NCBI RefSeq assembly: GCF_023634645.1
Contig: NZ_JAMKMR010000010.1
Coordinates: forward strand, 62,001 to 126,000
Length of the DNA stretch: 64,000 nt
From: Vibrio sinus
Lineage (GTDB): Bacteria > Pseudomonadota > Gammaproteobacteria > Enterobacterales > Vibrionaceae
Direction: 5' to 3'
Shown: in pieces, positions 1 through 64,000 of the stretch
Layout: every line of letters starts with the position of its first letter
Position numbering within the stretch: the stretch's first letter is position 1
Translations under genes and position numbers: made by a program
The notes under the pieces: model-generated
Told to the model about the DNA's origin: nothing
Database searches by the model: none
Seen by the model: only the letters and a program-made list of their open reading frames with translations

Positions 1-544
1 GTTTGATGATTTTGCAAGGATTTCCAACGGCAAGCACATTCGCTGGTATATCTTTCGTGACCACACTACCTGCGCCAATGACTGAGTTTTCTCCAATAGT
101 GACACCAGGACATACTATTACCCCTCCGCCTAACCAAACGTTGTCGCCGATATCGATGGCAGAGCCAAACTCAATGCCCTCTTCCACTCGGCTCTTTACA
201 TCTAATGGGTGACCTGCTGTGTAGATCTGAACATTCGGTGCGAACATGACATTGCTTCCTATACGCACCTCAGCAACATCTAAAATTACGCAGTTAAAAT
301 TGGCGTAGAAGTTATTACCCAATCTTATATTGCTTCCATAATCACAGCGAAAAGGAGGTTCTAGAAATGCCCCTTCGGAGTCTGGTATCAACGCATCAAT
401 TGCATCACGCCACTCTTTTGTATCTGGAATAGAACCATTTAACTGTTGCAGACGCTTACGGCATTCAATGCGTTCGTGATAAAGCACTGGATCCCATGCA
501 TTATATGGCTCTCCCGCCAACATTTTCTGTTTTTCGCTTTTCAC
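1..544 (-). CDS. Maltose/galactoside-type O-acetyltransferase, 3' end cut by window edge
   Basis: A reading frame enters from the left edge. From a GTG at 542-544 it encodes about 181 residues beginning MKSEKQKMLAGEPYN, the usual N-terminus of the Maa/LacA/NodL acetyltransferases, so only a few C-terminal residues are missing. These trimeric enzymes move acetyl from acetyl-CoA to a sugar hydroxyl. The maltose-acetyltransferase N-terminal domain (about residues 1-60) is followed by left-handed beta-helix hexapeptide repeats (about 70-170). The TAGHPL segment holds the probable catalytic His112. An in-frame TAG lies 9 codons upstream, which limits start choice to this GTG or the ATG 7 codons later; the GTG keeps the conserved N-terminus. 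I see no good Shine-Dalgarno. The family is secure; the true sugar acceptor is not known. Confidence 0.85.
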   Translation of the reverse strand, partial: MKSEKQKMLAGEPYNAWDPVLYHERIECRKRLQQLNGSIPDTKEWRDAIDALIPDSEGAFLEPPFRCDYGSNIRLGNNFYANFNCVILDVAEVRIGSNVMFAPNVQIYTAGHPLDVKSRVEEGIEFGSAIDIGDNVWLGGGVIVCPGVTIGENSVIGAGSVVTKDIPANVLAVGNPCKIIK

Positions 545-602
545 TTGATATAGCCAGTCTATGTTTTTAACGTTCTAGGAGGTTGAATTAGGGCGTGTCG
601 AC

Positions 603-1340
603 TTATTTTTTCACTTTAGAGTGAGTATTACAATTCACACTCACTGGCGAAAGCTTGCGTTTTAACTGCCAATGTGGGCGAATCGGTTTCAAAGGATAGG
701 TTCTTTTACGGGCGACGATGAAGTACAAGCTGCCAAAGAATTGTATCCAACCACTAAAGCTATTTTCAATGGCTGTCCACATCGGCGGATAGGTTTGGAA
801 CGGAAAAACCGCATAAGAATCACTATGCACTACTTGGTAATTCAAAACACCTAACCAATCTTTTATTCGATTGGGCGTAAACATACGCCCGCTCCAAGGT
901 AAATTATTTTTTCGCCACGGCATCAAACTCGACAGCCCTGTGATACTAATGGGGTTAAAGCCTGTGAGTATTAGATAACCATCGTCAATCATCACCCTAT
1001 CCACTTCACGTAACATTCGGTGAGGATCATTACAATAATCAAGCTGATGCGCCATTATGACGGCATCAAAACTTTTTTCCAAAAATGGTAGATCGTAGCC
1101 ATCAGCGATAATATTATGCAACTCATTCTGGATATCCAAGTTCACTTGGTGTTGAATATTACAATCGGAGCTGGTGAGTTCGCAGCTAAGTCCGCCAAGT
1201 TTGAGCAGATGGTAACCAAACAACTTTGGACTCCATTCATCGAGGCGAAGCTGGATAGACTCACTCACCCACTGGCCATTTTTCAGTTGGGACCATGAGT
1301 GAGGTTTTTCTAACTCTTTTTCGCTACGTGCTGGCTTCAT
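603..1340 (-). CDS. yafS: YafS-like SAM-dependent methyltransferase
   Basis: A 245-residue protein of the Methyltransf_11 superfamily that resembles E. coli YafS along its length, including the N-terminal MKPAR, the FGYHLLKLG block (41-49) and [12 protein letters not shown] followed by [14 protein letters not shown] (about 105-132). The glycine-rich SAM-binding motif I is degenerate: KLGG at 47-50 stands where most relatives have a GxGxG loop. The acidic strand-2 end (VNLD, 67-69) and the FDAVIMAH strand-4 motif (91-98) are present. It is divergent from gloB with only 37 bp between starts, as in E. coli, where yafS adjoins gloB. Substrate and cellular role are unknown; methyl transfer itself is inferred from the fold. 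Confidence 0.85.
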
Positions 1341-1377
1341 TAATACCTATTTTCTCTTGGATGTTGGAGACTCGAGA

Positions 1378-2136
1378 ATGTTATATATCAAAAGCATACC
1401 TGCATTTAATGATAATTACATCTGGCTGATAAAAAATAATGATAATCGCTGCGCAGTGGTCGATCCTGGCGATGCTGAGCCTGTTCTAGATTATCTTAAA
1501 CAGCATGATTTAAAGTTAGATGCAATTTTGATTACTCACCACCACCACGACCATATCGGCGGCGTAGCCGAGCTGGTGAGGCAACATCCGGGTATTAACG
1601 TTGTCGGCCCGTCTTCTGAGCCAGTGCCCACCCTCACTCATGAAGTAAAAGCGGGCGATCAGATCGAGTTATTTGGCGAAGTGTTCTTAGTCTTGGGGCT
1701 AGCGGGTCACACTCATGGCCATATTGGCTACGTTGGCGATGCTAAACTCTTTTGCGGTGATGTACTGTTTTCTGCAGGCTGTGGCCGTGTATTTGAAGGA
1801 ACCATGGAAGAGATGTTTACTTCACTACATAAACTGACCAGCTTACCTGAAGAGACTGAAGTGTACTGTGCCCATGAATATACCGCCAGTAACATTGCTT
1901 TTGCCTTAGCAGTGGAACCGGATAACACACTGCTAAGGGAGTATCGTGATAAGGTCAATCGACTACGTGGACAGAACATTCCAACCATCCCAACAACCAT
2001 TCGCCAAGAAAAGTGGGTCAACCCATTTTTGCGTACAGATCAACCAAGTGTGATTAAATCAGTAGCAGCTCGAACTGCCAAAACCGATCCATTGTCAATT
2101 TTTACAGCATTGCGCGAGTGGAAAAACGAATTTTGA
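1378..2136 (+). CDS. gloB: Hydroxyacylglutathione hydrolase (glyoxalase II)
   Basis: A 252-residue cytoplasmic metallo-beta-lactamase-fold enzyme. It hydrolyses S-lactoylglutathione to D-lactate and glutathione, the second step of methylglyoxal detoxification. The binuclear metal site is complete: THHHHDH at 53-59, His111 in AGHTHGH, Asp128 in GDVLF and His166 in CAHEY. The C-terminal HAGH domain contains the FLRTD segment near residue 220. I start at the ATG at 1378 ([10 protein letters not shown]), which matches family N-termini and has a GGAGA element about 8 bases upstream; the longer frame from 1357 adds seven unrelated residues. The gene is divergent from the yafS-like gene. Confidence 0.96.
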
Positions 2137-2163
2137 CAAATTGCTACTTGTCACCAGCGGGAG

Positions 2164-2192
2164 TTGACAAGTATTATCAGCAGCCGTGTAAT
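2164..2192 (+). promoter_or_regulatory. Candidate sigma-70 promoter of mltD
   Basis: TTGACA at 2164-2169, a 17-bp spacer and TGTAAT at 2187-2192. The -35 is a perfect consensus. The expected transcript start near 2199 leaves a very short leader before the mltD ATG at 2207. Called from sequence only. Confidence 0.55.
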
Positions 2193-2206
2193 AAAAGGGC
2201 TGTGTA

Positions 2207-3802
2207 ATGCGAGTAAAATACAGCTGGGTTTTGGCGATTCTCTTATCGGGGTGTCAGCTAACCCAGTCGACTGATAAAAACCTACCTGAGCAAACCAACA
2301 ATCCATCCTCTTCAGTGAAAGACACGCAGCCTTCAAGTTCATCTGCGTATTCTTCATCACATTCACGCTCAGAAGAACACTCGCGCCACGAGCATGTGGT
2401 ATCGGAAGACACACCGCAATCGCAAAAAGACGTTTGGCATAGAATCGGTATGCAGCTGCATATGAAAGTGCCAAACAATCAGATGGTCAACTATTATCGC
2501 ACTTGGTACATCACCCACCCTGGGCATCTCAAAGTGGTCTCCGAACGAGCAGCGCCTTTCCTTTACTTGATTACCAAGAAAATCGAAGCTCGCGGATTAC
2601 CCCTTGAGTTGGCCTTGCTTCCTGTTGTAGAAAGTGCTTTCGACCCGTTTGCGTATTCACACGGTAGTGCTGCTGGCTTGTGGCAGATTGTGCCAAGTAC
2701 TGGCAAGATGTTGGGCTTAAAACGCAACTACTGGTACGACGGCAGACGCGATGTGAGTGCCGCGACGGACGCTGCACTCGATTACTTAACTCAGTTGAAC
2801 AAGCGATTCAATGGTAACTGGTACAATACCATTGCGGCTTACAATAGTGGTGGTGGGCGCGTTGCTGCCGCCATTAGAAAAAACCAAAGGCTCGGCAAGC
2901 CGACAGACTTTTTCTCGCTTGACTTACCGAGCGAAACCAGTGCCTATGTTCCTAAGTTACTCGCCTTAGCAGACATAGTGGCACACCAACAAAAATACGG
3001 CGTACATATTCCACCTATTGCCAACAAGCCTGTGGTCGAAGTTGTGAATCCCAAAGAACAACTTGATTTGGCCATTGCTGCAAAGTTTGCCAACATTCCT
3101 TTAAAGAAATTACAAGAGCTAAACCCGGCGTACAACCAATGGGCAACCGATCCTCAAGGCCCTTATCAATTGTTGCTTCCGATTAAGTCGGTAGCGAGAT
3201 TTGAAAAAGAGCTGAAAGATAATCCTGGAAAAGGCCTAAAACTGGTTCGTTACAAAGTCAAACCTGGCGACGCTTTGATTTCTTTAGCGAAGAAATACAA
3301 CACCACACCAGAAGTGATTAGAGTAGCCAATAATCTAACCGGCAATACTATTCGTGTTGGGCACTATTTGTTGATTCCTACGTCCACGAGAAGTGACGAG
3401 TCATACGCGCTGAGTGCTTCTAATCGCCTTGCTAAGCTGCAAGCCGAGTCCAGAGGTCAATACAAGCTGACTCACACTGTTAGAGCAGGTGATAACCTAT
3501 GGACGATAGCTAGAGAAAATAAGGTCTCTTATAAGTCATTAGCCAAATGGAATGGCATGGGACCACGTGATGTCCTGCATATCGGACAAAAGATTGTGAT
3601 TTGGAAGAAAGCCACAGATGGCGCCATCATCCGTACTGTATTTTATCGAGTGCGCACGGGCGACACCATTGATGCCATCGCTTATCGATTTAAGGTAAGT
3701 CGACACGATATCGTCAAATGGAACGGCCTTGCGAACCAGAAATACATCCAGCCGGGGCAAAAACTGAAACTCTACGTCGACGTCACCAAAGTCAGCGTGT
3801 AA
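2207..3802 (+). CDS. mltD: Membrane-bound lytic murein transglycosylase D with three LysM repeats
   Basis: A 531-residue lipoprotein that cleaves peptidoglycan glycan strands, leaving 1,6-anhydroMurNAc ends, at the outer-membrane face of the periplasm. The signal peptide ends in a lipobox with Cys16 (LSGC), followed by a Ser-rich linker to about residue 70. The SLT family-1 catalytic domain (about 105-235) has ESAFDPFAYS with catalytic Glu142, then GLWQIVPSTG and AAYNSGGGRV. Three LysM peptidoglycan-binding repeats follow at about 349-391, 423-466 and 480-523; E. coli MltD has two. The gene is followed by a strong hairpin and converges with yafD. AmpG at 58311-59705 would import the anhydro-muropeptides that such enzymes release. 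Confidence 0.95.
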   Translation: MRVKYSWVLAILLSGCQLTQSTDKNLPEQTNNPSSSVKDTQPSSSSAYSSSHSRSEEHSRHEHVVSEDTPQSQKDVWHRIGMQLHMKVPNNQMVNYYRTWYITHPGHLKVVSERAAPFLYLITKKIEARGLPLELALLPVVESAFDPFAYSHGSAAGLWQIVPSTGKMLGLKRNYWYDGRRDVSAATDAALDYLTQLNKRFNGNWYNTIAAYNSGGGRVAAAIRKNQRLGKPTDFFSLDLPSETSAYVPKLLALADIVAHQQKYGVHIPPIANKPVVEVVNPKEQLDLAIAAKFANIPLKKLQELNPAYNQWATDPQGPYQLLLPIKSVARFEKELKDNPGKGLKLVRYKVKPGDALISLAKKYNTTPEVIRVANNLTGNTIRVGHYLLIPTSTRSDESYALSASNRLAKLQAESRGQYKLTHTVRAGDNLWTIARENKVSYKSLAKWNGMGPRDVLHIGQKIVIWKKATDGAIIRTVFYRVRTGDTIDAIAYRFKVSRHDIVKWNGLANQKYIQPGQKLKLYVDVTKVSV

Positions 3803-3819
3803 CACTCACACAGCCTACG

Positions 3820-3852
3820 AAAAAGCTCGCGCTATTTAGACGCGAGCTTTTT
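3820..3852. terminator. Bidirectional terminator between mltD and yafD
   Basis: A perfect 11-bp inverted repeat (AAAAGCTCGCG / CGCGAGCTTTT) with a 9-base loop lies between the convergent ends of mltD and yafD. It has A-runs and T-runs on both sides, so it can serve both strands. Confidence 0.85.
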
Positions 3853-3891
3853 ATTTAACTGTCATATTGGGATATAGCAGCCAAAACAGAT

Positions 3892-4746
3892 TCAACTGGA
3901 TGAGAGAGTGAAGGTGGCTATCAGTGGATTATGATCGGATGCATCGGTTGTCGGAGATGTCGCTTGATCTAGGGTTAAACCGCGATAAAACAGGTGATCA
4001 AGTGGTAGCCCGTTAATAAACTGCTTACGATTGTCTGGGCTAAACGGCACTTCTTCCACCCCAATTTCGTGCAGATTGCGCTTTAACACTTTCCAACGTA
4101 CTGCGCTCCAGCTATTAAAATCACCACCAACCAAAACAGGACCAGAGTGATCCAACAATCGGCTGACCAGGGTCTTTATTTGCTCTTGATATTCCTTTGT
4201 GCCATAAGTGAAATTAATGGCATGCAAATTCACTACCGCCAACGATTGACCATTTGATAGCTTATATAAGCTAAACAACCCCGACTTGGGTAGTCGAATC
4301 CAAGGCTCTTTTTCTGTATAGGCGCACGCAAAAAAAGGGGCAGAGGTAGACAGGCTAAGTACGCCTGCTGGCACTTTGAATGCTTTAAAGGCGTCCACTT
4401 GGATAGCAAATTTGTTGTCATCGGCTATCCATTTTTCTAACTCTGGCGTTAAGCTAGATTCTTGCAATAATATCAACTGGGTATTGGCAGAAAAACGCGC
4501 TAACGCTTGCTGCCAATTGTCGCGATTCTGCTTATAAATATTCCAAACTAAGACGTTGATTTTGCCATTGTTATCAATTGGCTGCGAATCACTGTTCTCA
4601 TAGCAAAACACATGCTTTTCTATTTTTTGACCATCGATAATCGATAAGGTCGGGGCACTTGGCAGGTCAAACACTAGTGAATAGCCAGTCGCAACCGAAG
4701 CGGACACCGCCGTTATCACCCCTATGATCTTAGTTTTTTTCTTCAT
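3892..4746 (-). CDS. yafD: YafD-like endonuclease/exonuclease/phosphatase-family protein
   Basis: A 284-residue protein of the UPF0294/YafD branch of the EEP (DNase I/exonuclease III-like) superfamily. A hydrophobic N-terminal segment (about 7-25) suggests membrane anchoring or export. The catalytic pattern is complete: VWNIYKQN with Asn69, LQES with Glu96, NLHAINF with His175, GGDFNSW with Asp209 and Asn211, LDHLF with Asp250 and His251, and the terminal SDHNPL with Asp271 and His272. It therefore looks like an active metal-dependent phosphoesterase, though the substrate of YafD proteins is not established to my knowledge. It lies 34 bp downstream of glnB on the same strand and could share its transcript. 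Confidence 0.88.
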   Translation of the reverse strand: MKKKTKIIGVITAVSASVATGYSLVFDLPSAPTLSIIDGQKIEKHVFCYENSDSQPIDNNGKINVLVWNIYKQNRDNWQQALARFSANTQLILLQESSLTPELEKWIADDNKFAIQVDAFKAFKVPAGVLSLSTSAPFFACAYTEKEPWIRLPKSGLFSLYKLSNGQSLAVVNLHAINFTYGTKEYQEQIKTLVSRLLDHSGPVLVGGDFNSWSAVRWKVLKRNLHEIGVEEVPFSPDNRKQFINGLPLDHLFYRGLTLDQATSPTTDASDHNPLIATFTLSSS

Positions 4747-4780
4747 ACGCTAAATCGAAACTACTGCTGTTATCTCATCA

Positions 4781-5128
<348 letters not shown>

Positions 5129-5184
5129 TTACACATTAATGGGTTAGGCCCATTATTATCTAGTGCCCATCGACATTCAACTGG

Positions 5185-5499
5185 CTACTTTAAGCTCGCA
5201 TAGTAGGCGGCAAGGTTTTTTATGTCACTTTCACTTAATAAGGAAGCTTGGGTCTGCATAACCGATGACAAGCCTCCGCCTCGTTGATTGTTTTTGTAGG
5301 CCGTTAACGCATTCACTAAATACTGCTCATTCTGACCTTTCAAGTTTGGATAACCTGGTATTGCCGAGATACCATCAGAACCATGGCAGGCTGCGCACAC
5401 CAAGGACTTTTTATGGCCAGCGGCAATATCTCCATTTGCGAAAGCAGAAGTACTCACTGCCAGCATCATCAGCAACAAAGTATTGATACAGTTTTTCAT
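5185..5499 (-). CDS. Small periplasmic class I c-type cytochrome
   Basis: A 104-residue precursor with a Sec signal peptide (residues 1 to about 21, cleavage after AFA) and a single haem-attachment motif CAACH (Cys35, Cys38, His39). Met81 is the likely sixth ligand. The mature protein of about 83 residues fits the cytochrome c553/c5-like single-haem electron carriers of the periplasm. It follows tilS on the same strand (gap 44 bp) and precedes glnB by about 65 bp. Its redox partners cannot be read from the sequence; an oxidase or reductase that accepts electrons from soluble cytochromes is an inference from the family. Confidence 0.88.
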
Positions 5500-5543
5500 A
5501 AGACGTCCTTGTATGTTTCAAGTTGTAGTAAACAAAATAAGTG

Positions 5544-6872
5544 TCACACAGATTCTGCTATATTGTCCCAGATTATCTCACAGTCTTGACCTTCAAATGC
5601 CCGATCGACAAATAACCCAGCAACGGCGACCACCTTTCCTCCACACATTAAGATCGGAGTGCGCCGCCTCTGCCAACTTGGCACCTGATATTCTTGGAAC
5701 AGCTTTTTTAGTTTGCGACTGTGATTACGCTCTACCGGGTGCGCGGACAAACCCTCGGGATTAAACGTGATCGACAAACTTTGCTGCATGTTACTGGGAA
5801 TCGATAGGTTTGCCGTAGCAGAGTGTCCCGATAGAGTGACATAACCAAGCTTGTCCGGTAGTTGCAGAGGCGTATCGAGATAAATCTGAGCGCTCCAACT
5901 CGACACATCCATCATCTCAGAAAGTATATATAGTCTGTTATTAAATCGCCTCACCTGACAATCTGAAGTATTGAGCTGTGGATTGGCATCTTGCGCAGAT
6001 AAGGCGACTTCGTGCCATATTTTTTTAAGCTGCTCGTAGCTAGGCATAAGATAACCTGACTGGCTCATCCACATGCGGATAAGCTGCCAGCGGGCTCTGT
6101 CACTATGCTGAGCTAGCCCATCAATGTCTATGCTCTTTTTCGAATCCAATAACGAATGCAATGACTCTTGAAGTAACTCTTCTAGCAATGCTTCTTGCTC
6201 GGCGCACAAATGCGCACTACGACGAATAGATTGGGCAAACGAAGGCCAGCGCTGCACTAGAGTTGGTGTCACCTGATGGCGAATGAAGTTTCTATCAAAT
6301 CGAACATCTTGATTGCTTTCATCTTCAATCCAATCCATACCACGTTCATTAGCGTACTGCTCAATCTCTTGACGTGCTACACCAAGTAAGGGTCTGACAA
6401 TCTTGCCAGAATAGAAGGCTTTACTCTCAGGCATAGCGGCCAGCCCTTTAGGGCCACTGCCACGCTTTAAAGCTAGTAAAAAGGTTTCTAGTTGGTCATT
6501 CGCATGCTGCCCCGTCAGCACAATGTCATTGGGGTTAATATGTTTACCTAATGCTTTGTATCTCTCGTCTCGCGCAAGCTTCTCAACACTCTCACCTTGG
6601 CTTAAATCAAGCGACACGGTTTCTATCACTAAGGGAATATTGTACTCGTCGCACCAAGACTGGCACTGAGCTGACCAAGCCGAAGCATGGCGACTAAGAC
6701 CATGATTGACGTGAATGGCAATACAATCTAGTGATTGCTGGTTGGCAAAACAAGCACTGAGTTCTAAAAGAACACGTGAGTCAACACCACCACTAAACGC
6801 AATCACTAACCGTGACTCAGCTGAAACGAACTGGCTAAGAGTTTGCGCGAAGGTTGAATGAATACTGCTCAT
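5544..6872 (-). CDS. tilS: tRNA(Ile)-lysidine synthetase
   Basis: A 442-residue cytoplasmic enzyme that converts the wobble C34 of the CAU-anticodon isoleucine tRNA to lysidine, making it read AUA and accept isoleucine. The N-terminal PP-loop ATPase motif SGGVDS is at residues 27-32. A central TilS substrate-binding domain follows, and the C-terminal TilS domain includes the HSRKLKKLFQEYQVPSWQR segment. Length is typical for gammaproteobacteria. It lies downstream of accA, as in E. coli, with a terminator-like hairpin between them, so expression may depend on read-through or its own promoter. Confidence 0.96.
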   Translation of the reverse strand: MSSIHSTFAQTLSQFVSAESRLVIAFSGGVDSRVLLELSACFANQQSLDCIAIHVNHGLSRHASAWSAQCQSWCDEYNIPLVIETVSLDLSQGESVEKLARDERYKALGKHINPNDIVLTGQHANDQLETFLLALKRGSGPKGLAAMPESKAFYSGKIVRPLLGVARQEIEQYANERGMDWIEDESNQDVRFDRNFIRHQVTPTLVQRWPSFAQSIRRSAHLCAEQEALLEELLQESLHSLLDSKKSIDIDGLAQHSDRARWQLIRMWMSQSGYLMPSYEQLKKIWHEVALSAQDANPQLNTSDCQVRRFNNRLYILSEMMDVSSWSAQIYLDTPLQLPDKLGYVTLSGHSATANLSIPSNMQQSLSITFNPEGLSAHPVERNHSRKLKKLFQEYQVPSWQRRRTPILMCGGKVVAVAGLFVDRAFEGQDCEIIWDNIAESV

Positions 6873-6934
6873 GACTGCCTATTGCTGCCGTTTCCACTGT
6901 CTATTGACAATTTTATGGTAGAACACCACAAAAA

Positions 6935-6963
6935 GAAAAGGGCCGAACTAAGTCGACCCTTCA
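6935..6963 (-). terminator. Terminator downstream of accA
   Basis: On the minus strand the inverted repeat AAGGGTCG...CGGCCCTT (one mismatch) is followed by TTCTTTTT. It lies between accA and tilS and probably ends or attenuates the accA transcript. Confidence 0.65.
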
Positions 6964-6977
6964 CTAATAGATATTGC

Positions 6978-7937
6978 TTAACAATAACCGTAGCTCATTA
7001 GGCGTTGGAAGCGACGTTCTTGCAACGCATCCTTAGTTAGGTTATCCAGTTCTTTTAGCTGAGCAAGCAATGTCGCTTTCATGTTCTCAGCCATTTGTTT
7101 GTAATCTCGGTGTGCTCCACCTAGAGGCTCTTCGATGATCTCGTCAATCAACTCCAACTCTTTAAGACGAGGAGCAACAAGCCCCATCGCTTCTGCAGCT
7201 TGAGGTGCTTTTTCAGCATCGCGCCATAAGATAGATGCACAGCCCTCTGGAGAAATCACCGAGTAGGTTGAGTATTGCAGCATGTTGACGTAGTCACCAA
7301 CACCGATTGCAAGTGCACCACCTGAACCGCCTTCACCAACAACATTACAAATCACAGGCACTTTAAGTCCAGACATTACTTTTAGGTTGGTGGCAATCGC
7401 TTCAGACTGACCACGCTCTTCAGCGCCCACGCCTGGGTATGCACCTGCTGTATCAATAAAGGTAATAATAGGCATATTAAAGCGCTCTGCCGTTTTCATG
7501 AGGCGTAGTGCTTTGCGATAACCTTCAGGCTTAGGCATACCAAAATTACGTCTAACTTTTTCTTTAGTTTCACGACCTTTTTGATGGCCGATAACCATCA
7601 CTGGGCGTCCTTCTAAACGTGCAATACCGCCTACGATTGCCTTGTCATCAGCAAAAGCACGATCACCAGCCAGTTCATCGAATTCAGTGAATACGTGCTC
7701 AATATAATCCAGTGTGTATGGACGTTGCGGGTGACGCGCTAGCTGTGCTGTTTCCCACGCACCTAAATCACTAAAGATTTTTTTCTTCAATTCTAAGCTT
7801 TTCTTTTCAAGCTGTTCGATTTCCTTATCTAGATCAATTGCACCTTCGCCACCATGACGAGAAACACCACGTAGTGCTTCGATTTTTGCTTCAAGTTCCG
7901 CAATTGGCTTTTCAAATTCTAGAAAGTTTAGGCTCAT
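6978..7937 (-). CDS. accA: Acetyl-CoA carboxylase carboxyltransferase subunit alpha
   Basis: A 319-residue subunit. With AccD it forms the carboxyltransferase that moves CO2 from biotinylated AccB to acetyl-CoA, giving malonyl-CoA, the first committed step of fatty-acid synthesis. The N-terminal coiled segment [19 protein letters not shown] is typical. The crotonase-like core includes [20 protein letters not shown] and the [15 protein letters not shown] glycine-rich turn near residue 205. Length equals the E. coli protein. It lies 37 bp downstream of dnaE, the conserved enterobacterial and Vibrio order. The other ACC subunits are not in this window. Confidence 0.97.
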
Positions 7938-7974
7938 CTATAGATCCTTTTCCACTCGACGTTATTATCGAGAA

Positions 7975-10900
7975 TCAGTTAAATTCGAGTTCTACTTGGC
8001 TTTTACCAAGCAATTGTTTCAATTCATCCAGCAACGCGTCATTTGGCGTTACTCTCCATTCTGTCCCTAACGTCAGCTTTGCTCGCGCATCTGACCGCTG
8101 GTAATAGACATTAACAGGCACTGAGCCCGCTCTGTGTGGCTCCAATATTTGACCGAAACGTTCAAAAAAGTGGCTGTCAATCTGGGAGTCGTTTATCGAT
8201 ATCGATAAACCTCGGATGTATTTTTCACGTGCGCTTCCAAGGTCCATAACCTCGCGAGCGGACATTTTAAGACCACCATTGAAATCATCAAAGCTGACCT
8301 GTCCAGAAACTACCAGAATTCTATCCTTTTCTAACAGTTCTGCATACCTTTCTAATGCATCCGAGAACAACATCACTTCCATTCGTCCAGATCGATCGTC
8401 TAATGTCATGAGTCCGATCCGTGTTCCGCGCTTCGTTGTCATCACTCTAGCCGCAATTACCAAGCCTGCGATAGTGACCGTTTGGTCTCTACGAGTTGGC
8501 GTCGCATCTTTTAATCGACAACTGGTATAGTGACTAAGTTCCTTTATATATTCATTGACGGGATGCCCCGTCAAATAAAGGCCAAGGGTATCCCTTTCCC
8601 CTTCTAACCACACTCGTTCTGGCCATGGCTCTACTTGTGCGTATTTGTTTTCGACCTCTTCAGGGGCTTCTGTCAACACGCCAAACATGTCCGCTTGACC
8701 AAAAGATTCAGCTTGGTGATGTTGGCTCGCGGCTTTCACCGCGTCATCTAGTGACGCCATCATCGCAGCACGGTGCGGGCCTAATCGATCCAGTGCGCCT
8801 GCGTGGATCAGTTTTTCAATAACGCGCTTATTGACTTTTTTAAGATCGATTCGCGCACAAAAATCAAACAAGTCTTTAAAGTGGCCATCTTTGTTTCTTG
8901 CCTCAAGGATGGCATCGATTGGTCCCTCACCGACACCTTTCACCGCTCCAATTCCGTAGACAATCGCGCCATTTTCATCGACATTAAATCGATACAAACC
9001 TTTGTTGATATCCGGTGGGAGTACGTCGAGTTTCATTCTGAAGCACTCATCCACAAGGCCAACTACTTTCTCAGTGTTGTCCATATCAGCGGTCATAACC
9101 GCCGCCATAAACTCAGCAGGAAAGTGCGTTTTCAACCAAAGCGTTTGGTAAGACACCAAAGCATAAGCCGCCGAGTGAGATTTATTGAATCCATAACCAG
9201 CAAACTTTTCTACCAAGTCGAATATTTTCATAGCGAGCTCACCGTCTACGCCATTTTTTATCGCCCCGTCTTCAAATATGGCCCTTTGCTTTGCCATTTC
9301 TTCAGGTTTTTTCTTACCCATCGCACGGCGAAGCATGTCCGCTCCACCAAGCGTATAGCCAGCCAAAATCTGCGCAATTTGCATCACCTGCTCTTGATAG
9401 AGAATGATGCCGTAGGTCGGTTCCAAGGTTTCTTTAAGCGACTCGTGTTGCCATGTTTCATCTGGATAAGAAATAGGCTCTCGACCGTGTTTTCGGTCGA
9501 TAAAGTTGTCCACCATGCCAGATTGAAGCGGGCCCGGTCTAAACAATGCCACCAATGCGATAATATCTTCAAAACAATCGGGCTGAAGACGTTTTACCAG
9601 CTCTTTCATTCCCCGAGATTCAAGCTGGAAAACAGCGGTGGTTTCAGAGTTTTGCAACAGTTTGAAAGATTTTGCATCATCAAGTGGAATCGACTCGATT
9701 CGCAATGGCTCTTTGCCTTCTTTGGCCAATCTTGGGTTGATGAGCCCCAATGCCCAATCAATGATGGTCAGTGTTCTAAGACCAAGAAAGTCAAACTTAA
9801 CTAGGCCCGCGGTTTCTACATCATTTTTATCAAATTGAGTGACCGGAAAGTTGCCTTCGGCATCAGCGTAAATCGGTGCAAAATCCGTGATGGTAGTCGG
9901 CGATATAACCACGCCCCCGGCGTGCTTACCCGCATTTCGAGTACACCCCTCAAGAATACGACACATATCAATGAGCTCTTTCACTTCCTCATCGTTGTCG
10001 TAAAGCTCAGGTAATGCCGGCTCTGCTTTAAAGGCTTTTTCTAGGGTCATGCCTGGATCGGGTGGCACTAACTTAGAGATGCGATCGACAAAACCAAAGG
10101 GGTGTCCTAGAACTCGGCCAACATCTCGAATCACCGCCTTCGCGGCCATTGTACCAAAGGTAATGATCTGAGAAACCGCGTCTCTGCCATACATTTCCGC
10201 AACGTGATCAATGACTAAATCACGTTTATCCATACAAAAGTCGATATCAAAATCGGGCATGGATACCCGCTCTGGATTCAAGAAACGCTCGAACAGTAGA
10301 TCGTATTCAAGTGGGTCGAGATCGGTAATTTGCAGCGCATACGCCACCAACGAGCCTGCGCCCGAACCACGGCCAGGACCAACGGGTATATCATTATCCT
10401 TTGACCATTGGATGAACTCCATTACGATGAGAAAGTAACCAGGAAAGCCCATCTGGTTAATCACATCTAATTCGATCTGCAATCTATCGTCGTACTCGGG
10501 GCGACGAGCTGATCTCTCAGCGGGGTCTGGGAATAAAAACGCCAGCCTGTCTTCTAAACCTTCTTGAGACTTTTTCACTAAAAAGTCTTCAATTTTCATA
10601 CCTTCAGTTGGGAAGTTTGGCAAGAAATACTCACCTAACCGAACCGTCACGTTACAGCGTTTGGCAATTTCTACACTATTTTCTAATGCTTCGGGAATAT
10701 CCGAGAACAACTCACACATTTCTTGTTCACTGCGCAAGTATTGCTGCTCGGAGTAATTTTTTGGCCGCCTTGGATCGTCTAGTGTGTAGCCATCATGGAT
10801 AGCCACCCGGATTTCATGAGCATCGAAAAGATCGCTACTTGGCAGAACCACATCATTGGTGGCAACCACTGGTAACGCAAGTTGCTCGGCCAGCTCTAAT

Positions 10901-11454
10901 GCAAAGTGCAGATAACTTTCTTCATCAGGCCTGCCCGTTCTGGTTAATTCTAGATAAAAACGATTGGGAAAGTGGGTGGTATAAAATTGCGCGCACTTCG
11001 TTACTAGCGGTTGATTGCCTTTGAGCAGTGCTTTACCCACGTCGCCATTTTTACCACCAGACAAAATAATCAAGCCTTCATTTAGCTCGGCAAGCCACTC
11101 TTTGTCGATCACTGGCTTGTGCTGAATATGACCCCGTAAATAGGCTTTCGAGATAAGTAAAGTGAGGTTTTTATAGCCTTGATTATTTGCAGCTAACACC
11201 GTCAGTTGAGTCAGTTCTTGTTCAAACTCAGCAGATTGCATTGAAAATTCCGCACCAATAATAGGCTTGACGCCATTATTATGGGCTGCGCCATAAAACT
11301 TTACCAAACCACATAGGTTAGTAAAATCTGTCAATGCCATGGCTGGCATACCCATTTCAGCAACCTTCTTCACTAGTTGAGGTACTTTTGCAAGACCGTC
11401 AACCATTGAAAAATCACTGTGGACTTTTAAATGAATGAACTGCGGCTCTGACAT
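7975..11454 (-). CDS. dnaE: DNA polymerase III alpha subunit
   Basis: The 1159-residue replicative polymerase, essential for chromosome replication. The N-terminal PHP domain begins [13 protein letters not shown]. The palm acidic motif MPDFDIDFC places catalytic Asp401 and Asp403 exactly as in E. coli, and [11 protein letters not shown] precedes it. Helix-hairpin-helix and OB-fold (about residues 975-1080) domains follow toward the C-terminus. Length is within one residue of E. coli DnaE. The gene lies between rnhB and accA in the conserved lpxB-rnhB-dnaE-accA order. Several long opposite-strand frames inside it (for example 8803-9804) are shadows. Confidence 0.98.
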
Positions 11455-11490
11455 ACTTTAAATCCTGAAGGTTGAATACGAGAGGAACGG

Positions 11491-12111
11491 CTACAGTGCC
11501 AAGACTCGTTGTACGGGTTTAAAACTCCTGCGATGCTGTGAAATGACCCCGTGCTTTTCAATCGCAGCAAGGTGGGCCTTGGTTGGATAGCCCTTATGGT
11601 TAGCAAAGCCAAACTCTGGGTGCAATTTATCAAGCTCTAGCATTTCTTGGTCACGGACAACTTTAGCAAGGATAGACGCTGCACTGATCTCTGCCACCCG
11701 TAAATCACCTTTTACAACAGATTGGGCTGGCATTGCTAGCTCAGGCACTTTGTTACCATCGATAAGGCAATATTCCGGCTCAATAGCTAACCCTTTTATT
11801 GCCCTTTGCATGGCAACCATCGTGGCTTGCAAGATATTCAGCTCATCAATCTCACTCGGAGAGCATCGGCCAACCGACCATGCTAGCGCTTTTTCCTTTA
11901 TTTCTGGAAACAGCGCCAATCGTTTCTTTTCAGATAATTTTTTCGAATCGGTTAACCCTTCGATAGGGTTATTCGGGTCAAGAATGACAGCAGCGGTAAC
12001 CACATCTCCCACTAAAGGACCGCGTCCTACTTCATCGACACCAGCGATAAGTTGCACCCCTGGTGGATACTCAAAGGGAGAGAATGCTTGATTTGAAGTT
12101 TTTTGTACCAT
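11491..12111 (-). CDS. rnhB: Ribonuclease HII
   Basis: A 206-residue endonuclease that cuts RNA in RNA:DNA hybrids and initiates removal of single misincorporated ribonucleotides. Catalytic acidic residues are present: Asp26 and Glu27 in GVDEVGRGP and Asp118 in LIDGN. The C-terminal [25 protein letters not shown] motif is conserved. It starts 9 bp after lpxB and runs into dnaE 36 bp later, so it probably shares their transcript. Confidence 0.97.
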
Positions 12112-12120
12112 GACGTGTAA

Positions 12121-13257
12121 TCAACCAATTAAATTTAGTACGGCATTTGCAGCTTGTTTGTCCGCATCCTTACGTATCCAGTGATGCATTTCTGTAAATT
12201 TGTCTATCATTGCTTGATTGTCCGAGTCGAGCAACCTCATCACTTCACGACTTAAATTCTCTGGCGTGCAATCTTCAAGCAAATATTCTTTTACCAACTC
12301 CTGATCTGCCAAAATGTTGGGTAGTGATACATATTTGGTTTTCACCAGTCGTTTAGCGATAAAGGCGGTGATGGCATTGACTCTATAGCCGACGACCATT
12401 GGACGCTTCAGCAACATACATTCAAGCGCTACTGTACCAGAAGCTAACATCACCACATCAGAAGCAGCAATCACATTGTGCGCTGTATCGTCAATGAGGT
12501 GAAATTCCAGCTCAGGAGCCAGCTCTTTCCAGGCTTGCTCAAATTGCTCACGCCGCTTTGCGTTGACCAAAGCAACGGCAAAACCTAACTCAGGGTTTTG
12601 GCTATGGATGGTTTTACACGCGTTAATAAATGGCTCGCACAGCATCTTCAATTCGCTACCTCGGCTGCCCGGCAGCACAGCTAGCCATTGTTTATCTTGG
12701 CTTAGACCTAATTGCTCTCGCGCTTGTACCTTGTCCGTATCCATTGGAATCGTATCGGCAAGTGTATGGCCAATGAACTCACAAGGAACGTTATACTTAT
12801 CGTAAAATGCCTTTTCGAATGGTAGAAAAGCTAACACGAGGTTAGTGGCCGCTTCGATAGAAAAGATTCTTTTTTGTCGCCACGCCCATACTGAGGGGCT
12901 CACGTAATGGACGGTTTTGATGCCTGCGTCTTTTAAACTGCGCTCTAAACGTAAGTTAAAATCAGGAGCGTCGATGCCAATAAACACATCTGGTGGATTG
13001 CTAGTGAAATGTTCTACAAGCTGTTTTTTGACCTTAATTAATCTTGGTAGTCTACCCAGCACCTCAACCAAGCCCATCACAGCAAGTTCTTCCATGTTAA
13101 ACAGCGATTGACAACCTAACGCCATCATTTTGGGGCCACCAATACCAACAAATTCTGCGTCCGGGTATTGCTCTCGGATCGCTTTAATAAGGCCTTCGCC
13201 CAGGGTATCACCTGACAATTCGCCAACCACAATACCGATTCTTAGAGGTTTGTTCAT
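12121..13257 (-). CDS. lpxB: Lipid-A-disaccharide synthase
   Basis: A 378-residue GT19 glycosyltransferase, peripheral on the inner membrane. It joins UDP-2,3-diacylglucosamine and lipid X to make the beta-1,6 disaccharide of lipid A. The N-terminal VVGELSGDTLGEGLI motif, the SPSVWAWRQKRI block and the LPGSRGSE nucleotide-binding segment are all visible. Length matches E. coli (382). In E. coli lpxA-lpxB-rnhB-dnaE is close-packed; here 122 bp with a terminator-like hairpin separates lpxA from lpxB, so lpxB may also have its own promoter. Confidence 0.97.
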   Translation of the reverse strand: MNKPLRIGIVVGELSGDTLGEGLIKAIREQYPDAEFVGIGGPKMMALGCQSLFNMEELAVMGLVEVLGRLPRLIKVKKQLVEHFTSNPPDVFIGIDAPDFNLRLERSLKDAGIKTVHYVSPSVWAWRQKRIFSIEAATNLVLAFLPFEKAFYDKYNVPCEFIGHTLADTIPMDTDKVQAREQLGLSQDKQWLAVLPGSRGSELKMLCEPFINACKTIHSQNPELGFAVALVNAKRREQFEQAWKELAPELEFHLIDDTAHNVIAASDVVMLASGTVALECMLLKRPMVVGYRVNAITAFIAKRLVKTKYVSLPNILADQELVKEYLLEDCTPENLSREVMRLLDSDNQAMIDKFTEMHHWIRKDADKQAANAVLNLIG

Positions 13258-13327
13258 GGGGGTTCCATAGAGTCCGTTTAATTTGGCAGGCTATTGAGCA
13301 GGGCTCACTGAGCCAGTTCCTAAATGA

Positions 13328-13361
13328 CAAAAAAGATCGCAACCGAAGTGGCGATCTTTTG
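13328..13361 (-). terminator. Terminator-like hairpin between lpxA and lpxB
   Basis: A perfect 10-bp inverted repeat (AAAAGATCGC / GCGATCTTTT) with a 10-base loop and an uninterrupted T-run on the minus strand. It is positioned to stop or attenuate transcription leaving lpxA. Confidence 0.75.
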
Positions 13362-13379
13362 ACTTCAATTGATTACAGC

Positions 13380-14168
13380 TTAGCGGATGATACCACGCTC
13401 ACTGTTTTCGACAATATCGATAATTAACTGAATAGACGGCCATTCTTTTGCCATGTCTTTAAGCACTGGCATCGCTACTTCAAGGGTATTTCCCGAGCGA
13501 TATAGCTCTTTATAGGCTTTCTGCAAGGCGCGCAATTCTCGCTTTTCAAAACCGTTACGCTTAAGCCCGACCAAATTCAAACCGAATGGCGAAGCATGGT
13601 TACCTTGAGCAAGCACATAAGCAGGTACGTCTTGTACCACTGCTGAACAGCCGCCAATGTAGGAATACGCACCGACGTGACAGAATGGATGGATTGCCGA
13701 TAACGCCATGACCCCAGCGTAATCGCCTACCGTCACATGACCACCCAAAATAGAGTTATTACCTATGTGGGTATGATTACCAATAATCACGTCATGGGCG
13801 ATATGAGCGTTAACACACAGCAGGTTGTCATTACCAATCACGGTTTGGTGCTTGTCTTGCACTGTCCCTCGGTGAACTTGGGCACTTTCACGAATCACAT
13901 TGCGATCGCCGATGATGACTTTAGTATCTTCACCACCGTATTTTTTATCTTGGTTTTCTTCACCAATTACCGCTTGCGGAAATATACGGTTGCCTTTACC
14001 TATCACAGTGTGGCCTTTGACCACCACGTGCGACATGATCTCCGTACCCTCGCCGATTTCTACATCTTGGGTAATATAAGTAAATGGACCTATTACAACA
14101 TTCGCCCCAATTTTTGCTCCATCTTCCACAACGGAGCTCGGGTGAATCTTGGCACTCTCATGAATCAT
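13380..14168 (-). CDS. lpxA: UDP-N-acetylglucosamine acyltransferase
   Basis: A 262-residue homotrimeric left-handed beta-helix enzyme. It adds a 3-hydroxyacyl chain from acyl-ACP to the 3-OH of UDP-GlcNAc, the first step of lipid A synthesis. Hexapeptide repeats fill residues 1-190, followed by a helical C-terminal domain. The catalytic His125 lies in NAHIAHD, exactly the E. coli position. Length equals E. coli LpxA. It begins 2 bp after fabZ, so the two are translated from one message; both compete for 3-hydroxyacyl-ACP. Confidence 0.97.
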   Translation of the reverse strand: MIHESAKIHPSSVVEDGAKIGANVVIGPFTYITQDVEIGEGTEIMSHVVVKGHTVIGKGNRIFPQAVIGEENQDKKYGGEDTKVIIGDRNVIRESAQVHRGTVQDKHQTVIGNDNLLCVNAHIAHDVIIGNHTHIGNNSILGGHVTVGDYAGVMALSAIHPFCHVGAYSYIGGCSAVVQDVPAYVLAQGNHASPFGLNLVGLKRNGFEKRELRALQKAYKELYRSGNTLEVAMPVLKDMAKEWPSIQLIIDIVENSERGIIR

Positions 14169-14170
14169 AC

Positions 14171-14629
14171 TTAGAACTCTCTACGAGCGCACTTCAGCTC
14201 AGCAGAACACACAACTTCCCCGTCTACTTTTGCTGTTCCGTTAAACGCTGCAATGCCTCTACGCTCTTTTACAAACTCGACCTCAATCACGAGTTGGTCG
14301 CCAGGCGTCACTGGTTTACGGAATTTCGCGCCATCAACACTTGCAAAATAGTAAAGCTCATTTTCTGACGGAGCGCCAAAAGATTTAAATGCTAAAAGAC
14401 CTGTCGCTTGCGCCATTGCTTCTAGAATTAGTACACCTGGAAACACGGGTAATTGAGGAAAATGACCGGTGAATTGTGGTTCATTGACGGAAACATTTTT
14501 GATCGCAGTCAGATACTTTTCCTCTTGAAAATCAATAACACGATCGATCAATAGAAAAGGATATCTATGGGGTAAAAGCTCTTGTATCTCCGTGATATTC
14601 ATCGTTTTATTTTCAGTAGTCAAAGTCAT
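14171..14629 (-). CDS. fabZ: 3-hydroxyacyl-ACP dehydratase
   Basis: A 152-residue hot-dog-fold enzyme that dehydrates 3-hydroxyacyl-ACP to trans-2-enoyl-ACP in fatty-acid elongation. Conserved [14 protein letters not shown] is at 18-31. The active-site His56 ([11 protein letters not shown]) and Glu70 (LILEAMAQ) are present. I start at the ATG at 14629 (MTLTTENKT), which has AGGAAA immediately upstream; a longer frame from 14641 or a shorter one from the next Met are possible. It is followed directly by lpxA, linking fatty-acid and lipid A flux, and preceded by a 130-bp gap with a hairpin after lpxD. Confidence 0.95.
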
Positions 14630-14680
14630 TTTCCTATGCAAAATATTTCGTTTAATTTTTAATAGCGCGCATTATAAACG

Positions 14681-14712
14681 AAAAAAGCTCGCATTTCGCG
14701 AGCCTTTTTAAA
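14681..14712 (-). terminator. Terminator-like hairpin between lpxD and fabZ
   Basis: On the minus strand GGCTCGCGAAATGCGAGC-type stem and loop is followed by six T. It lies between lpxD and fabZ, whose genes are a single operon in other gammaproteobacteria, and may attenuate rather than end transcription. Confidence 0.75.
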
Positions 14713-14759
14713 AATACGCCCAATTCTACGCCAAATGACTGAAAAATGGCACTTAGCCA

Positions 14760-15791
14760 TCAAGAATCTGAATTGTCTTCCAGTTTCTTTTCAACCGCTT
14801 TGAGTCGCTTGTTCATTTCATCAATTCGATGAACTCGTGTAGCGGTCTTGCGCCATTCTTTATTTGGCTGTAGTGGGATGCCTGAAGAATACATGCCTTT
14901 CTCAGGAATGCTTCTCATGACCATACCCATACCAGTGATGGTCACACCATCGGCAATCTCAATATGACCATTTAGCACCGAAGCGCCACCAATGGCACAA
15001 TACTTACCAATGGTTGTACTGCCAGCGACAATCGTACCGCCAGCCATCGCTGTTCCATAGCCAATTCGTACGTTATGAGCGATTTGCATTTGGTTATCGA
15101 TAATCACATTATCTTCAATAATGGTATCTTCGAGTGCGCCGCGATCAATACTGGTACAAGCGCCAATCTCGACTCGATTGCCGATCACTACCGAGCCAAA
15201 CTGAGGAATTTTGATCCACTCACCTTTCTCGTTGGCATAGCCAAAACCATCTGAACCTATCACGGTATTAGATTGGACTAGGCAATCTTGACCAATCTGT
15301 ACATCATGATAAATCGTCACATTCGCCCACAGTTTAGTATTCGAGCCAATATTCGCATTTTTGCCAATAAAGCATCCCGCACCAATCACAGAATTATCGC
15401 CTAGACAAACACCAGACTCTATAACGGCGTTAGCGCCAATAGAGACACCACTGCCAATCTTTACTGTTTCATCAATCACCGCAGATGGGGCGATATCAAC
15501 AGCTGGTGCTGGGGTAATATCCAGTGCTTGAGCGACTTTCGCAAAAGCGACATAAGGATCTGCAACCACTAACACATTCGTATTGCACAGCTCACGCTGT
15601 GCGTCTTTTACCATCACCACCGTGGCCTTACAATCAGTTAAGTGCTTGGCATACTTAGGTGAAGAAAGGAAGGTCACGTGACCTTCCTCAGATTTGTCCA
15701 TAGGCGCAACCATTGTCACTGTGGCGTCTTTATCACCGTAAAGCTCGCCACCCGTGATATTGGCTAATTGCGCTAAAGTCAGCTCAGCCAT
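14760..15791 (-). CDS. lpxD: UDP-3-O-(3-hydroxyacyl)glucosamine N-acyltransferase
   Basis: A 343-residue trimeric hexapeptide acyltransferase that N-acylates UDP-3-O-acyl-glucosamine, the third step of lipid A synthesis. An N-terminal uridine-binding domain (about 1-100) is followed by a long left-handed beta-helix (about 100-290). Catalytic His239 lies in QMQIAHN, the E. coli position. The C-terminal helix (about 315-340) ends [15 protein letters not shown]. It starts 7 bp after skp and precedes fabZ. Confidence 0.97.
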
Positions 15792-15798
15792 ATTTTAT

Positions 15799-16308
15799 TT
15801 ATTTCAGCTCTTTGATAACTTGTTGAGTAATATCATACTTAGGATTAGCGTAGCGTAGCGCTTGGATATCGACAACCATGTCGTAGCCGTCTTTCTTCGC
15901 CACTTTCGCTACCGCTGCTTGGATAGTTTGGAACAGTTTTTGTCTTTCTTGCGCTTCTTTGCGCTGAGACTCTTGCTCTAGAGCTTGACCTTTAATTTTG
16001 TAGGTTGACTCTAATTGGCTAATCTCAATACGCAGTTTTTCCACGTCAGATTGACTCATGATAGAACCATCGCGTTGAAGCTTTTTGATTTTTTCCTGTG
16101 CCTGCGCTTTGATACTTTGCAGTTCAGCGGCCTTGTCCTTGAACTCTTGTTGCATCTGCTTCATCACCACTTCGCGCTGTGGCAAAGCTTGAAATACTTC
16201 TGGGGTGTTCACATAAGCCACTTTTTCAGCTGCTTGCGCTGCATTAGCAAAAAAAGAAGTCGTCAATAACAATAGGCTAATACCAGCCGCTTTCATCAAG
16301 TTTTTCAA
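15799..16308 (-). CDS. skp: Periplasmic chaperone Skp (OmpH)
   Basis: A 169-residue precursor with a Sec signal peptide (cleavage near residue 26, after AQA). The mature trimeric chaperone holds unfolded outer-membrane proteins in the periplasm on their way to BamA. Residues about 45-130 are rich in K, E and Q heptads, giving the long coiled-coil tentacles. The N- and C-terminal beta-strand segments (KVAYVNTPEVFQALP, GYDMVVDIQALRYANP) form the body. It sits 15 bp after bamA and 7 bp before lpxD, the standard arrangement. Confidence 0.95.
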   Translation of the reverse strand: MKNLMKAAGISLLLLTTSFFANAAQAAEKVAYVNTPEVFQALPQREVVMKQMQQEFKDKAAELQSIKAQAQEKIKKLQRDGSIMSQSDVEKLRIEISQLESTYKIKGQALEQESQRKEAQERQKLFQTIQAAVAKVAKKDGYDMVVDIQALRYANPKYDITQQVIKELK

Positions 16309-16323
16309 AATTATATCCTTTGG

Positions 16324-18768
16324 TTAGAAGGTTCTACCGATAGTAAATGTGAAGAATTCTTCGTTATCGCCATCATAAATTTTCAATGGTTTAGCCACAG
16401 CAAAGACAAGTGGTCCCATCGGAGACATCCACTGCAATGCTACACCTGTTGAAGCACGATAATTCCACGGACTAGAATAATCGTAATAGTACTGATTTCC
16501 ATATTTTACTTGGGATGGATCATAGTTGAATTCCGTATCCCACACACTCGCCATGTCCACAAAAATACTAGTACGTATTTGGCTTTGTGCTTCATCCGAA
16601 GCAAATGGCGTTGGTACGATCAGCTCCATGCTTGCAAGCCAAGTCGCGTTACCACCTACCGAATCACTGGTTACATAGTCTTCGCCATTATTTGAACCTG
16701 AGTAATCCCGATAGACCGCTTTTGGACCTGCGGTATTAGGACTAAACCCGCGCAGCGTAGAGAAACCACCCGCATAAAAGTTCTCATAAAATGGGTAGAG
16801 ATTATCATTCCCATTTGTTTGACCATAACCGTTACCGTAGCCTAAACGTCCACGCATTAACAGAGTAAAATCATGTTTTTTCGTGAGCGGTATATATTGG
16901 CGCACATCATACTGCATTTTAAAGTACTGAGCACCTGACCCTGGCACCGTAATTTTGTATGACGCACTCTGATAGTTACCCGCAGTTGGGAAGTACGATC
17001 TGTCTAAGGCATTGCGAGTCCAGGTGAAGTTTACATCGTAATCGTTGGTGATCAGGTTACTGTTACCATATTGATCGATACTTTTGGCAAAGTTTTCCGC
17101 CTGAATGTAGGTCGGCACGTTACCGATGTCATTGTGGGTATAGCCAACCCCAAGACCAAGACGATTCAATTCGTCTACAGGGAAGCCCCAAGTTAAACTG
17201 GTACCATAGCTATTGTTGGTGTAGTCAACAATACCTGCGTTAGAAGCTTCAAACTCGTTATAGAAAATCTTGCCGCCAAGGCTGACACCATCTAAATTCC
17301 AATATGGGTCGGTGTAACTCAAGGTGACGTTTTTTGAGTAATCGTTCGTCATGGCATTAATACCAACGCGATTACCCGTGCCTAAGAAGTTATCTTGTTG
17401 CACCCCGGCTTGGAAGCTGACACCTGACTCGGTACCATAGCCCACACCAAAGTTGACACTGCCTGAGTTCGCTTCTTGGACATCGTAGACCACGTTCACT
17501 TCATCAGAACTACCAGGGACACGCTCAGTCTTGACATTGACCGACTTAAAGAAACCAGTTCGGTTTAATCGGGTTTTGCCCGTTTCTACATCTTTAGAAT
17601 TGAGCCAGCTGCTTTCCATCTGGCGCATTTCACGTCGCAGAACTTCATCTTTGGTGGCGGTATTGCCTTTAAATTTGATGTCCTTGACGTACATACGTTT
17701 GCCAGGCTCAACATTAACAATCAAGGTCACCTGATGGTTTTTGTCATCAAATTGTGGAATCGTTTGTACTTTCGGGTAAGCGTAGCCAGATTGGCCTAAG
17801 TCCTTCTTGATACCATCTTCAAGTCGCGTCACTTCAGAGCCATTGTAGGTATCACCTGATTTAAACGGGATCAGCGCTTCAAATTTGCTTCTCTCACCAA
17901 CCAGATTGCCGCGTAGCTCGACCTTCTTCACGGTGTAAGGCTTACCTTCGTTCAGCACTAAGGTAATGTACACGCCTTTCTTATCAGGAGAGATAGAGAC
18001 TTCTGTAGAGACGATTTGAAACTTTAAGTAGCCACGATCCAAATAAAAAGACTTCAGCGACTCTAAATCACCCGCGAGCTCTTGCTTTTGGTACTTGTCG
18101 CTAGATAAGAAATTCCACCAAGCCACATCGGCTTTTAAATTGAAGTGTTCAAGCAAGGTCTTGGTTGAGAAAACTTTGTTGCCAATCAGGTTAATTTGCT
18201 TGATTTCAGCAGATGGCCCTTCAGTAAAGACAAATTTGAGATCAGCACGATTACGCGGCAATGGCGTGACGACAGCTTTCACCGTAGCATTGTATTTGCC
18301 TACACTGTAATAGAAGTCCTCTAGCCCTTTTTCTATGTTGGTCAAGGTGGTGCGATCTAAAGCATCACCAACACTGATCCCTGACGCATTCAAGTTCTTC
18401 TTTAGCTGTTCATCTTTTATCGTTTTATTGCCAGAAAAAGAAATACTCGCAATCGTCGGCCTTTCTTTAACCTTAATAATCAGAACATCGTGATTACGAT
18501 ATACCTGCACATCTTCGTAGTTGCCTGAAGCGTACATTGAGCGAATGGTATCAGCGATATCTCGACTATCAACTTTATCACCCACTCTCACCGGAATTTC
18601 GAGCAGAGCTGCACCAAGAGTGACTCTCTGCAAGCCTTCAACTTTGATATCTTTAACTACGAAATTGTCTATACTGGACTGAGTTTGGGGACTCGTTACG
18701 CTATCGGCGGCATTTGCACATACACTTGTTGCTAACAACGTGGCTAACAATATTTTTTTCATTGCCAT
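16324..18768 (-). CDS. bamA: Outer-membrane protein assembly factor BamA
   Basis: An 814-residue Omp85-family protein that folds and inserts beta-barrel proteins into the outer membrane. The signal peptide ends near residue 21 (ANA|ADS). Five POTRA domains span roughly 35-430, beginning FVVKDIKVEGLQRV. The 16-stranded barrel follows and ends with the aromatic C-terminal strand (FFTFTIGRTF, terminal Phe). The loop-6 motif appears as STLRGFSPNTAGPK in place of canonical VRGF. Length is close to E. coli (810). The gene lies between rseP and skp; those products monitor and serve the same pathway. Confidence 0.97.
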   Translation of the reverse strand: MAMKKILLATLLATSVCANAADSVTSPQTQSSIDNFVVKDIKVEGLQRVTLGAALLEIPVRVGDKVDSRDIADTIRSMYASGNYEDVQVYRNHDVLIIKVKERPTIASISFSGNKTIKDEQLKKNLNASGISVGDALDRTTLTNIEKGLEDFYYSVGKYNATVKAVVTPLPRNRADLKFVFTEGPSAEIKQINLIGNKVFSTKTLLEHFNLKADVAWWNFLSSDKYQKQELAGDLESLKSFYLDRGYLKFQIVSTEVSISPDKKGVYITLVLNEGKPYTVKKVELRGNLVGERSKFEALIPFKSGDTYNGSEVTRLEDGIKKDLGQSGYAYPKVQTIPQFDDKNHQVTLIVNVEPGKRMYVKDIKFKGNTATKDEVLRREMRQMESSWLNSKDVETGKTRLNRTGFFKSVNVKTERVPGSSDEVNVVYDVQEANSGSVNFGVGYGTESGVSFQAGVQQDNFLGTGNRVGINAMTNDYSKNVTLSYTDPYWNLDGVSLGGKIFYNEFEASNAGIVDYTNNSYGTSLTWGFPVDELNRLGLGVGYTHNDIGNVPTYIQAENFAKSIDQYGNSNLITNDYDVNFTWTRNALDRSYFPTAGNYQSASYKITVPGSGAQYFKMQYDVRQYIPLTKKHDFTLLMRGRLGYGNGYGQTNGNDNLYPFYENFYAGGFSTLRGFSPNTAGPKAVYRDYSGSNNGEDYVTSDSVGGNATWLASMELIVPTPFASDEAQSQIRTSIFVDMASVWDTEFNYDPSQVKYGNQYYYDYSSPWNYRASTGVALQWMSPMGPLVFAVAKPLKIYDGDNEEFFTFTIGRTF

Positions 18769-18800
18769 CTTGGTTCTAGTTATTCCTTGATACTACTGCT

Positions 18801-20159
18801 CTATAGGCGTGTAAAATCGTTAAAAATGGCTAATGCCATTAAAGAAAAAATAATCGCACCGCCCACTCTATATCCCATTTCTTGGACCTTCTCGGAAACA
18901 GGTCGGCGAATAACAGCTTCAATTGCAAAAAACAGTAAATGTCCCCCATCAAGCATTGGTAAAGGAACCAGGTTAATGATGCCTAAGTTAACACTTATGA
19001 GTGCCAGAAACCCTAAAAAGTAAACCAATCCATGTTCAGCAGTGGTGCCCGCTCCTTTTGCAATCGAGATGGGTCCACTTAAGTTGTTTAATCCTATATC
19101 ACCAACAATTAGCTTTTTAAGCACGCTTGCGGTTAGCGCAATGACTTGACCTGTCTTTTCAATCGCTTTTCCTACTGAATCGACTACTCCGTACTTCAAG
19201 TCAATTTTGTAATCTTCTGGCCAAGGCTCAGCGGAAGGAACAATCCCAGCAAACCCGATCACTTTACCATTAGATAATGTCTTTTGACCGGGAAGCAGGC
19301 TAATATCCACCATCTTCCCTTTTCGTTCAACCGTCAATTTGACTTGTTGATTAGGGCTTCCTTGGATACCTTTCACCACCTGTTGCCAGTTATTTAGCGC
19401 TTTGCCATTAAGACTAACTAAAGTGTCTCCCGCCTGAAGCCCAGACTTCTCACCCGCACCACCTTTTACTACATTTGATAATGTAAGCAATACTTTGGGG
19501 CTATAGGGCGTGATGCCAAGCGCTTGCATGGCTGACTCTTTCTCGGGGTCAAAATGCCAGCTTGCCAAATCCAAGGTTTTGGTTTCTACCACTCCGATAT
19601 CGTTTTTAGGCGACACCGTCATCGTTAGGCTTTTATCGCCAATATGAGAAATCAACCTCATATTGACGGACTCCCAATCAGCGGTTTTGACGCCGGATAT
19701 GGCTTTTAGTTCCATACCAGATTGTAAACCTGCTTGCGCAGCGATAGAGGAAGGGGCGATTTGACCTATCACTGGCTTGACTGTGGGAACGCCAATAATG
19801 AATACCAGCCAATAAGCCACAATAGCCAACAAGAAGTTAAAGATAGGACCTGCGGCAACAATTGCAGTGCGCTGCCACAGCGTCTTGTGGTCGAAGGCGA
19901 ACGGTTTTTGCTCTTCGGTGAGGTCATCGATACGACCATCAAGCATTTTAACATAGCCACCAAGCGGGATAACACACACTGAGTACTCAGTACCGTCTTT
20001 GCCCACTCGGCTCCATAATGACTTGCCAAACCCTATGGAAAATTTCTCTACTTTTACTCCGCAGCGTCTGGCTACCCAAAAATGGCCGTACTCGTGAACA
20101 GACACTAAGACACCAAGAGCTACAATAAAAGAAGCAAAATCCCACAAAAATCCGGTCAT
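18801..20159 (-). CDS. rseP: Site-2 protease RseP
   Basis: A 452-residue inner-membrane intramembrane zinc protease. It cleaves anti-sigma factor RseA after DegS, releasing sigma-E on envelope stress. The zinc motif HEYGH is at residues 22-26 in the first membrane helix. Two PDZ domains (about 120-190 and 210-300) follow, and the third zinc ligand motif PMLDGGHL lies in a C-terminal helix near residue 400. Its neighbour bamA encodes the assembly machine whose failure it helps sense. The start is 1 bp beyond the end of ispC. Confidence 0.96.
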   Translation of the reverse strand: MTGFLWDFASFIVALGVLVSVHEYGHFWVARRCGVKVEKFSIGFGKSLWSRVGKDGTEYSVCVIPLGGYVKMLDGRIDDLTEEQKPFAFDHKTLWQRTAIVAAGPIFNFLLAIVAYWLVFIIGVPTVKPVIGQIAPSSIAAQAGLQSGMELKAISGVKTADWESVNMRLISHIGDKSLTMTVSPKNDIGVVETKTLDLASWHFDPEKESAMQALGITPYSPKVLLTLSNVVKGGAGEKSGLQAGDTLVSLNGKALNNWQQVVKGIQGSPNQQVKLTVERKGKMVDISLLPGQKTLSNGKVIGFAGIVPSAEPWPEDYKIDLKYGVVDSVGKAIEKTGQVIALTASVLKKLIVGDIGLNNLSGPISIAKGAGTTAEHGLVYFLGFLALISVNLGIINLVPLPMLDGGHLLFFAIEAVIRRPVSEKVQEMGYRVGGAIIFSLMALAIFNDFTRL

Positions 20160-20160
20160 A

Positions 20161-21360
20161 TTATCCGCTCAATTTCTCTGCCGCATAGTTACGGGCCATT
20201 CTATCGACCTCTAGCACGCTTTCCAAGTCGAGCACATCGTAACGAGAGACAGAGGCATCTATTTTGGATAACACACTGTCTGTAATAGCGCTGATATCAG
20301 TGAAGCGTAATTGGTTTTTGAGAAAAGCATCCACGGCAATTTCATTCGCGGCATTCAATGCGGTTGTTGCGTGTTGGCCTTGATAGCAAGCTTCGATGGC
20401 TAATTTCAAACAAGGGTAACGAGAGAAATCAGGCTTCATGAAAGTGAGTTCACCTACGTCGGCAAAGTTAAGGGCTTTAACACCTGATTGAATTCGGTTT
20501 GGATAGGACATGCCATAAGCAATGGGTGTTGCCATATCCTGTTCGCCCATTTGCGCTAACACTGAGCCATCTTTATATTGCACCATAGAGTGAATAACAG
20601 ACTGAGGGTGAACCAGTACTTTTAATTGATCTTGCTGAGCATTAAACAACCATTTAGCTTCAATGTACTCTAAGCCTTTATTCATCATGGTGGCAGAGTC
20701 CACGGAAATCTTAGGGCCCATCGACCAATTTGGGTGTGCAATCGCTTCAGCTGGAGTGACATTAACCAAACTGTCCACGTCGCTATATCTAAACGGGCCG
20801 CCCGAGCCAGTTAACAAAATCTCAGAGATGCCGTGTTGATGTAAATCACATCGCCCAAGCTGGGCTTGTATTTCCTTTGGCATACATTGAAATATTGCAT
20901 TGTGCTCACTATCAATAGGCAGTAGCTCAGCGCCATGTTTTTCCACCGCATCGATAAATATCTGCCCGGACATCACCAAGGCTTCTTTATTTGCCAATAG
21001 CACCCGCTTGCCAGCCTTTACTGCCGCTAACGTAGGTAATAAACCCGCTGCGCCAACAATGGCTGCCATCACGATATCCACTTCATCTAACTCAGCAACG
21101 TGGCTAGCCGCTTCAGTACCGCTCATGATTTGAGTCGATAAGTTATCTTTATCAAGCAAGAGGCGTAATTGTTTCTCCGCTTCAGTAGAAGCCATCACCG
21201 CATATTTCGGCTGATACTGACGACACAGCTCCGCCATTTTTTTCGCGTTACTGCCTGCGGCTAGAGCAACAATGGAGTATTTATCTGGGTTTTGCTCTAC
21301 GACTCGCAGAGTGCTCGCGCCTATCGAGCCCGTCGCACCTAATATTGTTAACTTATGCAT
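20161..21360 (-). CDS. ispC: 1-deoxy-D-xylulose-5-phosphate reductoisomerase
   Basis: A 399-residue cytoplasmic enzyme (also called dxr) of the MEP pathway. It converts DXP to 2-C-methyl-D-erythritol 4-phosphate with NADPH and divalent metal. The Rossmann motif GATGSIG is at 8-14. Asp150 and Glu152 (PIDSEHNA) are the metal ligands in E. coli positions, and [13 protein letters not shown] is intact. The isoprenoid made feeds UppS at 22270-23022. It lies 48 bp after cdsA and 1 bp before rseP. Confidence 0.97.
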
Positions 21361-21408
21361 AGAAAAGAGTAACCGAATTAACCATGAGAAAAGAAGCCTG
21401 AGAGTGTA

Positions 21409-22251
21409 CTAAAAAAGTAAGTACAGAAGCGCAAAGATAGGGAAAGCCGCGGTCAGACTGTCGATCCTGTCTAACACGCCACCATGCCCAGGGATAATGT
21501 TACTGCTGTCTTTCACACCAGAAACGCGTTTAAACATGCTTTCCACCAGATCACCTAATACCGCAAACACAACGGTTAACAAGGTTATCATAATCATAGC
21601 AAGGGGGCTTTCAAACTCAACATGGAAGTATTGTGCTGATAGCCAAGCCACGATAATTGCGGTAATAATACCGCCGATCAGCCCCTCAATGGTTTTATTT
21701 GGGCTGACATGTGGTGCCATCTTACGCTTACCAATGCTTTTTCCAGTAAAGTAAGCGCCAGTGTCGGCAGCCCATACGATCAAACAGACAAACAAAACAA
21801 TCTTAGCACCGTGATACGGGTCATTCGCCCAGCCTTCAGCCCTTAGCAATAACACACTCCAGAAAAAGGGCACTAAGGTCAATATGCCAAAAAGGTGGCG
21901 GGCAATATTGTTCTGCTCCCAAAGTGAACGAGATTTAGGATAGGTGATCGCAAATACGCTTGAGCCAATCCACCACAACGCGCCAATACCTAAAATAACG
22001 TAATATTCAGGCAGGTGCTGATTTAAACTTTGATGACTAAAAGGGATAAAATAAAGACTGGCAGCACCAACGAGAAGCGCAGGGACAATCGCCATCAATC
22101 GAGAATTGTTTTTTACAAACTGAGTCCATTCCCAAAATCCCAGTGTGACGATAAAGGCCATCCCAACGACAAACCATGGGAGGGGTAAGACAAAAATCCC
22201 CAAAATAATAAGTGGGGCTAAGATAAGCGCTGTGATTATTCTTTGCTTCAA
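21409..22251 (-). CDS. cdsA: Phosphatidate cytidylyltransferase
   Basis: A 280-residue polytopic inner-membrane enzyme that makes CDP-diacylglycerol from phosphatidic acid and CTP, the branch point to all phospholipids. Seven or eight hydrophobic segments are visible. The family signature occupies the C-terminal region (SGVKDSSNIIPGHGGVLDRIDS, about 244-265). PgpA at 30943-31446 acts later in the phosphatidylglycerol branch. It lies 18 bp after uppS. Confidence 0.95.
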   Translation of the reverse strand: MKQRIITALILAPLIILGIFVLPLPWFVVGMAFIVTLGFWEWTQFVKNNSRLMAIVPALLVGAASLYFIPFSHQSLNQHLPEYYVILGIGALWWIGSSVFAITYPKSRSLWEQNNIARHLFGILTLVPFFWSVLLLRAEGWANDPYHGAKIVLFVCLIVWAADTGAYFTGKSIGKRKMAPHVSPNKTIEGLIGGIITAIIVAWLSAQYFHVEFESPLAMIMITLLTVVFAVLGDLVESMFKRVSGVKDSSNIIPGHGGVLDRIDSLTAAFPIFALLYLLF

Positions 22252-22269
22252 ACTCTATGAACCTTGTAT

Positions 22270-23022
22270 TTATTTTTCTAGTAGTGCTTTGATTTGTTCG
22301 CCTGTACAGCCAAATCTTCGTTCGCGGTTGATAAACCAAGTCACAGCTTCAATTAGACTCTCTTCTTTAAAATCAGGCCAATAAGTCGGAGTAAAGTATA
22401 TTTCAGCATAGGCTATTTGCCAAAGCAGAAAGTTACTTATGCGGCATTCGCCACTCGTTCGAATCAACAAGTCCACTTCTGGCAAATCGGACATCATCAT
22501 GTGTTTCGCCAGCACGTCTTCGGAGATATCAGAAGCACAGAGTTCGCCTTGTTCGACTTTTTCAGCCACGCTCCGAGCAGCTTGGGCAATGTCCCATTTA
22601 CCGCCATAGTTCGCCGCCACGTTTACCACCATGCCGGTGTTCTCCGCCGTAGTCGCCTCAGCCTTAGCGATTTTCTTTTGTAAACGAGCACTAAATCGCG
22701 ATATATCACCAATGACACGCAGCTTGAGATTATTCTTGTGTAATTTGGTCACTTCGGTCGATAGAGCGGTGATAAACAGCTCCATCAGAACACCGACTTC
22801 CTCTTCTGGGCGACGCCAATTTTCACTACTAAATGCAAATAATGTAATGGCTTTGACGCCCAATTTGGCCGCGGTTGATATACTTTCTCTCACCGCCACC
22901 ACACCATTTTTATGACCAAATACTCTTGGCTTGCCCTGAGCTTTCGCCCAACGGCCGTTTCCATCCATGATTATCGCAATGTGCTTTGGCATGGCTTCTA
23001 AGGGGAGTTGTGAGTTTTGCAT
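22270..23022 (-). CDS. uppS: Undecaprenyl diphosphate synthase
   Basis: A 250-residue cis-prenyltransferase that extends farnesyl diphosphate with eight isopentenyl units to the C55 carrier lipid for peptidoglycan and O-antigen. Catalytic Asp20 lies in [13 protein letters not shown]. The FAFSSENW and [15 protein letters not shown] motifs are present. Length matches E. coli UppS. It begins the uppS-cdsA-ispC-rseP-bamA run, preceded by about 100 bp after frr that contain a weak hairpin. Confidence 0.97.
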
Positions 23023-23068
23023 ATTAAGATAAAGCGTCTATAAATGGGCGTATGAATTGTGTAAAGAA

Positions 23069-23095
23069 ACGCTGCGCCGTCTGTCAGCACAGCGT
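23069..23095 (-). terminator. Weak hairpin downstream of frr
   Basis: A 6-bp stem (ACGCTG / CAGCGT) with a 15-base loop, which includes GC-rich sequence, is followed on the minus strand by TTTCTTT. It may end the frr transcript; the evidence is weak. Confidence 0.35.
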
Positions 23096-23123
23096 AATTT
23101 GATAGGCGAGTTTATCGAAAAAA

Positions 23124-23681
23124 TTAAACTTCCATCAACTCTTTTTCTTTTGCAGCAAGAACTTCATCTACTTTCTTAACCGCAGAGTCAGTGATTTTTT
23201 GGATTTCGTCTTGCGCTTTATGATCTTCGTCTTCAGAGATCTCTTTGTCTTTTAGCAACGCCTTAAGCTCACTGTTCGCATCGCGACGGATGTTACGGAT
23301 AGCAACACGGCCACCTTCCGCTTCACCACGTACGATTTTAACCAAGTCCTTACGACGCTCTTCTGTTAGTGGTGGAAGTGGTACACGAATGACAGTGCCT
23401 GCTGACATAGGGTTCAAACCCAAGTCCGATTGCATGATGGCTTTTTCTACTTTCGGAGCCAGCTCTTTATCAAAAACAGTAATCGCTAAAGTACGTGCAT
23501 CTTCTGCAATGACGTTCGCGACTTGGTTAAGTGGCGTCGCTGCGCCGTAATACTCGACTGAAATACCAGACAGTAGGCTTGGGTGAGCACGGCCAGTACG
23601 AACTTTAGCGAGGTTATTTTTTAGTGCTTCAACACTTTTTTCCATGCGCTCTTGCGCTTCTAGTTTGATTTCGTCAATCAC
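23124..23681 (-). CDS. frr: Ribosome recycling factor
   Basis: A 185-residue tRNA-mimicking factor that, with EF-G, splits post-termination ribosomes. The whole length fits: the N-terminal half of the helical bundle with the [22 protein letters not shown] block, the beta/alpha domain, and the C-terminal helix ending [13 protein letters not shown]. It sits in the rpsB-tsf-pyrH-frr translation cluster, about 90 bp after pyrH. Confidence 0.98.
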
Positions 23682-23772
23682 AATTTCACCTTAATATGTT
23701 GTGCTCTGTACTATAGAGATATCTATTGGGTATTTAACTGGGTTACATAGAGTGCATAACTTATCAGCGACG

Positions 23773-24507
23773 TTATTCAGACAACTCACTGATCAGTGTG
23801 CCTTCAGCCTCACCCATCACTACACGGCGTAATGCACCTGGCTTGTTCATATTAAATACGCGAATAGGCATTTTGTGATCACGAGCTAGCGTAAATGCCG
23901 CTAAATCCATCACTTTAAGCTCTTTTTCTAAAACACTTTGGTAAGAAAGCTTATCATACAGCTCCGCGTCTGGGTTGGCTACAGGATCTGCGGTAAATAC
24001 GCCATCGACTTTGGTCGCTTTCAATACCACATCGGCCTCAATTTCGATGCCACGTAAACAGGCTGCTGAGTCTGTAGTAAAGAATGGGTTGCCCGTACCT
24101 GCAGAAAAGATCACCACTCGGCCTTGGCGAAGCTGACTGATTGCGTCAGCCCAGTTGTAATCGTCACACACACCATTCAATGGAATCGCCGACATGACAC
24201 GAGCATTAACGTAAGCACGGTGCAGTGCATCACGCATTGCTAAGCCATTCATCACAGTGGCAAGCATGCCCATATGATCGCCAACCACACGGTTCATGCC
24301 CGCTTCCGCTAGCCCTGCTCCACGGAACAAGTTACCACCACCAATTACAACACCAACCTGAACGCCAAGTTCGACCAACTCTTTGACCTCTTGGGCCATA
24401 CGATCAAGAATCGTAGGATCAATACCAAAACCTTCTTCACCTTGTAGCGCTTCGCCACTGAGTTTTAATAGGATGCGTTGATATTCTGGTTTAGGGTTCG
24501 TTGTCAT
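23773..24507 (-). CDS. pyrH: UMP kinase
   Basis: A 244-residue hexameric amino-acid-kinase-fold enzyme that makes UDP from UMP with ATP; it is GTP-activated and UTP-inhibited in the family. [18 protein letters not shown] near the N-terminus and [14 protein letters not shown] (about 52-65) bind nucleotide, and [15 protein letters not shown] is the conserved active-site segment. Standard position between tsf and frr, separated from tsf by a terminator-bearing 184-bp gap. Confidence 0.97.
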
Positions 24508-24639
24508 GGACTTTTCCTTCCAAAAATGAGAGTCGTTGTATTAAATGACTTAGATATATAACAGTCATGATTTAACACTTAAGAGGAGCGAAACCAGTTA
24601 AATATTAAATCGTCACTGCACACCGAGACGCTACTCACA

Positions 24640-24667
24640 AAAAGACCGCAGCCTTGGCTACGGTCTA
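24640..24667 (-). terminator. Terminator downstream of tsf
   Basis: On the minus strand GACCGTAGCC...GGCTGCGGTC (one mismatch) is followed by five T. It lies 25 bp past the tsf stop and separates rpsB-tsf from pyrH. Confidence 0.85.
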
Positions 24668-24691
24668 ATTTATGAACACTGAGCGCTAAGA

Positions 24692-25534
24692 TTAACCTTT
24701 CTGCGCTTGTGCTACTTCTTCAGCAAAGCTTATTTCTTCGCCTTTGTCGATGCCTTCACCAACTTCTAGACGAACGAAAGTAGATACTGTTGCACCGCGC
24801 TCTTTTAGGATTTCGCCTACAGATTTCTTAGGCTCCATTACGAACGCTTGACCAGTTAGAGAGATTTCACCAGTAAACTTCTTCATACGGCCGACAACCA
24901 TCTTTTCAGCGATCTCAGCAGGTTTACCTTCGTTCATTGCGATTTCAACTTGAACCGCTTTCTCTTTTTCTACAACTTCCGCTGGTACATCTTCAGGGTT
25001 AACGTACTCAGGGCGAGACGCAGCAACGTGCATTGCAACGTGCTTAAGAGTTTCAGCGTCACCTTCACCAGCAACAACAACACCGATTTTCTCACCGTGA
25101 CGGTAAGTTGCTAGAGCAGCACCTTCGATGTATTGAGCACGACGAATGTTCACGTTTTCGCCAATTTTAGCAACCAGAGCAATACGCTCTTCTTCGAATT
25201 TAGCAACTAGCTCTTCAGTAGATGCTTTAGATGCTAGAGCGTCTGCTGCAACTTTCTCTGCGAATGCAGTGAAGTTAGCATCTTTTGCTACGAAGTCAGT
25301 TTGGCAGTTAACTTCTAGAAGAACCGCAACACCATCAGCGTCTTTGATGATGATAGTACCTTCAGCCGCTACGTTACCTGCTTTTTTAGCAGCTTTTGCA
25401 GCGCCAGATTTACGCATGTTCTCGATTGCTAGTTCGATGTCGCCGTTCGTTTCGTTCAGCGCTTTCTTACAGTCCATCATACCTGCGCCAGTACGGTCGC
25501 GCAGTTCTTTTACTAGAGCAGCAGTTACAGCCAT
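24692..25534 (-). CDS. tsf: Elongation factor Ts
   Basis: A 280-residue guanine nucleotide exchange factor that recharges EF-Tu with GTP. The N-terminal UBA-like module ([24 protein letters not shown]) and the [10 protein letters not shown] motif (about residues 77-86), whose Asp-Phe pair inserts into EF-Tu, are intact. Length matches E. coli. It follows rpsB by 127 bp that contain a hairpin, the arrangement of the E. coli rpsB-tsf operon. Confidence 0.98.
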
Positions 25535-25564
25535 TCTCTATTCCTCAGTTAATTCTGGATAGGG

Positions 25565-25597
25565 TAAAAATCAGGGGCCAATTAATGGGCCCCTGAC
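25565..25597 (-). terminator. Intercistronic attenuator-like hairpin between rpsB and tsf
   Basis: A 9-bp GC-rich stem (TCAGGGGCC / GGCCCCTGA) is followed on the minus strand by five T. It has the form of an intrinsic terminator but sits inside the rpsB-tsf operon, so partial termination is the likely role. Confidence 0.7.
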
Positions 25598-25661
25598 GCA
25601 AACTATAACCTAGATAATGCTTCGATTTTATGTCACATCATCTAGGTCAGCAGAGCCGCAA

Positions 25662-26393
25662 TTATTCAGCTTCTTCTACGAAACCGTCTTTTTCAGCAAC
25701 TTCAGCTACGTCTTTGTTACGACCTTCAGATACAGCTTGAGCAGCAGCGTTTAGGTAAAGCTGAACTGCACGGATTGCATCATCGTTACCTGGGATGATG
25801 TAATCAACGCCATCTGGGTTAGAGTTGGTATCAACTACAGCGTAAACTGGGATGCCTAGGTTGTTTGCTTCTTTAACAGCGATGTGCTCGTGGTCAGCAT
25901 CGATAACGAATAGAGCGTCTGGTAGGCCGCCCATGTCTTTGATACCACCAAGAGACTTCTCTAGCTTCTCCATTTCACGAGTACGCATTAGAGCTTCTTT
26001 CTTAGTTAGCTTGTCGAAAGTGCCGTCTTGAGCTTGAGACTCTAGATCTTTTAGACGCTTGATAGACTGACGAACTGTTTTGTAGTTCGTTAGCATACCA
26101 CCCAACCAACGGTTGTTTACGTAGAATTGGTTGCTAGCAATTGCCGCTTCTTTAACAGCTTCAGATGCTGCGCGTTTAGTACCAACGAAAAGAACTTTAC
26201 CTTTTTTCTCGCCAACTTTAGCTAGCTCGTTTAGAGCATCGTTGAACATAGGTACAGTTTTTTCTAGGTTGATGATATGTACACGGTTACGAGCACCAAA
26301 GATGAATGGCTTCATTTTTGGGTTCCAGTAACGAGTCTGATGACCGAAGTGAACACCAGCTTTTAGCATATCGCGCATTGATACAGTTGCCAT
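25662..26393 (-). CDS. rpsB: 30S ribosomal protein S2
   Basis: A 243-residue small-subunit protein, needed for S1 binding to the ribosome. I start at the ATG at 26393 ([25 protein letters not shown]), the universal S2 N-terminus, preceded by an AGAGGA Shine-Dalgarno; the 24 extra upstream codons in frame belong to the untranslated leader. Conserved [14 protein letters not shown] and [10 protein letters not shown] are present. The C-terminal tail is acidic. The upstream leader probably carries the S2 autoregulatory element. Confidence 0.98.
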
Positions 26394-26500
26394 TTTAAAA
26401 TCCTCTATGGGGTTAGGCCTCCACATCCCCCATGTGTCCGACTTGACCGCTTTCGCTTCAAGCACCCCGGAACATGTGTCGGAATGTGTGTGATTTAAAG
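26394..26500 (-). promoter_or_regulatory. rpsB leader (probable S2-binding autoregulatory element)
   Basis: The ~100 bases before rpsB contain repeated complementary blocks, including GACACATG at 26430s and 26470s and GGGG/CCCC partners around 26410-26440, able to form a hairpin or pseudoknot ending near the Shine-Dalgarno. In gammaproteobacteria S2 represses rpsB-tsf through a conserved 5' untranslated structure. Position and base-pairing fit; I did not fold it. Confidence 0.5.
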
Positions 26501-26560
26501 ATAAAATTTAGTTGGACGTAATCTGCCTCGCTTAGTACAGAGAAAACAGACCATCTATCC

Positions 26561-26590
26561 GGCGCGCTTTATACCATATTTTAGGGGTAT
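26561..26590 (-). promoter_or_regulatory. Candidate rpsB promoter with GC-rich discriminator
   Basis: On the minus strand TATAAA (26568-26573) is followed by GCGCGCC, the kind of GC-rich discriminator seen at stringently controlled ribosomal promoters. The -35 is unclear. Confidence 0.4.
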
Positions 26591-26789
26591 AAGGCTAGTA
26601 AATTTCATTGTTAATCGAAAAGAAAACACCAGGTAATTTTCGGTTTTTCACTGAAAAACCTTGAGGAATCATTTAACTCCTCTAAAACCTACAACTTTGA
26701 CAAGGTTTTATAGCCGTACACTTTCTCACGGCTTCCTGCTAAAATAATCGCCACTGAGTAGAAATTCCCCTAACCCTTTGAGAAAGTCG

Positions 26790-27629
26790 ATGTCTATAAA
26801 TATCAAATCAGCCGAAGAAATTGAGAAAATGCGTGTCGCTGGCAAGTTAGCCGCAGAGATCCTTGAAATGATCGAGCCGCATGTGAAATCAGGCGTGACG
26901 ACTGAAGAATTAGACCAGATTTGCCACAAGCATATCACAGAGGTACAAAACGCAATTCCCGCCCCATTAAACTATCACGGCTTTCCAAAATCGATTTGTA
27001 CTTCTATCAATCACGTGGTTTGCCATGGTATCCCTGCAGAAGAGGATCAACAGCTCGGCGGTTTTCAAAGACCAGCGGTACTAAAAGATGGCGATATTGT
27101 AAACATCGACATCACTGTGATTAAGGATGGTTTTCATGGTGATACCTCAAAAATGTTTCTTGTTGGTGACGTTTCACCAGCTGACAAACGACTTTGCATG
27201 GTCGCGCAAGAAAGCCTTTATTTAGCCATCAAAAAAGTAAAACCCGGCGTCAAACTTGGTGAAATCGGCACAACTATCGAAAAATACATTAAGACCAACA
27301 ACAAAAATAATCCTCGCGCTAAATTCTCTATCGTTAAGGATTATTGTGGTCATGGCATTGGCGCTGAGTTTCATGAAGAGCCACAAGTCGTACACTACAA
27401 GAACAACGACTCAACCGTTTTACGTGAAGGCATGACCTTTACAATTGAACCAATGATCAATGCTGGAAAATTTGGCTGTAAACTGGACGATGAAGATGGT
27501 TGGACGGTTTACACTGGCGATGGCAAAAATTCTGCTCAGTGGGAGCATACCTTGTTGGTTACCGCAACAGGTTGCGAGATTTTGACCCTCCGAGAAGAAG
27601 AAACCATCGCTCGAGTACTGCATAACTAG
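26790..27629 (+). CDS. map: Methionine aminopeptidase, type I
   Basis: A 279-residue cytoplasmic dinuclear-metal enzyme that removes the initiator methionine. Metal ligands are Asp107, Asp118, His188, Glu220 and Glu252; His79 is the substrate-site histidine. Compared with E. coli Map (264) it has short insertions near 84-96 and at 169-177 (KTNNKNNPR); I recall the same insertions in the Vibrio cholerae enzyme, so they look like a lineage trait. I chose the ATG at 26790 (MSINIKSAEE) over an in-frame TTG at 26778, with GAGAAA upstream. It is divergent from rpsB as in E. coli, and glnD follows. Confidence 0.96.
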   Translation: MSINIKSAEEIEKMRVAGKLAAEILEMIEPHVKSGVTTEELDQICHKHITEVQNAIPAPLNYHGFPKSICTSINHVVCHGIPAEEDQQLGGFQRPAVLKDGDIVNIDITVIKDGFHGDTSKMFLVGDVSPADKRLCMVAQESLYLAIKKVKPGVKLGEIGTTIEKYIKTNNKNNPRAKFSIVKDYCGHGIGAEFHEEPQVVHYKNNDSTVLREGMTFTIEPMINAGKFGCKLDDEDGWTVYTGDGKNSAQWEHTLLVTATGCEILTLREEETIARVLHN

Positions 27630-27653
27630 CGCCCTACAAACTAGCGCCTTACA
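27624..27653 (+). repeat. Short tandem duplication at the map stop codon
   Basis: Two adjacent 15-bp copies of AACTAGCGCCYTACA differ at one base. The first copy contains the map TAG stop. It looks like a recent local duplication with no coding effect. Confidence 0.7.
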
Positions 27654-27688
27654 ATTGTCGCTTAGACTGCGAGCCAGTATCATCACAG

Positions 27689-27716
27689 TGCCCCGTTTTT
27701 TCGGGGCATTTTTTTA
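27689..27716 (+). terminator. Terminator downstream of map
   Basis: TGCCCCG / CGGGGCA stem with a T-rich loop, followed by seven or eight T on the plus strand, 60 bp past map. It separates map from glnD. Confidence 0.9.
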
Positions 27717-27774
27717 TTTAAGTTTATCTGATAGATTGTAATGAATTGCCCATTTCGCTCATGGATAGCCTTTT

Positions 27775-30399
27775 ATGTCTGCACAATCTTCTCAAATTCC
27801 ACCGTCAGAGTGCCTGTCCATTTCAGATATCAAACATCAACTTGAGCTATTCACTCAGCAACAAAGAGAGCAGTTCCTTAATCATCAACCCGTAAGCGAG
27901 CTTGTTACCGGGCGCTCCATCTTTATCGATGGGATATTAGTTCAGCTCTGGCAATCTTTAGCGTTATCCGATGTGTCTGACATTGCATTGATTGCAGTCG
28001 GGGGTTATGGGAGAGGCGAACTGCACCCACTGTCTGACATCGATATTCTGGTGATATCACAGGACAAGCTCTCCGAATCAACCGAAGCCAAAATCAGCCA
28101 ATTTATTACCTTTCTATGGGATCTGCGCTTAGAAATAGGCCATGCCGTCAGAACCGTCAACCAGTGTTCCCATATTGGCCGAGAAGATTTAACCGTGGCG
28201 ACCAACTTGCAAGAAGCCCGATATTTAGTGGGTAATGAATCCATCTATTTACAGCTGAAAGAGCAAGTGCTTTCTAAGTCATTTTGGCCCAGTGAAGACT
28301 TTTATCAAGCCAAAGTACAAGAGCAAAAAGCGCGCCACGCTCGATATCATGATACAACATACAACCTTGAGCCAGACATTAAATCGACTCCTGGCGGGCT
28401 AAGAGATATTCACACCCTTAGCTGGGTAGCACGCAGACATTTTGGTGCGACTAGCTTATTAGAAATGAGTCGATTTGGCTTTTTAACCGATGCTGAGTAT
28501 CGCGAGCTCGTGGAGTGCCAAAACTTTTTATGGCGCGTGCGCTTTGCCTTGCATATTGAACTCAAACGTTATGACAATCGATTAACCTTTGCACATCAAG
28601 CTCAGGTCGCCGAACACCTAGGTTTTCAAGGCGAAGGAAACCGAGGCGTCGAAATGATGATGAAGGAGTTTTATCGTACCCTTCGGCGAGTAGCAGAGCT
28701 AAACAAAATGCTGCTAAAGATTTTCGACCAAGTCATCCTTAACAATGGCATAGAACAAGAACCAGAGGTGCTCAGCAAGGACTTTCTGCGCCGAGGCCAT
28801 CTCATTGAAGCAAGAATGCCCGCTTTATTTCAATCTCGCCCTGAATCGATATTAGATATGTTCTTACATATTGCCAACGATTCAACGATAGATAGCGTGG
28901 CACCAAGCACACTTCGTCAGCTTCGTACTGCAAGGCGGCGATTAAACAAGTTTCTTCACACCATACCGGCTGCTCGTGAGAAGTTTATGGAGCTGGCCCG
29001 TCACCCGAACTGTTTAACTCGCGCTTTTAGCTTAATGCATAAACTTGGCGTGCTCGCCACCTACTTCCCACAGTGGAATCAAATTGTTGGTCAAATGCAG
29101 TTTGACCTATTTCATGTCTATACGGTGGACGAACACAGCATTCGACTTCTCAAGCACATCAACAAATTCAATAACCCCGATAATTACGATAAACACCCAA
29201 TCTGTTGTGAAGTCTATCCACGCATCCAGAAAAAAGAGCTGCTGATTCTAGCGGCCATTTTCCACGATATTGGAAAAGGTCGTGGTGGTGATCATTCTGA
29301 AATTGGCGCGAAAGAAGCTTATGATTTTTGTATTGAACACGGCTTATCAAAGCCTGAGTCCAAACTGGTCTCTTGGTTAGTCAAACACCACCTATTAATG
29401 TCAGTGACAGCGCAGCGCAGAGACATTTACGATCCTGAAGTTATCACCGAATTTGCCAAACAAGTACGCGATGAAGAATACCTAGAGTATCTGGTCTGCC
29501 TTACCGTATCAGATATCTGCGCCACCAATCCCGAACTGTGGAATAGCTGGAAACGGACACTGCTCGCTGAGTTATTTTATTCCACTCAACGTGCTTTGAG
29601 ACGAGGACTCGAGAACCCCGTTGATGTACGTGACAGAATTCGTCATAACCAGCAGTTAGCCTCAGCGCTACTCAGAAAAGAGGGCTTTAGCGCAAGAGAA
29701 ATAGAAGTGCTTTGGCAACGATTTAAAGCCGACTATTTTCTGCGTCACACGCACAAACAGATTGCGTGGCATTGCTCGCATATTTTGCAGCATGAAAGCC
29801 ATGACTTCCCACTGGTATTGATAAGTAAAAACGCCACTCGTGGGGGCACCGAGGTATTTGTCTATTGCAAAGATCAAGAAGCGCTGTTCGCCAATGTGGT
29901 CGCCGAACTCGATAGGCGTAATTTCAACGTCCACGATGCCCAAGTCATGACCAGCAAAGACGGTTTTGTTCTCGATACCTTTATGGTACTTGATCAACGC
30001 GGCAAAGCCATTGAGCGTAATCGTCATAGAACGTTGATTAAGCACCTGTCCAATGCGCTAGAAAAAGGTTGGCAAACCAAAATAAAACGCCGCCGCACAC
30101 CAAGGAATTTGCAACACTTCAAGGTGTCAACGAAAGTCGATTTTCTACCAACCAAAAGTAAGAAGCGCACCTTGATGGAATTGGTCGCTCTTGATACGCC
30201 AGGTTTACTGGCCATTGTTGGCGCGACGTTCGCGGAACTCGGCATTAATCTCCATGCAGCAAAAATCACCACCATAGGTGAACGAGCCGAGGATTTATTC
30301 ATTATTACTAACGAAAGCAACGCTCAACTAAACCAACAAGAGCAAGAGGCGTTACACCAGTTACTCAAAGAAAATGTCGCCAAAATTGCATCCGAATAA
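27775..30399 (+). CDS. glnD: [Protein-PII] uridylyltransferase/uridylyl-removing enzyme
   Basis: An 874-residue bifunctional glutamine sensor. It uridylylates PII (GlnB) when glutamine is low and deuridylylates it when glutamine is high. The nucleotidyltransferase motif [16 protein letters not shown] has Asp88 and Asp90 as metal ligands. The HD hydrolase domain has [17 protein letters not shown] near residue 498. Two C-terminal ACT domains (about 685-760 and 795-870), the second beginning [14 protein letters not shown], sense glutamine. All activities look intact. Its target GlnB is encoded at 4781-5119. It starts after the map terminator, so probably has its own promoter. Confidence 0.97.
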
Positions 30400-30476
30400 C
30401 AGCAGAGAGAAGTTGGCAACTTCTCGTTTCTACACCTAATATCCTTGGATGGGATAATAAAAAGCAGAGATCGATT

Positions 30477-30860
30477 ATGTTTCCAAATCTGACTGGCCTT
30501 GGCATTCAAGAGCCAAAACAAATTGAGCGTTACTCGCTTCGACAAGAAGCCCATAAAGACATACTAAAAATTTACTTTCGTAAGCAAAAAGGCGAGCTGT
30601 TCGCTAAAAGCGTCAAGTTTAAATACCCAAGACAAGTCAAAAATGTATTGGTGGATAGCGGCAGCCACCAATACAAAGAAGTCACTGAAATCAATCGCAA
30701 CCTGACCTTGGTCATTGATGAGTTGAACACCATCACCAAACCAGAAAAAATGGCCCAAGTCGATGTAAAGACCAAGATTTTGCAAGATCTTAAACACCTC
30801 GAAAAAGTGGTCGCCTGTAAAATCGCTGAAATTGAGTCAGATTTAGAAAAGCTTAAGTGA
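30477..30860 (+). CDS. yaeH: UPF0325 (DUF3461) family protein, YaeH-like
   Basis: A 127-residue cytoplasmic protein resembling E. coli YaeH throughout: [46 protein letters not shown] in the N-terminal half and [22 protein letters not shown] at the C-terminal coiled end. No catalytic motif is evident, and the family has no established function that I know of. It follows glnD by 77 bp on the same strand, the order also seen near dapD and glnD in enterobacteria, and converges with pgpA. Confidence 0.88.
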
Positions 30861-30901
30861 AACGCAGTTGAGTGTTAGTGACTCGAGTGAAAAGAAATAC
30901 C

Positions 30902-30934
30902 GAGAAGGCTCGCTCTTTCACAGCTAGCCTTCTC
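30902..30934 (-). terminator. Hairpin between yaeH and pgpA
   Basis: A perfect 9-bp inverted repeat (GAGAAGGCT / AGCCTTCTC) with a 15-base loop lies 8 bp past the pgpA stop. The minus-strand side continues GGTATTTCTTTT, a modest T-tract, so termination of pgpA is likelier than of yaeH. Confidence 0.55.
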
Positions 30935-30942
30935 CTAACGTT

Positions 30943-31446
30943 CTACATCCAGCCGAAATAATACCCCACCAACGTCAAGACAATCAGCGACATAATTCCT
31001 GCAAGGATATCGTCGACCATAATCCCAAAACCGCCACCAACGCGTTTATCCAACCAACTAATGGGCCAAGGTTTTACCATGTCGAAAAAGCGGAAGATAA
31101 CGAACCCGGCTACCACCCATCGCCAATCTAACGTATTGATGTGCAAATACGGTACCACTAACATGGTGATCCAGTAGCCTGCGAACTCATCCCAAACGAT
31201 GGAGCCGTGATCGTGCACACCCATATCATCTGAGGTAACCTGGCAGATTTTGATGCCAATAACACAAGCCAGAACAACGACTAGGTAATACGCGGGCGCT
31301 GGCAATTGTACCAGCAGCAAATAAAAGGGGATGGAAGCAATCGTGCCCATGGTACCAGGGACAATCGGAGATAAGCCACTTCCAAAGCCAGTTGCAAATA
31401 AATGCCATGGGTTTTTGAGTGAAATCAGAGATTTTGGATCAGTCAT
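30943..31446 (-). CDS. pgpA: Phosphatidylglycerophosphatase A
   Basis: A 167-residue inner-membrane phosphatase that dephosphorylates phosphatidylglycerophosphate to phosphatidylglycerol. It has several membrane helices and the family motifs GTMGTIASIPFYLLL (about 31-45) and DEFAGYW (about 86-92), plus the C-terminal GGFGIMVDDILAGI metal-binding segment. Its ATG overlaps the thiL stop (ATGA), as in other gammaproteobacteria, so translation is probably coupled. Confidence 0.95.
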   Translation of the reverse strand: MTDPKSLISLKNPWHLFATGFGSGLSPIVPGTMGTIASIPFYLLLVQLPAPAYYLVVVLACVIGIKICQVTSDDMGVHDHGSIVWDEFAGYWITMLVVPYLHINTLDWRWVVAGFVIFRFFDMVKPWPISWLDKRVGGGFGIMVDDILAGIMSLIVLTLVGYYFGWM

Positions 31447-32417
31447 AACGTGTTATCCTCAAAGTGATCAAATCCATCTAACTGCCAATCGATGGCCTTT
31501 CCTTGCGAGTGCAGTTCAAGTTTGTCCCCAGCTCGAATTTGCCCGATACAAGTGAACGTTGTCCCACAGTGCGCTAGAGCGCTCTCCAAAGAACCACGAT
31601 GTTCTTCTGATACCGTAAAACAAAGCTCATACTCTTCACCACTGCTTAACGCGTATTGCTTAGCCAGCTCAGAGTCGGCTAAATACGAAGTCAATTCTTT
31701 AGAGACAGGCAGTAAATCCACATCAAGCTGCGCACCCACATTAGAGCCTTTTAAAATATGGGAGAGATCTGCGATCAACCCATCGGAAATGTCCACAGCA
31801 GAGCTTGCAATGGGTAGAAGTGCTTGCCCAACTAATATTCTTGGCATGGTGAGATAATGTTTTTTCTCCAACTCTCTGGCGCACGATTTACTTCGCTTTG
31901 AGCTATCTAAGATGACTTCTAGGCCTGCCTTGCTATCACCGAGGCACCCGGTGACATAAATCCAATCGCCAACCTTAGCGCCACGCCGGGTTAAAGGTTG
32001 CTGCTCGGGGACAAAACCCTGAACCGTTAACGTCATACTCAAAGGGCCTTTCGTCGTATCTCCACCTATTAGCTGAACGCTGAAATAATCTGCAAGCTCA
32101 TAAAAAGACTCGGTAAATGCGTCTAGCCAAGACGGATTCACATCAGGTAAAGTCAAAGCCAGCGATACCCAAGCTGGCGTCGCGCCCATGGCTGCCAGAT
32201 CGCTCAAATTTGAAGCAAGCGCCTTATGTGCGACTAGAGCAGGATCAGCGTCTGCCAAAAAATGGGTACCCGCGACTAAAGTATCGGTACTGATGGCGAT
32301 GGCTGCATTGTCGGGTGCTTTTACTACCGCGCAATCATCACCTATAGGCAATAAAACGTCTTTTCGCTGGTTCTGCTTACCAACAAAATATTTATCAATT
32401 AAATTAAACTCATTCAT
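31443..32417 (-). CDS. thiL: Thiamine-monophosphate kinase
   Basis: A 324-residue enzyme that phosphorylates thiamine monophosphate to the active cofactor thiamine diphosphate. It belongs to the AIR synthase/SelD fold: LPIGDDCAVV, AISTDTLVAGTHF, LGDSKAGLEV and VDISDGLIADLSHIL are the nucleotide and metal-binding motifs. I start at the ATG at 32417 (MNEFNLIDKYF), the family N-terminus; an in-frame TTG at 32441 would add eight residues. No strong Shine-Dalgarno is visible for either. It follows nusB across a hairpin and overlaps pgpA. Confidence 0.94.
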   Translation of the reverse strand: MNEFNLIDKYFVGKQNQRKDVLLPIGDDCAVVKAPDNAAIAISTDTLVAGTHFLADADPALVAHKALASNLSDLAAMGATPAWVSLALTLPDVNPSWLDAFTESFYELADYFSVQLIGGDTTKGPLSMTLTVQGFVPEQQPLTRRGAKVGDWIYVTGCLGDSKAGLEVILDSSKRSKSCARELEKKHYLTMPRILVGQALLPIASSAVDISDGLIADLSHILKGSNVGAQLDVDLLPVSKELTSYLADSELAKQYALSSGEEYELCFTVSEEHRGSLESALAHCGTTFTCIGQIRAGDKLELHSQGKAIDWQLDGFDHFEDNTL

Positions 32418-32452
32418 TGTGCAATCGGTCAATGGTTTCAAATTGAAGAGAG

Positions 32453-32481
32453 AAAAAAGGCCAGCGAATGCTGGCCTTTTT
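32453..32481. terminator. Terminator between nusB and thiL
   Basis: A GGCCAGC/GCTGGCC stem with a GAAT tetraloop is flanked by six A and five T, so it can act on either strand. On the minus strand it lies directly past nusB and 36 bp before thiL. Confidence 0.85.
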
Positions 32482-32490
32482 GAATGGGTA

Positions 32491-32958
32491 TTACTTTATG
32501 CGAACATGGGGAGCTGCTTTATCTAGCACTCCGTTGACAAATTTGTGGCTGTCTTCGGCCGCAAATACTTTTGCCAATTCAATCGCCTCGTTAATGACCA
32601 CTTTGTAAGGGACATCTTCGCGACGAGTCATTTCGTACATTGCCAAACGTAGCAACGCCAATTCCATCATATCCAGATCTTGCATTGGACGAGATAGGTA
32701 CGGTCTTAGTTTGCTATCTAGCTCTGTGTGATTTAGCACGACACCTGTCAATAGCTCTCGGAAGTAAGTCACATCCGTTTCCGGTGCTGTTAATGCTGGC
32801 TCTGCTGCATGATGCTCTTCTTCATCATACTTACCACCGGATAAAAATTGCTCTTCTACTGTAGCAACATTTTCTTTGGTGATTTGCCAAGAGTAGATCG
32901 CTTGCAAAGCAAATTGACGTGCATTACGTCGTGCGGCTGGTTTCACACTCGCCCCCAT
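32491..32958 (-). CDS. nusB: Transcription antitermination factor NusB
   Basis: A 155-residue all-helical protein. With NusE (S10) it binds boxA RNA in rRNA antitermination. The N-terminal [20 protein letters not shown]-binding helix and the C-terminal [34 protein letters not shown] motif are typical. A middle insertion relative to E. coli ([20 protein letters not shown], about 45-64) is acidic. It overlaps the ribH stop by one base (TAATG), implying coupled translation with ribH. Confidence 0.96.
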
Positions 32959-33428
32959 TAAGAATCAATTTCAGATAGAACGTTAATCATTTCGAGTGCG
33001 CTAAGTGCTGCCTCTGCACCTTTATTTCCAGCCTTGGTTCCCGCACGTTCGATAGCCTGATCAATCGTTTCAACAGTTAACACGCCAAATGCAACAGGAA
33101 TACTGTACTCCATAGACACTTGCGCTAAACCTTTATTACACTCGTTACATACATACTCAAAGTGTGGTGTACCACCACGAATAACCGTTCCTAAAGAAAC
33201 AATAGCATCATATTTACCAGTTTTTGCAACACGCTGGGCAACCAGTGGAAGCTCTACCGCTCCAGGGCAACGCACAACAACGATGTTGTCATCACTGACT
33301 TGACCATGACGCTTCAAAGTATCGATTGCACCAGAAAGAAGGCTTTCGTTAATAAAACTATTAAAACGAGAAATTACTATCGCGATTTTCGCATTTGGTG
33401 CTGGGAAGCCACCCTCGATAACTTTCAT
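32958..33428 (-). CDS. ribH: 6,7-dimethyl-8-ribityllumazine synthase
   Basis: A 156-residue enzyme that condenses 5-amino-6-ribitylaminouracil with 3,4-dihydroxy-2-butanone 4-phosphate, the penultimate step of riboflavin synthesis; usually a 60-mer shell. The catalytic histidine His89 lies in GGTPHFEYV and the phosphate-binding GTVIRGG is present. I start at the ATG at 33428 ([11 protein letters not shown]) with AAAGGA upstream; the longer frame to 33479 has no family match. ribE lies upstream across a terminator with no ribBA between. FMN and FAD from this pathway are needed by the NQR complex encoded here. Confidence 0.97.
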
Positions 33429-33462
33429 ATGTTTTCCTTTAACCATGTTTAACCAGTGAGAA

Positions 33463-33475
33463 CCGACGGATTCTA
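33463..33475 (-). promoter_or_regulatory. Candidate extended -10 promoter for ribH-nusB
   Basis: TGCTAGAAT on the minus strand (TAGAAT at 33470-33475) is an extended -10; no good -35 is visible. It lies just downstream of the terminator that follows ribE and would give a leader of about 35 bases. Confidence 0.4.
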
Positions 33476-33528
33476 GCATAGAATTGTGAGCAATATCTAA
33501 TAGGAATTTAACAAGATGATAAAAAGCA

Positions 33529-33568
33529 AAATCCCTATGCAGTCAAGTACGCATAGGGATTGTTTTTA
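33529..33568. terminator. Bidirectional terminator between ribE and ribH
   Basis: A perfect 11-bp stem (AATCCCTATGC / GCATAGGGATT) with a 10-base loop and T-rich tails on both strands. It occupies the place where ribBA lies in Vibrio cholerae as I recall. Confidence 0.85.
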
Positions 33569-33576
33569 TACCTAAA

Positions 33577-34233
33577 TTAAGCAAAACCGTTATCTCGAAG
33601 AAAGTCCATCGTCAGCCTAGATTCTGGTTGCTGCGCCTCTTGTTTACTGAGCAATAACCTTTCCATATATCGAGCGAGCAAATCCACCTCGATATTGACT
33701 CTCTTACCAACCTGGAAGTCACTTATTGTGGTCTCACTTGAAGTATGGGGGACGATGGTAAGCTTGAACGAATGCTCAGCCACATCATTAATGGTTAAGC
33801 TGATGCCATCGACGGTAATCGAGCCTTTTTCAGCCACATATCTGCTGTATTCTTTTGGGATTTCGACCCAATATTCCGTTGCCCGTCCTTTTTGTTGAGC
33901 TCCTGTAATGGTGCCGACACAATCCACATGACCAGAGACAATATGACCGCCAAAACGTGTCGTCGGCAGCATTGCTTTTTCTAAATTCACGCTATCACCG
34001 ACGCTATAATCGGCAAAACCTGATTTGTTAAGCGTCTCAATCGAGAGATCGGCTTTAAAACCATCGGCGTTTTTTTCAATGACGGTTAAACACACACCAT
34101 TGGTTGCAATACTGTCACCGAGTTTAACATCGGACATGTCCAAAGAGCCGGCTTGAACGCTGACTCTCATGTCGCCGCCTTTTCGCTCCAATGCTTTAAG
34201 CGTACCTACCGCTTCAACAATTCCCGTAAACAT
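33577..34233 (-). CDS. ribE: Riboflavin synthase subunit alpha
   Basis: A 218-residue homotrimeric enzyme that dismutates two 6,7-dimethyl-8-ribityllumazine molecules into riboflavin and the pyrimidine intermediate (also called ribC). The two internally repeated lumazine-binding halves are clear: MFTGIVEAVG...SIATNGVCLTV (1-90) and FGGHIVSGHVDCVGT...ITVDGISLTIN (about 93-190). It lies 21 bp after ribD. A terminator follows directly. Confidence 0.97.
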   Translation of the reverse strand: MFTGIVEAVGTLKALERKGGDMRVSVQAGSLDMSDVKLGDSIATNGVCLTVIEKNADGFKADLSIETLNKSGFADYSVGDSVNLEKAMLPTTRFGGHIVSGHVDCVGTITGAQQKGRATEYWVEIPKEYSRYVAEKGSITVDGISLTINDVAEHSFKLTIVPHTSSETTISDFQVGKRVNIEVDLLARYMERLLLSKQEAQQPESRLTMDFLRDNGFA

Positions 34234-34254
34234 AAATTCCCGTCAATATCGTTA

Positions 34255-35361
34255 CTATTGTTTGTCTTCAATCGTTGCAATGAGGCGCAAATCGGGCCCC
34301 ACTCGGCGCACATCCTTTATCTCGATGTTTATCACATCTTGCATAGATTGCAGCCCAAGCGCTCCAAATAGACCTTTTCCGTCACTGCCCATGATTTTAG
34401 GCGCTAGATATAACACTAATTCATCCACCAACCCAGCTTTAATTAGCGAACTCGCTAATGTGGCACCTGCTTCAACCCATAGATGGTTAATGTGATGCGT
34501 TGTAGCTAGAGAGCGAAACAACTCTGCTAGATCAAATTGGCCATCTTGATTGAGCTTCGCAGCATATTGCCCGGCTTGGTTACCAACGACGATCACCTCA
34601 CCATCGGTATTGAACAGCTTTAAAGAAGGATTAAGCGTTTGATTTTTATCTAAGACAACTCGTACAGGTTGCCTTAACTGAGCTTGATGGTACTTCTCTT
34701 GACAGCAATCGGGAAGCTCAGTCCAGCGAACATTGAGTGAGGCATTGTCATCCGTTACCGTTTTGCTTGTCGATAACACGGCGCAAGATTTTGCTCGAAA
34801 TAGCTGCACATCACTGCGAGCTAGCTTTGAAGTGATCCACTGGCTTTCACCATTAGATAGTGCTGTTTGCCCGTCAATACTCGCCGCCATTTTTAGTTGA
34901 ACGAACGGCAAGCCCGTTTTCATGAGTTTGATAAAACCGCGGTTAAGCATTTCAGCTTCTGGCTGCATTAGTCCTACCAACACTTCTATGCCCGCATCTC
35001 TTAGCATCTTGATGCTTTGACCTGCAACCTTGGGATTCGGGTCTTTCATCGCGCAAATAACTTTGCTCACGCCAGCTTTGATCAACGCTTCAGAACAAGG
35101 AGGCGTTCTGCCATAGTGTGAACAAGGCTCTAGCGTTACATAAGCCGTCGCGCCTTTGGCTTTGTTACCGGCAGCTTTCAGTGCATGGACTTCTGCGTGA
35201 GGCTCACCAGCCCGATAATGGAATCCCTCACCCACCACATCATCGCCATGAGCAATCACACAGCCGACATTGGGATTCGGAGCCGTAGTGTACATGCCAT
35301 TTTTCGCCAGTTCGATGGCGCGTAGCATTAGTTGATAATCTATTGAACTGTATGTAGACAT
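34255..35361 (-). CDS. ribD: Bifunctional riboflavin deaminase-reductase RibD
   Basis: A 368-residue fusion that performs deamination then side-chain reduction of the pyrimidine intermediate in riboflavin synthesis. The N-terminal cytidine-deaminase-like domain has His55 and Glu57 (PHAEVHA) and zinc cysteines Cys80 and Cys89 (PCSHYGRTPPC). The C-terminal dihydrofolate-reductase-like domain covers about 150-365 with LKMAASIDGQTAL. It follows nrdR by 12 bp and precedes ribE by 21 bp. Confidence 0.97.
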   Translation of the reverse strand: MSTYSSIDYQLMLRAIELAKNGMYTTAPNPNVGCVIAHGDDVVGEGFHYRAGEPHAEVHALKAAGNKAKGATAYVTLEPCSHYGRTPPCSEALIKAGVSKVICAMKDPNPKVAGQSIKMLRDAGIEVLVGLMQPEAEMLNRGFIKLMKTGLPFVQLKMAASIDGQTALSNGESQWITSKLARSDVQLFRAKSCAVLSTSKTVTDDNASLNVRWTELPDCCQEKYHQAQLRQPVRVVLDKNQTLNPSLKLFNTDGEVIVVGNQAGQYAAKLNQDGQFDLAELFRSLATTHHINHLWVEAGATLASSLIKAGLVDELVLYLAPKIMGSDGKGLFGALGLQSMQDVINIEIKDVRRVGPDLRLIATIEDKQ

Positions 35362-35373
35362 CTTGTCGCCAAA

Positions 35374-35823
35374 CTAATCTTCTAGCCGGGCGATTTCTTC
35401 GCCAAATTCGCGGATATCTTCAAAGCTTCGATACACTGATGCAAAGCGGATATAAGCCACTTTGTCCAATTCTTTGAGCTGCTCCATAACCAAGTTGCCT
35501 ATCATGGCACTCTCCACTTCTCGCTCGCCTGTGGCTCTTAAGCGAGATTTAATCATACTAATTGACAGCTCAATTGAATCTGCGCTAACAGGCCTTTTCT
35601 CTAGCGCACGCTGAATACCGCCTATCATTTTATCTTCATTAAATGGCTCTCTGTTGCCATTAGATTTAACAACTTTCGGCATGACCAACTCAGCGCTTTC
35701 AAATGTAGTAAAGCGCTCGTGACATGCAAGACATTGCCGCCTTCGCCTCACTTGGTGGCCATCGGCAACTAAACGTGAATCAATGACCTTTGTGTCATTC
35801 TCTGAACAAAATGGACAATGCAT
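35374..35823 (-). CDS. nrdR: Transcriptional repressor NrdR
   Basis: A 149-residue repressor of ribonucleotide reductase operons that senses dATP/ATP. The zinc ribbon has Cys3, Cys6, Cys31 and Cys34, followed by an ATP-cone domain (about 49-139). A near-perfect Shine-Dalgarno (GGAGGTAAT) precedes the ATG. It lies directly upstream of ribD, the common nrdR-ribD order, and 56 bp after proA. Confidence 0.97.
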
Positions 35824-35879
35824 ATTACCTCCATGACATCATGTATCTAGGGCACATCTCTAAACACATGATAACAACT

Positions 35880-37133
35880 CTAGCCTCGTGACAAATAATC
35901 CGCTTTCCCAACCCACTTATAACTGGTGAGTTCTTCAAGCCCCATTGGGCCACGAGCATGCAGCTTTTGCGTCGACACAGCCACTTCAGCGCCAAGACCA
36001 AATTGCGCCCCATCGGTAAAGCGAGTTGAAGCGTTCACATACACTGCCGCACTATCGACAGCGTTAATAAAACGCTCTGCATTTTTCAGACTGTTGGTCA
36101 TGATGGCATCTGAATGACTGGCATTATGATTACGCATATGTTCGATGGCTTCATCGATATTTTGAACCACTTTTATGCCAAGCGTCAGGCTCAGCCATTC
36201 TGTATTGAAATCCCCTTCTTTAGCATCAACTAGGTTATCAAGATGACTTAAGTGGGCTTTTGCTTTAGGTTCTGCGACAAATTTCACGCGGCCGGATAAC
36301 TTATCGGCTAACAAAGGTAGCACTTGAGCGGCCACTTTTTCATGCACTAGTAGGGTATCGACGGTGTTACAGGTTGATGGGCGCTGCGTTTTCGCATTTT
36401 CGACAATATCGACTGACTTAGATAATTCAGCACTCTCATCAATGAATATATGACTAATACCAAATCCACCGATAATTACCGGTATGGTGCTATTTTCTTT
36501 GCACATTTTATGTAGCCCGGCGCCACCTCGAGGAATGATCATATCCACGAACTGATCCAGTTTGAGTAACGCAGAGACCAATTCCCTATCTGGCTTTTCG
36601 ATGTATTGTACAGATTCGGACGGCAACCCTGCTTTTTGCAAGGCAATTTGAATCACTTTAACGAGTTCAATATTAGTAAAAAACGTTTCTTTTCCGCCTC
36701 TCAAGATACTGGCATTACCTGTTTTGAGGCAAAGTGCTGCGATATCAATGGTGACGTTTGGTCTCGCTTCATAGATAACACCAACCACACCCAGTGGCAC
36801 CCGACGGCGCGCCAATGACATACCATTTGGCAACACTTTGCTGTCGATTTCGCTACCCACAGGATCAGCCAAGCCAATCACATTTCTCACATCATCGGCA
36901 ATGGCTTTGACACGCTGCTGATTAAGCTGCAATCTATCTAGCATCGCCTCACCTAGGCCAGCTTCTCTGCCTAGCGTAATATCTTTTTCATTGGCCAATA
37001 ATATCGCGTCGCAATTTAGCTCTAGTTGATCCGCGATGGTCTGCAAAGCTAAATTTTTCTGTGTGGTAGAAGCTGTCGCTAAGTGATACGACGCGCGTTT
37101 TGCAGCCTCACCCATTTTAGTAAGATCCAACAT
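35880..37133 (-). CDS. proA: Gamma-glutamyl phosphate reductase
   Basis: A 417-residue NADPH-dependent aldehyde-dehydrogenase-fold enzyme that reduces gamma-glutamyl phosphate to glutamate semialdehyde in proline synthesis. Conserved [25 protein letters not shown] and the catalytic cysteine in [13 protein letters not shown] are present. The C-terminal segment [23 protein letters not shown] is normal. It begins 18 bp after proB and forms the usual proBA operon with it. Confidence 0.97.
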
Positions 37134-37151
37134 CTTTCCCTTTCTCTTGCG

Positions 37152-38297
37152 TTAGTCTTGTATCACGACAAGATCATCTCGGTGAATTACTTCAGAGCCG
37201 TAGTCATAGCCCAGTATATTGACGATATCCTTGCTGTGCTTGCCAACAATTTTAGCCAAGTCAGTACTCGAATAACTAGACAGCCCTTTTGCGATCAGAT
37301 CGCCTTGTTTGTTTGTTACTCTCGCTACATCACCACGGGCAAACTGGCCTCTGACTTTAATGACACCTTTAGCCAGTAAGCTGCTACCTTTGTTAATCAC
37401 CGCAACGACTGCACCATCATCAATCACGATATCGCCAACCGCAGCGGGACCGGCAAGTATCCACTTTTTACGGTTTTCCAGTGCTTCTTCCAGTGGTAAA
37501 AATCGAGTGCCTTGGGGCGTATCACTCATACTATCTAGAATAACATTGTGCGCACTTCCCGCGGCAATCATGACTTCAATACCCGCTCGCCTTGCAATAT
37601 CAGCAGCCTGTAATTTGGTTGCCATCCCTCCTGTCCCTAAGGTCGTGCCGCTACCTCCGGCAATTTTTCTCAAAGTAGCATCTATGGCGGTGACTTCTTT
37701 AATCAGCTGGGCATTGGGGTCTTTACGAGGATCGGCGGTAAACAGGCCTTTTTGGTCAGTCAGCAGCAACAACTTATCCGCCGCACATAAAATACCCACC
37801 AGCGCGCAAAGATTATCGTTATCTCCTACTTTGATTTCGCTAGTGGCTACCGCGTCATTTTCATTCACTACTGGAATAATGTCATTATCGACGAGCGCAT
37901 TAATAGTGTCTCTGGCATTGAGAAAGCGCTCTCTGTCTTCAAGATCGGCGCGAGTAAGAAGCATCTGCCCTATTTTCATTCCATAGATAGCAAACAGTGA
38001 CTCCCACACTTGAATAAGTTGGCTTTGCCCCACCGCAGCAAGCAACTGTTTGCTCGCCATGGCGTTAGGCAATGCTGGGTAACCTAGGTGCTCACGTCCC
38101 GCCGCCATTGCACCTGAAGAAACAATGACAACAGAGTGGCCCAACTTTTTTAGTTCCGCACATTGGCGGACCAAGTCCACCATATGTGCTCTATCAAGCG
38201 CTAACGTGCCTCCGGTCAGGACGCTCGTGCCCAACTTAACGACAATAGTCTTGCCTGAAGCATCACTGCTTGTTTGTTGTTTCTCTGCCATATCCAT
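37152..38297 (-). CDS. proB: Glutamate 5-kinase
   Basis: A 381-residue amino-acid kinase that phosphorylates glutamate, the proline-inhibited first step of proline synthesis. The kinase domain begins [13 protein letters not shown] and has [19 protein letters not shown] and [14 protein letters not shown]-terminal PUA domain covers about 290-370. The N-terminal 14 residues before the kinase core are less conserved; the start may be this Met or the Met two codons later. A terminator for crl lies upstream. Confidence 0.96.
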
Positions 38298-38360
38298 GTC
38301 TAATGTAGAAATTGTAACTGAGAAGATGTTTTAACAATCCGTAGACAATTAAACAAGAAA

Positions 38361-38384
38361 AAAGGTGCCAAAAAGCACCTTTCT
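38361..38384 (-). terminator. Terminator between crl and proB
   Basis: AAAGGTGC / GCACCTTT inverted repeat with a short T/A loop, followed on the minus strand by a T-run. It separates crl from proBA. Confidence 0.75.
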
Positions 38385-38471
38385 ATAAAATAGCAGTATG
38401 TAAAATGGAGTTACGCCGAAAAGTAAACGTTAAAGTTATAAAGCGAGGCCATTTCAGGGAAGTGACTCAAA

Positions 38472-38861
38472 CTAGACAAACTCTACCGACTCTTCATGCA
38501 TTTTCACTTTCAAGCTAAACTGATTGCTGAGTGTTTCTATTAACTTCTTGTGGAAGTCTTCTTGAGTCCGATTCACCTCTGAGACGGCTTTTTTCGGGAT
38601 GCTATGGGCTTCCCATACTCCTTCAAGGTTGTAACGTCCAATATAGTATTTTGCCGCAAAGCCACCTTCCCCTTTCTCAAGCTCCAACCACCACCCCCAA
38701 AATTCTCTTTCTTCTGGAGATTTCTTATCATTCACACAAGCTGCCAAGCAATCAAACAAATAGTACCCTTCACTTGATTGGGGCTCTCTCAAATAGGGGC
38801 CAATGGCTTTTAAGGCAGATAACAAACGATAGTGGGTCGGGTGCTTGATCACATCAGACAT
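38472..38861 (-). CDS. crl: Sigma factor-binding protein Crl
   Basis: A 129-residue protein that binds sigma-S (RpoS) and promotes its assembly with core RNA polymerase. The whole protein matches the family, including the [20 protein letters not shown] start, the [12 protein letters not shown] segment and [14 protein letters not shown] start at the ATG at 38861 ([11 protein letters not shown]), with GGAGAAG upstream, not at 38882. It lies beside frsA and proBA, the neighbourhood also seen in E. coli. Confidence 0.94.
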
Positions 38862-38946
38862 ATTGCTTCTCCATTTCAACATTAAGCATGATGGTAGGGT
38901 ATTTATAAATTCCTTATTAACATGCTTAACTATAAAACTGGAAATG

Positions 38947-40194
38947 TCATCTAAATAGCTCTTTTTCCAACCACTTTATCGCTAAATCGAGGGATTGCTC
39001 ATATCCCTGTGAAATTTTATTACTACTGATTTTCTTTGCTTCGCCACCATGACTAAATAGCGCCACAAGCTGATTATCCGAGTATGGAGAAATAAAATCA
39101 TTTTCTAGGCTCAAAGCCATAATCGGTACTCGGGTCTTTCGGCTTGTCAAAAAGCCCTGCACTTTCAATGACCAAGCAACAAGCTGCCTCGACAAACTAT
39201 TTAAATCAACCACCGATTTCCCCAACCTTGATGCAAGCACATCAACGTACATTTTCGGCATGCCTGACATCTTGCTGGGCGACGATAAGATATCGTGTAC
39301 GGGCGCACCTAATGCGACACACGCTTTAATTTTCGTTTGCTCTAGAAATGACAGACGAATCATAGCATTACCACCAAACCTAAAGCCAAATAGGCCCACT
39401 TTATGGTGATCGACCCAAGGGATTTTTGGTAGTTCATTTAACACCGCTTGGTGCAAACAACTGGTGTCTTCGGTTAACGGCCAATGCTTGCTATGCCCCA
39501 AAGAGGGCATATCAACCGTCAACATAGCAATATCTTTTTTCGCCAAGTAGTCTCGGAACAGACGCCACATATCCGTTTGCAAACTGTCTAAACCTGCGCT
39601 GACGATAACTACAGGTTGTGGCTTTTCGGTGTTGGAAAGGTGCAAGTTAGCCACAATTTTCTTATTTTTATACGGAACCTCGATAGGCTTTATCACGTAT
39701 TTGGTTTTCTTCGCTGCCTCTGTATAAGCATTGTTCGCCAGAGTTTGTGCTTGACGAGCTAGCGTGTCATTTTTTATATGCGGGTAGCCTGCAATGCTAA
39801 AGCATAGTGACGCACTAAACAGTGAATTAGCAGCATCTTCTCCCTCTAAATCGTGCGCTCGTCTTTGGTATTTCATACCCAGTTTGGTCCACTCAAACGC
39901 CCAATTACCACTTCGGTAACCCATGACAGTATCTAACCAATCATCGTGCGTGCGCGAATGGATTGAGCAGGCGATCCTGGCGAGCACTTCTTCTTGATCA
40001 ATAGGGTCAACGCCTTGCCAAACCCACTGAAGTCTTCGCACCGTTCTATACCACGCCATACCATTTTCTTTCTTATTTTGCTCTAATATGGTTTCGCTGC
40101 TGGGAAGATAATCTGTCAATGCAGAGGTCTCTTTGGCCTGCTTGTGCTTTGCAAATAGCACTTCGGATAAATTGGTATTGGATATCTCTGACAT
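38947..40194 (-). CDS. frsA: FrsA/YafA alpha/beta-hydrolase
   Basis: A 415-residue alpha/beta-hydrolase-fold protein of the FrsA family. The N-terminal helical cap region is followed by [42 protein letters not shown] and the GLFGFRFGG elbow, where the canonical GxSxG nucleophile serine is replaced by Arg, as in FrsA itself. In enteric bacteria FrsA binds unphosphorylated EIIA-Glc; in Vibrio vulnificus it was reported to act on pyruvate, a claim later disputed. I can support the family, not the reaction. It stands between gpt and crl. Confidence 0.9.
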
Positions 40195-40242
40195 GTCTTT
40201 ATCTAATCTATTGAGGGGTGGCTTTGGCCTCTATCTTAATCA

Positions 40243-40268
40243 AAAAAATGACCCTTAAAAGGGCCATT
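40243..40268 (-). terminator. Terminator downstream of gpt
   Basis: AAATGGCCCTT...AAGGGTCATTT stem with one mismatch, followed by a T-run on the minus strand, 25 bp past gpt and 50 bp before frsA. Confidence 0.75.
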
Positions 40269-40293
40269 TCGCAATTTAACTGCCAAGAGTGGA

Positions 40294-40758
40294 TTATTTT
40301 CTCTTGCGGTTGATTGGTTCAACATAGCCAAATGCCATGTCCCAAGGTTGTTCAATCCAAGTATCTTGAGCAATATCAACCACATACTCATCGACCAAAT
40401 CACTACCTGCAGGTTTTGCGCACACAGTAACAAATTTTGCTTTCGGGTACATCTCACGGATCTTTCTTGCCGTGTCACCACTGTCTACTAGATCATCGAT
40501 GACCAAATACCCTTCACCATCATGCTCTGGCGCTTTCAACACGCTCATATCTCGTTGGTGATCGTGGTCGTAACTCGAAATACACACTGTATCAACGTAG
40601 CGAATGCCCAACTCTCGAGCAAGAATAGCAGCAGGGACTAAGCCACCGCGGCTAACCGCTAGAATACCTTTCCACTGCTCTGCTGGCATCTGTTTTTCAG
40701 CCAATTGACGACAGTAGCCATGCATCATTTCCCATGTGATAACGAATTTATTACTCAT
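40294..40758 (-). CDS. gpt: Xanthine-guanine phosphoribosyltransferase
   Basis: A 154-residue type I phosphoribosyltransferase that salvages guanine and xanthine (and hypoxanthine) to nucleotides with PRPP. The PRPP-binding motif [15 protein letters not shown] (about 79-93) is intact and the C-terminal [15 protein letters not shown] is typical. I start at the ATG at 40758 ([13 protein letters not shown]) rather than 40779. The purine permease gene lies 29 bp upstream on the same strand, so uptake and salvage are probably co-expressed. Confidence 0.96.
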
Positions 40759-40787
40759 TGTATGACCTAACTTATTCAAATTATTGG

Positions 40788-42077
40788 TTAACCGATTGTG
40801 TACTTCACAATAAAAATAACAGCCATCACGTAAACACTGATGGATACTGTGCGCCCCTTACCGCTTAATATTTTTATTGCTGCATAAGAGATGAAACCAA
40901 ACGAAATACCTTCTGCAATAGAAAACGTTAGAGGCATCAATAAACACGTGACAACGACAGGGGCCGCCTCGGTTAAATCTCGCCAATCTACGCTCACTAG
41001 TCCGGAAAGCATTAAAATTGCCACATAGAACAAGGCTCCAGAGGTCGCGTATGCTGGTATCATCCCCGCAAGTGGGGAGAAGAATAAAGCAAGCAAGAAG
41101 AAAACGCCAACAACAACTGCTGTGAGTCCTGTGCGCCCTCCTTCCGCTACGCCAGAAATACTTTCAACATAAGAAGTGGTATTGGAAGTGCCAAGCAGAG
41201 CACCAATTGACGTAGCTGTTGAGTCGGCAAGCAAGGCTCTACTCAATCTAGGAATTTTGCCATCTTTGCCTATCAAGTTCGCTTTTGATGCGACGCCAAC
41301 TAAAGTGCCAGCAGTATCAAACAAATCAACAAAAAGAAAGGCAAATACCACTGAGATCATGCCGACATTGAGTAGGCCAGAAAAATCCAACTGCAAAAAT
41401 GTTGGAGCAATGCTTGGCGGGGCCGACACAACCCCCTGCCATTGCACATCACCAAACACTAAGCCCAAAGCGGTGACGGCTAATATCGCGATCATCACGG
41501 CACCTTTTACGCCGCGCTGTACCAAACCAATGGTGACAAAAAAGCCTAAACAAGCTAAAACCGCATGCAAAGAGGTGATATCACCCAAAGTAACGAAGGT
41601 CGCCGGGCTTGCTACGACAATACCCGCATTTTTCAACGCGATAAACGCCAGAAATAAGCCAATACCTGCGGAAATCCCCGTACGAAGCGAAAGAGGGATG
41701 GAGTCAATGATAAGCTCTCGAATCTTGGCCAGGCTCAACAAGATAAAAAGGCAGCCAGAAACAAATACAGCAGCGAGTGCCACTTGCCAGGTGTATCCCA
41801 TCCCTAACACAACGGAATAAGTAAAAAACGCGTTCAGCCCCATACCTGGCGCCTGAGCAATAGGTAAATTCGCCCAAAAGCCCATCACAAAACAACCAAT
41901 GGCAGCAGCTAAACAGGTGGCGACAAACACCGCTCCATGGTTCATCCCCGTGGCAGACAAAATTGCTGGATTGACAAAAATGATATAAGCCATTGTTAAG
42001 AATGTTGTTATTCCAGCAACACATTCTGTCTTAGCGTTAGTCCCATATTGACTAAGCTTAAATAACTTTTCTAGCAT
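40788..42077 (-). CDS. AzgA-type purine permease (NCS2 superfamily)
   Basis: A 429-residue inner-membrane transporter with about 12-14 helices, of the AzgA-like hypoxanthine/guanine/adenine permease subfamily. Signature segments are [19 protein letters not shown] near the N-terminus, [16 protein letters not shown] (about 74-89), the [18 protein letters not shown] segment (about 246-263) and [25 protein letters not shown]. coli homologues include AdeP, AdeQ, GhxP and GhxQ; which purine this one prefers cannot be decided here, but the adjoining gpt favours guanine or hypoxanthine. A PurR-like site overlaps its likely promoter. Confidence 0.92.
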
Positions 42078-42118
42078 AATAGCATCCGTTGTCTAGTAGA
42101 AAGCGAGCTAAAACCAGC

Positions 42119-42168
42119 AGGGCAATCGATTGGCTATGAATTATAAGTTCATAAAGTGCTATTTTCCA
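42119..42168 (-). promoter_or_regulatory. Candidate permease-gpt promoter with PurR-like operator
   Basis: A perfect -10 TATAAT lies at 42140-42145 on the minus strand, with a weak -35 (TGGAAA at 42163-42168). A near-palindrome CCAATCGATTGC at 42121-42134 matches the PurR core GCAANCGNTTGC with one change and sits at the expected start site. Repression by PurR would fit a purine salvage pair. Confidence 0.45.
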
Positions 42169-42261
42169 CCTCTATTATTTTCGACGGGTTAGTGACTTAA
42201 ATCGCAGGCCTACCATGAATGGATTAGGTCGTGGTTCAAATGGATAGTGAATTTTCAGGCA

Positions 42262-42290
42262 TAAAAAAAGCCACTCAATTCGAGTGGCTG
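42262..42290 (-). terminator. Terminator of the 28-codon ORF transcript
   Basis: CCAGCCACTCG...CGAGTGGCT hairpin followed by seven T on the minus strand. It lies about 90 bp past the small ORF stop and 185 bp before the permease start. Confidence 0.88.
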
Positions 42291-42381
42291 GTGAATCAAT
42301 TCAGTTTGAAACTGTAAGTAAATTCTAAAATCAAGGGGGTACTTAACGACCAAAGAAGAAGTTGCTATAAGCGGAGAATCC

Positions 42382-42468
42382 TTAGTAACCAAAACTGGTT
42401 GGATATATAAACCTACCCGTAAACATGGCACCACGTTTCCAGTAAGTTGCAGATGGTAAACCTTTCAT
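42382..42468 (-). CDS. Candidate 28-residue small protein or leader peptide
   Basis: An ATG frame encodes 28 residues, from MKGLPSATYWKRGAMF to FIYPTSFGY. AAGGTG at 42475-42480 gives a good Shine-Dalgarno with 6-base spacing. A promoter (42579-42606) and a strong terminator (42262-42290) frame it as a unit of about 310 bases. The peptide is basic and rich in aromatics (three Phe, three Tyr, one Trp), with no signal peptide or clear membrane helix. I do not recognise a family. It may be a free-standing small protein, a leader peptide, or incidental to a small RNA. It was too short for a general ORF survey. Confidence 0.55.
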   Translation of the reverse strand: MKGLPSATYWKRGAMFTGRFIYPTSFGY

Positions 42469-42578
42469 AAATATCACCTTAATAGTCAATTGAACACAGA
42501 CAAATTACTCTCGGTTCCTTGGAGGCGATAGAACGGACTCATCCATTAAGCATTTTTCTTCTTTCGAAGTTGGTAATC

Positions 42579-42606
42579 AATATACCACAATGTAATTAAA
42601 TTACAA
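42579..42606 (-). promoter_or_regulatory. Candidate promoter of the 28-codon ORF
   Basis: On the minus strand TTGTAA (42601-42606), a 16-bp spacer and TATATT (42579-42584) with an extended TGG before it. Start predicted near 42572, giving a leader of about 104 bases with an AGGA/CCTCC-rich structured look. The rest of 42607-42839, upstream of pepD, is AT-rich; I see no further gene there. Confidence 0.6.
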
Positions 42607-42839
42607 CTTCAAGTGATTGCAGTTTTTAATGGCGCACTATTTAATCAAAAAAGAATAAAAAAGGTAATAAATTTTCACTAATAGTGTTTTGGTGTTGTTT
42701 TCTATCATCACGCGTAGCTATGCAAAAATAAAATCTATCTATTTGGCGAATTTCCTTTCCTACAAGCTTGTATCTGGTGTTATTCTTGGCATCCTGTACG
42801 CCTAAATGAAGTAATACAATTATTAACTAGGAGTGAACC

Positions 42840-44312
42840 GTGTCTGATACTCATTCTGAAATTAGCACCCTATCGCCACAAATTGTCTGGCAATTTTTTG
42901 ACAAGATTTGTTCAATCCCTCACCCATCCAAACATGAAGAAGCACTGGCACAATACATTGTCAGCTGGGCCACCAAGCAAGGCCTAGCAGTAAAAAGAGA
43001 TGACGTAGGTAACGTATTCATTAAAAAGCCAGCCACACCTGGCATGGAAGGTAAGAAAGCGGTTGTACTGCAAGCGCACCTTGACATGGTCCCACAGAAA
43101 AATGAAGAAACAGACCATGACTTTGTTAAAGATCCAATTCGACCATATATTGATGGTGACTGGGTCACCGCTGATGGCACCACCTTAGGGTCAGATAACG
43201 GTATCGGCATGTCATCTTGCTTAGCTGTGCTAGCTTCCAATGACATTAAGCATGGCCCTATCGAAGTCCTTCTCACCATTGACGAAGAAGCTGGCATGAC
43301 AGGTGCACAAAACTTACAACCTGGCTGGCTTGAAGGCGACATCCTACTTAACACTGACTCTGAGCAAGAAGGCGAAGTGTACATGGGGTGCGCAGGCGGC
43401 ATAGATGGAGAGATCTCTTTCAACATCGATAGGGTCAAAATGCCTGCAGGCTACATTGCCCGTGAGCTCACTCTAAAAGGCTTGAAAGGTGGGCACTCTG
43501 GCTGTGATATCAATACTGGTCGGGGTAACGCTAACAAACTGGTAGCCCGATTCCTAGCCGCACACAGCCAAGAACTAGACCTACGTTTAATTAGCGTAAG
43601 AGGTGGAAGCCTGCGTAACGCTATCCCTCGTGAAGCGTTTGTACAGGTCGCTGTACCTGCAGAAAATCAAGCGAAACTTGAGGAGCTGTTCGCTCAATTT
43701 ACCGCACTTATTCAATCTGAACTTGGTAGCATTGAGACCAGCATGGTGTCTTTCAATGAAGCGATTGAAGAGCCTGCCGATGTATTCTCCATGCACGATC
43801 AACAGCGCATCATCGCCACATTAAACGCGTGCCCAAATGGGGTTGTAAGGATGAGCGATGATATCGAGGGCGTAGTAGAAACTTCCTTGAACCTTGGCGT
43901 GATCACCACTGATGGCAACAAAGTGACTATCTTGTGCTTGATTCGCTCCCTAATTGATTCAGGTCGTCTGCAAGTTGAGAGTACATTGAAGTCAGTCGCG
44001 GAATTGGCCAATGCATCAATTGAGTTTTCTGGCGCTTATCCTGGCTGGAAGCCTGACCCTGATTCAGAAATCATGGCAATATTCCGTGATATGTATGAAG
44101 GTATTTACGGCAATAAACCAAATATCATGGTCATTCATGCTGGATTAGAGTGCGGCCTGTTTAAAAAGCCTTATCCAAATATGGACATGGTTTCGTTTGG
44201 CCCAACTATCAAATTCCCACATTCACCTGACGAAAAAGTAAAAATCGATACGGTGGCGTTGTATTGGGAACAAATGGTCGCTCTGCTAGAGAATATCCCA
44301 GACAAAGCGTAA
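42840..44312 (+). CDS. pepD: Cytosol non-specific dipeptidase (aminoacyl-histidine dipeptidase)
   Basis: A 490-residue M20-family zinc dipeptidase (peptidase D) that hydrolyses Xaa-His and other dipeptides in the cytoplasm. Metal and catalytic residues are visible: His80 and Asp82 (QAHLDM), bridging Asp119 (GSDNGIG), Glu149 and Glu150 (IDEEAG) and Asp173 (NTDSEQEGEV). The lid domain fills about 205-390. The start is GTG at 42840, with TAGGAG upstream; it encodes MSDTHSEIST, like family N-termini. Length is near that of E. coli PepD (485). A terminator follows. Confidence 0.96.
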   Translation: MSDTHSEISTLSPQIVWQFFDKICSIPHPSKHEEALAQYIVSWATKQGLAVKRDDVGNVFIKKPATPGMEGKKAVVLQAHLDMVPQKNEETDHDFVKDPIRPYIDGDWVTADGTTLGSDNGIGMSSCLAVLASNDIKHGPIEVLLTIDEEAGMTGAQNLQPGWLEGDILLNTDSEQEGEVYMGCAGGIDGEISFNIDRVKMPAGYIARELTLKGLKGGHSGCDINTGRGNANKLVARFLAAHSQELDLRLISVRGGSLRNAIPREAFVQVAVPAENQAKLEELFAQFTALIQSELGSIETSMVSFNEAIEEPADVFSMHDQQRIIATLNACPNGVVRMSDDIEGVVETSLNLGVITTDGNKVTILCLIRSLIDSGRLQVESTLKSVAELANASIEFSGAYPGWKPDPDSEIMAIFRDMYEGIYGNKPNIMVIHAGLECGLFKKPYPNMDMVSFGPTIKFPHSPDEKVKIDTVALYWEQMVALLENIPDKA

Positions 44313-44332
44313 GTTGTCTCCACGCTTTAATC

Positions 44333-44364
44333 TAAAAAGCTGGCATTGTTTGCCAGCTTTTTAG
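44333..44364 (+). terminator. Terminator between pepD and the yggN-like gene
   Basis: AAAAAGCTGGCA / TGCCAGCTTTTT stem with a 6-base loop; T-rich on both strands, so it may serve both convergent genes. Confidence 0.9.
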
Positions 44365-44393
44365 TTTTGCTACAAGAGAGTGTGCCCTTTACC

Positions 44394-45140
44394 TCACTGC
44401 TTAAAAATATTGTACCCCTTAAGCTGTGGAATGTTTTGTTGCAACGTAATCTCTTCCTTTTTCAACTCCTTGAGCGATTGGCACATTTTCACTCCTTGCT
44501 TCTTCAGTTCTCCCGAATGGGTTTGCAGCTGACCTTCAACTTGAGTTTTTAGTGACGATATCTTGTTACTGAACTCCGTCAAATTGATCCCACCATTTTG
44601 ATTCATTTTAGATGACATCGCAGTGAAGGCTTGATTAACAAACTCACTATTAAATAACGATTTTGCTTTTTCAGCGTAAGCAGGCATCTCTTTTTTTGCC
44701 TTTGCAAAAGCATTGGCAGGCAGTATTAAACTGTCACCTTTATAATACTTATCTTGTATCTCGCCAACGAATGTCTTCAAAGATTGTTTGAAACGGTCAA
44801 ACGCGCCTGGTGTGCCTAAGCTTTTCGATACCTCATCAACAACCCCATCTGCAAACGTTAGATTTTGCGCGATCAGACTTTTAAACTCTGGGGAGTATTT
44901 CGCTACTTTTTGTCTATAACTGTCTAGTAAGCGGCTTTGCTGGCTATCGAGTTCTACCTTTTTTCCGCCGACCACAAGATTATCCGCCGGATCTACCGAT
45001 GCCTTCTGACCATTGGATTTGACAATAGTGATAGATTGACCAGTGATCTGAAGTTCATTGGCTAAATCTACCTTGCAAAGCGCCGCCCAACTTGAAAAAC
45101 TCAACAAAAAAGCGATAACGCCTATAAAATATTTTGTCAT
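44394..45140 (-). CDS. YggN/DUF2884-family periplasmic protein
   Basis: A 248-residue precursor with a Sec signal peptide (cleavage near residue 19, SWA|ALC). The mature protein begins with the pattern CKVDLANELQITGQSITI found in the DUF2884 (YggN-like) family and is mostly charged and helical, with Cys22 and Cys235 as the only mature cysteines and so a possible disulfide. Function is unknown. It is the gene downstream of dinB (gap 40 bp) and converges with pepD. Confidence 0.75.
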   Translation of the reverse strand: MTKYFIGVIAFLLSFSSWAALCKVDLANELQITGQSITIVKSNGQKASVDPADNLVVGGKKVELDSQQSRLLDSYRQKVAKYSPEFKSLIAQNLTFADGVVDEVSKSLGTPGAFDRFKQSLKTFVGEIQDKYYKGDSLILPANAFAKAKKEMPAYAEKAKSLFNSEFVNQAFTAMSSKMNQNGGINLTEFSNKISSLKTQVEGQLQTHSGELKKQGVKMCQSLKELKKEEITLQQNIPQLKGYNIFKQ

Positions 45141-45180
45141 GGAAATGATGTCCTATCTCTCATACATAAGGTCAACAGAC

Positions 45181-46257
45181 CTACTCTAACTCTTCGAAAA
45201 AACTCAACTGCCTGTGCTGCTCTTCAGGTTTTAGCATCACATTCAAACCAAGTAAGCGAATTTCTCGGCCTCTTTGTCTCTTCAGGATCTCAACGAGCAG
45301 CTGTCTAAAATAATTCAGCTCAAGCATGGGGTGAACATGCTCAATGGTTGTCAATGTAAAGTCAGCGAATTTTACTTTTATCCCCTGTTTTGCGATTTCT
45401 TGGCTTGGGTTAGCTTTTTTCAGCCTCAGCTCTAACTCAGGGTACAATTTGGACTCAATCACTTCCCAGCATTGTTCAAAACTGAGTATATTTTCACTAA
45501 ATGTTCGCTCAACACCAACGGATTTTCGCTCCCGTTCGATAACAATTGCTCGATTATCTATGCCTTGGCTCTTTTTCCATAGTGACGCACCTAATCGACC
45601 GAACTGACGCAATATCTGTCGATAATCACCAAGACGGATATCTTTGCCGGTATAGTAGCCTGCTTGATTGAGTTTCTGTATGCCAACTTTTCCAACTCCT
45701 GGTATTTTCTGCAGCGGTAAATCATCGATAAAGGTCTGAACCTCTTCAGGAGATATCACAAATTGTCCGTTAGGCTTATTAAAATCTGATGCCACTTTTG
45801 CTAGAAACTTAATTGGCGCTACCCCTGCTGACGCTGTAAGACCCAACTTATCAAAAATTTCTTGCCGAATAGCTGACGCAATCAAGGTTGCTGAGCCTTT
45901 GCAAAGCGGGCAGTCGGTAACATCAAGAAAGGCTTCGTCGAGCGATAGAGGTTCAATGAGTGGGGTATACTTGGCAAAGATCGTACGGATTTGAGCGGAG
46001 ATCGACTTGTAAACTTGCATTCGCCCTCGGACTACGACCAAATTAGGGCACAACTTCTTTGCTTGAGCAGTTGGCATCGCACTTCTAATACCATACTCCC
46101 GAGCGATGTAGTTACAAGTACTTAAAACCCCACGCTGCTTTTCACTGCCACCGACCGCAAGTGGAATATTTCTGTAGTCTGGATTGTCACGCATTTCAAC
46201 AGCAGCAAAAAAACAGTCCATATCTATATGTATGATTTTTCTGATTTTCTCCACCAT
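45181..46257 (-). CDS. dinB: DNA polymerase IV
   Basis: A 358-residue Y-family translesion polymerase. Catalytic residues lie in HIDMDCFFAAVE (Asp12) and SLDEAFLDV (Asp107, Glu108). The thumb HhH segment IPGVGKVGIQKL and little-finger domain follow. The C-terminus carries a beta-clamp binding motif QLSFF (349-353). Length matches E. coli DinB (351). A LexA-like box 17 bp upstream predicts SOS induction. It is divergent from the GGDEF regulator gene. Confidence 0.96.
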   Translation of the reverse strand: MVEKIRKIIHIDMDCFFAAVEMRDNPDYRNIPLAVGGSEKQRGVLSTCNYIAREYGIRSAMPTAQAKKLCPNLVVVRGRMQVYKSISAQIRTIFAKYTPLIEPLSLDEAFLDVTDCPLCKGSATLIASAIRQEIFDKLGLTASAGVAPIKFLAKVASDFNKPNGQFVISPEEVQTFIDDLPLQKIPGVGKVGIQKLNQAGYYTGKDIRLGDYRQILRQFGRLGASLWKKSQGIDNRAIVIERERKSVGVERTFSENILSFEQCWEVIESKLYPELELRLKKANPSQEIAKQGIKVKFADFTLTTIEHVHPMLELNYFRQLLVEILKRQRGREIRLLGLNVMLKPEEQHRQLSFFEELE

Positions 46258-46273
46258 TGCAACTTTTTAGGTA

Positions 46274-46289
46274 TTGTATATATAAACAG
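46274..46289 (-). promoter_or_regulatory. LexA box upstream of dinB
   Basis: CTGTTTATATATACAA on the minus strand differs from the consensus CTGTATATATATACAG at two positions and keeps the CTG half and AT-rich core. It lies 16-32 bases before the dinB start. Confidence 0.75.
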
Positions 46290-46323
46290 TATACCTCTAT
46301 CAACATTCTATGAGAATCAAAGA

Positions 46324-46350
46324 TTGTACGGCGATAAAATCTGCTATAAC
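46324..46350 (+). promoter_or_regulatory. Candidate promoter of the tandem-receiver GGDEF gene
   Basis: TTGTAC (46324-46329), 15-bp spacer, and an extended -10 TGCTATAAC (46342-46350). The leader would be about 100 bases. Confidence 0.45.
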
Positions 46351-46458
46351 TAACAATACGCCTTTATTATTTCCTTGTTTAAAGCGAAACACGGTAAGGT
46401 ACAAAGGTTACTCTCAATTCTTGATTAAAGCTGATGAAATGGAATTTAGGACACTACT

Positions 46459-47673
46459 TTGAAAAATAGAATTTTACTCGTGGAAGATAGTCGAGCCCTG
46501 AGGAATTTTCTGTATCAACAGTTAACTTCTTTAGGATGTGAGGTTGTCAGCTCGTCTTCGGTATCCGAAACGGAGAAAATCCTAGCTGAGGATAAAGGGT
46601 TTGTGTGTGCGGTGCTAGATTACTGCTTACCGGATGGAGAGAATGGAGAAGTCATTGATCTGGTCTTAGAAAGCAAGCTAAAGGTCGTGGTGCTCACTTC
46701 ATATTTTAATGGTGAGATTCGTGATCACTTTTTATCCAAAGGCGTATTGGAGTACATCCTTAAAGACAGCATGTGTTCGGTTTCTTATTTAATTCCTTTT
46801 ATTAAACGAATTATGAATAATGTCAGTCACCACGCTTTGGTCGTGGATGACTCATTTACCATGAGACAAAACATCATCAGACTACTTGATCATCAATATA
46901 TACGTACAACTCAAGCAATTGATGGACAAGACGCGATTGAAAAACTTGCCGAAAATCCAGATGTCACATTTATCATTACTGACTACGCCATGCCAAAAAT
47001 GGACGGAGTAGAGATGGTGAAAGAGGTCCGGCAGCTTTATAACCAAAATCAACTAGCCATATTAGGCCTTTCCGCTAGCTCTGATCGAACCTTAACCGCC
47101 CAATTTCTCAAAGCAGGCGCAAACGACTTCCTGTATAAGCCTTTCAATCAAGAAGAATTTTACTGCCGAGTTCACCAAATGCTGAACATGAAAGAAGCCA
47201 CGGATGAGCTATATAAAATGGCCAACCAAGATGTGCTGACTGGTTTATGGAATCGGCGCTACCTATTTGAACATGATGGCGAGCACTGTGGGGATAGAAA
47301 CATTGCTATGCTCGATATCGATTTCTTTAAAAAGGTCAATGATACCTACGGTCATAACGCAGGAGATCTCGTTTTAGTTGAAGTCGCCAATGTGATTAAA
47401 CAGAACTTTAAAGATGGGATTACTGTAAGGTTTGGTGGCGAGGAGTTTTGTATATTACAACATGGTGAGTTTGACAATTTTATCCACCGACTCGAAGCGA
47501 TGCGAGAGCAAATCGAAAAAGTTAGCGTGCCCTATGATGATAACTGCCTACAAGTCACCATCAGCATTGGCGCAACCAATACTAATGGTAACTTAGACCA
47601 GCAAATTACACTTGCCGATGAGAAGCTTTATTATGCCAAAGAAAACGGGCGAAATAGAGTCGCTTACGACTAG
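46459..47673 (+). CDS. Response regulator with two receiver domains and a GGEEF diguanylate cyclase domain
   Basis: A 404-residue cytoplasmic signalling protein. The first receiver (about 4-118) has Asp54 in LDYCLPDG; the second (about 125-243) has Asp175 in ITDYAMPKMDG and the Lys227 switch residue in YKPF. The GGDEF domain (about 253-404) has an intact GGEEF active site (326-330) in VRFGGEEF, so it should make c-di-GMP. The allosteric I-site RxxD is replaced by NFKD, suggesting no product inhibition. The best start is TTG at 46459, with AGGA 8 bases upstream; no in-frame ATG gives a full receiver. No histidine kinase gene lies beside it. Output targets unknown. Confidence 0.88.
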   Translation: MKNRILLVEDSRALRNFLYQQLTSLGCEVVSSSSVSETEKILAEDKGFVCAVLDYCLPDGENGEVIDLVLESKLKVVVLTSYFNGEIRDHFLSKGVLEYILKDSMCSVSYLIPFIKRIMNNVSHHALVVDDSFTMRQNIIRLLDHQYIRTTQAIDGQDAIEKLAENPDVTFIITDYAMPKMDGVEMVKEVRQLYNQNQLAILGLSASSDRTLTAQFLKAGANDFLYKPFNQEEFYCRVHQMLNMKEATDELYKMANQDVLTGLWNRRYLFEHDGEHCGDRNIAMLDIDFFKKVNDTYGHNAGDLVLVEVANVIKQNFKDGITVRFGGEEFCILQHGEFDNFIHRLEAMREQIEKVSVPYDDNCLQVTISIGATNTNGNLDQQITLADEKLYYAKENGRNRVAYD

Positions 47674-47690
47674 CCGCTAACCGTAAATAT

Positions 47691-47924
47691 CTACAAAATT
47701 TTATCTTTTTCCCATTCTGCTAGTTTCGCAGCTCTCGCCGCTTCTCTAGCCTCACGCTTTTTTCTCGCATCGCAGGGCTCTGGGCAATTACAAACTTTTT
47801 CAATACCCACCGCGCCTAGACCACCACAACTGCCACTGACCGTTTTGCGCTGCACGATATAACCGATAGCCATGCCAGCAATCACTAGCAAAAATATAGC
47901 AAATGTTATCAAAAATACTTCCAC
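47691..47924 (-). CDS. nqrM: Na+-NQR maturation factor NqrM
   Basis: A 77-residue protein (DUF539) with an N-terminal membrane helix (about 3-22) and four conserved cysteines: Cys33, Cys45, Cys47 and Cys51 (SGSCGG, VCNCPEPC). NqrM is required in Vibrio to assemble the iron centre between NqrD and NqrE, probably by delivering iron. The C-terminal tail is highly charged. It lies 10 bp after apbE at the end of the nqr cluster. Confidence 0.95.
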   Translation of the reverse strand: MEVFLITFAIFLLVIAGMAIGYIVQRKTVSGSCGGLGAVGIEKVCNCPEPCDARKKREAREAARAAKLAEWEKDKIL

Positions 47925-47934
47925 ATGTGCCTCT

Positions 47935-48996
47935 CTACTGTTTCTTCACGAATTGCTCAAACGTGTTAGAAGGATACTCCGCAAAGCCCTTGTCTGTTTT
48001 GACGATAAGTAACAGCGGAATCTTATGTTGGTTCGCTAATGCTATCGACTCTTTCTCTCCCATAATAGAAAACATAGTAGCGTAAGCATCGGCGGTCATG
48101 CAATTATCATCAATAACAGTAACAGAGACGACATGGTTTTGAATAGGGCGACCAGTTTTAGGATTGATAAGGTGAGAAAAACGTTTACCGTTTTCTTCAA
48201 AGTAATTTCTGTAATCACCTGATGTAGCGATCGCTTTATTTCCTACCTCAATAACCTGTTGCACGGTTCTTTGATCAGCTAGCGGTTTTTCAATTGCAAT
48301 CCGCCAAGGCACACCAGACTGGTTTTCCCCTTGTACACGTATTTCGCCACCAATATCCACCATCAAGTTGTTAATATGTAAACTGTCTTTTAGGTAATCA
48401 AAAACAAAGTCCACACCATAACCTTTAGCAATAGAGGATAAATCCACATATAAGTGTGAAATATCTTTGGAAAGCCTATAATCGGGCATCACCTTTAGAT
48501 GCTCATAACCCACCTCGGACAACCTTTGATGGATGAGCTTATCACTCGGAATTTGCTCTGGCCTTGCCTCGGGGCCGAAGCTCCATAAATTCACTAGAGG
48601 TCCAATAGTGACATCGTACACACCATCACTAAGCTTAGATATCCTGAGCGCTTCTTGTACCACTTTTGCCGTTGCGGCTGATACTTGGAAAGGCGTATCC
48701 GATTGAAACTGATTAAATCGGCTTAACTCTGAATCAGGCCGATAGGTTGACATCTGGTCATTGACAAGCTCGAGCCGTTCTTCCACCTGCTGACGTATAA
48801 CTTCAGGGCTTGGTAGGCCTGCTTGGTTAACCCATTTTATTGAATAGTAGGTGCCCATTGTGGTTCCGCTGATCGAAACCAGCTCGCGCTGCTGTCCGCA
48901 CCCAAAAAGTAGCAGAGCCGATAACCCTAACACTATGAGTTTTAGTGCGGTGATTGAAGAGTTCACGGAGGTTGCGTATCGTCTTATCCTAATCAT
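47935..48996 (-). CDS. apbE: FAD:protein FMN transferase (lipoprotein)
   Basis: A 353-residue enzyme that transfers FMN from FAD to threonines of NqrB and NqrC. A signal segment ends in a lipobox with Cys33 (LLFGC), so it is anchored at the periplasmic face. ISGTTMGTYYSIKW, LVDIGGEIRVQG and TSGDYRNYFE (substrate and Mg2+ regions) are present. The threonine acceptors are visible in both targets here: Thr236 of NqrB and Thr223 of NqrC. It lies after nqrF across a terminator and before nqrM. Confidence 0.95.
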   Translation of the reverse strand: MIRIRRYATSVNSSITALKLIVLGLSALLLFGCGQQRELVSISGTTMGTYYSIKWVNQAGLPSPEVIRQQVEERLELVNDQMSTYRPDSELSRFNQFQSDTPFQVSAATAKVVQEALRISKLSDGVYDVTIGPLVNLWSFGPEARPEQIPSDKLIHQRLSEVGYEHLKVMPDYRLSKDISHLYVDLSSIAKGYGVDFVFDYLKDSLHINNLMVDIGGEIRVQGENQSGVPWRIAIEKPLADQRTVQQVIEVGNKAIATSGDYRNYFEENGKRFSHLINPKTGRPIQNHVVSVTVIDDNCMTADAYATMFSIMGEKESIALANQHKIPLLLIVKTDKGFAEYPSNTFEQFVKKQ

Positions 48997-49017
48997 ATTT
49001 ACTTCATCAATTGCCAG

Positions 49018-49047
49018 TAAAAAATAAGGCTGCCTGTTGGCAGCCTC
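49018..49047 (-). terminator. Terminator between nqrF and apbE
   Basis: GGCTGCCAACAGGCAGCC hairpin followed by TTATTTTTT on the minus strand. It would end or reduce the nqrABCDEF message before apbE-nqrM. Confidence 0.85.
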
Positions 49048-49071
49048 GGATGTTATCTAGTGACCCAATCA

Positions 49072-50298
49072 TTAACCGCCGAAGTCATCTAAGAGAATGT
49101 TTTCATCCTCTACCCCTAAGTCTTTCAGCATGCCAATTACTGCAGCATTCATCATTGGTGGACCACACATATAATATTCGCAATCTTCTGGAGACTCGTG
49201 ATCTCTCAAATAGTTCTCATACAAGACATTGTGAATAAAGCCAGTATAACCTTCCCAATTATCTTCAGGCATCGGGTCGGAAAGCGCGCAGTACCAATTG
49301 AAGTTGTCATTTTCTGCTTGCAGGCCATCAAAATCTTCCACGTAGAACATTTCCCGTTTAGAGCGAGCACCATACCAAAAAGACATCTTGCGTTTTGAGT
49401 TCAATCGTTTTAGCTGATCGAAGATATGAGAGCGCATTGGTGCCATGCCAGCACCACCACCGACAAACACCATCTCAGCATCGGTATCTTTGGCAAAGAA
49501 CTCACCAAATGGGCCAGAGATGGTACATTTATCACCTTCTTTCAATGACCAAATATAGGAAGACATAATACCTGGTGGCACATCTGGGTTATTTGGTGGA
49601 GGCGTTGCTATACGGACATTGAGCATAATGATGCCCTCTTCTTCCGGATAGTTTGCCATCGAATAAGCGCGAATCGTTTCATCGTTAACTTTCGACTCGT
49701 AACGGAACAAATTGAACTTAGTCCAATCCTCGCGATATTCCTCGGGCACATCGAAATCCGCGTATTTAACATGGTGAGACGGCGCCTCAATTTGGATGTA
49801 GCCACCAGCACGAAACGGCACGGACTCTCCGTCAGGAATTTGCAGTTTAAGTTCCTTGATGAATGTCGCCTTGTTATCGTTAGAAATAACCGTACATTCC
49901 CACTTTTTAACGCCAAAAATCTCTTCTGGAAGCTCGATTTCCATGTCTGCTTTAACAGCAACTTGGCACGCTAATCGCTCACCTTCGCGCGCCTCACCTT
50001 TGGTAATGTGATCAAGTTCCGTGGGTAAAATATCACCACCACCAGATTTCACTTTTACTTTACATTGACCACATGAGCCACCACCACCACATGCTGAGGA
50101 TACAAAGACTCCAGATCCAGCTAAAGCACCAAGTAACTTGTCACCAGGGGCGGTTATGATCGACTTATCATCGTCTCCATTAATTGCAATGGTGATGTCA
50201 CCTGTCGGTACCAGTTTGGACTTAGCAAACAAAATCACTAACACCAATACCAGTACGATCAGGGTAAACATCACTACACCAAGAAGAATACTCTCCAT
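49072..50298 (-). CDS. nqrF: Na+-NQR subunit F
   Basis: A 408-residue subunit that oxidises NADH and passes electrons via FAD and a 2Fe-2S cluster into the pump. An N-terminal membrane helix (about 3-25) is followed by a ferredoxin domain with Cys70, Cys76, Cys79 and Cys111, an FAD-binding domain with [11 protein letters not shown], and an NADH domain with [14 protein letters not shown]. It ends LDDFGG, as in family members. It lies 33 bp after nqrE. Confidence 0.98.
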
Positions 50299-50331
50299 TG
50301 ACTAATCCTTTATTGTTGCGGTTTACCCGAC

Positions 50332-50928
50332 TTACAGTTGAACACCAGAGAAAGACATAAAACCTAACGCCATCAGACCCACAGAGATGAACGTGATACC
50401 TAAGCCACGTAATCCAGGGGGAACGTCAGAATACTTCATCTTCTCGCGAATGCCCGCAAGAGCAACAATGGCTAAAAGCCAGCCCACCCCAGAACCAAAG
50501 CCATATACTACTGATTCTGCGAAATTGTAATCGCGCTGCACCATAAACGACACACCACCAAAGATGGCACAGTTCACGGTAATCAAGGGCAGGAAAATAC
50601 CCAATGCGTTGTAAAGTGGTGGGAAAAAGCGGTCCAAAATCATCTCTAAGATTTGAACCAGAGCAGCGATAACACCAATGAAGGTGATGAAGTTAAGGAA
50701 GCTTAAATCAACACCTTGAATCAAGGCGTTTTCCTTAAGAACATGGTTGTAAACCAGCTCGTTCACTGGAACGGCAAGTGTTAATACCACGGTCACCGCT
50801 ACCCCAAGACCAAACGCGGTTTTTACTTTCTTGGATACGGCTAAGAAGGTACACATTCCCAAGAAAAACGCCAGTGCCATATTTTCTATGAATATGGATT
50901 TAACCAATAAGCTAATATAATGTTCCAT
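50332..50928 (-). CDS. nqrE: Na+-NQR subunit E
   Basis: A 198-residue inner-membrane subunit with six helices, a homologue of RnfA. With NqrD it frames an iron centre; Cys26 (LGMCTF) and Cys120 (NCAIFGG) are the candidate ligands. It starts [19 protein letters not shown], typical of the family, 8 bp after nqrD. Confidence 0.97.
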
Positions 50929-50936
50929 GGCGATTA

Positions 50937-51569
50937 TTACTCCTTAGCTTCAACTTGTTCTGGTTTAAACGTACGGATACCCCAGATAAGGAAACCGATT
51001 AGGAAAAACGCGGAAGGTGCTAATAGCATTAGGCCATTTGGTTCGTACCAGCCACCATTTTTAGTTAAAGGCAGTACTTCCATACCAAACAACTTACCGG
51101 AACCCAATAGCTCACGGAAGAAACCAACGGTTAACAAAACGAATCCATACCCCAGTCCGTTTGCAATACCATCTAAGAACGACGGCATCGGTGGAGACTT
51201 CATCGCAAATGCTTCAGCTCGGCCCATAACGATACAGTTTGTAATAATCAAACCAACGAAAACCGACAACTGCTTAGAGATTTCAAACAAGAAGGCTTTT
51301 AACACTTCGTCGACCACGATAACCAAAGACGCGATGATCGCCATTTGGACGATAATACGCACACTATTTGGAATGTGATGACGAATTAAAGAAACGAACA
51401 GGTTTGAAAACGCCGTTACGAAACATACCGCAACCGTCATTACAAATGCCGTCTCTAGCTTTGTCGTCACCGCTAGGGCTGAACAAACCCCAAGTACCTG
51501 TAGTGCAATTGGATTGTTGTCTAAGATTGGAGAAAGCAAACTCTTTCTCAATGATTGCCCACTAGCCAT
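50937..51569 (-). CDS. nqrD: Na+-NQR subunit D
   Basis: A 210-residue inner-membrane subunit with six helices, homologous to RnfE and to NqrE in inverted topology. Cys29 (LGVCSALAV) and Cys112 ([13 protein letters not shown]) are the expected iron-binding cysteines. It overlaps nqrC by 8 bp and precedes nqrE by 8 bp. Confidence 0.97.
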
Positions 51570-52335
51570 TATTTAGCTCTCCATTTCTCACTTTTGCTAA
51601 GAAAGGCCCATATCCCAGCTTACCAAACCAAAAGTCAAACGTATGTTGCACACCATTACTGGTCAGTGTGGCACCAGAAAGGGCATCGACGTCATGAGTT
51701 GATCCTTCAGGCGCGCCACCTTTCACCACTTCGATAGCTGGTTTAAAGTTTGAGTCATACAGTTTTTTGCCAACAAATTGCGCGCGCCAACTCGGGCTTT
51801 CAACCTCTCCACCTAACCCAGGAGTTTCCCCTTGTTGGTAGTAAGTCAGTCCAGTGATGGTATCTCCATCGGTTTTTACCGCAACAAATGCGTACATCAT
51901 CGACCAAAGACCAGTACCGTTAATCGGTAGAATCACTTTGGTCACTTTACCTTCGTCTTTCACAAGATAGACGACGCCAATATTTGCGCGGCGACCAATT
52001 TTCGCGACGTCTTCTTCAGGCGTCAATTTCATGGATGTTGCAGGGTTTTTCGCCGCTTTTCTTTCATCAAAATCTGCTGCATCACCTTTAACAAACTGAC
52101 CAGTGTTAAAGTCGATAAGGCGAGGTTCAATGTACTTCGCAAAAAGCTCAGGAACGGTCCCTTTTTGTTTTATACCTGCAACTTCAAGAATTTTAGTTTG
52201 TTTATCTAAAGCTGCATTTTCTATCTGTTTGCCTCGCAGCCCCACTGCTGCTACCGATACGATAATTGAGCAGACTAAGCTCAATACGATGACGACAAAC
52301 AGCGTTTTTTTAATACTGTCGTTATTGCTTGCCAT
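51562..52335 (-). CDS. nqrC: Na+-NQR subunit C (covalent FMN)
   Basis: A 257-residue subunit with one N-terminal membrane helix (about 11-32) and a periplasmic FMN-binding domain. The ApbE target motif is [11 protein letters not shown] with Thr223. I start at the ATG at 52335 ([15 protein letters not shown]), which overlaps the nqrB end by 14 bp; the longer frame from 52344 is possible. It overlaps nqrD by 8 bp, so translation of nqrB-nqrC-nqrD is probably coupled. Confidence 0.96.
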
Positions 52336-53569
52336 AGCGACCAAGTCTCCGCTTGATATTCTTTTCTATCACCACATGATCGAACAGAGGTGCAAATAAA
52401 TTCGCGAATAGAATCGCCAACATCATCCCTTCTGGATATGCTGGATTGACTACCCGAATCATGACGCACATCGCTCCAATCAATATGCCGTAGGCCCACT
52501 TCCCTTTGTCTGTAAATGACGCTGACACCGGATCGGTCGCCATAAAGAACATACCAAATGCAAAGCCGCCAAGAACCAAATGCCAATACCAAGGCATGCT
52601 GAACATTGGGTTGGTGTCCGAGCCGATAACGTTAAACATGGTTGCCGCAGCTATCATGCCGATCATGACACCGAGAATGATTCTCCAAGAGGCGATGCCC
52701 AGATAGACGATAAACGCCGCACCAATCGCCAATGCCAAAGTAGACACTTCACCGATAGAGCCTGGAATATTTCCGATGAAAGCATCCATCCAAGTGATTG
52801 AATGACCAGTTACCGAATCAACCAAAGCACCGTGACCACCTTGAGACCATTGGCTTAGCGCGGTTGCGCCTGAGTATCCATCAGCTGCTGTCCAAACTAA
52901 ATCGCCAGAGATTTGTGCCGGATAAGCAAAGAACAGAAATGCACGTCCTGCTAAAGCTGGGTTTAAGAAGTTGCGTCCCGTACCGCCAAAGATTTCTTTC
53001 GCGACCACGACACCAAAAGTAATACCCAATGCAGCTTGCCATAGAGGCAAAGTGGGAGGAACAATCAAGGCGAACAGGATAGAAGTGACAAAGAAGCCTT
53101 CGTTGACTTCATGCTTGCGTACCATACAAAACAGCACTTCCCAGAAGCCACCCACGATGAATACCGTGATATAGATAGGCAAAAAGTAGGTTGCACCCAG
53201 CAACATCTTACTGCCCCAGCCCGCATCGGTGGTCATTGTGCCACCTAGCATTTCGGTGAACCAATAATGCCAATCACCAGCAATAATGTCTGTTAGTTGC
53301 TGGCCTGAGTACAGGTGGTTTAGCGCTGCGATGGCTTGGCCACCAACGTTATACATTCCCCAAAACATCGCTGGGAACACCGCTAGCCACACCATGATCA
53401 TGATACGTTTTAGATCAACGCTGTCTCGGACGTGTGAGCTCTTTTTTGTGATAAGACCTGGTGTATAAAATATGGTTGCGGCTGCCTCATACAAAGCAAA
53501 CCACTTCTCATGTTTACCACCTGGCTCGAAGTGCGGCTCAATATCTTCAAGAAATTTTTTAAGGCCCAT
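52322..53569 (-). CDS. nqrB: Na+-NQR subunit B (covalent FMN)
   Basis: A 415-residue inner-membrane subunit that holds covalent FMN on Thr236 ([10 protein letters not shown], the position known from Vibrio cholerae), riboflavin and the ubiquinone site; several helices form the sodium path. The N-terminus [14 protein letters not shown] matches family members, so I start at the ATG at 53569 rather than 53605. It begins 5 bp after nqrA. Confidence 0.97.
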
Positions 53570-53574
53570 TACAA

Positions 53575-54915
53575 TTATCCTTCCTTCTCTATTGTATCTA
53601 GGCAATCACGAAGCAGAGGACCATATTCGTATTTACCTGGGCACACAAAAGTACATAGTGCGAGATCTTCTTCATCCAGCTCTAAAGCCCCTAAGCGCTG
53701 AGCGCTATCCGTATCACCCGCGCACAGATCTCGAAGTAACAATGTCGGCTCCATATCCAATGGCATCACCTTTTCATAGTTGCCAATGGGTACCATGGAA
53801 CGGTCACTGCCATTAGTTGACGTCGTCATGTTATACAGTTGGCCCTTGAATAAATGGCCAAGATAAGCTCGAGTCACTGAGAACTTGTTCTTGCCAGGCG
53901 TAGCCCAGCCAAGAAACTCTTTGTCTCGGCCTTCACGTAACACTGATACCTGCAGATGATAGCGGCCTAAATAAACGTGTGGGCCACAGGCATGAGTTCC
54001 TGTCAATACCGAACCAGAAATGAGTCGCACTTCCCCTTGCATCAATTCACCGTCAGTGAGTTGCTCAAGGTTTGCCCCAATTTGAGTTCGAATTAAACGA
54101 GGGTTATTGACCACTGGTCCAGCCACTGACACCACTCGCTCGGTATACAACTCACCAGTTAAAAACAACTGACCAAACGCAATCACGTCCTGATAGTTGA
54201 TGCTCCATGCCACATGCTCTGCATTGACCGGATACAAGAAATGCATATGAGTGCCAGCAAGGCCTGCTGGATGAGGGCCACTAAATACATGTTCTTCTAC
54301 TTTAGGGCTTGAAGAGGTTGGTAGTGTTTTGTCTGATTTGCAAACAAGCACTTTATCTTCAGTGAGAACAGAAAGAACATCCAAGCCAGCACGAAATGCC
54401 TGAGCTTGCTCGTTAATGATCAATTCTGGGTCTGCTGCAAGTGGATTGGTATCCATTGCAGTAACAAAAATTGCTTTAGTTGAGGAATCGACTGCTGGTA
54501 CCTTACTAAATGGACGAGTACGCAATGCAGTCCATAGTCCGGATTCCACCAGTTGAGAAACAACGCCAGAGCGCTCTAGGTTGACGATTTGATTGTCTTC
54601 AAACTTGTCGAAAGTGACTTGCTCCTCACCAGCGATTTCAATCACAACGGATTGTAAAACGCGCCTAGCGCCACGATTTATTTCGACAACTTTACCACTT
54701 GCTGGAGAGGTAAACTTCACGCCTGGATTCTTCTTATCTTCAAAAAGAATCTGCGCTTTTTTTACTTCATCTCCAACACGGACATGCATGGTAGGACGCA
54801 TACCCACATACTCTTCGCCTAGCAAGGCAACCTTATTGATGGATTTACCATCATCTATTACCTGAGAAGGAGCTCCTGCTATTGGAAGGTCCAATCCTTT
54901 TTTAATTGTAATCAT
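53575..54915 (-). CDS. nqrA: Na+-NQR subunit A
   Basis: A 446-residue cytoplasmic-face subunit of the sodium-pumping NADH:ubiquinone reductase. The family N-terminus [16 protein letters not shown] puts the start at the ATG at 54915; an in-frame GTG at 54927 would add MQVR. Neither has a clear Shine-Dalgarno, unlike a small ORF in the leader. [14 protein letters not shown] and the C-terminal [13 protein letters not shown] are conserved. It heads the minus-strand nqrABCDEF run. The pump builds the sodium gradient used for motility and solute uptake in marine vibrios. Confidence 0.97.
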
Positions 54916-54973
54916 ACGCACTTGCACTAGTGTATAGAAAAATTTTTATAATTGCGTAATGTTAGACACGACA

Positions 54974-55021
54974 TCAGTGTCCGGTTTCGACTTGGAGAAA
55001 GCCAAAATCGCAACATCCCAT
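54974..55021 (-). CDS. Candidate 15-codon upstream ORF in the nqr leader
   Basis: ATG at 55019-55021, 15 codons (MGCCDFGFLQVETGH), stop at 54974-54976. AGGAG (55027-55031) sits 5 bases before it, a far better ribosome site than that of nqrA. It ends 58 bases before the nqrA ATG. Too short to call as protein; a regulatory leader peptide is possible. Confidence 0.4.
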   Translation of the reverse strand: MGCCDFGFLQVETGH

Positions 55022-55035
55022 TTAAACTCCTGTCA

Positions 55036-55085
55036 CAGACCCCATCTAGGTCTGCTAGGGGCGCTAGTCTAGCATTTTTTACAAA
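55036..55085 (-). promoter_or_regulatory. Candidate nqr promoter and 5' hairpin
   Basis: An extended -10 TGCTAGACT (TAGACT at 55066-55071) has no clear -35. Just downstream CAGACC...GGTCTG (55036-55054) forms a hairpin ahead of the upstream ORF. The remaining 55072-55332, up to bolA, is AT-rich; I see no gene in it. A second possible -10, TATACA, lies directly before nqrA. Confidence 0.45.
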
Positions 55086-55332
55086 TGGGATGCCATGACA
55101 TCAAATAGAATGATTGTTCAATTTGGTGGGAATTGAGAAATAAAATACGAAGAAAGATCATAACTTTGAGCTATCGCACATAGAAAACGCGTTTACAATT
55201 TGTAATGATTTACATCGTTCGGTAAAACAGGATGGCGAATTTATAAACAAGCTGGCCATTTTTAGAGAAAACATTATTTTAACTTAATGCTAAAAAATGC
55301 TTATAAAATCACCAGCTTGGTATGGCATATTG

Positions 55333-55644
55333 TTACTTTTTGCCCCCCCCCATACAAGCAGGACTATCTGGAATTAATTCGCCACTTTCTTGCCACTCGG
55401 TCGGAGTATAAGCTTTGATAGACAGCGCATGTATAGCGTTGGCCAACTCATCAGACAATATTTGATTCACAGCTCGATGTCTGGCAATCAAACGCTGATT
55501 CTCAAACTGCTCACTGACAACTACCACCTTAAAATGACTTTCAGACCCTTCAGGCACATTGTGCATATAGCTCTCGTTTATCACATGCAGAACTTGGGGG
55601 GAAAAGCTTGCGGTCAACTTGCTTTCAATGACTTCTTTGATCAT
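55333..55644 (-). CDS. bolA: BolA-family protein
   Basis: A 103-residue stress-response protein of the BolA family, a class II KH-like fold that pairs with monothiol glutaredoxins and is reported to bind DNA. Conserved [28 protein letters not shown] is present, including the C-terminal-face His of the RHRxV motif. I start at the ATG at 55644 ([10 protein letters not shown]) with AAGGAA upstream, not 55665. Nine consecutive G in the sense strand encode the final MGGGKK, a slippage-prone tract. It lies divergent from rlmG. Confidence 0.92.
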
Positions 55645-55787
55645 ACGTGTTCCTTGCCTCGTCATGGACGAGATTGAGTATCAATTGATGCGACTATCAT
55701 ACCCCTATCGCTATCGGTGAGAAAGGTTTCGCTATATACGCCCTCTTTTGAGAGAATATGCATTAAGTAAACAATCAGCTAAATCTT

Positions 55788-56918
55788 ATGAATACTGAGC
55801 TACAACTCTTCGAGCGCAAACTCAGCCTCTATCGCTTTCCAAAACAGGCACAAGAAACATTGCAAGCATGGGATGCGGGAGATGAGTATTTAATTAACCA
55901 CGTGGAAAAGATGGCTTTGCCTACCGAAAGCCGCATTCTTATCCTAAACGATAATTTTGGCGCCCTTTCCTGCTGGTTTTCTGAAAATCATCAAGTCACC
56001 ATGATGAGTGACTCATACCTATCTCACAAAGGGACGCTAAAAAACTTACAGCGCAATCAATGTAGTAAAATTGAGTTTTTACAAGCGACTGACTCCGTTC
56101 CTCAAGATACAGATATCGTGTTGTTTAAGTTACCGAAAAACAACCGAATGCTCTCTTGGCAATTGTTCCAACTCAGAACTCAACTCCGCAGTGATATACC
56201 TATCATCGCGGTCAATAAAGCCAAAGAGATTCATACCTCGACATTAACACTGTTTGAAAAATATTTGGGTGAGACTACCACCTCCCTTTCGTGGAAAAAA
56301 CACCGTCTTGTTTTTGCCAAAGCGGACTCCAGTCTTACCAGCTCAGTTGATCCTATCCATCAATGGAATGTAGATGGTGAAGCGATTCAATTGAAAAATT
56401 TACCAAACGTTTACTCTGGGGACTCGTTAGATCTTGGCGCTCGCTTTATGCTAGAACACATCCCGCAAGATCCGGAACTTCGGCATATTATCGATTTGGG
56501 CTGTGGCAATGGCGTGCTATCAATAAAGGCGGGCCAATTGAATCCACAAGCGAGAATCACAAGCGTAGATGAGAGCTTTATGGCTGTGGAATCTGCCAAA
56601 CAAAACTTAGCCGATAACCTAGGTGAAGATAGACAGGTGCAATGCATTGCAAACAATTGTTTGGATGGATTTAAAGAAAACAGCACCTACCTGGTGCTAT
56701 GCAACCCTCCGTTTCACCAAGGGCTAGCCATCACTGACCACATAGCGTGGCAGATGTTCTGTGATGCAAAGCGGGTTCTTAATACTGGAGGACAATTAAT
56801 TGTTATCGGCAATCGTCACCTCAGTTACGATGTTAAGTTAGCTAGACTATTTGGCAAAAACAATGTGAAGGTATTAGCAACAAATAAGAAATTTGTGATT
56901 TTACAAGCAACTAAATAG
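55788..56918 (+). CDS. rlmG: 23S rRNA (guanine-1835-N2)-methyltransferase
   Basis: A 376-residue SAM-dependent methyltransferase that modifies G1835 of 23S rRNA. It matches E. coli RlmG (YgjO, 378 aa) over its length: LQAWDAGDEYL near residue 25, LNDNFGALSC (53-62), KEIHTSTLTLFEKYLG (146-161), DLGCGNG (236-242) and NPPF catalytic motif (306-309). The N-terminal half is a degenerate methyltransferase domain, as in the RsmC/RlmG group. The paralogue RsmC is shorter and lacks these N-terminal blocks. Confidence 0.92.
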   Translation: MNTELQLFERKLSLYRFPKQAQETLQAWDAGDEYLINHVEKMALPTESRILILNDNFGALSCWFSENHQVTMMSDSYLSHKGTLKNLQRNQCSKIEFLQATDSVPQDTDIVLFKLPKNNRMLSWQLFQLRTQLRSDIPIIAVNKAKEIHTSTLTLFEKYLGETTTSLSWKKHRLVFAKADSSLTSSVDPIHQWNVDGEAIQLKNLPNVYSGDSLDLGARFMLEHIPQDPELRHIIDLGCGNGVLSIKAGQLNPQARITSVDESFMAVESAKQNLADNLGEDRQVQCIANNCLDGFKENSTYLVLCNPPFHQGLAITDHIAWQMFCDAKRVLNTGGQLIVIGNRHLSYDVKLARLFGKNNVKVLATNKKFVILQATK

Positions 56919-57011
56919 TTCATTATTATCTACAGCTAAGTGACCAAGGATTTGGGATTCTGGTCACTGTATGGCGAACACTTCAAAATGGGATTAAGGA
57001 AGGAAATTACC

Positions 57012-57584
57012 ATGAGAAAACTGGCCCTCGTAGCTTCAATGGCTCTACTCAGCGCCTGTTCCGCTCCTCAACAAGAACAAATCAACTTTACACCTGAAGC
57101 CGTACACAGCAAAAATGCATTGGTTCACGGCAAAACATACAGCTTATCCAGTAAAGATATCCGATCTGCACAATATGTTGCTTTGGTTGATAGTGGCCGT
57201 TCAAGTATTGAACCCATTCATTCAAGACAAAATGTACGCATCGCGCTAGAAAACGCGCTTGCCGAACAATTCAAATCTCAAGGCTTCAACCTTTCCGTCA
57301 ATAGTCCAGACTCTGTTGAGCTCGATATTCAAGAACTGTTGGTCAATGTTAAGCACTCCGTCATGAAAAATGAAATGGAAGGCAAAGTGACCTTGGTCCT
57401 TACCGTAGAGACACCAAAAGGAAAGTTGGTGAAAACTTATAATGGAACATCGAAGAAAACAGGCTTACTCAGTGCATCAAATAGCAATATCCAAGAAGTA
57501 CTCAACGACTTAGTTGATCATGTACTCAAAGAAATTGCCAATGACAAAGAGCTACAAACTTACATGCAGGAAAACTTTCAATGA
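57012..57584 (+). CDS. yajG: YajG-family lipoprotein
   Basis: A 190-residue lipoprotein of the YajG family. I start at the ATG at 57012 (MRKLALVASMALLSAC), preceded by AAGGAAGG; the signal ends in LSAC with Cys16, which becomes the lipid anchor. The mature part has family blocks SSKDIRSAQYVALVDSG and a C-terminal amphipathic region. Function is not established; an outer-membrane location is inferred. Its stop overlaps the cyclophilin start (ATGA), and ampG follows, as in enterobacteria. Confidence 0.88.
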   Translation: MRKLALVASMALLSACSAPQQEQINFTPEAVHSKNALVHGKTYSLSSKDIRSAQYVALVDSGRSSIEPIHSRQNVRIALENALAEQFKSQGFNLSVNSPDSVELDIQELLVNVKHSVMKNEMEGKVTLVLTVETPKGKLVKTYNGTSKKTGLLSASNSNIQEVLNDLVDHVLKEIANDKELQTYMQENFQ

Positions 57585-58129
57585 TTAGAGCTTTTATCGC
57601 TTCACTAGCATTATTTAGCTGCTTAGCGTTTGCAGGACCCGAAGTGAAATTCGAAACCAACGTAGGCAACTTCACTGTGGAGCTAAACACAGAAAAAGCC
57701 CCGATTACGACGAAAAACTTTTTGCGTTACGTCAATGATGGAAGCTATGTCGGCAGCATTTTTCATCGTGTCATTCCTGGCTTCATGGTTCAAGGTGGTG
57801 GGTTCGATAAAGAAATGAACCGCTTAAACTCTTACCCTCCCATCAAAAACGAAGCCTCTAATGGCTTAAAGAACCTTAAAGCGACCATCGCCATGGCTCG
57901 GACGAGTGATCCTAACTCAGCAACGAGACAATTTTTTATCAATTTGGTTAACAATGATTTCTTAGATCATAGTGCGACTCAGGATGGATATGCTGTCTTT
58001 GGTAAAGTGGTGAAAGGGTTTAATGTCATTGAAGACATTGCCAAAAAACCAACCCACTCACTAGGACAGATGAGGAATGTTCCTATTCAGCCGATTGTCA
58101 TCACCAATGTCACACTGTTGAAACCTTAA
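57581..58129 (+). CDS. ppiA: Periplasmic cyclophilin-type peptidyl-prolyl isomerase
   Basis: A 182-residue precursor with a Sec signal peptide (cleavage near residue 18, AFA|GPE). The mature cyclophilin catalyses proline isomerisation in the periplasm. The core runs VKFETNVGNFTVELNTEKAP..., FHRVIPGFMVQGGGF with the catalytic Arg, and ARTSDPNSATRQFFINL. It resembles E. coli PpiA. It overlaps the yajG stop by 4 bp, so translation is coupled. The gene symbol is by resemblance. Confidence 0.88.
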   Translation: MIRAFIASLALFSCLAFAGPEVKFETNVGNFTVELNTEKAPITTKNFLRYVNDGSYVGSIFHRVIPGFMVQGGGFDKEMNRLNSYPPIKNEASNGLKNLKATIAMARTSDPNSATRQFFINLVNNDFLDHSATQDGYAVFGKVVKGFNVIEDIAKKPTHSLGQMRNVPIQPIVITNVTLLKP

Positions 58130-58198
58130 CGTTCACGACTAAATGGCTCCAAGCGAACAAAGTGCATCTAGCGCAGCGGGAACTCGGAGCCTTTATAG

Positions 58199-58228
58199 AA
58201 TAAACCGCACTTTGACACGGTTTATTTT
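58199..58228 (+). terminator. Terminator downstream of the cyclophilin gene
   Basis: AATAAACCG / CGGTTTATT stem with a 10-base loop, ending in four T on the plus strand. It separates yajG-ppiA from ampG. Confidence 0.6.
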
Positions 58229-58310
58229 GAACCAAAAGCCTTGTAAGCCTGCGCAGGTAAATTCCCACTATGCCTGTTATTAAGGATAAACGCCTTCAAA
58301 GGATCTACTC

Positions 58311-59705
58311 ATGTCTTTACACTCTCGCTCTTCTTCGTGGGCTGAAACTCTCCGCTCCTACTGGGATAAGCGCTTACTTTGGGTCTTCATGCTTGGCTGC
58401 TCTAGTGGCTTCCCATGGGTGCTGATTGGCTCCAACATGTCTGGCTGGTTAAAAGACTCTGGTTTAACCCGCACTGCTATCGGTTATTTTGGCAGTGTCT
58501 TTGTCGTCTATGCCATCAACTTTCTCTGGGCACCTCTGGTTGATAGGGTAAAAATCCCTTTGCTTTATCGCCTGTTAGGACAACGAAGAAGCTGGATATT
58601 GTTGTGTCAGTTTATCGTACTCATATTGACGCTATACATTGCTGGCGTGGATCCTGCCAAAAGCCTAATGCTGACTTCCATGCTCGCACTAGGTATTGCG
58701 ACCGCCTCAGCCACGCAAGATATAGCTGTCGATGCGTTTAGGATAGATACCTTCCCAAAATCGGATTCTGAAAAGCTTCCCCAGGCTTCCGCAATGGCCG
58801 TGATCGGTTGGTGGACAGGTTACTCACTGCCTGGCTATCTTGCGTTTATCAACGCCGATTCCATAGGCTGGAATGGGGTATATTACGGGATGGCAGGCAT
58901 CGTAGTCATACTCATGATATTTACCTTACTCACACGAGAGCCAAAAACCCACCGTGATGCCCTTCAGCACAAGGCTGAGCTCGAACACATTGAAGTGGTC
59001 GGCTCTCCAATGGCTGCATGGATTACCGTGACCGTCGTTGAACCGTTCCTCGATTTCTTCCGACGCAACGGTGTTCGGGTAGCCATCACGTTATTGCTAT
59101 TCGTATTTCTATTCAAAATTGGCGAAGCCTTCTTGGGTAGAATGTCCATTCCATTTTATAAAGACGTAGGCTTTACCAACGAACAAATTGGTGAGTACTC
59201 TAAGTTAATTGGTTGGGGTGCGACGGTTCTCTTTACCATTATTGGCAGTATGATCAATGTCAGGTTTGGTATCATTCGTGGGCTCATGATTGGTGGTATC
59301 GCCATGTCAGCAAGCAACCTGATGTTTTCCTGGATTGCGCACGTCGGCCCAAATGTGCATGTATTTCTTGCCACCATTATTGTTGACAACTTTACCAGTG
59401 CCTTTGCAACCATTGCATTTGTTTCCTTCTTAACCGTGCTAACTGGTCAGGCGTTTTCAGCCACTCAGTACGCTCTATTGGCGTCACTTGGAAACTTAGG
59501 ACGAACGACATTATCGTCATTTAGTGGCGCTCTTGCAGACTACCTAAACAACTGGTCAATGTTCTTCATCCTAACCGCAGTCATGGTCATCCCAAGTCTC
59601 ATTATGCTGTACTCTCTCAGACATTATTTCGATGACATTCTTAATAAGTCGAAAGAAAAAGAAACACAAGAAAATGAGCTGGAAGCAAAAAACTCTGAAA
59701 GCTAA
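58311..59705 (+). CDS. ampG: Muropeptide permease AmpG
   Basis: A 464-residue major-facilitator-family inner-membrane transporter that imports GlcNAc-anhydroMurNAc peptides for peptidoglycan recycling and, indirectly, beta-lactamase induction. It has about 12-14 hydrophobic segments. Family blocks include GCSSGFPWVLIGSNMSGWLKDSGL (N-terminal), TASATQDIAVDAFRID (about 131-146) and GEAFLGRMSIPFYKDVGFTNEQIG. Its neighbours are the yajG/ppiA pair and ompK. It would take up products released by MltD. Confidence 0.93.
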   Translation: MSLHSRSSSWAETLRSYWDKRLLWVFMLGCSSGFPWVLIGSNMSGWLKDSGLTRTAIGYFGSVFVVYAINFLWAPLVDRVKIPLLYRLLGQRRSWILLCQFIVLILTLYIAGVDPAKSLMLTSMLALGIATASATQDIAVDAFRIDTFPKSDSEKLPQASAMAVIGWWTGYSLPGYLAFINADSIGWNGVYYGMAGIVVILMIFTLLTREPKTHRDALQHKAELEHIEVVGSPMAAWITVTVVEPFLDFFRRNGVRVAITLLLFVFLFKIGEAFLGRMSIPFYKDVGFTNEQIGEYSKLIGWGATVLFTIIGSMINVRFGIIRGLMIGGIAMSASNLMFSWIAHVGPNVHVFLATIIVDNFTSAFATIAFVSFLTVLTGQAFSATQYALLASLGNLGRTTLSSFSGALADYLNNWSMFFILTAVMVIPSLIMLYSLRHYFDDILNKSKEKETQENELEAKNSES

Positions 59706-59726
59706 CACAGTATGCTAACCCGCCTT

Positions 59727-59767
59727 CCCAAGCACTGTCCCACCAATTGATGATAAAAGTGCTTGGG
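59727..59767 (+). terminator. Hairpin downstream of ampG
   Basis: A perfect 10-bp inverted repeat (CCCAAGCACT / AGTGCTTGGG) with a 21-base loop lies about 20 bp past ampG. There is no T-run after it, so termination is uncertain. Confidence 0.4.
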
Positions 59768-59863
59768 CCTCTCTCGCCCCAAAAATTGCGCATTTAGACA
59801 CTATAAAACCAAGCTCACTTCATTTTTCAATTTCAATAAAAGTTCCACTCAAAAGAATAAAAA

Positions 59864-59879
59864 TGTGACATAAATCACG
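59864..59879 (+). promoter_or_regulatory. CRP-like site upstream of ompK
   Basis: TGTGACATAAATCACG matches the CRP consensus TGTGAnnnnnnTCACA with one change. It is about 135 bases before the ompK start. cAMP-CRP control would fit regulation of Tsx-type nucleoside channels. The 59706-60011 gap has no gene. Confidence 0.65.
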
Positions 59880-60011
59880 CACCAAGTTCAAATAATCACA
59901 TCTTGTTACTTTTAATTGAGAGCTTCGCCGCTATCATTCATCGCTCACAAATTAACTAAGGCGCAACCATAAGCGTCATTTATAGACAAACATATAGAGA
60001 GTTTCCCCTTT

Positions 60012-60812
60012 ATGCGTAAGATACTTTTAGCTCTTAGCCTATTTGCAGTGGTTTCGGCACCCACCTTCGCCGCAGACTATTCAGACGGTAATATCCACAA
60101 AAACGACTACAAATGGATGCAATTCAACTTAATGGGTGCATTCAATGAAAAACCAGGCAACAACAGCCACGACTATGGCGAAATGGAATTTGGCGGTCGC
60201 TCCGGTCTATTTGACTTGTATGGCTATGTCGACGTTTTCAACCTTCTAAGCAACCCAAGCAGTGACAAAGAAGATCAGGACAAAATCTTTATGAAATTTG
60301 CTCCTCGTCTATCTTTAGATGCGCTAACGGGTAAAGATCTGTCTTTTGGTCCAGTGAAAGAATTGTACATTGCGTCTTTGATGGAATGGGACGGTGGTAA
60401 CGTAACCACTAATCCAAATGAAACCAACAGCCAAAAAATTGGTTTAGGTTCAGATGTGATGGTTCCTTGGTTAGGTAAAATTGGCTTGAACTTCTATAAG
60501 ACCTACGATGCGACGAAGAAAGCATGGAACGGCTATCAGATTTCAACGAACTGGTTTAAACCTTTCTATACCTTTGCTAATGGCACATTCCTAGCGTACC
60601 AAGGCTACATAGATTACCAAGTAGGTATGAAAAGTCAGTACTCTACCTCTAGCAACGGCGGTGCTATGTTCAATGGCTTCTACTGGCATTCACAACGCTA
60701 TGCCGTTGGTTATGGTCTAAAACTGTATAAAGATGTATATGGTATTAAAGATACCCCTGGGTTCCGCTCTTCAGGTGTTGCAAACTACATTTCTCTATCT
60801 TATAAGTTCTAA
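60012..60812 (+). CDS. ompK: OmpK/Tsx-family outer-membrane channel
   Basis: A 266-residue precursor with a Sec signal peptide (cleavage near residue 20, TFA|ADY). It belongs to the nucleoside-specific Tsx/OmpK beta-barrel family: DYSDGNIHKNDYKWMQFN near the mature N-terminus, EFGGRSGLFDLYGYVDVFN and a terminal strand ending in Phe (YISLSYKF). OmpK of vibrios is a known phage KVP40 receptor. Nucleoside transport is inferred from the Tsx family. It is flanked by a CRP-like site and a terminator, so is probably a single-gene unit. Confidence 0.93.
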   Translation: MRKILLALSLFAVVSAPTFAADYSDGNIHKNDYKWMQFNLMGAFNEKPGNNSHDYGEMEFGGRSGLFDLYGYVDVFNLLSNPSSDKEDQDKIFMKFAPRLSLDALTGKDLSFGPVKELYIASLMEWDGGNVTTNPNETNSQKIGLGSDVMVPWLGKIGLNFYKTYDATKKAWNGYQISTNWFKPFYTFANGTFLAYQGYIDYQVGMKSQYSTSSNGGAMFNGFYWHSQRYAVGYGLKLYKDVYGIKDTPGFRSSGVANYISLSYKF

Positions 60813-60840
60813 CTTTTAGACCAAGAGCTTACAACAGTGA

Positions 60841-60868
60841 AAATGGTGCCAAATGGCACCATTTTTTG
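60841..60868 (+). terminator. Terminator downstream of ompK
   Basis: AAATGGTGCC AAATGGCACCATTTTTT: a 9-bp stem with a 3-base loop, followed by six T. Confidence 0.9.
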
Positions 60869-60929
60869 GTTTGATTTCCCTTCAATAGTGATTAATCTTG
60901 GCTCAACGATCAGCAAAAGGCTTTAAACA

Positions 60930-61823
60930 ATGAATATTGTCGTAGTGGGCGCTGGAGCCATAGGCTCTCTTTGGGCCATTCACTTAAAACAAGCAGGACA
61001 CCAAGTCGGTGTTTGGAGTCGCTCAAACGAATCGACTATCGAAATTCAGCTCGATGATGATAAACCACTCTCATTTCGTAACCGCAACACGGATGATCTC
61101 AATCACGCTGATTTAGTGCTTATCACCGTCAAAGCTTGGCAGGTAGAACAAGCCATCTACCCAATCCTTTCTCATCTACATCAGGATTGTATACTCATGT
61201 TCATGCACAATGGGATGGGAGCTGTCGACAAATGTTACCCAAGCTTTGAGCATCACCCTGTGCTGTTAGCAACAACCGCGCACGGCGCGTTTCGACCCAG
61301 TCCACATCGAGTCAATCATACCGGTAAAAGCACCACCCAAGTCGGTGCATTCAATGACAAAGCCATGCAATGTGAGTTTATTGCCGATGTGTTTAATGAT
61401 GCCTTGCCCACTGTGAGCTGGAGTAGCAATATCAAACAAGCTCTGTGGTATAAACTGGTGGTTAACTGCGCGATAAATCCACTAACTGGCATCGAAATGT
61501 GTCAAAATGGACAGCTTTCAGGCGAGCAATATCAGTCTAAAATCCAAGGTATTATTGCAGAATGCATCCATGTGATGCAGGCTGAAGATATTGAGGTCGA
61601 TGAAAGAGAGCTGACTGATAGGGTTCATCAGGTAATTAAGGCCACCGCACAGAACTACTCGTCCATGCAGCAAGATATCTTCTACAATCGAAAAACTGAG
61701 ATTGATTATATTACTGGCTACGTTTTACAGCTGGCTAAACAATATCACCTTGATGTGCCCGTAAATCTCAGCCTTTATCAAAAAATTAAAGCCAAAGAAC
61801 GGCATGAGGATCAAAATGTCTAA
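60930..61823 (+). CDS. panE: 2-dehydropantoate 2-reductase
   Basis: A 297-residue NADPH-dependent reductase (ketopantoate reductase) that makes pantoate for CoA synthesis. The Rossmann motif VVGAGAIGS lies at 4-12. The catalytic Lys is in LWYKLVVNCAINPLTGI (about 171-187), and the C-terminal domain retains the EIDYITGYV segment. Length fits E. coli (303). Its last codons overlap the yajL start, so the panE-yajL-cysteine desulfurase cluster is probably co-translated. Confidence 0.95.
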   Translation: MNIVVVGAGAIGSLWAIHLKQAGHQVGVWSRSNESTIEIQLDDDKPLSFRNRNTDDLNHADLVLITVKAWQVEQAIYPILSHLHQDCILMFMHNGMGAVDKCYPSFEHHPVLLATTAHGAFRPSPHRVNHTGKSTTQVGAFNDKAMQCEFIADVFNDALPTVSWSSNIKQALWYKLVVNCAINPLTGIEMCQNGQLSGEQYQSKIQGIIAECIHVMQAEDIEVDERELTDRVHQVIKATAQNYSSMQQDIFYNRKTEIDYITGYVLQLAKQYHLDVPVNLSLYQKIKAKERHEDQNV

Positions 61824-62415
61824 AAGAGTGTTAGTGCCTATCGCCTCTGGCACCGAAGAGATGGAAGCCGTCACAGTGATCGATATGATGGTTCGAGCGG
61901 GTTATGAAGTCACTGTTGCGAGTGCGGATTTCAACGGCGACTTAACAGTCGAAGCGTCGCGTGGCGTAACCTTAACCGCCGATTGCTTGCTTGTCGATAT
62001 CGCAGACGACGAGTTCGATGCTGTCATTCTGTCAGGCGGTATAGGTGGCGCTGAAACATTCCGTGACAGCGCCCTACTAGTGGAAATCGTCAAACAACAA
62101 AAATACGATGGCCGCTTGGTTGCCGCAATATGTGCCGCCCCCGCTGTGGTACTGCAGCATCATAACTTATTCCCCGATGCCATCATGACATGCCATCCAA
62201 GTTTCCACGATCAGATTGATAACGACAAACTGAGAGTAAAACGCGTCACCTTTGATATCCACGATAACCTAATAACCAGCCAAGGGCCCGGAACCGCATT
62301 AGAGTTCGCGATGGAAATTATCATCAAGCTTTCTGGTAAAGCGCACGCATGGAGTGTTGCTGAGCCGATGGTCACCTTACCCACTCTGCATTACAACAAA
62401 TTAGGTGAACAATGA
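61816..62415 (+). CDS. yajL: DJ-1/PfpI-family protein YajL
   Basis: A 199-residue DJ-1 superfamily protein resembling E. coli YajL (ThiJ). The nucleophile Cys106 (AAICAAPAVVLQ) and the Glu15 partner (GTEEMEAVT) are present. Chaperone, deglycase and oxidative-stress roles have been claimed for YajL; they remain debated. I start at the ATG at 61816 (MSKRVLVPIASG) with GAGG upstream; it overlaps panE by 8 bp. The stop overlaps the desulfurase start. Confidence 0.93.
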   Translation: MSKRVLVPIASGTEEMEAVTVIDMMVRAGYEVTVASADFNGDLTVEASRGVTLTADCLLVDIADDEFDAVILSGGIGGAETFRDSALLVEIVKQQKYDGRLVAAICAAPAVVLQHHNLFPDAIMTCHPSFHDQIDNDKLRVKRVTFDIHDNLITSQGPGTALEFAMEIIIKLSGKAHAWSVAEPMVTLPTLHYNKLGEQ

Positions 62416-63626
62416 GATTCGACGTCAATGAAATAAGAGCTCAGTTCCCGGCCTTAAAACAATTGGTAAATGGGCAACCACTGGTCTATTTAGATAGCAC
62501 AGCTACCACTCAAAAACCACAAGTTGTGATTGATACCATTAGCCACTATTACCAGCAGCAAAACGCCAATGTTCATCGAGGAAGCCATTCATTAACCGCA
62601 AACGCAACCAACCAATTTGAATCTGCCAGACAAACTGTTGCTGATTTTATTGGCGCAGAATCTAATAAAGAGATTATTTGGACACGCGGCGCGACAGAAG
62701 CATTAAACCTCATTGCGCAAACCTATGCACGTAGTGTACTTAGCGAGAACGATGAAATTTTGGTGAGCGAAATGGAACATCACGCTAATATCGTTCCATG
62801 GCAAATCGTGGCTGAACAAACTGGCGCTAAGATCGTTAAAATACCGATGACGCAAAACTTTACCCTATCGCTCGAGGCTCTCGAAGAAAAGTTATCTCAG
62901 CGTACAAAAATCGTCGCACTTACCCAAATGAGCAATGTCCATGGCCATAAGCCAGCACTCAAATCTTTTATTGACTCAGCTCACCAAGCTGGTGCCACCG
63001 TTGTTGTTGATGGCGCGCAAGGTGTTGTGCATGAGAAAGTTCAGGTCACCGAGCTAGATGCAGATTTCTATGTGTTTTCTGGACACAAGCTCTACGCACC
63101 AACGGGTATTGGTGTTTTGTATGGTAAATATGAGTTACTCGACGCGATGCCACCGTGGCATGGCGGTGGAAAAATGGTGGAAAAAGTATCATTTTCTGGC
63201 ACCTCTTATTCTTCAGTCCCAGGAAAATTCGAGGCAGGCACACCCAACACCGCTGGCGCTATCGCTCTAGCTGAAGCCGTAAAATGGTACAGCCAATACA
63301 CGCTGCAAGATAAAGAGCAACACTTACGCTTGCTACAATCCACAACCTATGACAGCTTGTCGCGAATGGAAGATGTTTCTGTCATTGGCTATCAAGCCAA
63401 CTCAAATATCATTTCGTTCACCGTAGATGGTGTTCATCATCAAGATATTGCCACCCTATTGGATAAGCAGGGTATTGCCGTCCGGTCTGGACACCACTGC
63501 GCTCACCCATTTATGGAAGCGGCGAATATCGTAGGAACAGTCAGAGTGTCATTTGGTATATATAACACATTAGAAGATGTCGAGCGGTTTATTGATGCCT
63601 TAGAAAAAGCAATGGATATGCTTTAG
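62412..63626 (+). CDS. csdA: Cysteine desulfurase, CsdA/SufS type (aminotransferase class V)
   Basis: A 404-residue PLP enzyme that takes sulfur from cysteine as a persulfide. The PLP lysine is Lys226 (FSGHKLYAPTGIG) and the persulfide Cys363 lies in RSGHHCAHP; the TEALNLIA and EMEHHANIVPWQ segments are typical. It looks like group II (CsdA/SufS). CsdA fits its lone position without suf genes, but no csdE or sufE partner lies beside it. The ATG overlaps the yajL stop (ATGA), so it is translationally coupled to yajL. Confidence 0.88.
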   Translation: MRFDVNEIRAQFPALKQLVNGQPLVYLDSTATTQKPQVVIDTISHYYQQQNANVHRGSHSLTANATNQFESARQTVADFIGAESNKEIIWTRGATEALNLIAQTYARSVLSENDEILVSEMEHHANIVPWQIVAEQTGAKIVKIPMTQNFTLSLEALEEKLSQRTKIVALTQMSNVHGHKPALKSFIDSAHQAGATVVVDGAQGVVHEKVQVTELDADFYVFSGHKLYAPTGIGVLYGKYELLDAMPPWHGGGKMVEKVSFSGTSYSSVPGKFEAGTPNTAGAIALAEAVKWYSQYTLQDKEQHLRLLQSTTYDSLSRMEDVSVIGYQANSNIISFTVDGVHHQDIATLLDKQGIAVRSGHHCAHPFMEAANIVGTVRVSFGIYNTLEDVERFIDALEKAMDML

Positions 63627-63641
63627 GTATTACGTGAAATA

Positions 63642-63673
63642 AATCAAGCAACTCATAATCGAGTTGCTTGATT
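63642..63673. terminator. Bidirectional hairpin after the desulfurase gene
   Basis: A perfect 13-bp inverted repeat (AATCAAGCAACTC / GAGTTGCTTGATT) with a 6-base loop, between convergent genes. T-runs are weak on both sides. Confidence 0.7.
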
Positions 63674-63681
63674 GGGTTAGC

Positions 63682-64000
63682 CTAGTAAATTTTAACCCCT
63701 GGTACGTATTGGGCAGAAATACCAAACTTGCCTAGTTCTAATCCTGAATAGTTATCTAAATTTTGAAGGGGTTTTTCTTCAATATCTTGATAACCAATCA
63801 CTGGCTCAAACTCAATATTAGGATCATGGTAGCCTTGAATCGTTAGCCCTCGATTCGCCTGAGTCGGTGTTTTTTCCAGTCTATATGCTGGACGAATTCG
63901 TGTAATTGGCCCTAAGGTTGAGTCCTGTTCAAACACATAATTGAAATAATCTTCTTGCGAAATAGGCTTCGCTTCTTGCACCTGAGTCGTTGAATCATAA
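63682..64000 (-). CDS. Unknown protein, C-terminal part; gene cut by the right edge
   Basis: A frame open to the window edge encodes at least 106 residues, ending GISAQYVPGVKIY. The track's apparent GTG start is internal, since the frame continues upstream without a stop. The fragment is rich in Pro, Gln, Asn and acidic residues and has no evident catalytic motif or membrane helix. I do not recognise the family. It converges with the cysteine desulfurase gene. Confidence 0.6.
   Translation of the reverse strand, partial: YDSTTQVQEAKPISQEDYFNYVFEQDSTLGPITRIRPAYRLEKTPTQANRGLTIQGYHDPNIEFEPVIGYQDIEEKPLQNLDNYSGLELGKFGISAQYVPGVKIY

Follow-up and report, generated by a model that had tools for sequence, protein, structure and literature searches.

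A compact transcription unit was found on the minus strand at positions 42262-42606 of the window, the 64,000-nucleotide stretch of Vibrio sinus DNA analysed here. It sits between pepD (42840-44312, plus strand) and a purine permease gene (40788-42077, minus strand), both named from an earlier sequence-only reading and from the sequence. Promoter, leader of ~104 nt, AAGGTG ribosome site, 28-codon ORF and terminator follow one another in this order, all where that reading had placed them. It did not include the CCCCC seed or the conserved leader element (42551-42510). The features are as follows.

42613-42627, minus strand: remnant CRP site, from the alignment; right half TCAC retained, left half TGTGA changed to AAAAA
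42579-42606, minus strand: promoter, with -35 TTGTAA (42606-42601) and TG-extended -10 TATATT (42584-42579)
42571, minus strand: predicted transcription start, from the -10 and V. cholerae numbering (PMC8672173)
42537-42551, minus strand: leader hairpin H1, GCUUA-AUGGA-UGAGU, the loop holding GGA
42510-42524, minus strand: leader element H2, CUC-CANGGAACY-GAG, with ANGGA in a possible loop
42475-42480, minus strand: ribosome-binding site AAGGTG, from sequence and alignment
42382-42468, minus strand: vcdP ORF, 28 codons and stop, peptide MKGLPSATYWKRGAMFTGRFIYPTSFGY, from the NCBIfam match, alignments and pN/pS
42323-42344, minus strand: VcdR base-pairing region, with the CCCCC seed at 42339-42335
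42262-42289, minus strand: intrinsic terminator, 9-bp stem (42289-42269) and T-run

Taken singly and from sequence alone, these elements are near chance. Four promoter-like sites were found on the two strands of the 1.1-kb region against 3.2 expected from shuffles, and one terminator against 0.6, so the case for the unit rests on comparison. Conservation shows the unit to be real; the proposal that its order exceeds chance was borne out in this way, although not by the single elements. Pfam and the phage collection gave no match, and Rfam gave below-threshold matches only in the region of the unit (best Trp_leader, 25.4 bits against 41). The sole gathering-level Rfam match in the window was a t44 RNA (RF00127) at 26412-26510 on the minus strand.

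Identity of the unit and selection on its peptide

The peptide matched NCBIfam NF053523.1, "small protein VcdP", from end to end (residues 1-28; E 1.7e-13), its 50 bits equalling the cut-off of 50. The sequence-only reading, which had recognised no family, is superseded here; it had rightly singled out a regulator that is already known. The V. cholerae genes vc2278 and vc2279 are presumably the permease and pepD. Between them, on the minus strand, lies the 306-nt gene of VcdRP (formerly Vcr082), which carries a 29-aa ORF from nucleotide 104 and four consecutive C at the end of residues 223-232, as described in PMC8672173. With the start at 42571, inferred from the -10, the ATG of the window unit falls at 104, the length is ~310 and CCCCC lies at about 233-237. 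Given the VcdP equivalog match, the genomic place, the transcript size, the ORF start and the C-run seed, the unit is almost certainly vcdRP, a ~310-nt RNA with two products and the orthologue of the V. cholerae dual-function RNA VcdRP (Vcr082). Two ideas offered as alternatives, an unannotated small protein and an mRNA-like small RNA, thus hold jointly. A 29-codon version of the ORF (ATG-AAT-AAA-GGT...) was found in genomes G033 and G238. The 72 loci from a scan of named genomes included V. harveyi, V. anguillarum and V. splendidus, all of them in the seven-species alignment of PMC8672173, and no V. cholerae record; V. cholerae VcdRP was compared by its published description.

Three of the features marking VcdRP membership are present: the VcdP match, the pepD/permease locus and at least four consecutive C between ORF and terminator. 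A further one, a CRP site upstream of the -35, is absent in the window. CRP-like sites with 8 or 9 of 10 consensus positions lie there in 112 of 130 aligned sequences. The best upstream 16-mer of the window has 5 of 10, the lowest of the 130 and a value reached by every shuffle of its own upstream sequence. This loss is a matter of regulation, not of identity, and the VcdRP assignment was kept. Because the site has lost a half, CRP repression in this species is probably weak or absent.

Genome searches, made as a limited first look that restricts the sensitivity of the counts, gave peptide matches at E ≤ 0.01 in 265 of 329 Vibrionaceae genomes from 9 of 13 genera, the own genome included. Against the refuting condition named in the sequence-only reading, an ORF frameshifted or absent in close relatives, most relatives keep the ORF, but 64 of the 329 had no match in this first look. 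At E ≤ 1, 33 of 61 genomes matched, counting the own genome and a few weak chance hits, and pepD adjoined vcdP in 29 and the permease in 27 of the 30 loci of that search. The 130 sequences used for alignment came from two overlapping collections and were made distinct by sequence only; L001 (the window copy) and L030 (internal stops) were dropped before the counts on alignment, leaders, pN/pS, pairing and seeds. Median pN/pS among 98 distinct ORFs was 0.39, with values below 1 in 99.6% of 4706 pairs, after exclusion of one gapped ORF of the 130 and of 47 of 4753 pairs whose pS did not exceed 0.1. The vcdP ORF is under purifying selection. Residues M1, W10, F20 and Y22 were invariant in 129 sequences, and the window peptide was 50-68% identical to those of 22 other genus members. 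At the positions matching residues 15-18 of the 29-aa form, the window alone has AMFT; SVYT is found in 102 of the 129 sequences. Alanine replacement of residues 15-18 inactivated V. cholerae VcdP (PMC8672173).

The conserved leader element

The most conserved segment of the unit lies in the leader. At 42554-42506, mean majority frequency in the 130-sequence alignment was 0.92 and 35 of 49 columns were at least 90% conserved. The corresponding counts were 16 of 28 for the promoter, 37 of 87 for the ORF, 11 of 22 for the seed region and, at a mean of 0.88, 22 of 34 for the terminator, with segment borders chosen after viewing the alignment. In conservation the leader equals or exceeds the peptide, the published seed and the terminator. 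Its element of ~50 nt carries two GGA motifs (42510-42551), one of them in hairpin H1, whose stem covaries in some of the tests below. ANGGA was present twice in 120 of 130 leaders, once in 9 and three times in 1. The H2 pattern occurred in 156 of 157 vcdP loci tested, window included; its N varies and the neighbouring positions are invariant. The H2 stem never varies, and its hairpin is a possible one. The exact H2 pattern was found in 34/34 tested genomes with a peptide match and was missing from 16 of 17 without one. The exception, G003, retains leader, C-run and terminator, its peptide having diverged beyond the search threshold.

The 4-bp H1 stem was possible in 84 of 84 anchored sequences (two of 86 rows lacked the anchor), with exchanges among GCUC/GAGY, GUUC/GAAC, GUUU/AAAC and GCUU/AAGC. 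With script-anchored arms, 32 of 33 distinct contexts could pair, genus g47 (described below) included, against a mean of 21.6 and a maximum of 27 in 2000 permutations; for Watson-Crick pairs only, the count was 20 against 7.8 and 15, the best of five 5'-arm offsets being used. We read the lone unpaired context as a misplaced anchor. In MAFFT alignment A3, which places some H1 arms out of register, all 500 shuffles fell below the observed value for two of five measures, namely paired cells (93.6% versus 92.4%) and double-change cells (12 versus 2.4). This did not hold for the other three: both-side-changed pairs (2 versus 1.8), pair types (5 versus 5.8) and covariation score (0.108 versus 0.102, 105 of 500). 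All of these tests ignore relatedness. RNAalifold on the leader alignment returned just the 3-bp H2 at -0.6 kcal/mol and no H1. The covariation analysis that the sequence-only reading had suggested was thus positive for H1 with anchored arms, with mixed or negative outcomes elsewhere and an invariant H2 stem.

CsrA sites in the Csr RNAs of V. cholerae are described as GGA in the loops of stem-loops (PMC7858070). The leader element resembles such sites, and csrA is present in the genome. From its conservation, the leader with its two GGA motifs may govern how much VcdP is made or how stable the RNA is, most likely as a putative CsrA-binding region. PMC8672173 mentions several sequence elements of high conservation, and a figure legend there refers to two VcdR base-pairing regions. 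Part of the leader element may be touched on in its figures or elsewhere in that paper; the words leader and CsrA are absent from its main text. Among the matches listed for VcdP, citrate synthase and CsrA, VcdP and CsrA co-occur only as unrelated mentions, and a search for VcdRP together with Aeromonas found no literature. Within the literature searched, no described function was found for the leader element.

A conserved four-codon upstream ORF present in many leaders (ATG-CTC-AAA-GGA-TGA) was rejected. Its start is ACG in several sequences (e.g. L017, L026, L131), and further on a one-base indel (GTTTATC/GTTTTATC) shifts the frame among species; what is conserved is therefore not a peptide. 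As a wider motif, CTCCANGGAACYGAG had one exact site in the own genome and one with one mismatch, the latter judged by eye to lie within a long reading frame; exact sites numbered 1-3 in 35 of 51 genomes tested, and the reversed control pattern occurred in G034 and G211. In three loci of other Vibrionaceae genera (L136:2067-2123, L148:1967-2023, L150:1001-1057), the permease start bears the H2 15-mer CTCCAAGGAACYGAG, with its AAGGA at the ribosome-site position directly after ACGCAAACGTT, which we take to be PurR-box-like. This arrangement was not seen before the window permease. At L135:1360-1460 (G097), two H2 patterns lie 44 nt apart in the same leader.

Seed pairing and seedless relatives

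A C-run seed was identified by rule in 118 of 124 distinct Vibrionaceae loci. Predicted duplexes of the window seed region with gene start regions were compared with 348 control start contexts from window ORFs, which are non-independent as several candidate starts per ORF were used. The seed region paired at -22.1 kcal/mol with nagE and -21.8 kcal/mol with ptsH, with two of the 348 controls as low in either case. Pairing with treB was weak (-14.8 kcal/mol; 39 controls as low), and five other EIIC-family genes and gltA ranged from -6.6 to -16.9 kcal/mol (21 to 320 controls). The GTG starts of nagE and treB were assigned in this analysis, and the test covered seven of ten EIIC-family places (all but L166-L168) and one of three HPr places (all but L170 and L171). 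The published VcdR targets are ptsG, nagE, treB and ptsH (PMC8672173). No ptsG-type protein exceeded the TIGR02002 cut-off in genome G000, whose assembly is rated 100% complete; the best match was nagE, in two pieces, the better with 277 bits against 592. Citrate synthase over the NCBIfam cit_synth_I cut-off is present. Among the window contexts tested, the strongest predicted seed partner was the start region (approximately codons 5-13) of a 284-aa ORF at 3892-4746 on the minus strand, at -29.9 kcal/mol against a mean of -10.7 (sd 3.5) for the 348 start contexts. By eye this ORF is endonuclease/exonuclease/phosphatase-like, and it neighbours a glnB-like ORF.

The function of the window VcdRP is proposed by analogy with the V. 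cholerae experiments (PMC8672173). VcdP would bind citrate synthase (GltA) and raise its activity. The 3' part, VcdR, would act with Hfq, its C-run pairing with PTS mRNA start regions to lower sugar uptake; processing by RNase E would likewise be expected. As no ptsG was found, the partners in this species would be nagE, ptsH(I) and perhaps treB.

The six seedless Vibrionaceae loci comprise L027, the first copy of a tandem pair; L135, which has CCCC but no T-run found; L146, with no C-run in the usual place; and L132, L133 and L134. Two genomes of genus g33, perhaps Photobacterium, carry two vcdP copies each, one with a C-run seed (G119 and G140; L133, L132, L264, L265). The C-run copy adjoins a permease match; the seedless copy lies elsewhere, in fetched DNA that shows neither a pepD nor a permease match. 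In G075 a seedless copy occupies the usual locus. In G036 (L214, G036:C1:732500-733900), leader and vcdP are tandemly duplicated ahead of a single seed and terminator.

In an order-wide sample of 394 genomes, those with the peptide beside pepD were two from family f11 and three from genus g47 (family f25); a match in G565 (E 1.8e-4, one internal stop) was counted as chance. The two f11 loci have only CCC at the seed position. Family f25 gave matches in 35 of 75 genomes, all within g47 (35 of 37 there), a genus that we suspect to be Aeromonas. Thirty of these 35 loci were fetched. All 30 have a CRP-like site with 9-10 of 10 positions, adjacent pepD, and one or two H2 followed by one H1 ahead of the ORF, the reverse of the Vibrionaceae order; no permease match lay within the fetched 1.5-kb flanks. 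The Vibrionaceae-type C-run is missing in 24 of the 30, where a C-run is absent, beyond the T-run, or 10 nt before it and read as a terminator arm. The rule flagged the other six as seeded, doubtfully, from CCCC 9-10 nt after the stop (L251-L253, L256) or a C-run 10 nt before the T-run (L246, L249). Two g47 peptides scored 24 and 23 bits against NF053523, below the cut-off of 50.

Leader and peptide look like the core of the unit, and the base-pairing seed looks like a part that can be gained or lost. We infer that the order of the elements, their copy number and the tandem duplication are more in keeping with independent protein-binding sites than with a single fixed RNA fold. PMC8672173 took the conservation of both functions in all Vibrio species tested there to mean that they are interdependent. 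The seedless relatives separate protein function from RNA function and speak against interdependence of VcdP and VcdR as a general rule.

Alternative readings and relation to known systems

That promoter, ORF and terminator stand in order by chance in intergenic DNA is a reading that only the near-random frequency of the single elements favours. It was refuted by the genome comparisons, with matches in 265 of 329 family genomes and pN/pS below 1 in nearly all pairs, and its probability is negligible. The sequence-only reading had also offered a leader peptide or attenuator for the downstream purine permease-gpt unit, which lies on the same strand. This now appears very improbable: the unit ends at its own terminator ~185 bp upstream of the permease start, the permease has a promoter-like site of its own (42168-42140), no run of regulatory codons is evident by eye, and the V. 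cholerae transcript is described as a separate 306-nt RNA (PMC8672173). Moreover, in g47 the leader and peptide adjoin pepD, the fetched 1.5-kb flanks show no permease match, and the second copies in G119 and G140 have neither pepD nor permease match in the fetched DNA. We consider it unlikely that the unit only encodes a small protein and lacks a base-pairing function in this species. Such a gene would resemble the seedless forms of 24 of 30 g47 loci, the two f11 loci with no more than CCC, the seedless copies of G119 and G140, and G075, and would agree with the weak treB pairing and the lack of a ptsG match. Against it stand the retained CCCCC and the strong complementarity of the nagE and ptsH start regions.

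Instead of a CsrA element, the leader might be a cis switch: UAUCGCCU would pair with AGGUGAUA and mask the ribosome site. The window has 8-bp complementarity between the two, which forms part of its minimum-energy fold, and mean duplex energy over 80 leader/start pairs was -9.7 kcal/mol versus -6.7 for shuffled segments. However, the two sides do not co-vary: 197 of 200 random leader/start re-pairings gave a mean equal to or below the observed one, some start windows in this test having their anchor at an in-frame start further upstream. The fold is also no better than shuffles (z -0.99), and the order of H2 and H1 is reversed in g47. The switch thus seems rather improbable.

A more far-reaching reading, with less than an even chance of being right, is a vcdRP whose leader is a third functional part. 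This two- or three-site GGA element, probably bound by CsrA, would control VcdP synthesis and so tie citrate synthase activation to the carbon storage regulator. Leader and VcdP would form an older core, shared with a genus of another family in which a CRP site of nearly perfect match lies ahead of it and the C-run is mostly missing. The pairing seed would be a part that can be gained or lost, separating the two functions in two-copy genomes. What had been an unknown peptide now belongs to a regulator already characterised for its role in carbon uptake and the citric acid cycle; beyond the published work found, the conserved leader element and the seedless forms are new.

Among known systems, CsrA-bound leaders and CsrB-type RNAs share with the vcdRP leader GGA in (possible) hairpin loops, several per RNA and in an order that differs between lineages, a likeness of motif only. 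SgrS/SgrT of enteric bacteria is likewise a dual RNA with its ORF upstream of a PTS-directed pairing site (according to PMC8672173); its control and protein target differ, and no sequence relation is claimed. VvdRP of Vibrio vulnificus, another Vibrio, is a named homologue measured by RT-qPCR and likened here by description (PMC9737408). Closest is VcdRP of V. cholerae as described in PMC8672173. Compared with it, the window unit encodes 28 rather than 29 aa, has AMFT in a region essential there, a degraded CRP site and five C instead of four, in a genome where no ptsG was found. It agrees with it in place, strand, length (306-310 nt), ORF start at 104, peptide family, terminator, C-run seed and the kinds of predicted targets, nagE, ptsH and perhaps treB.
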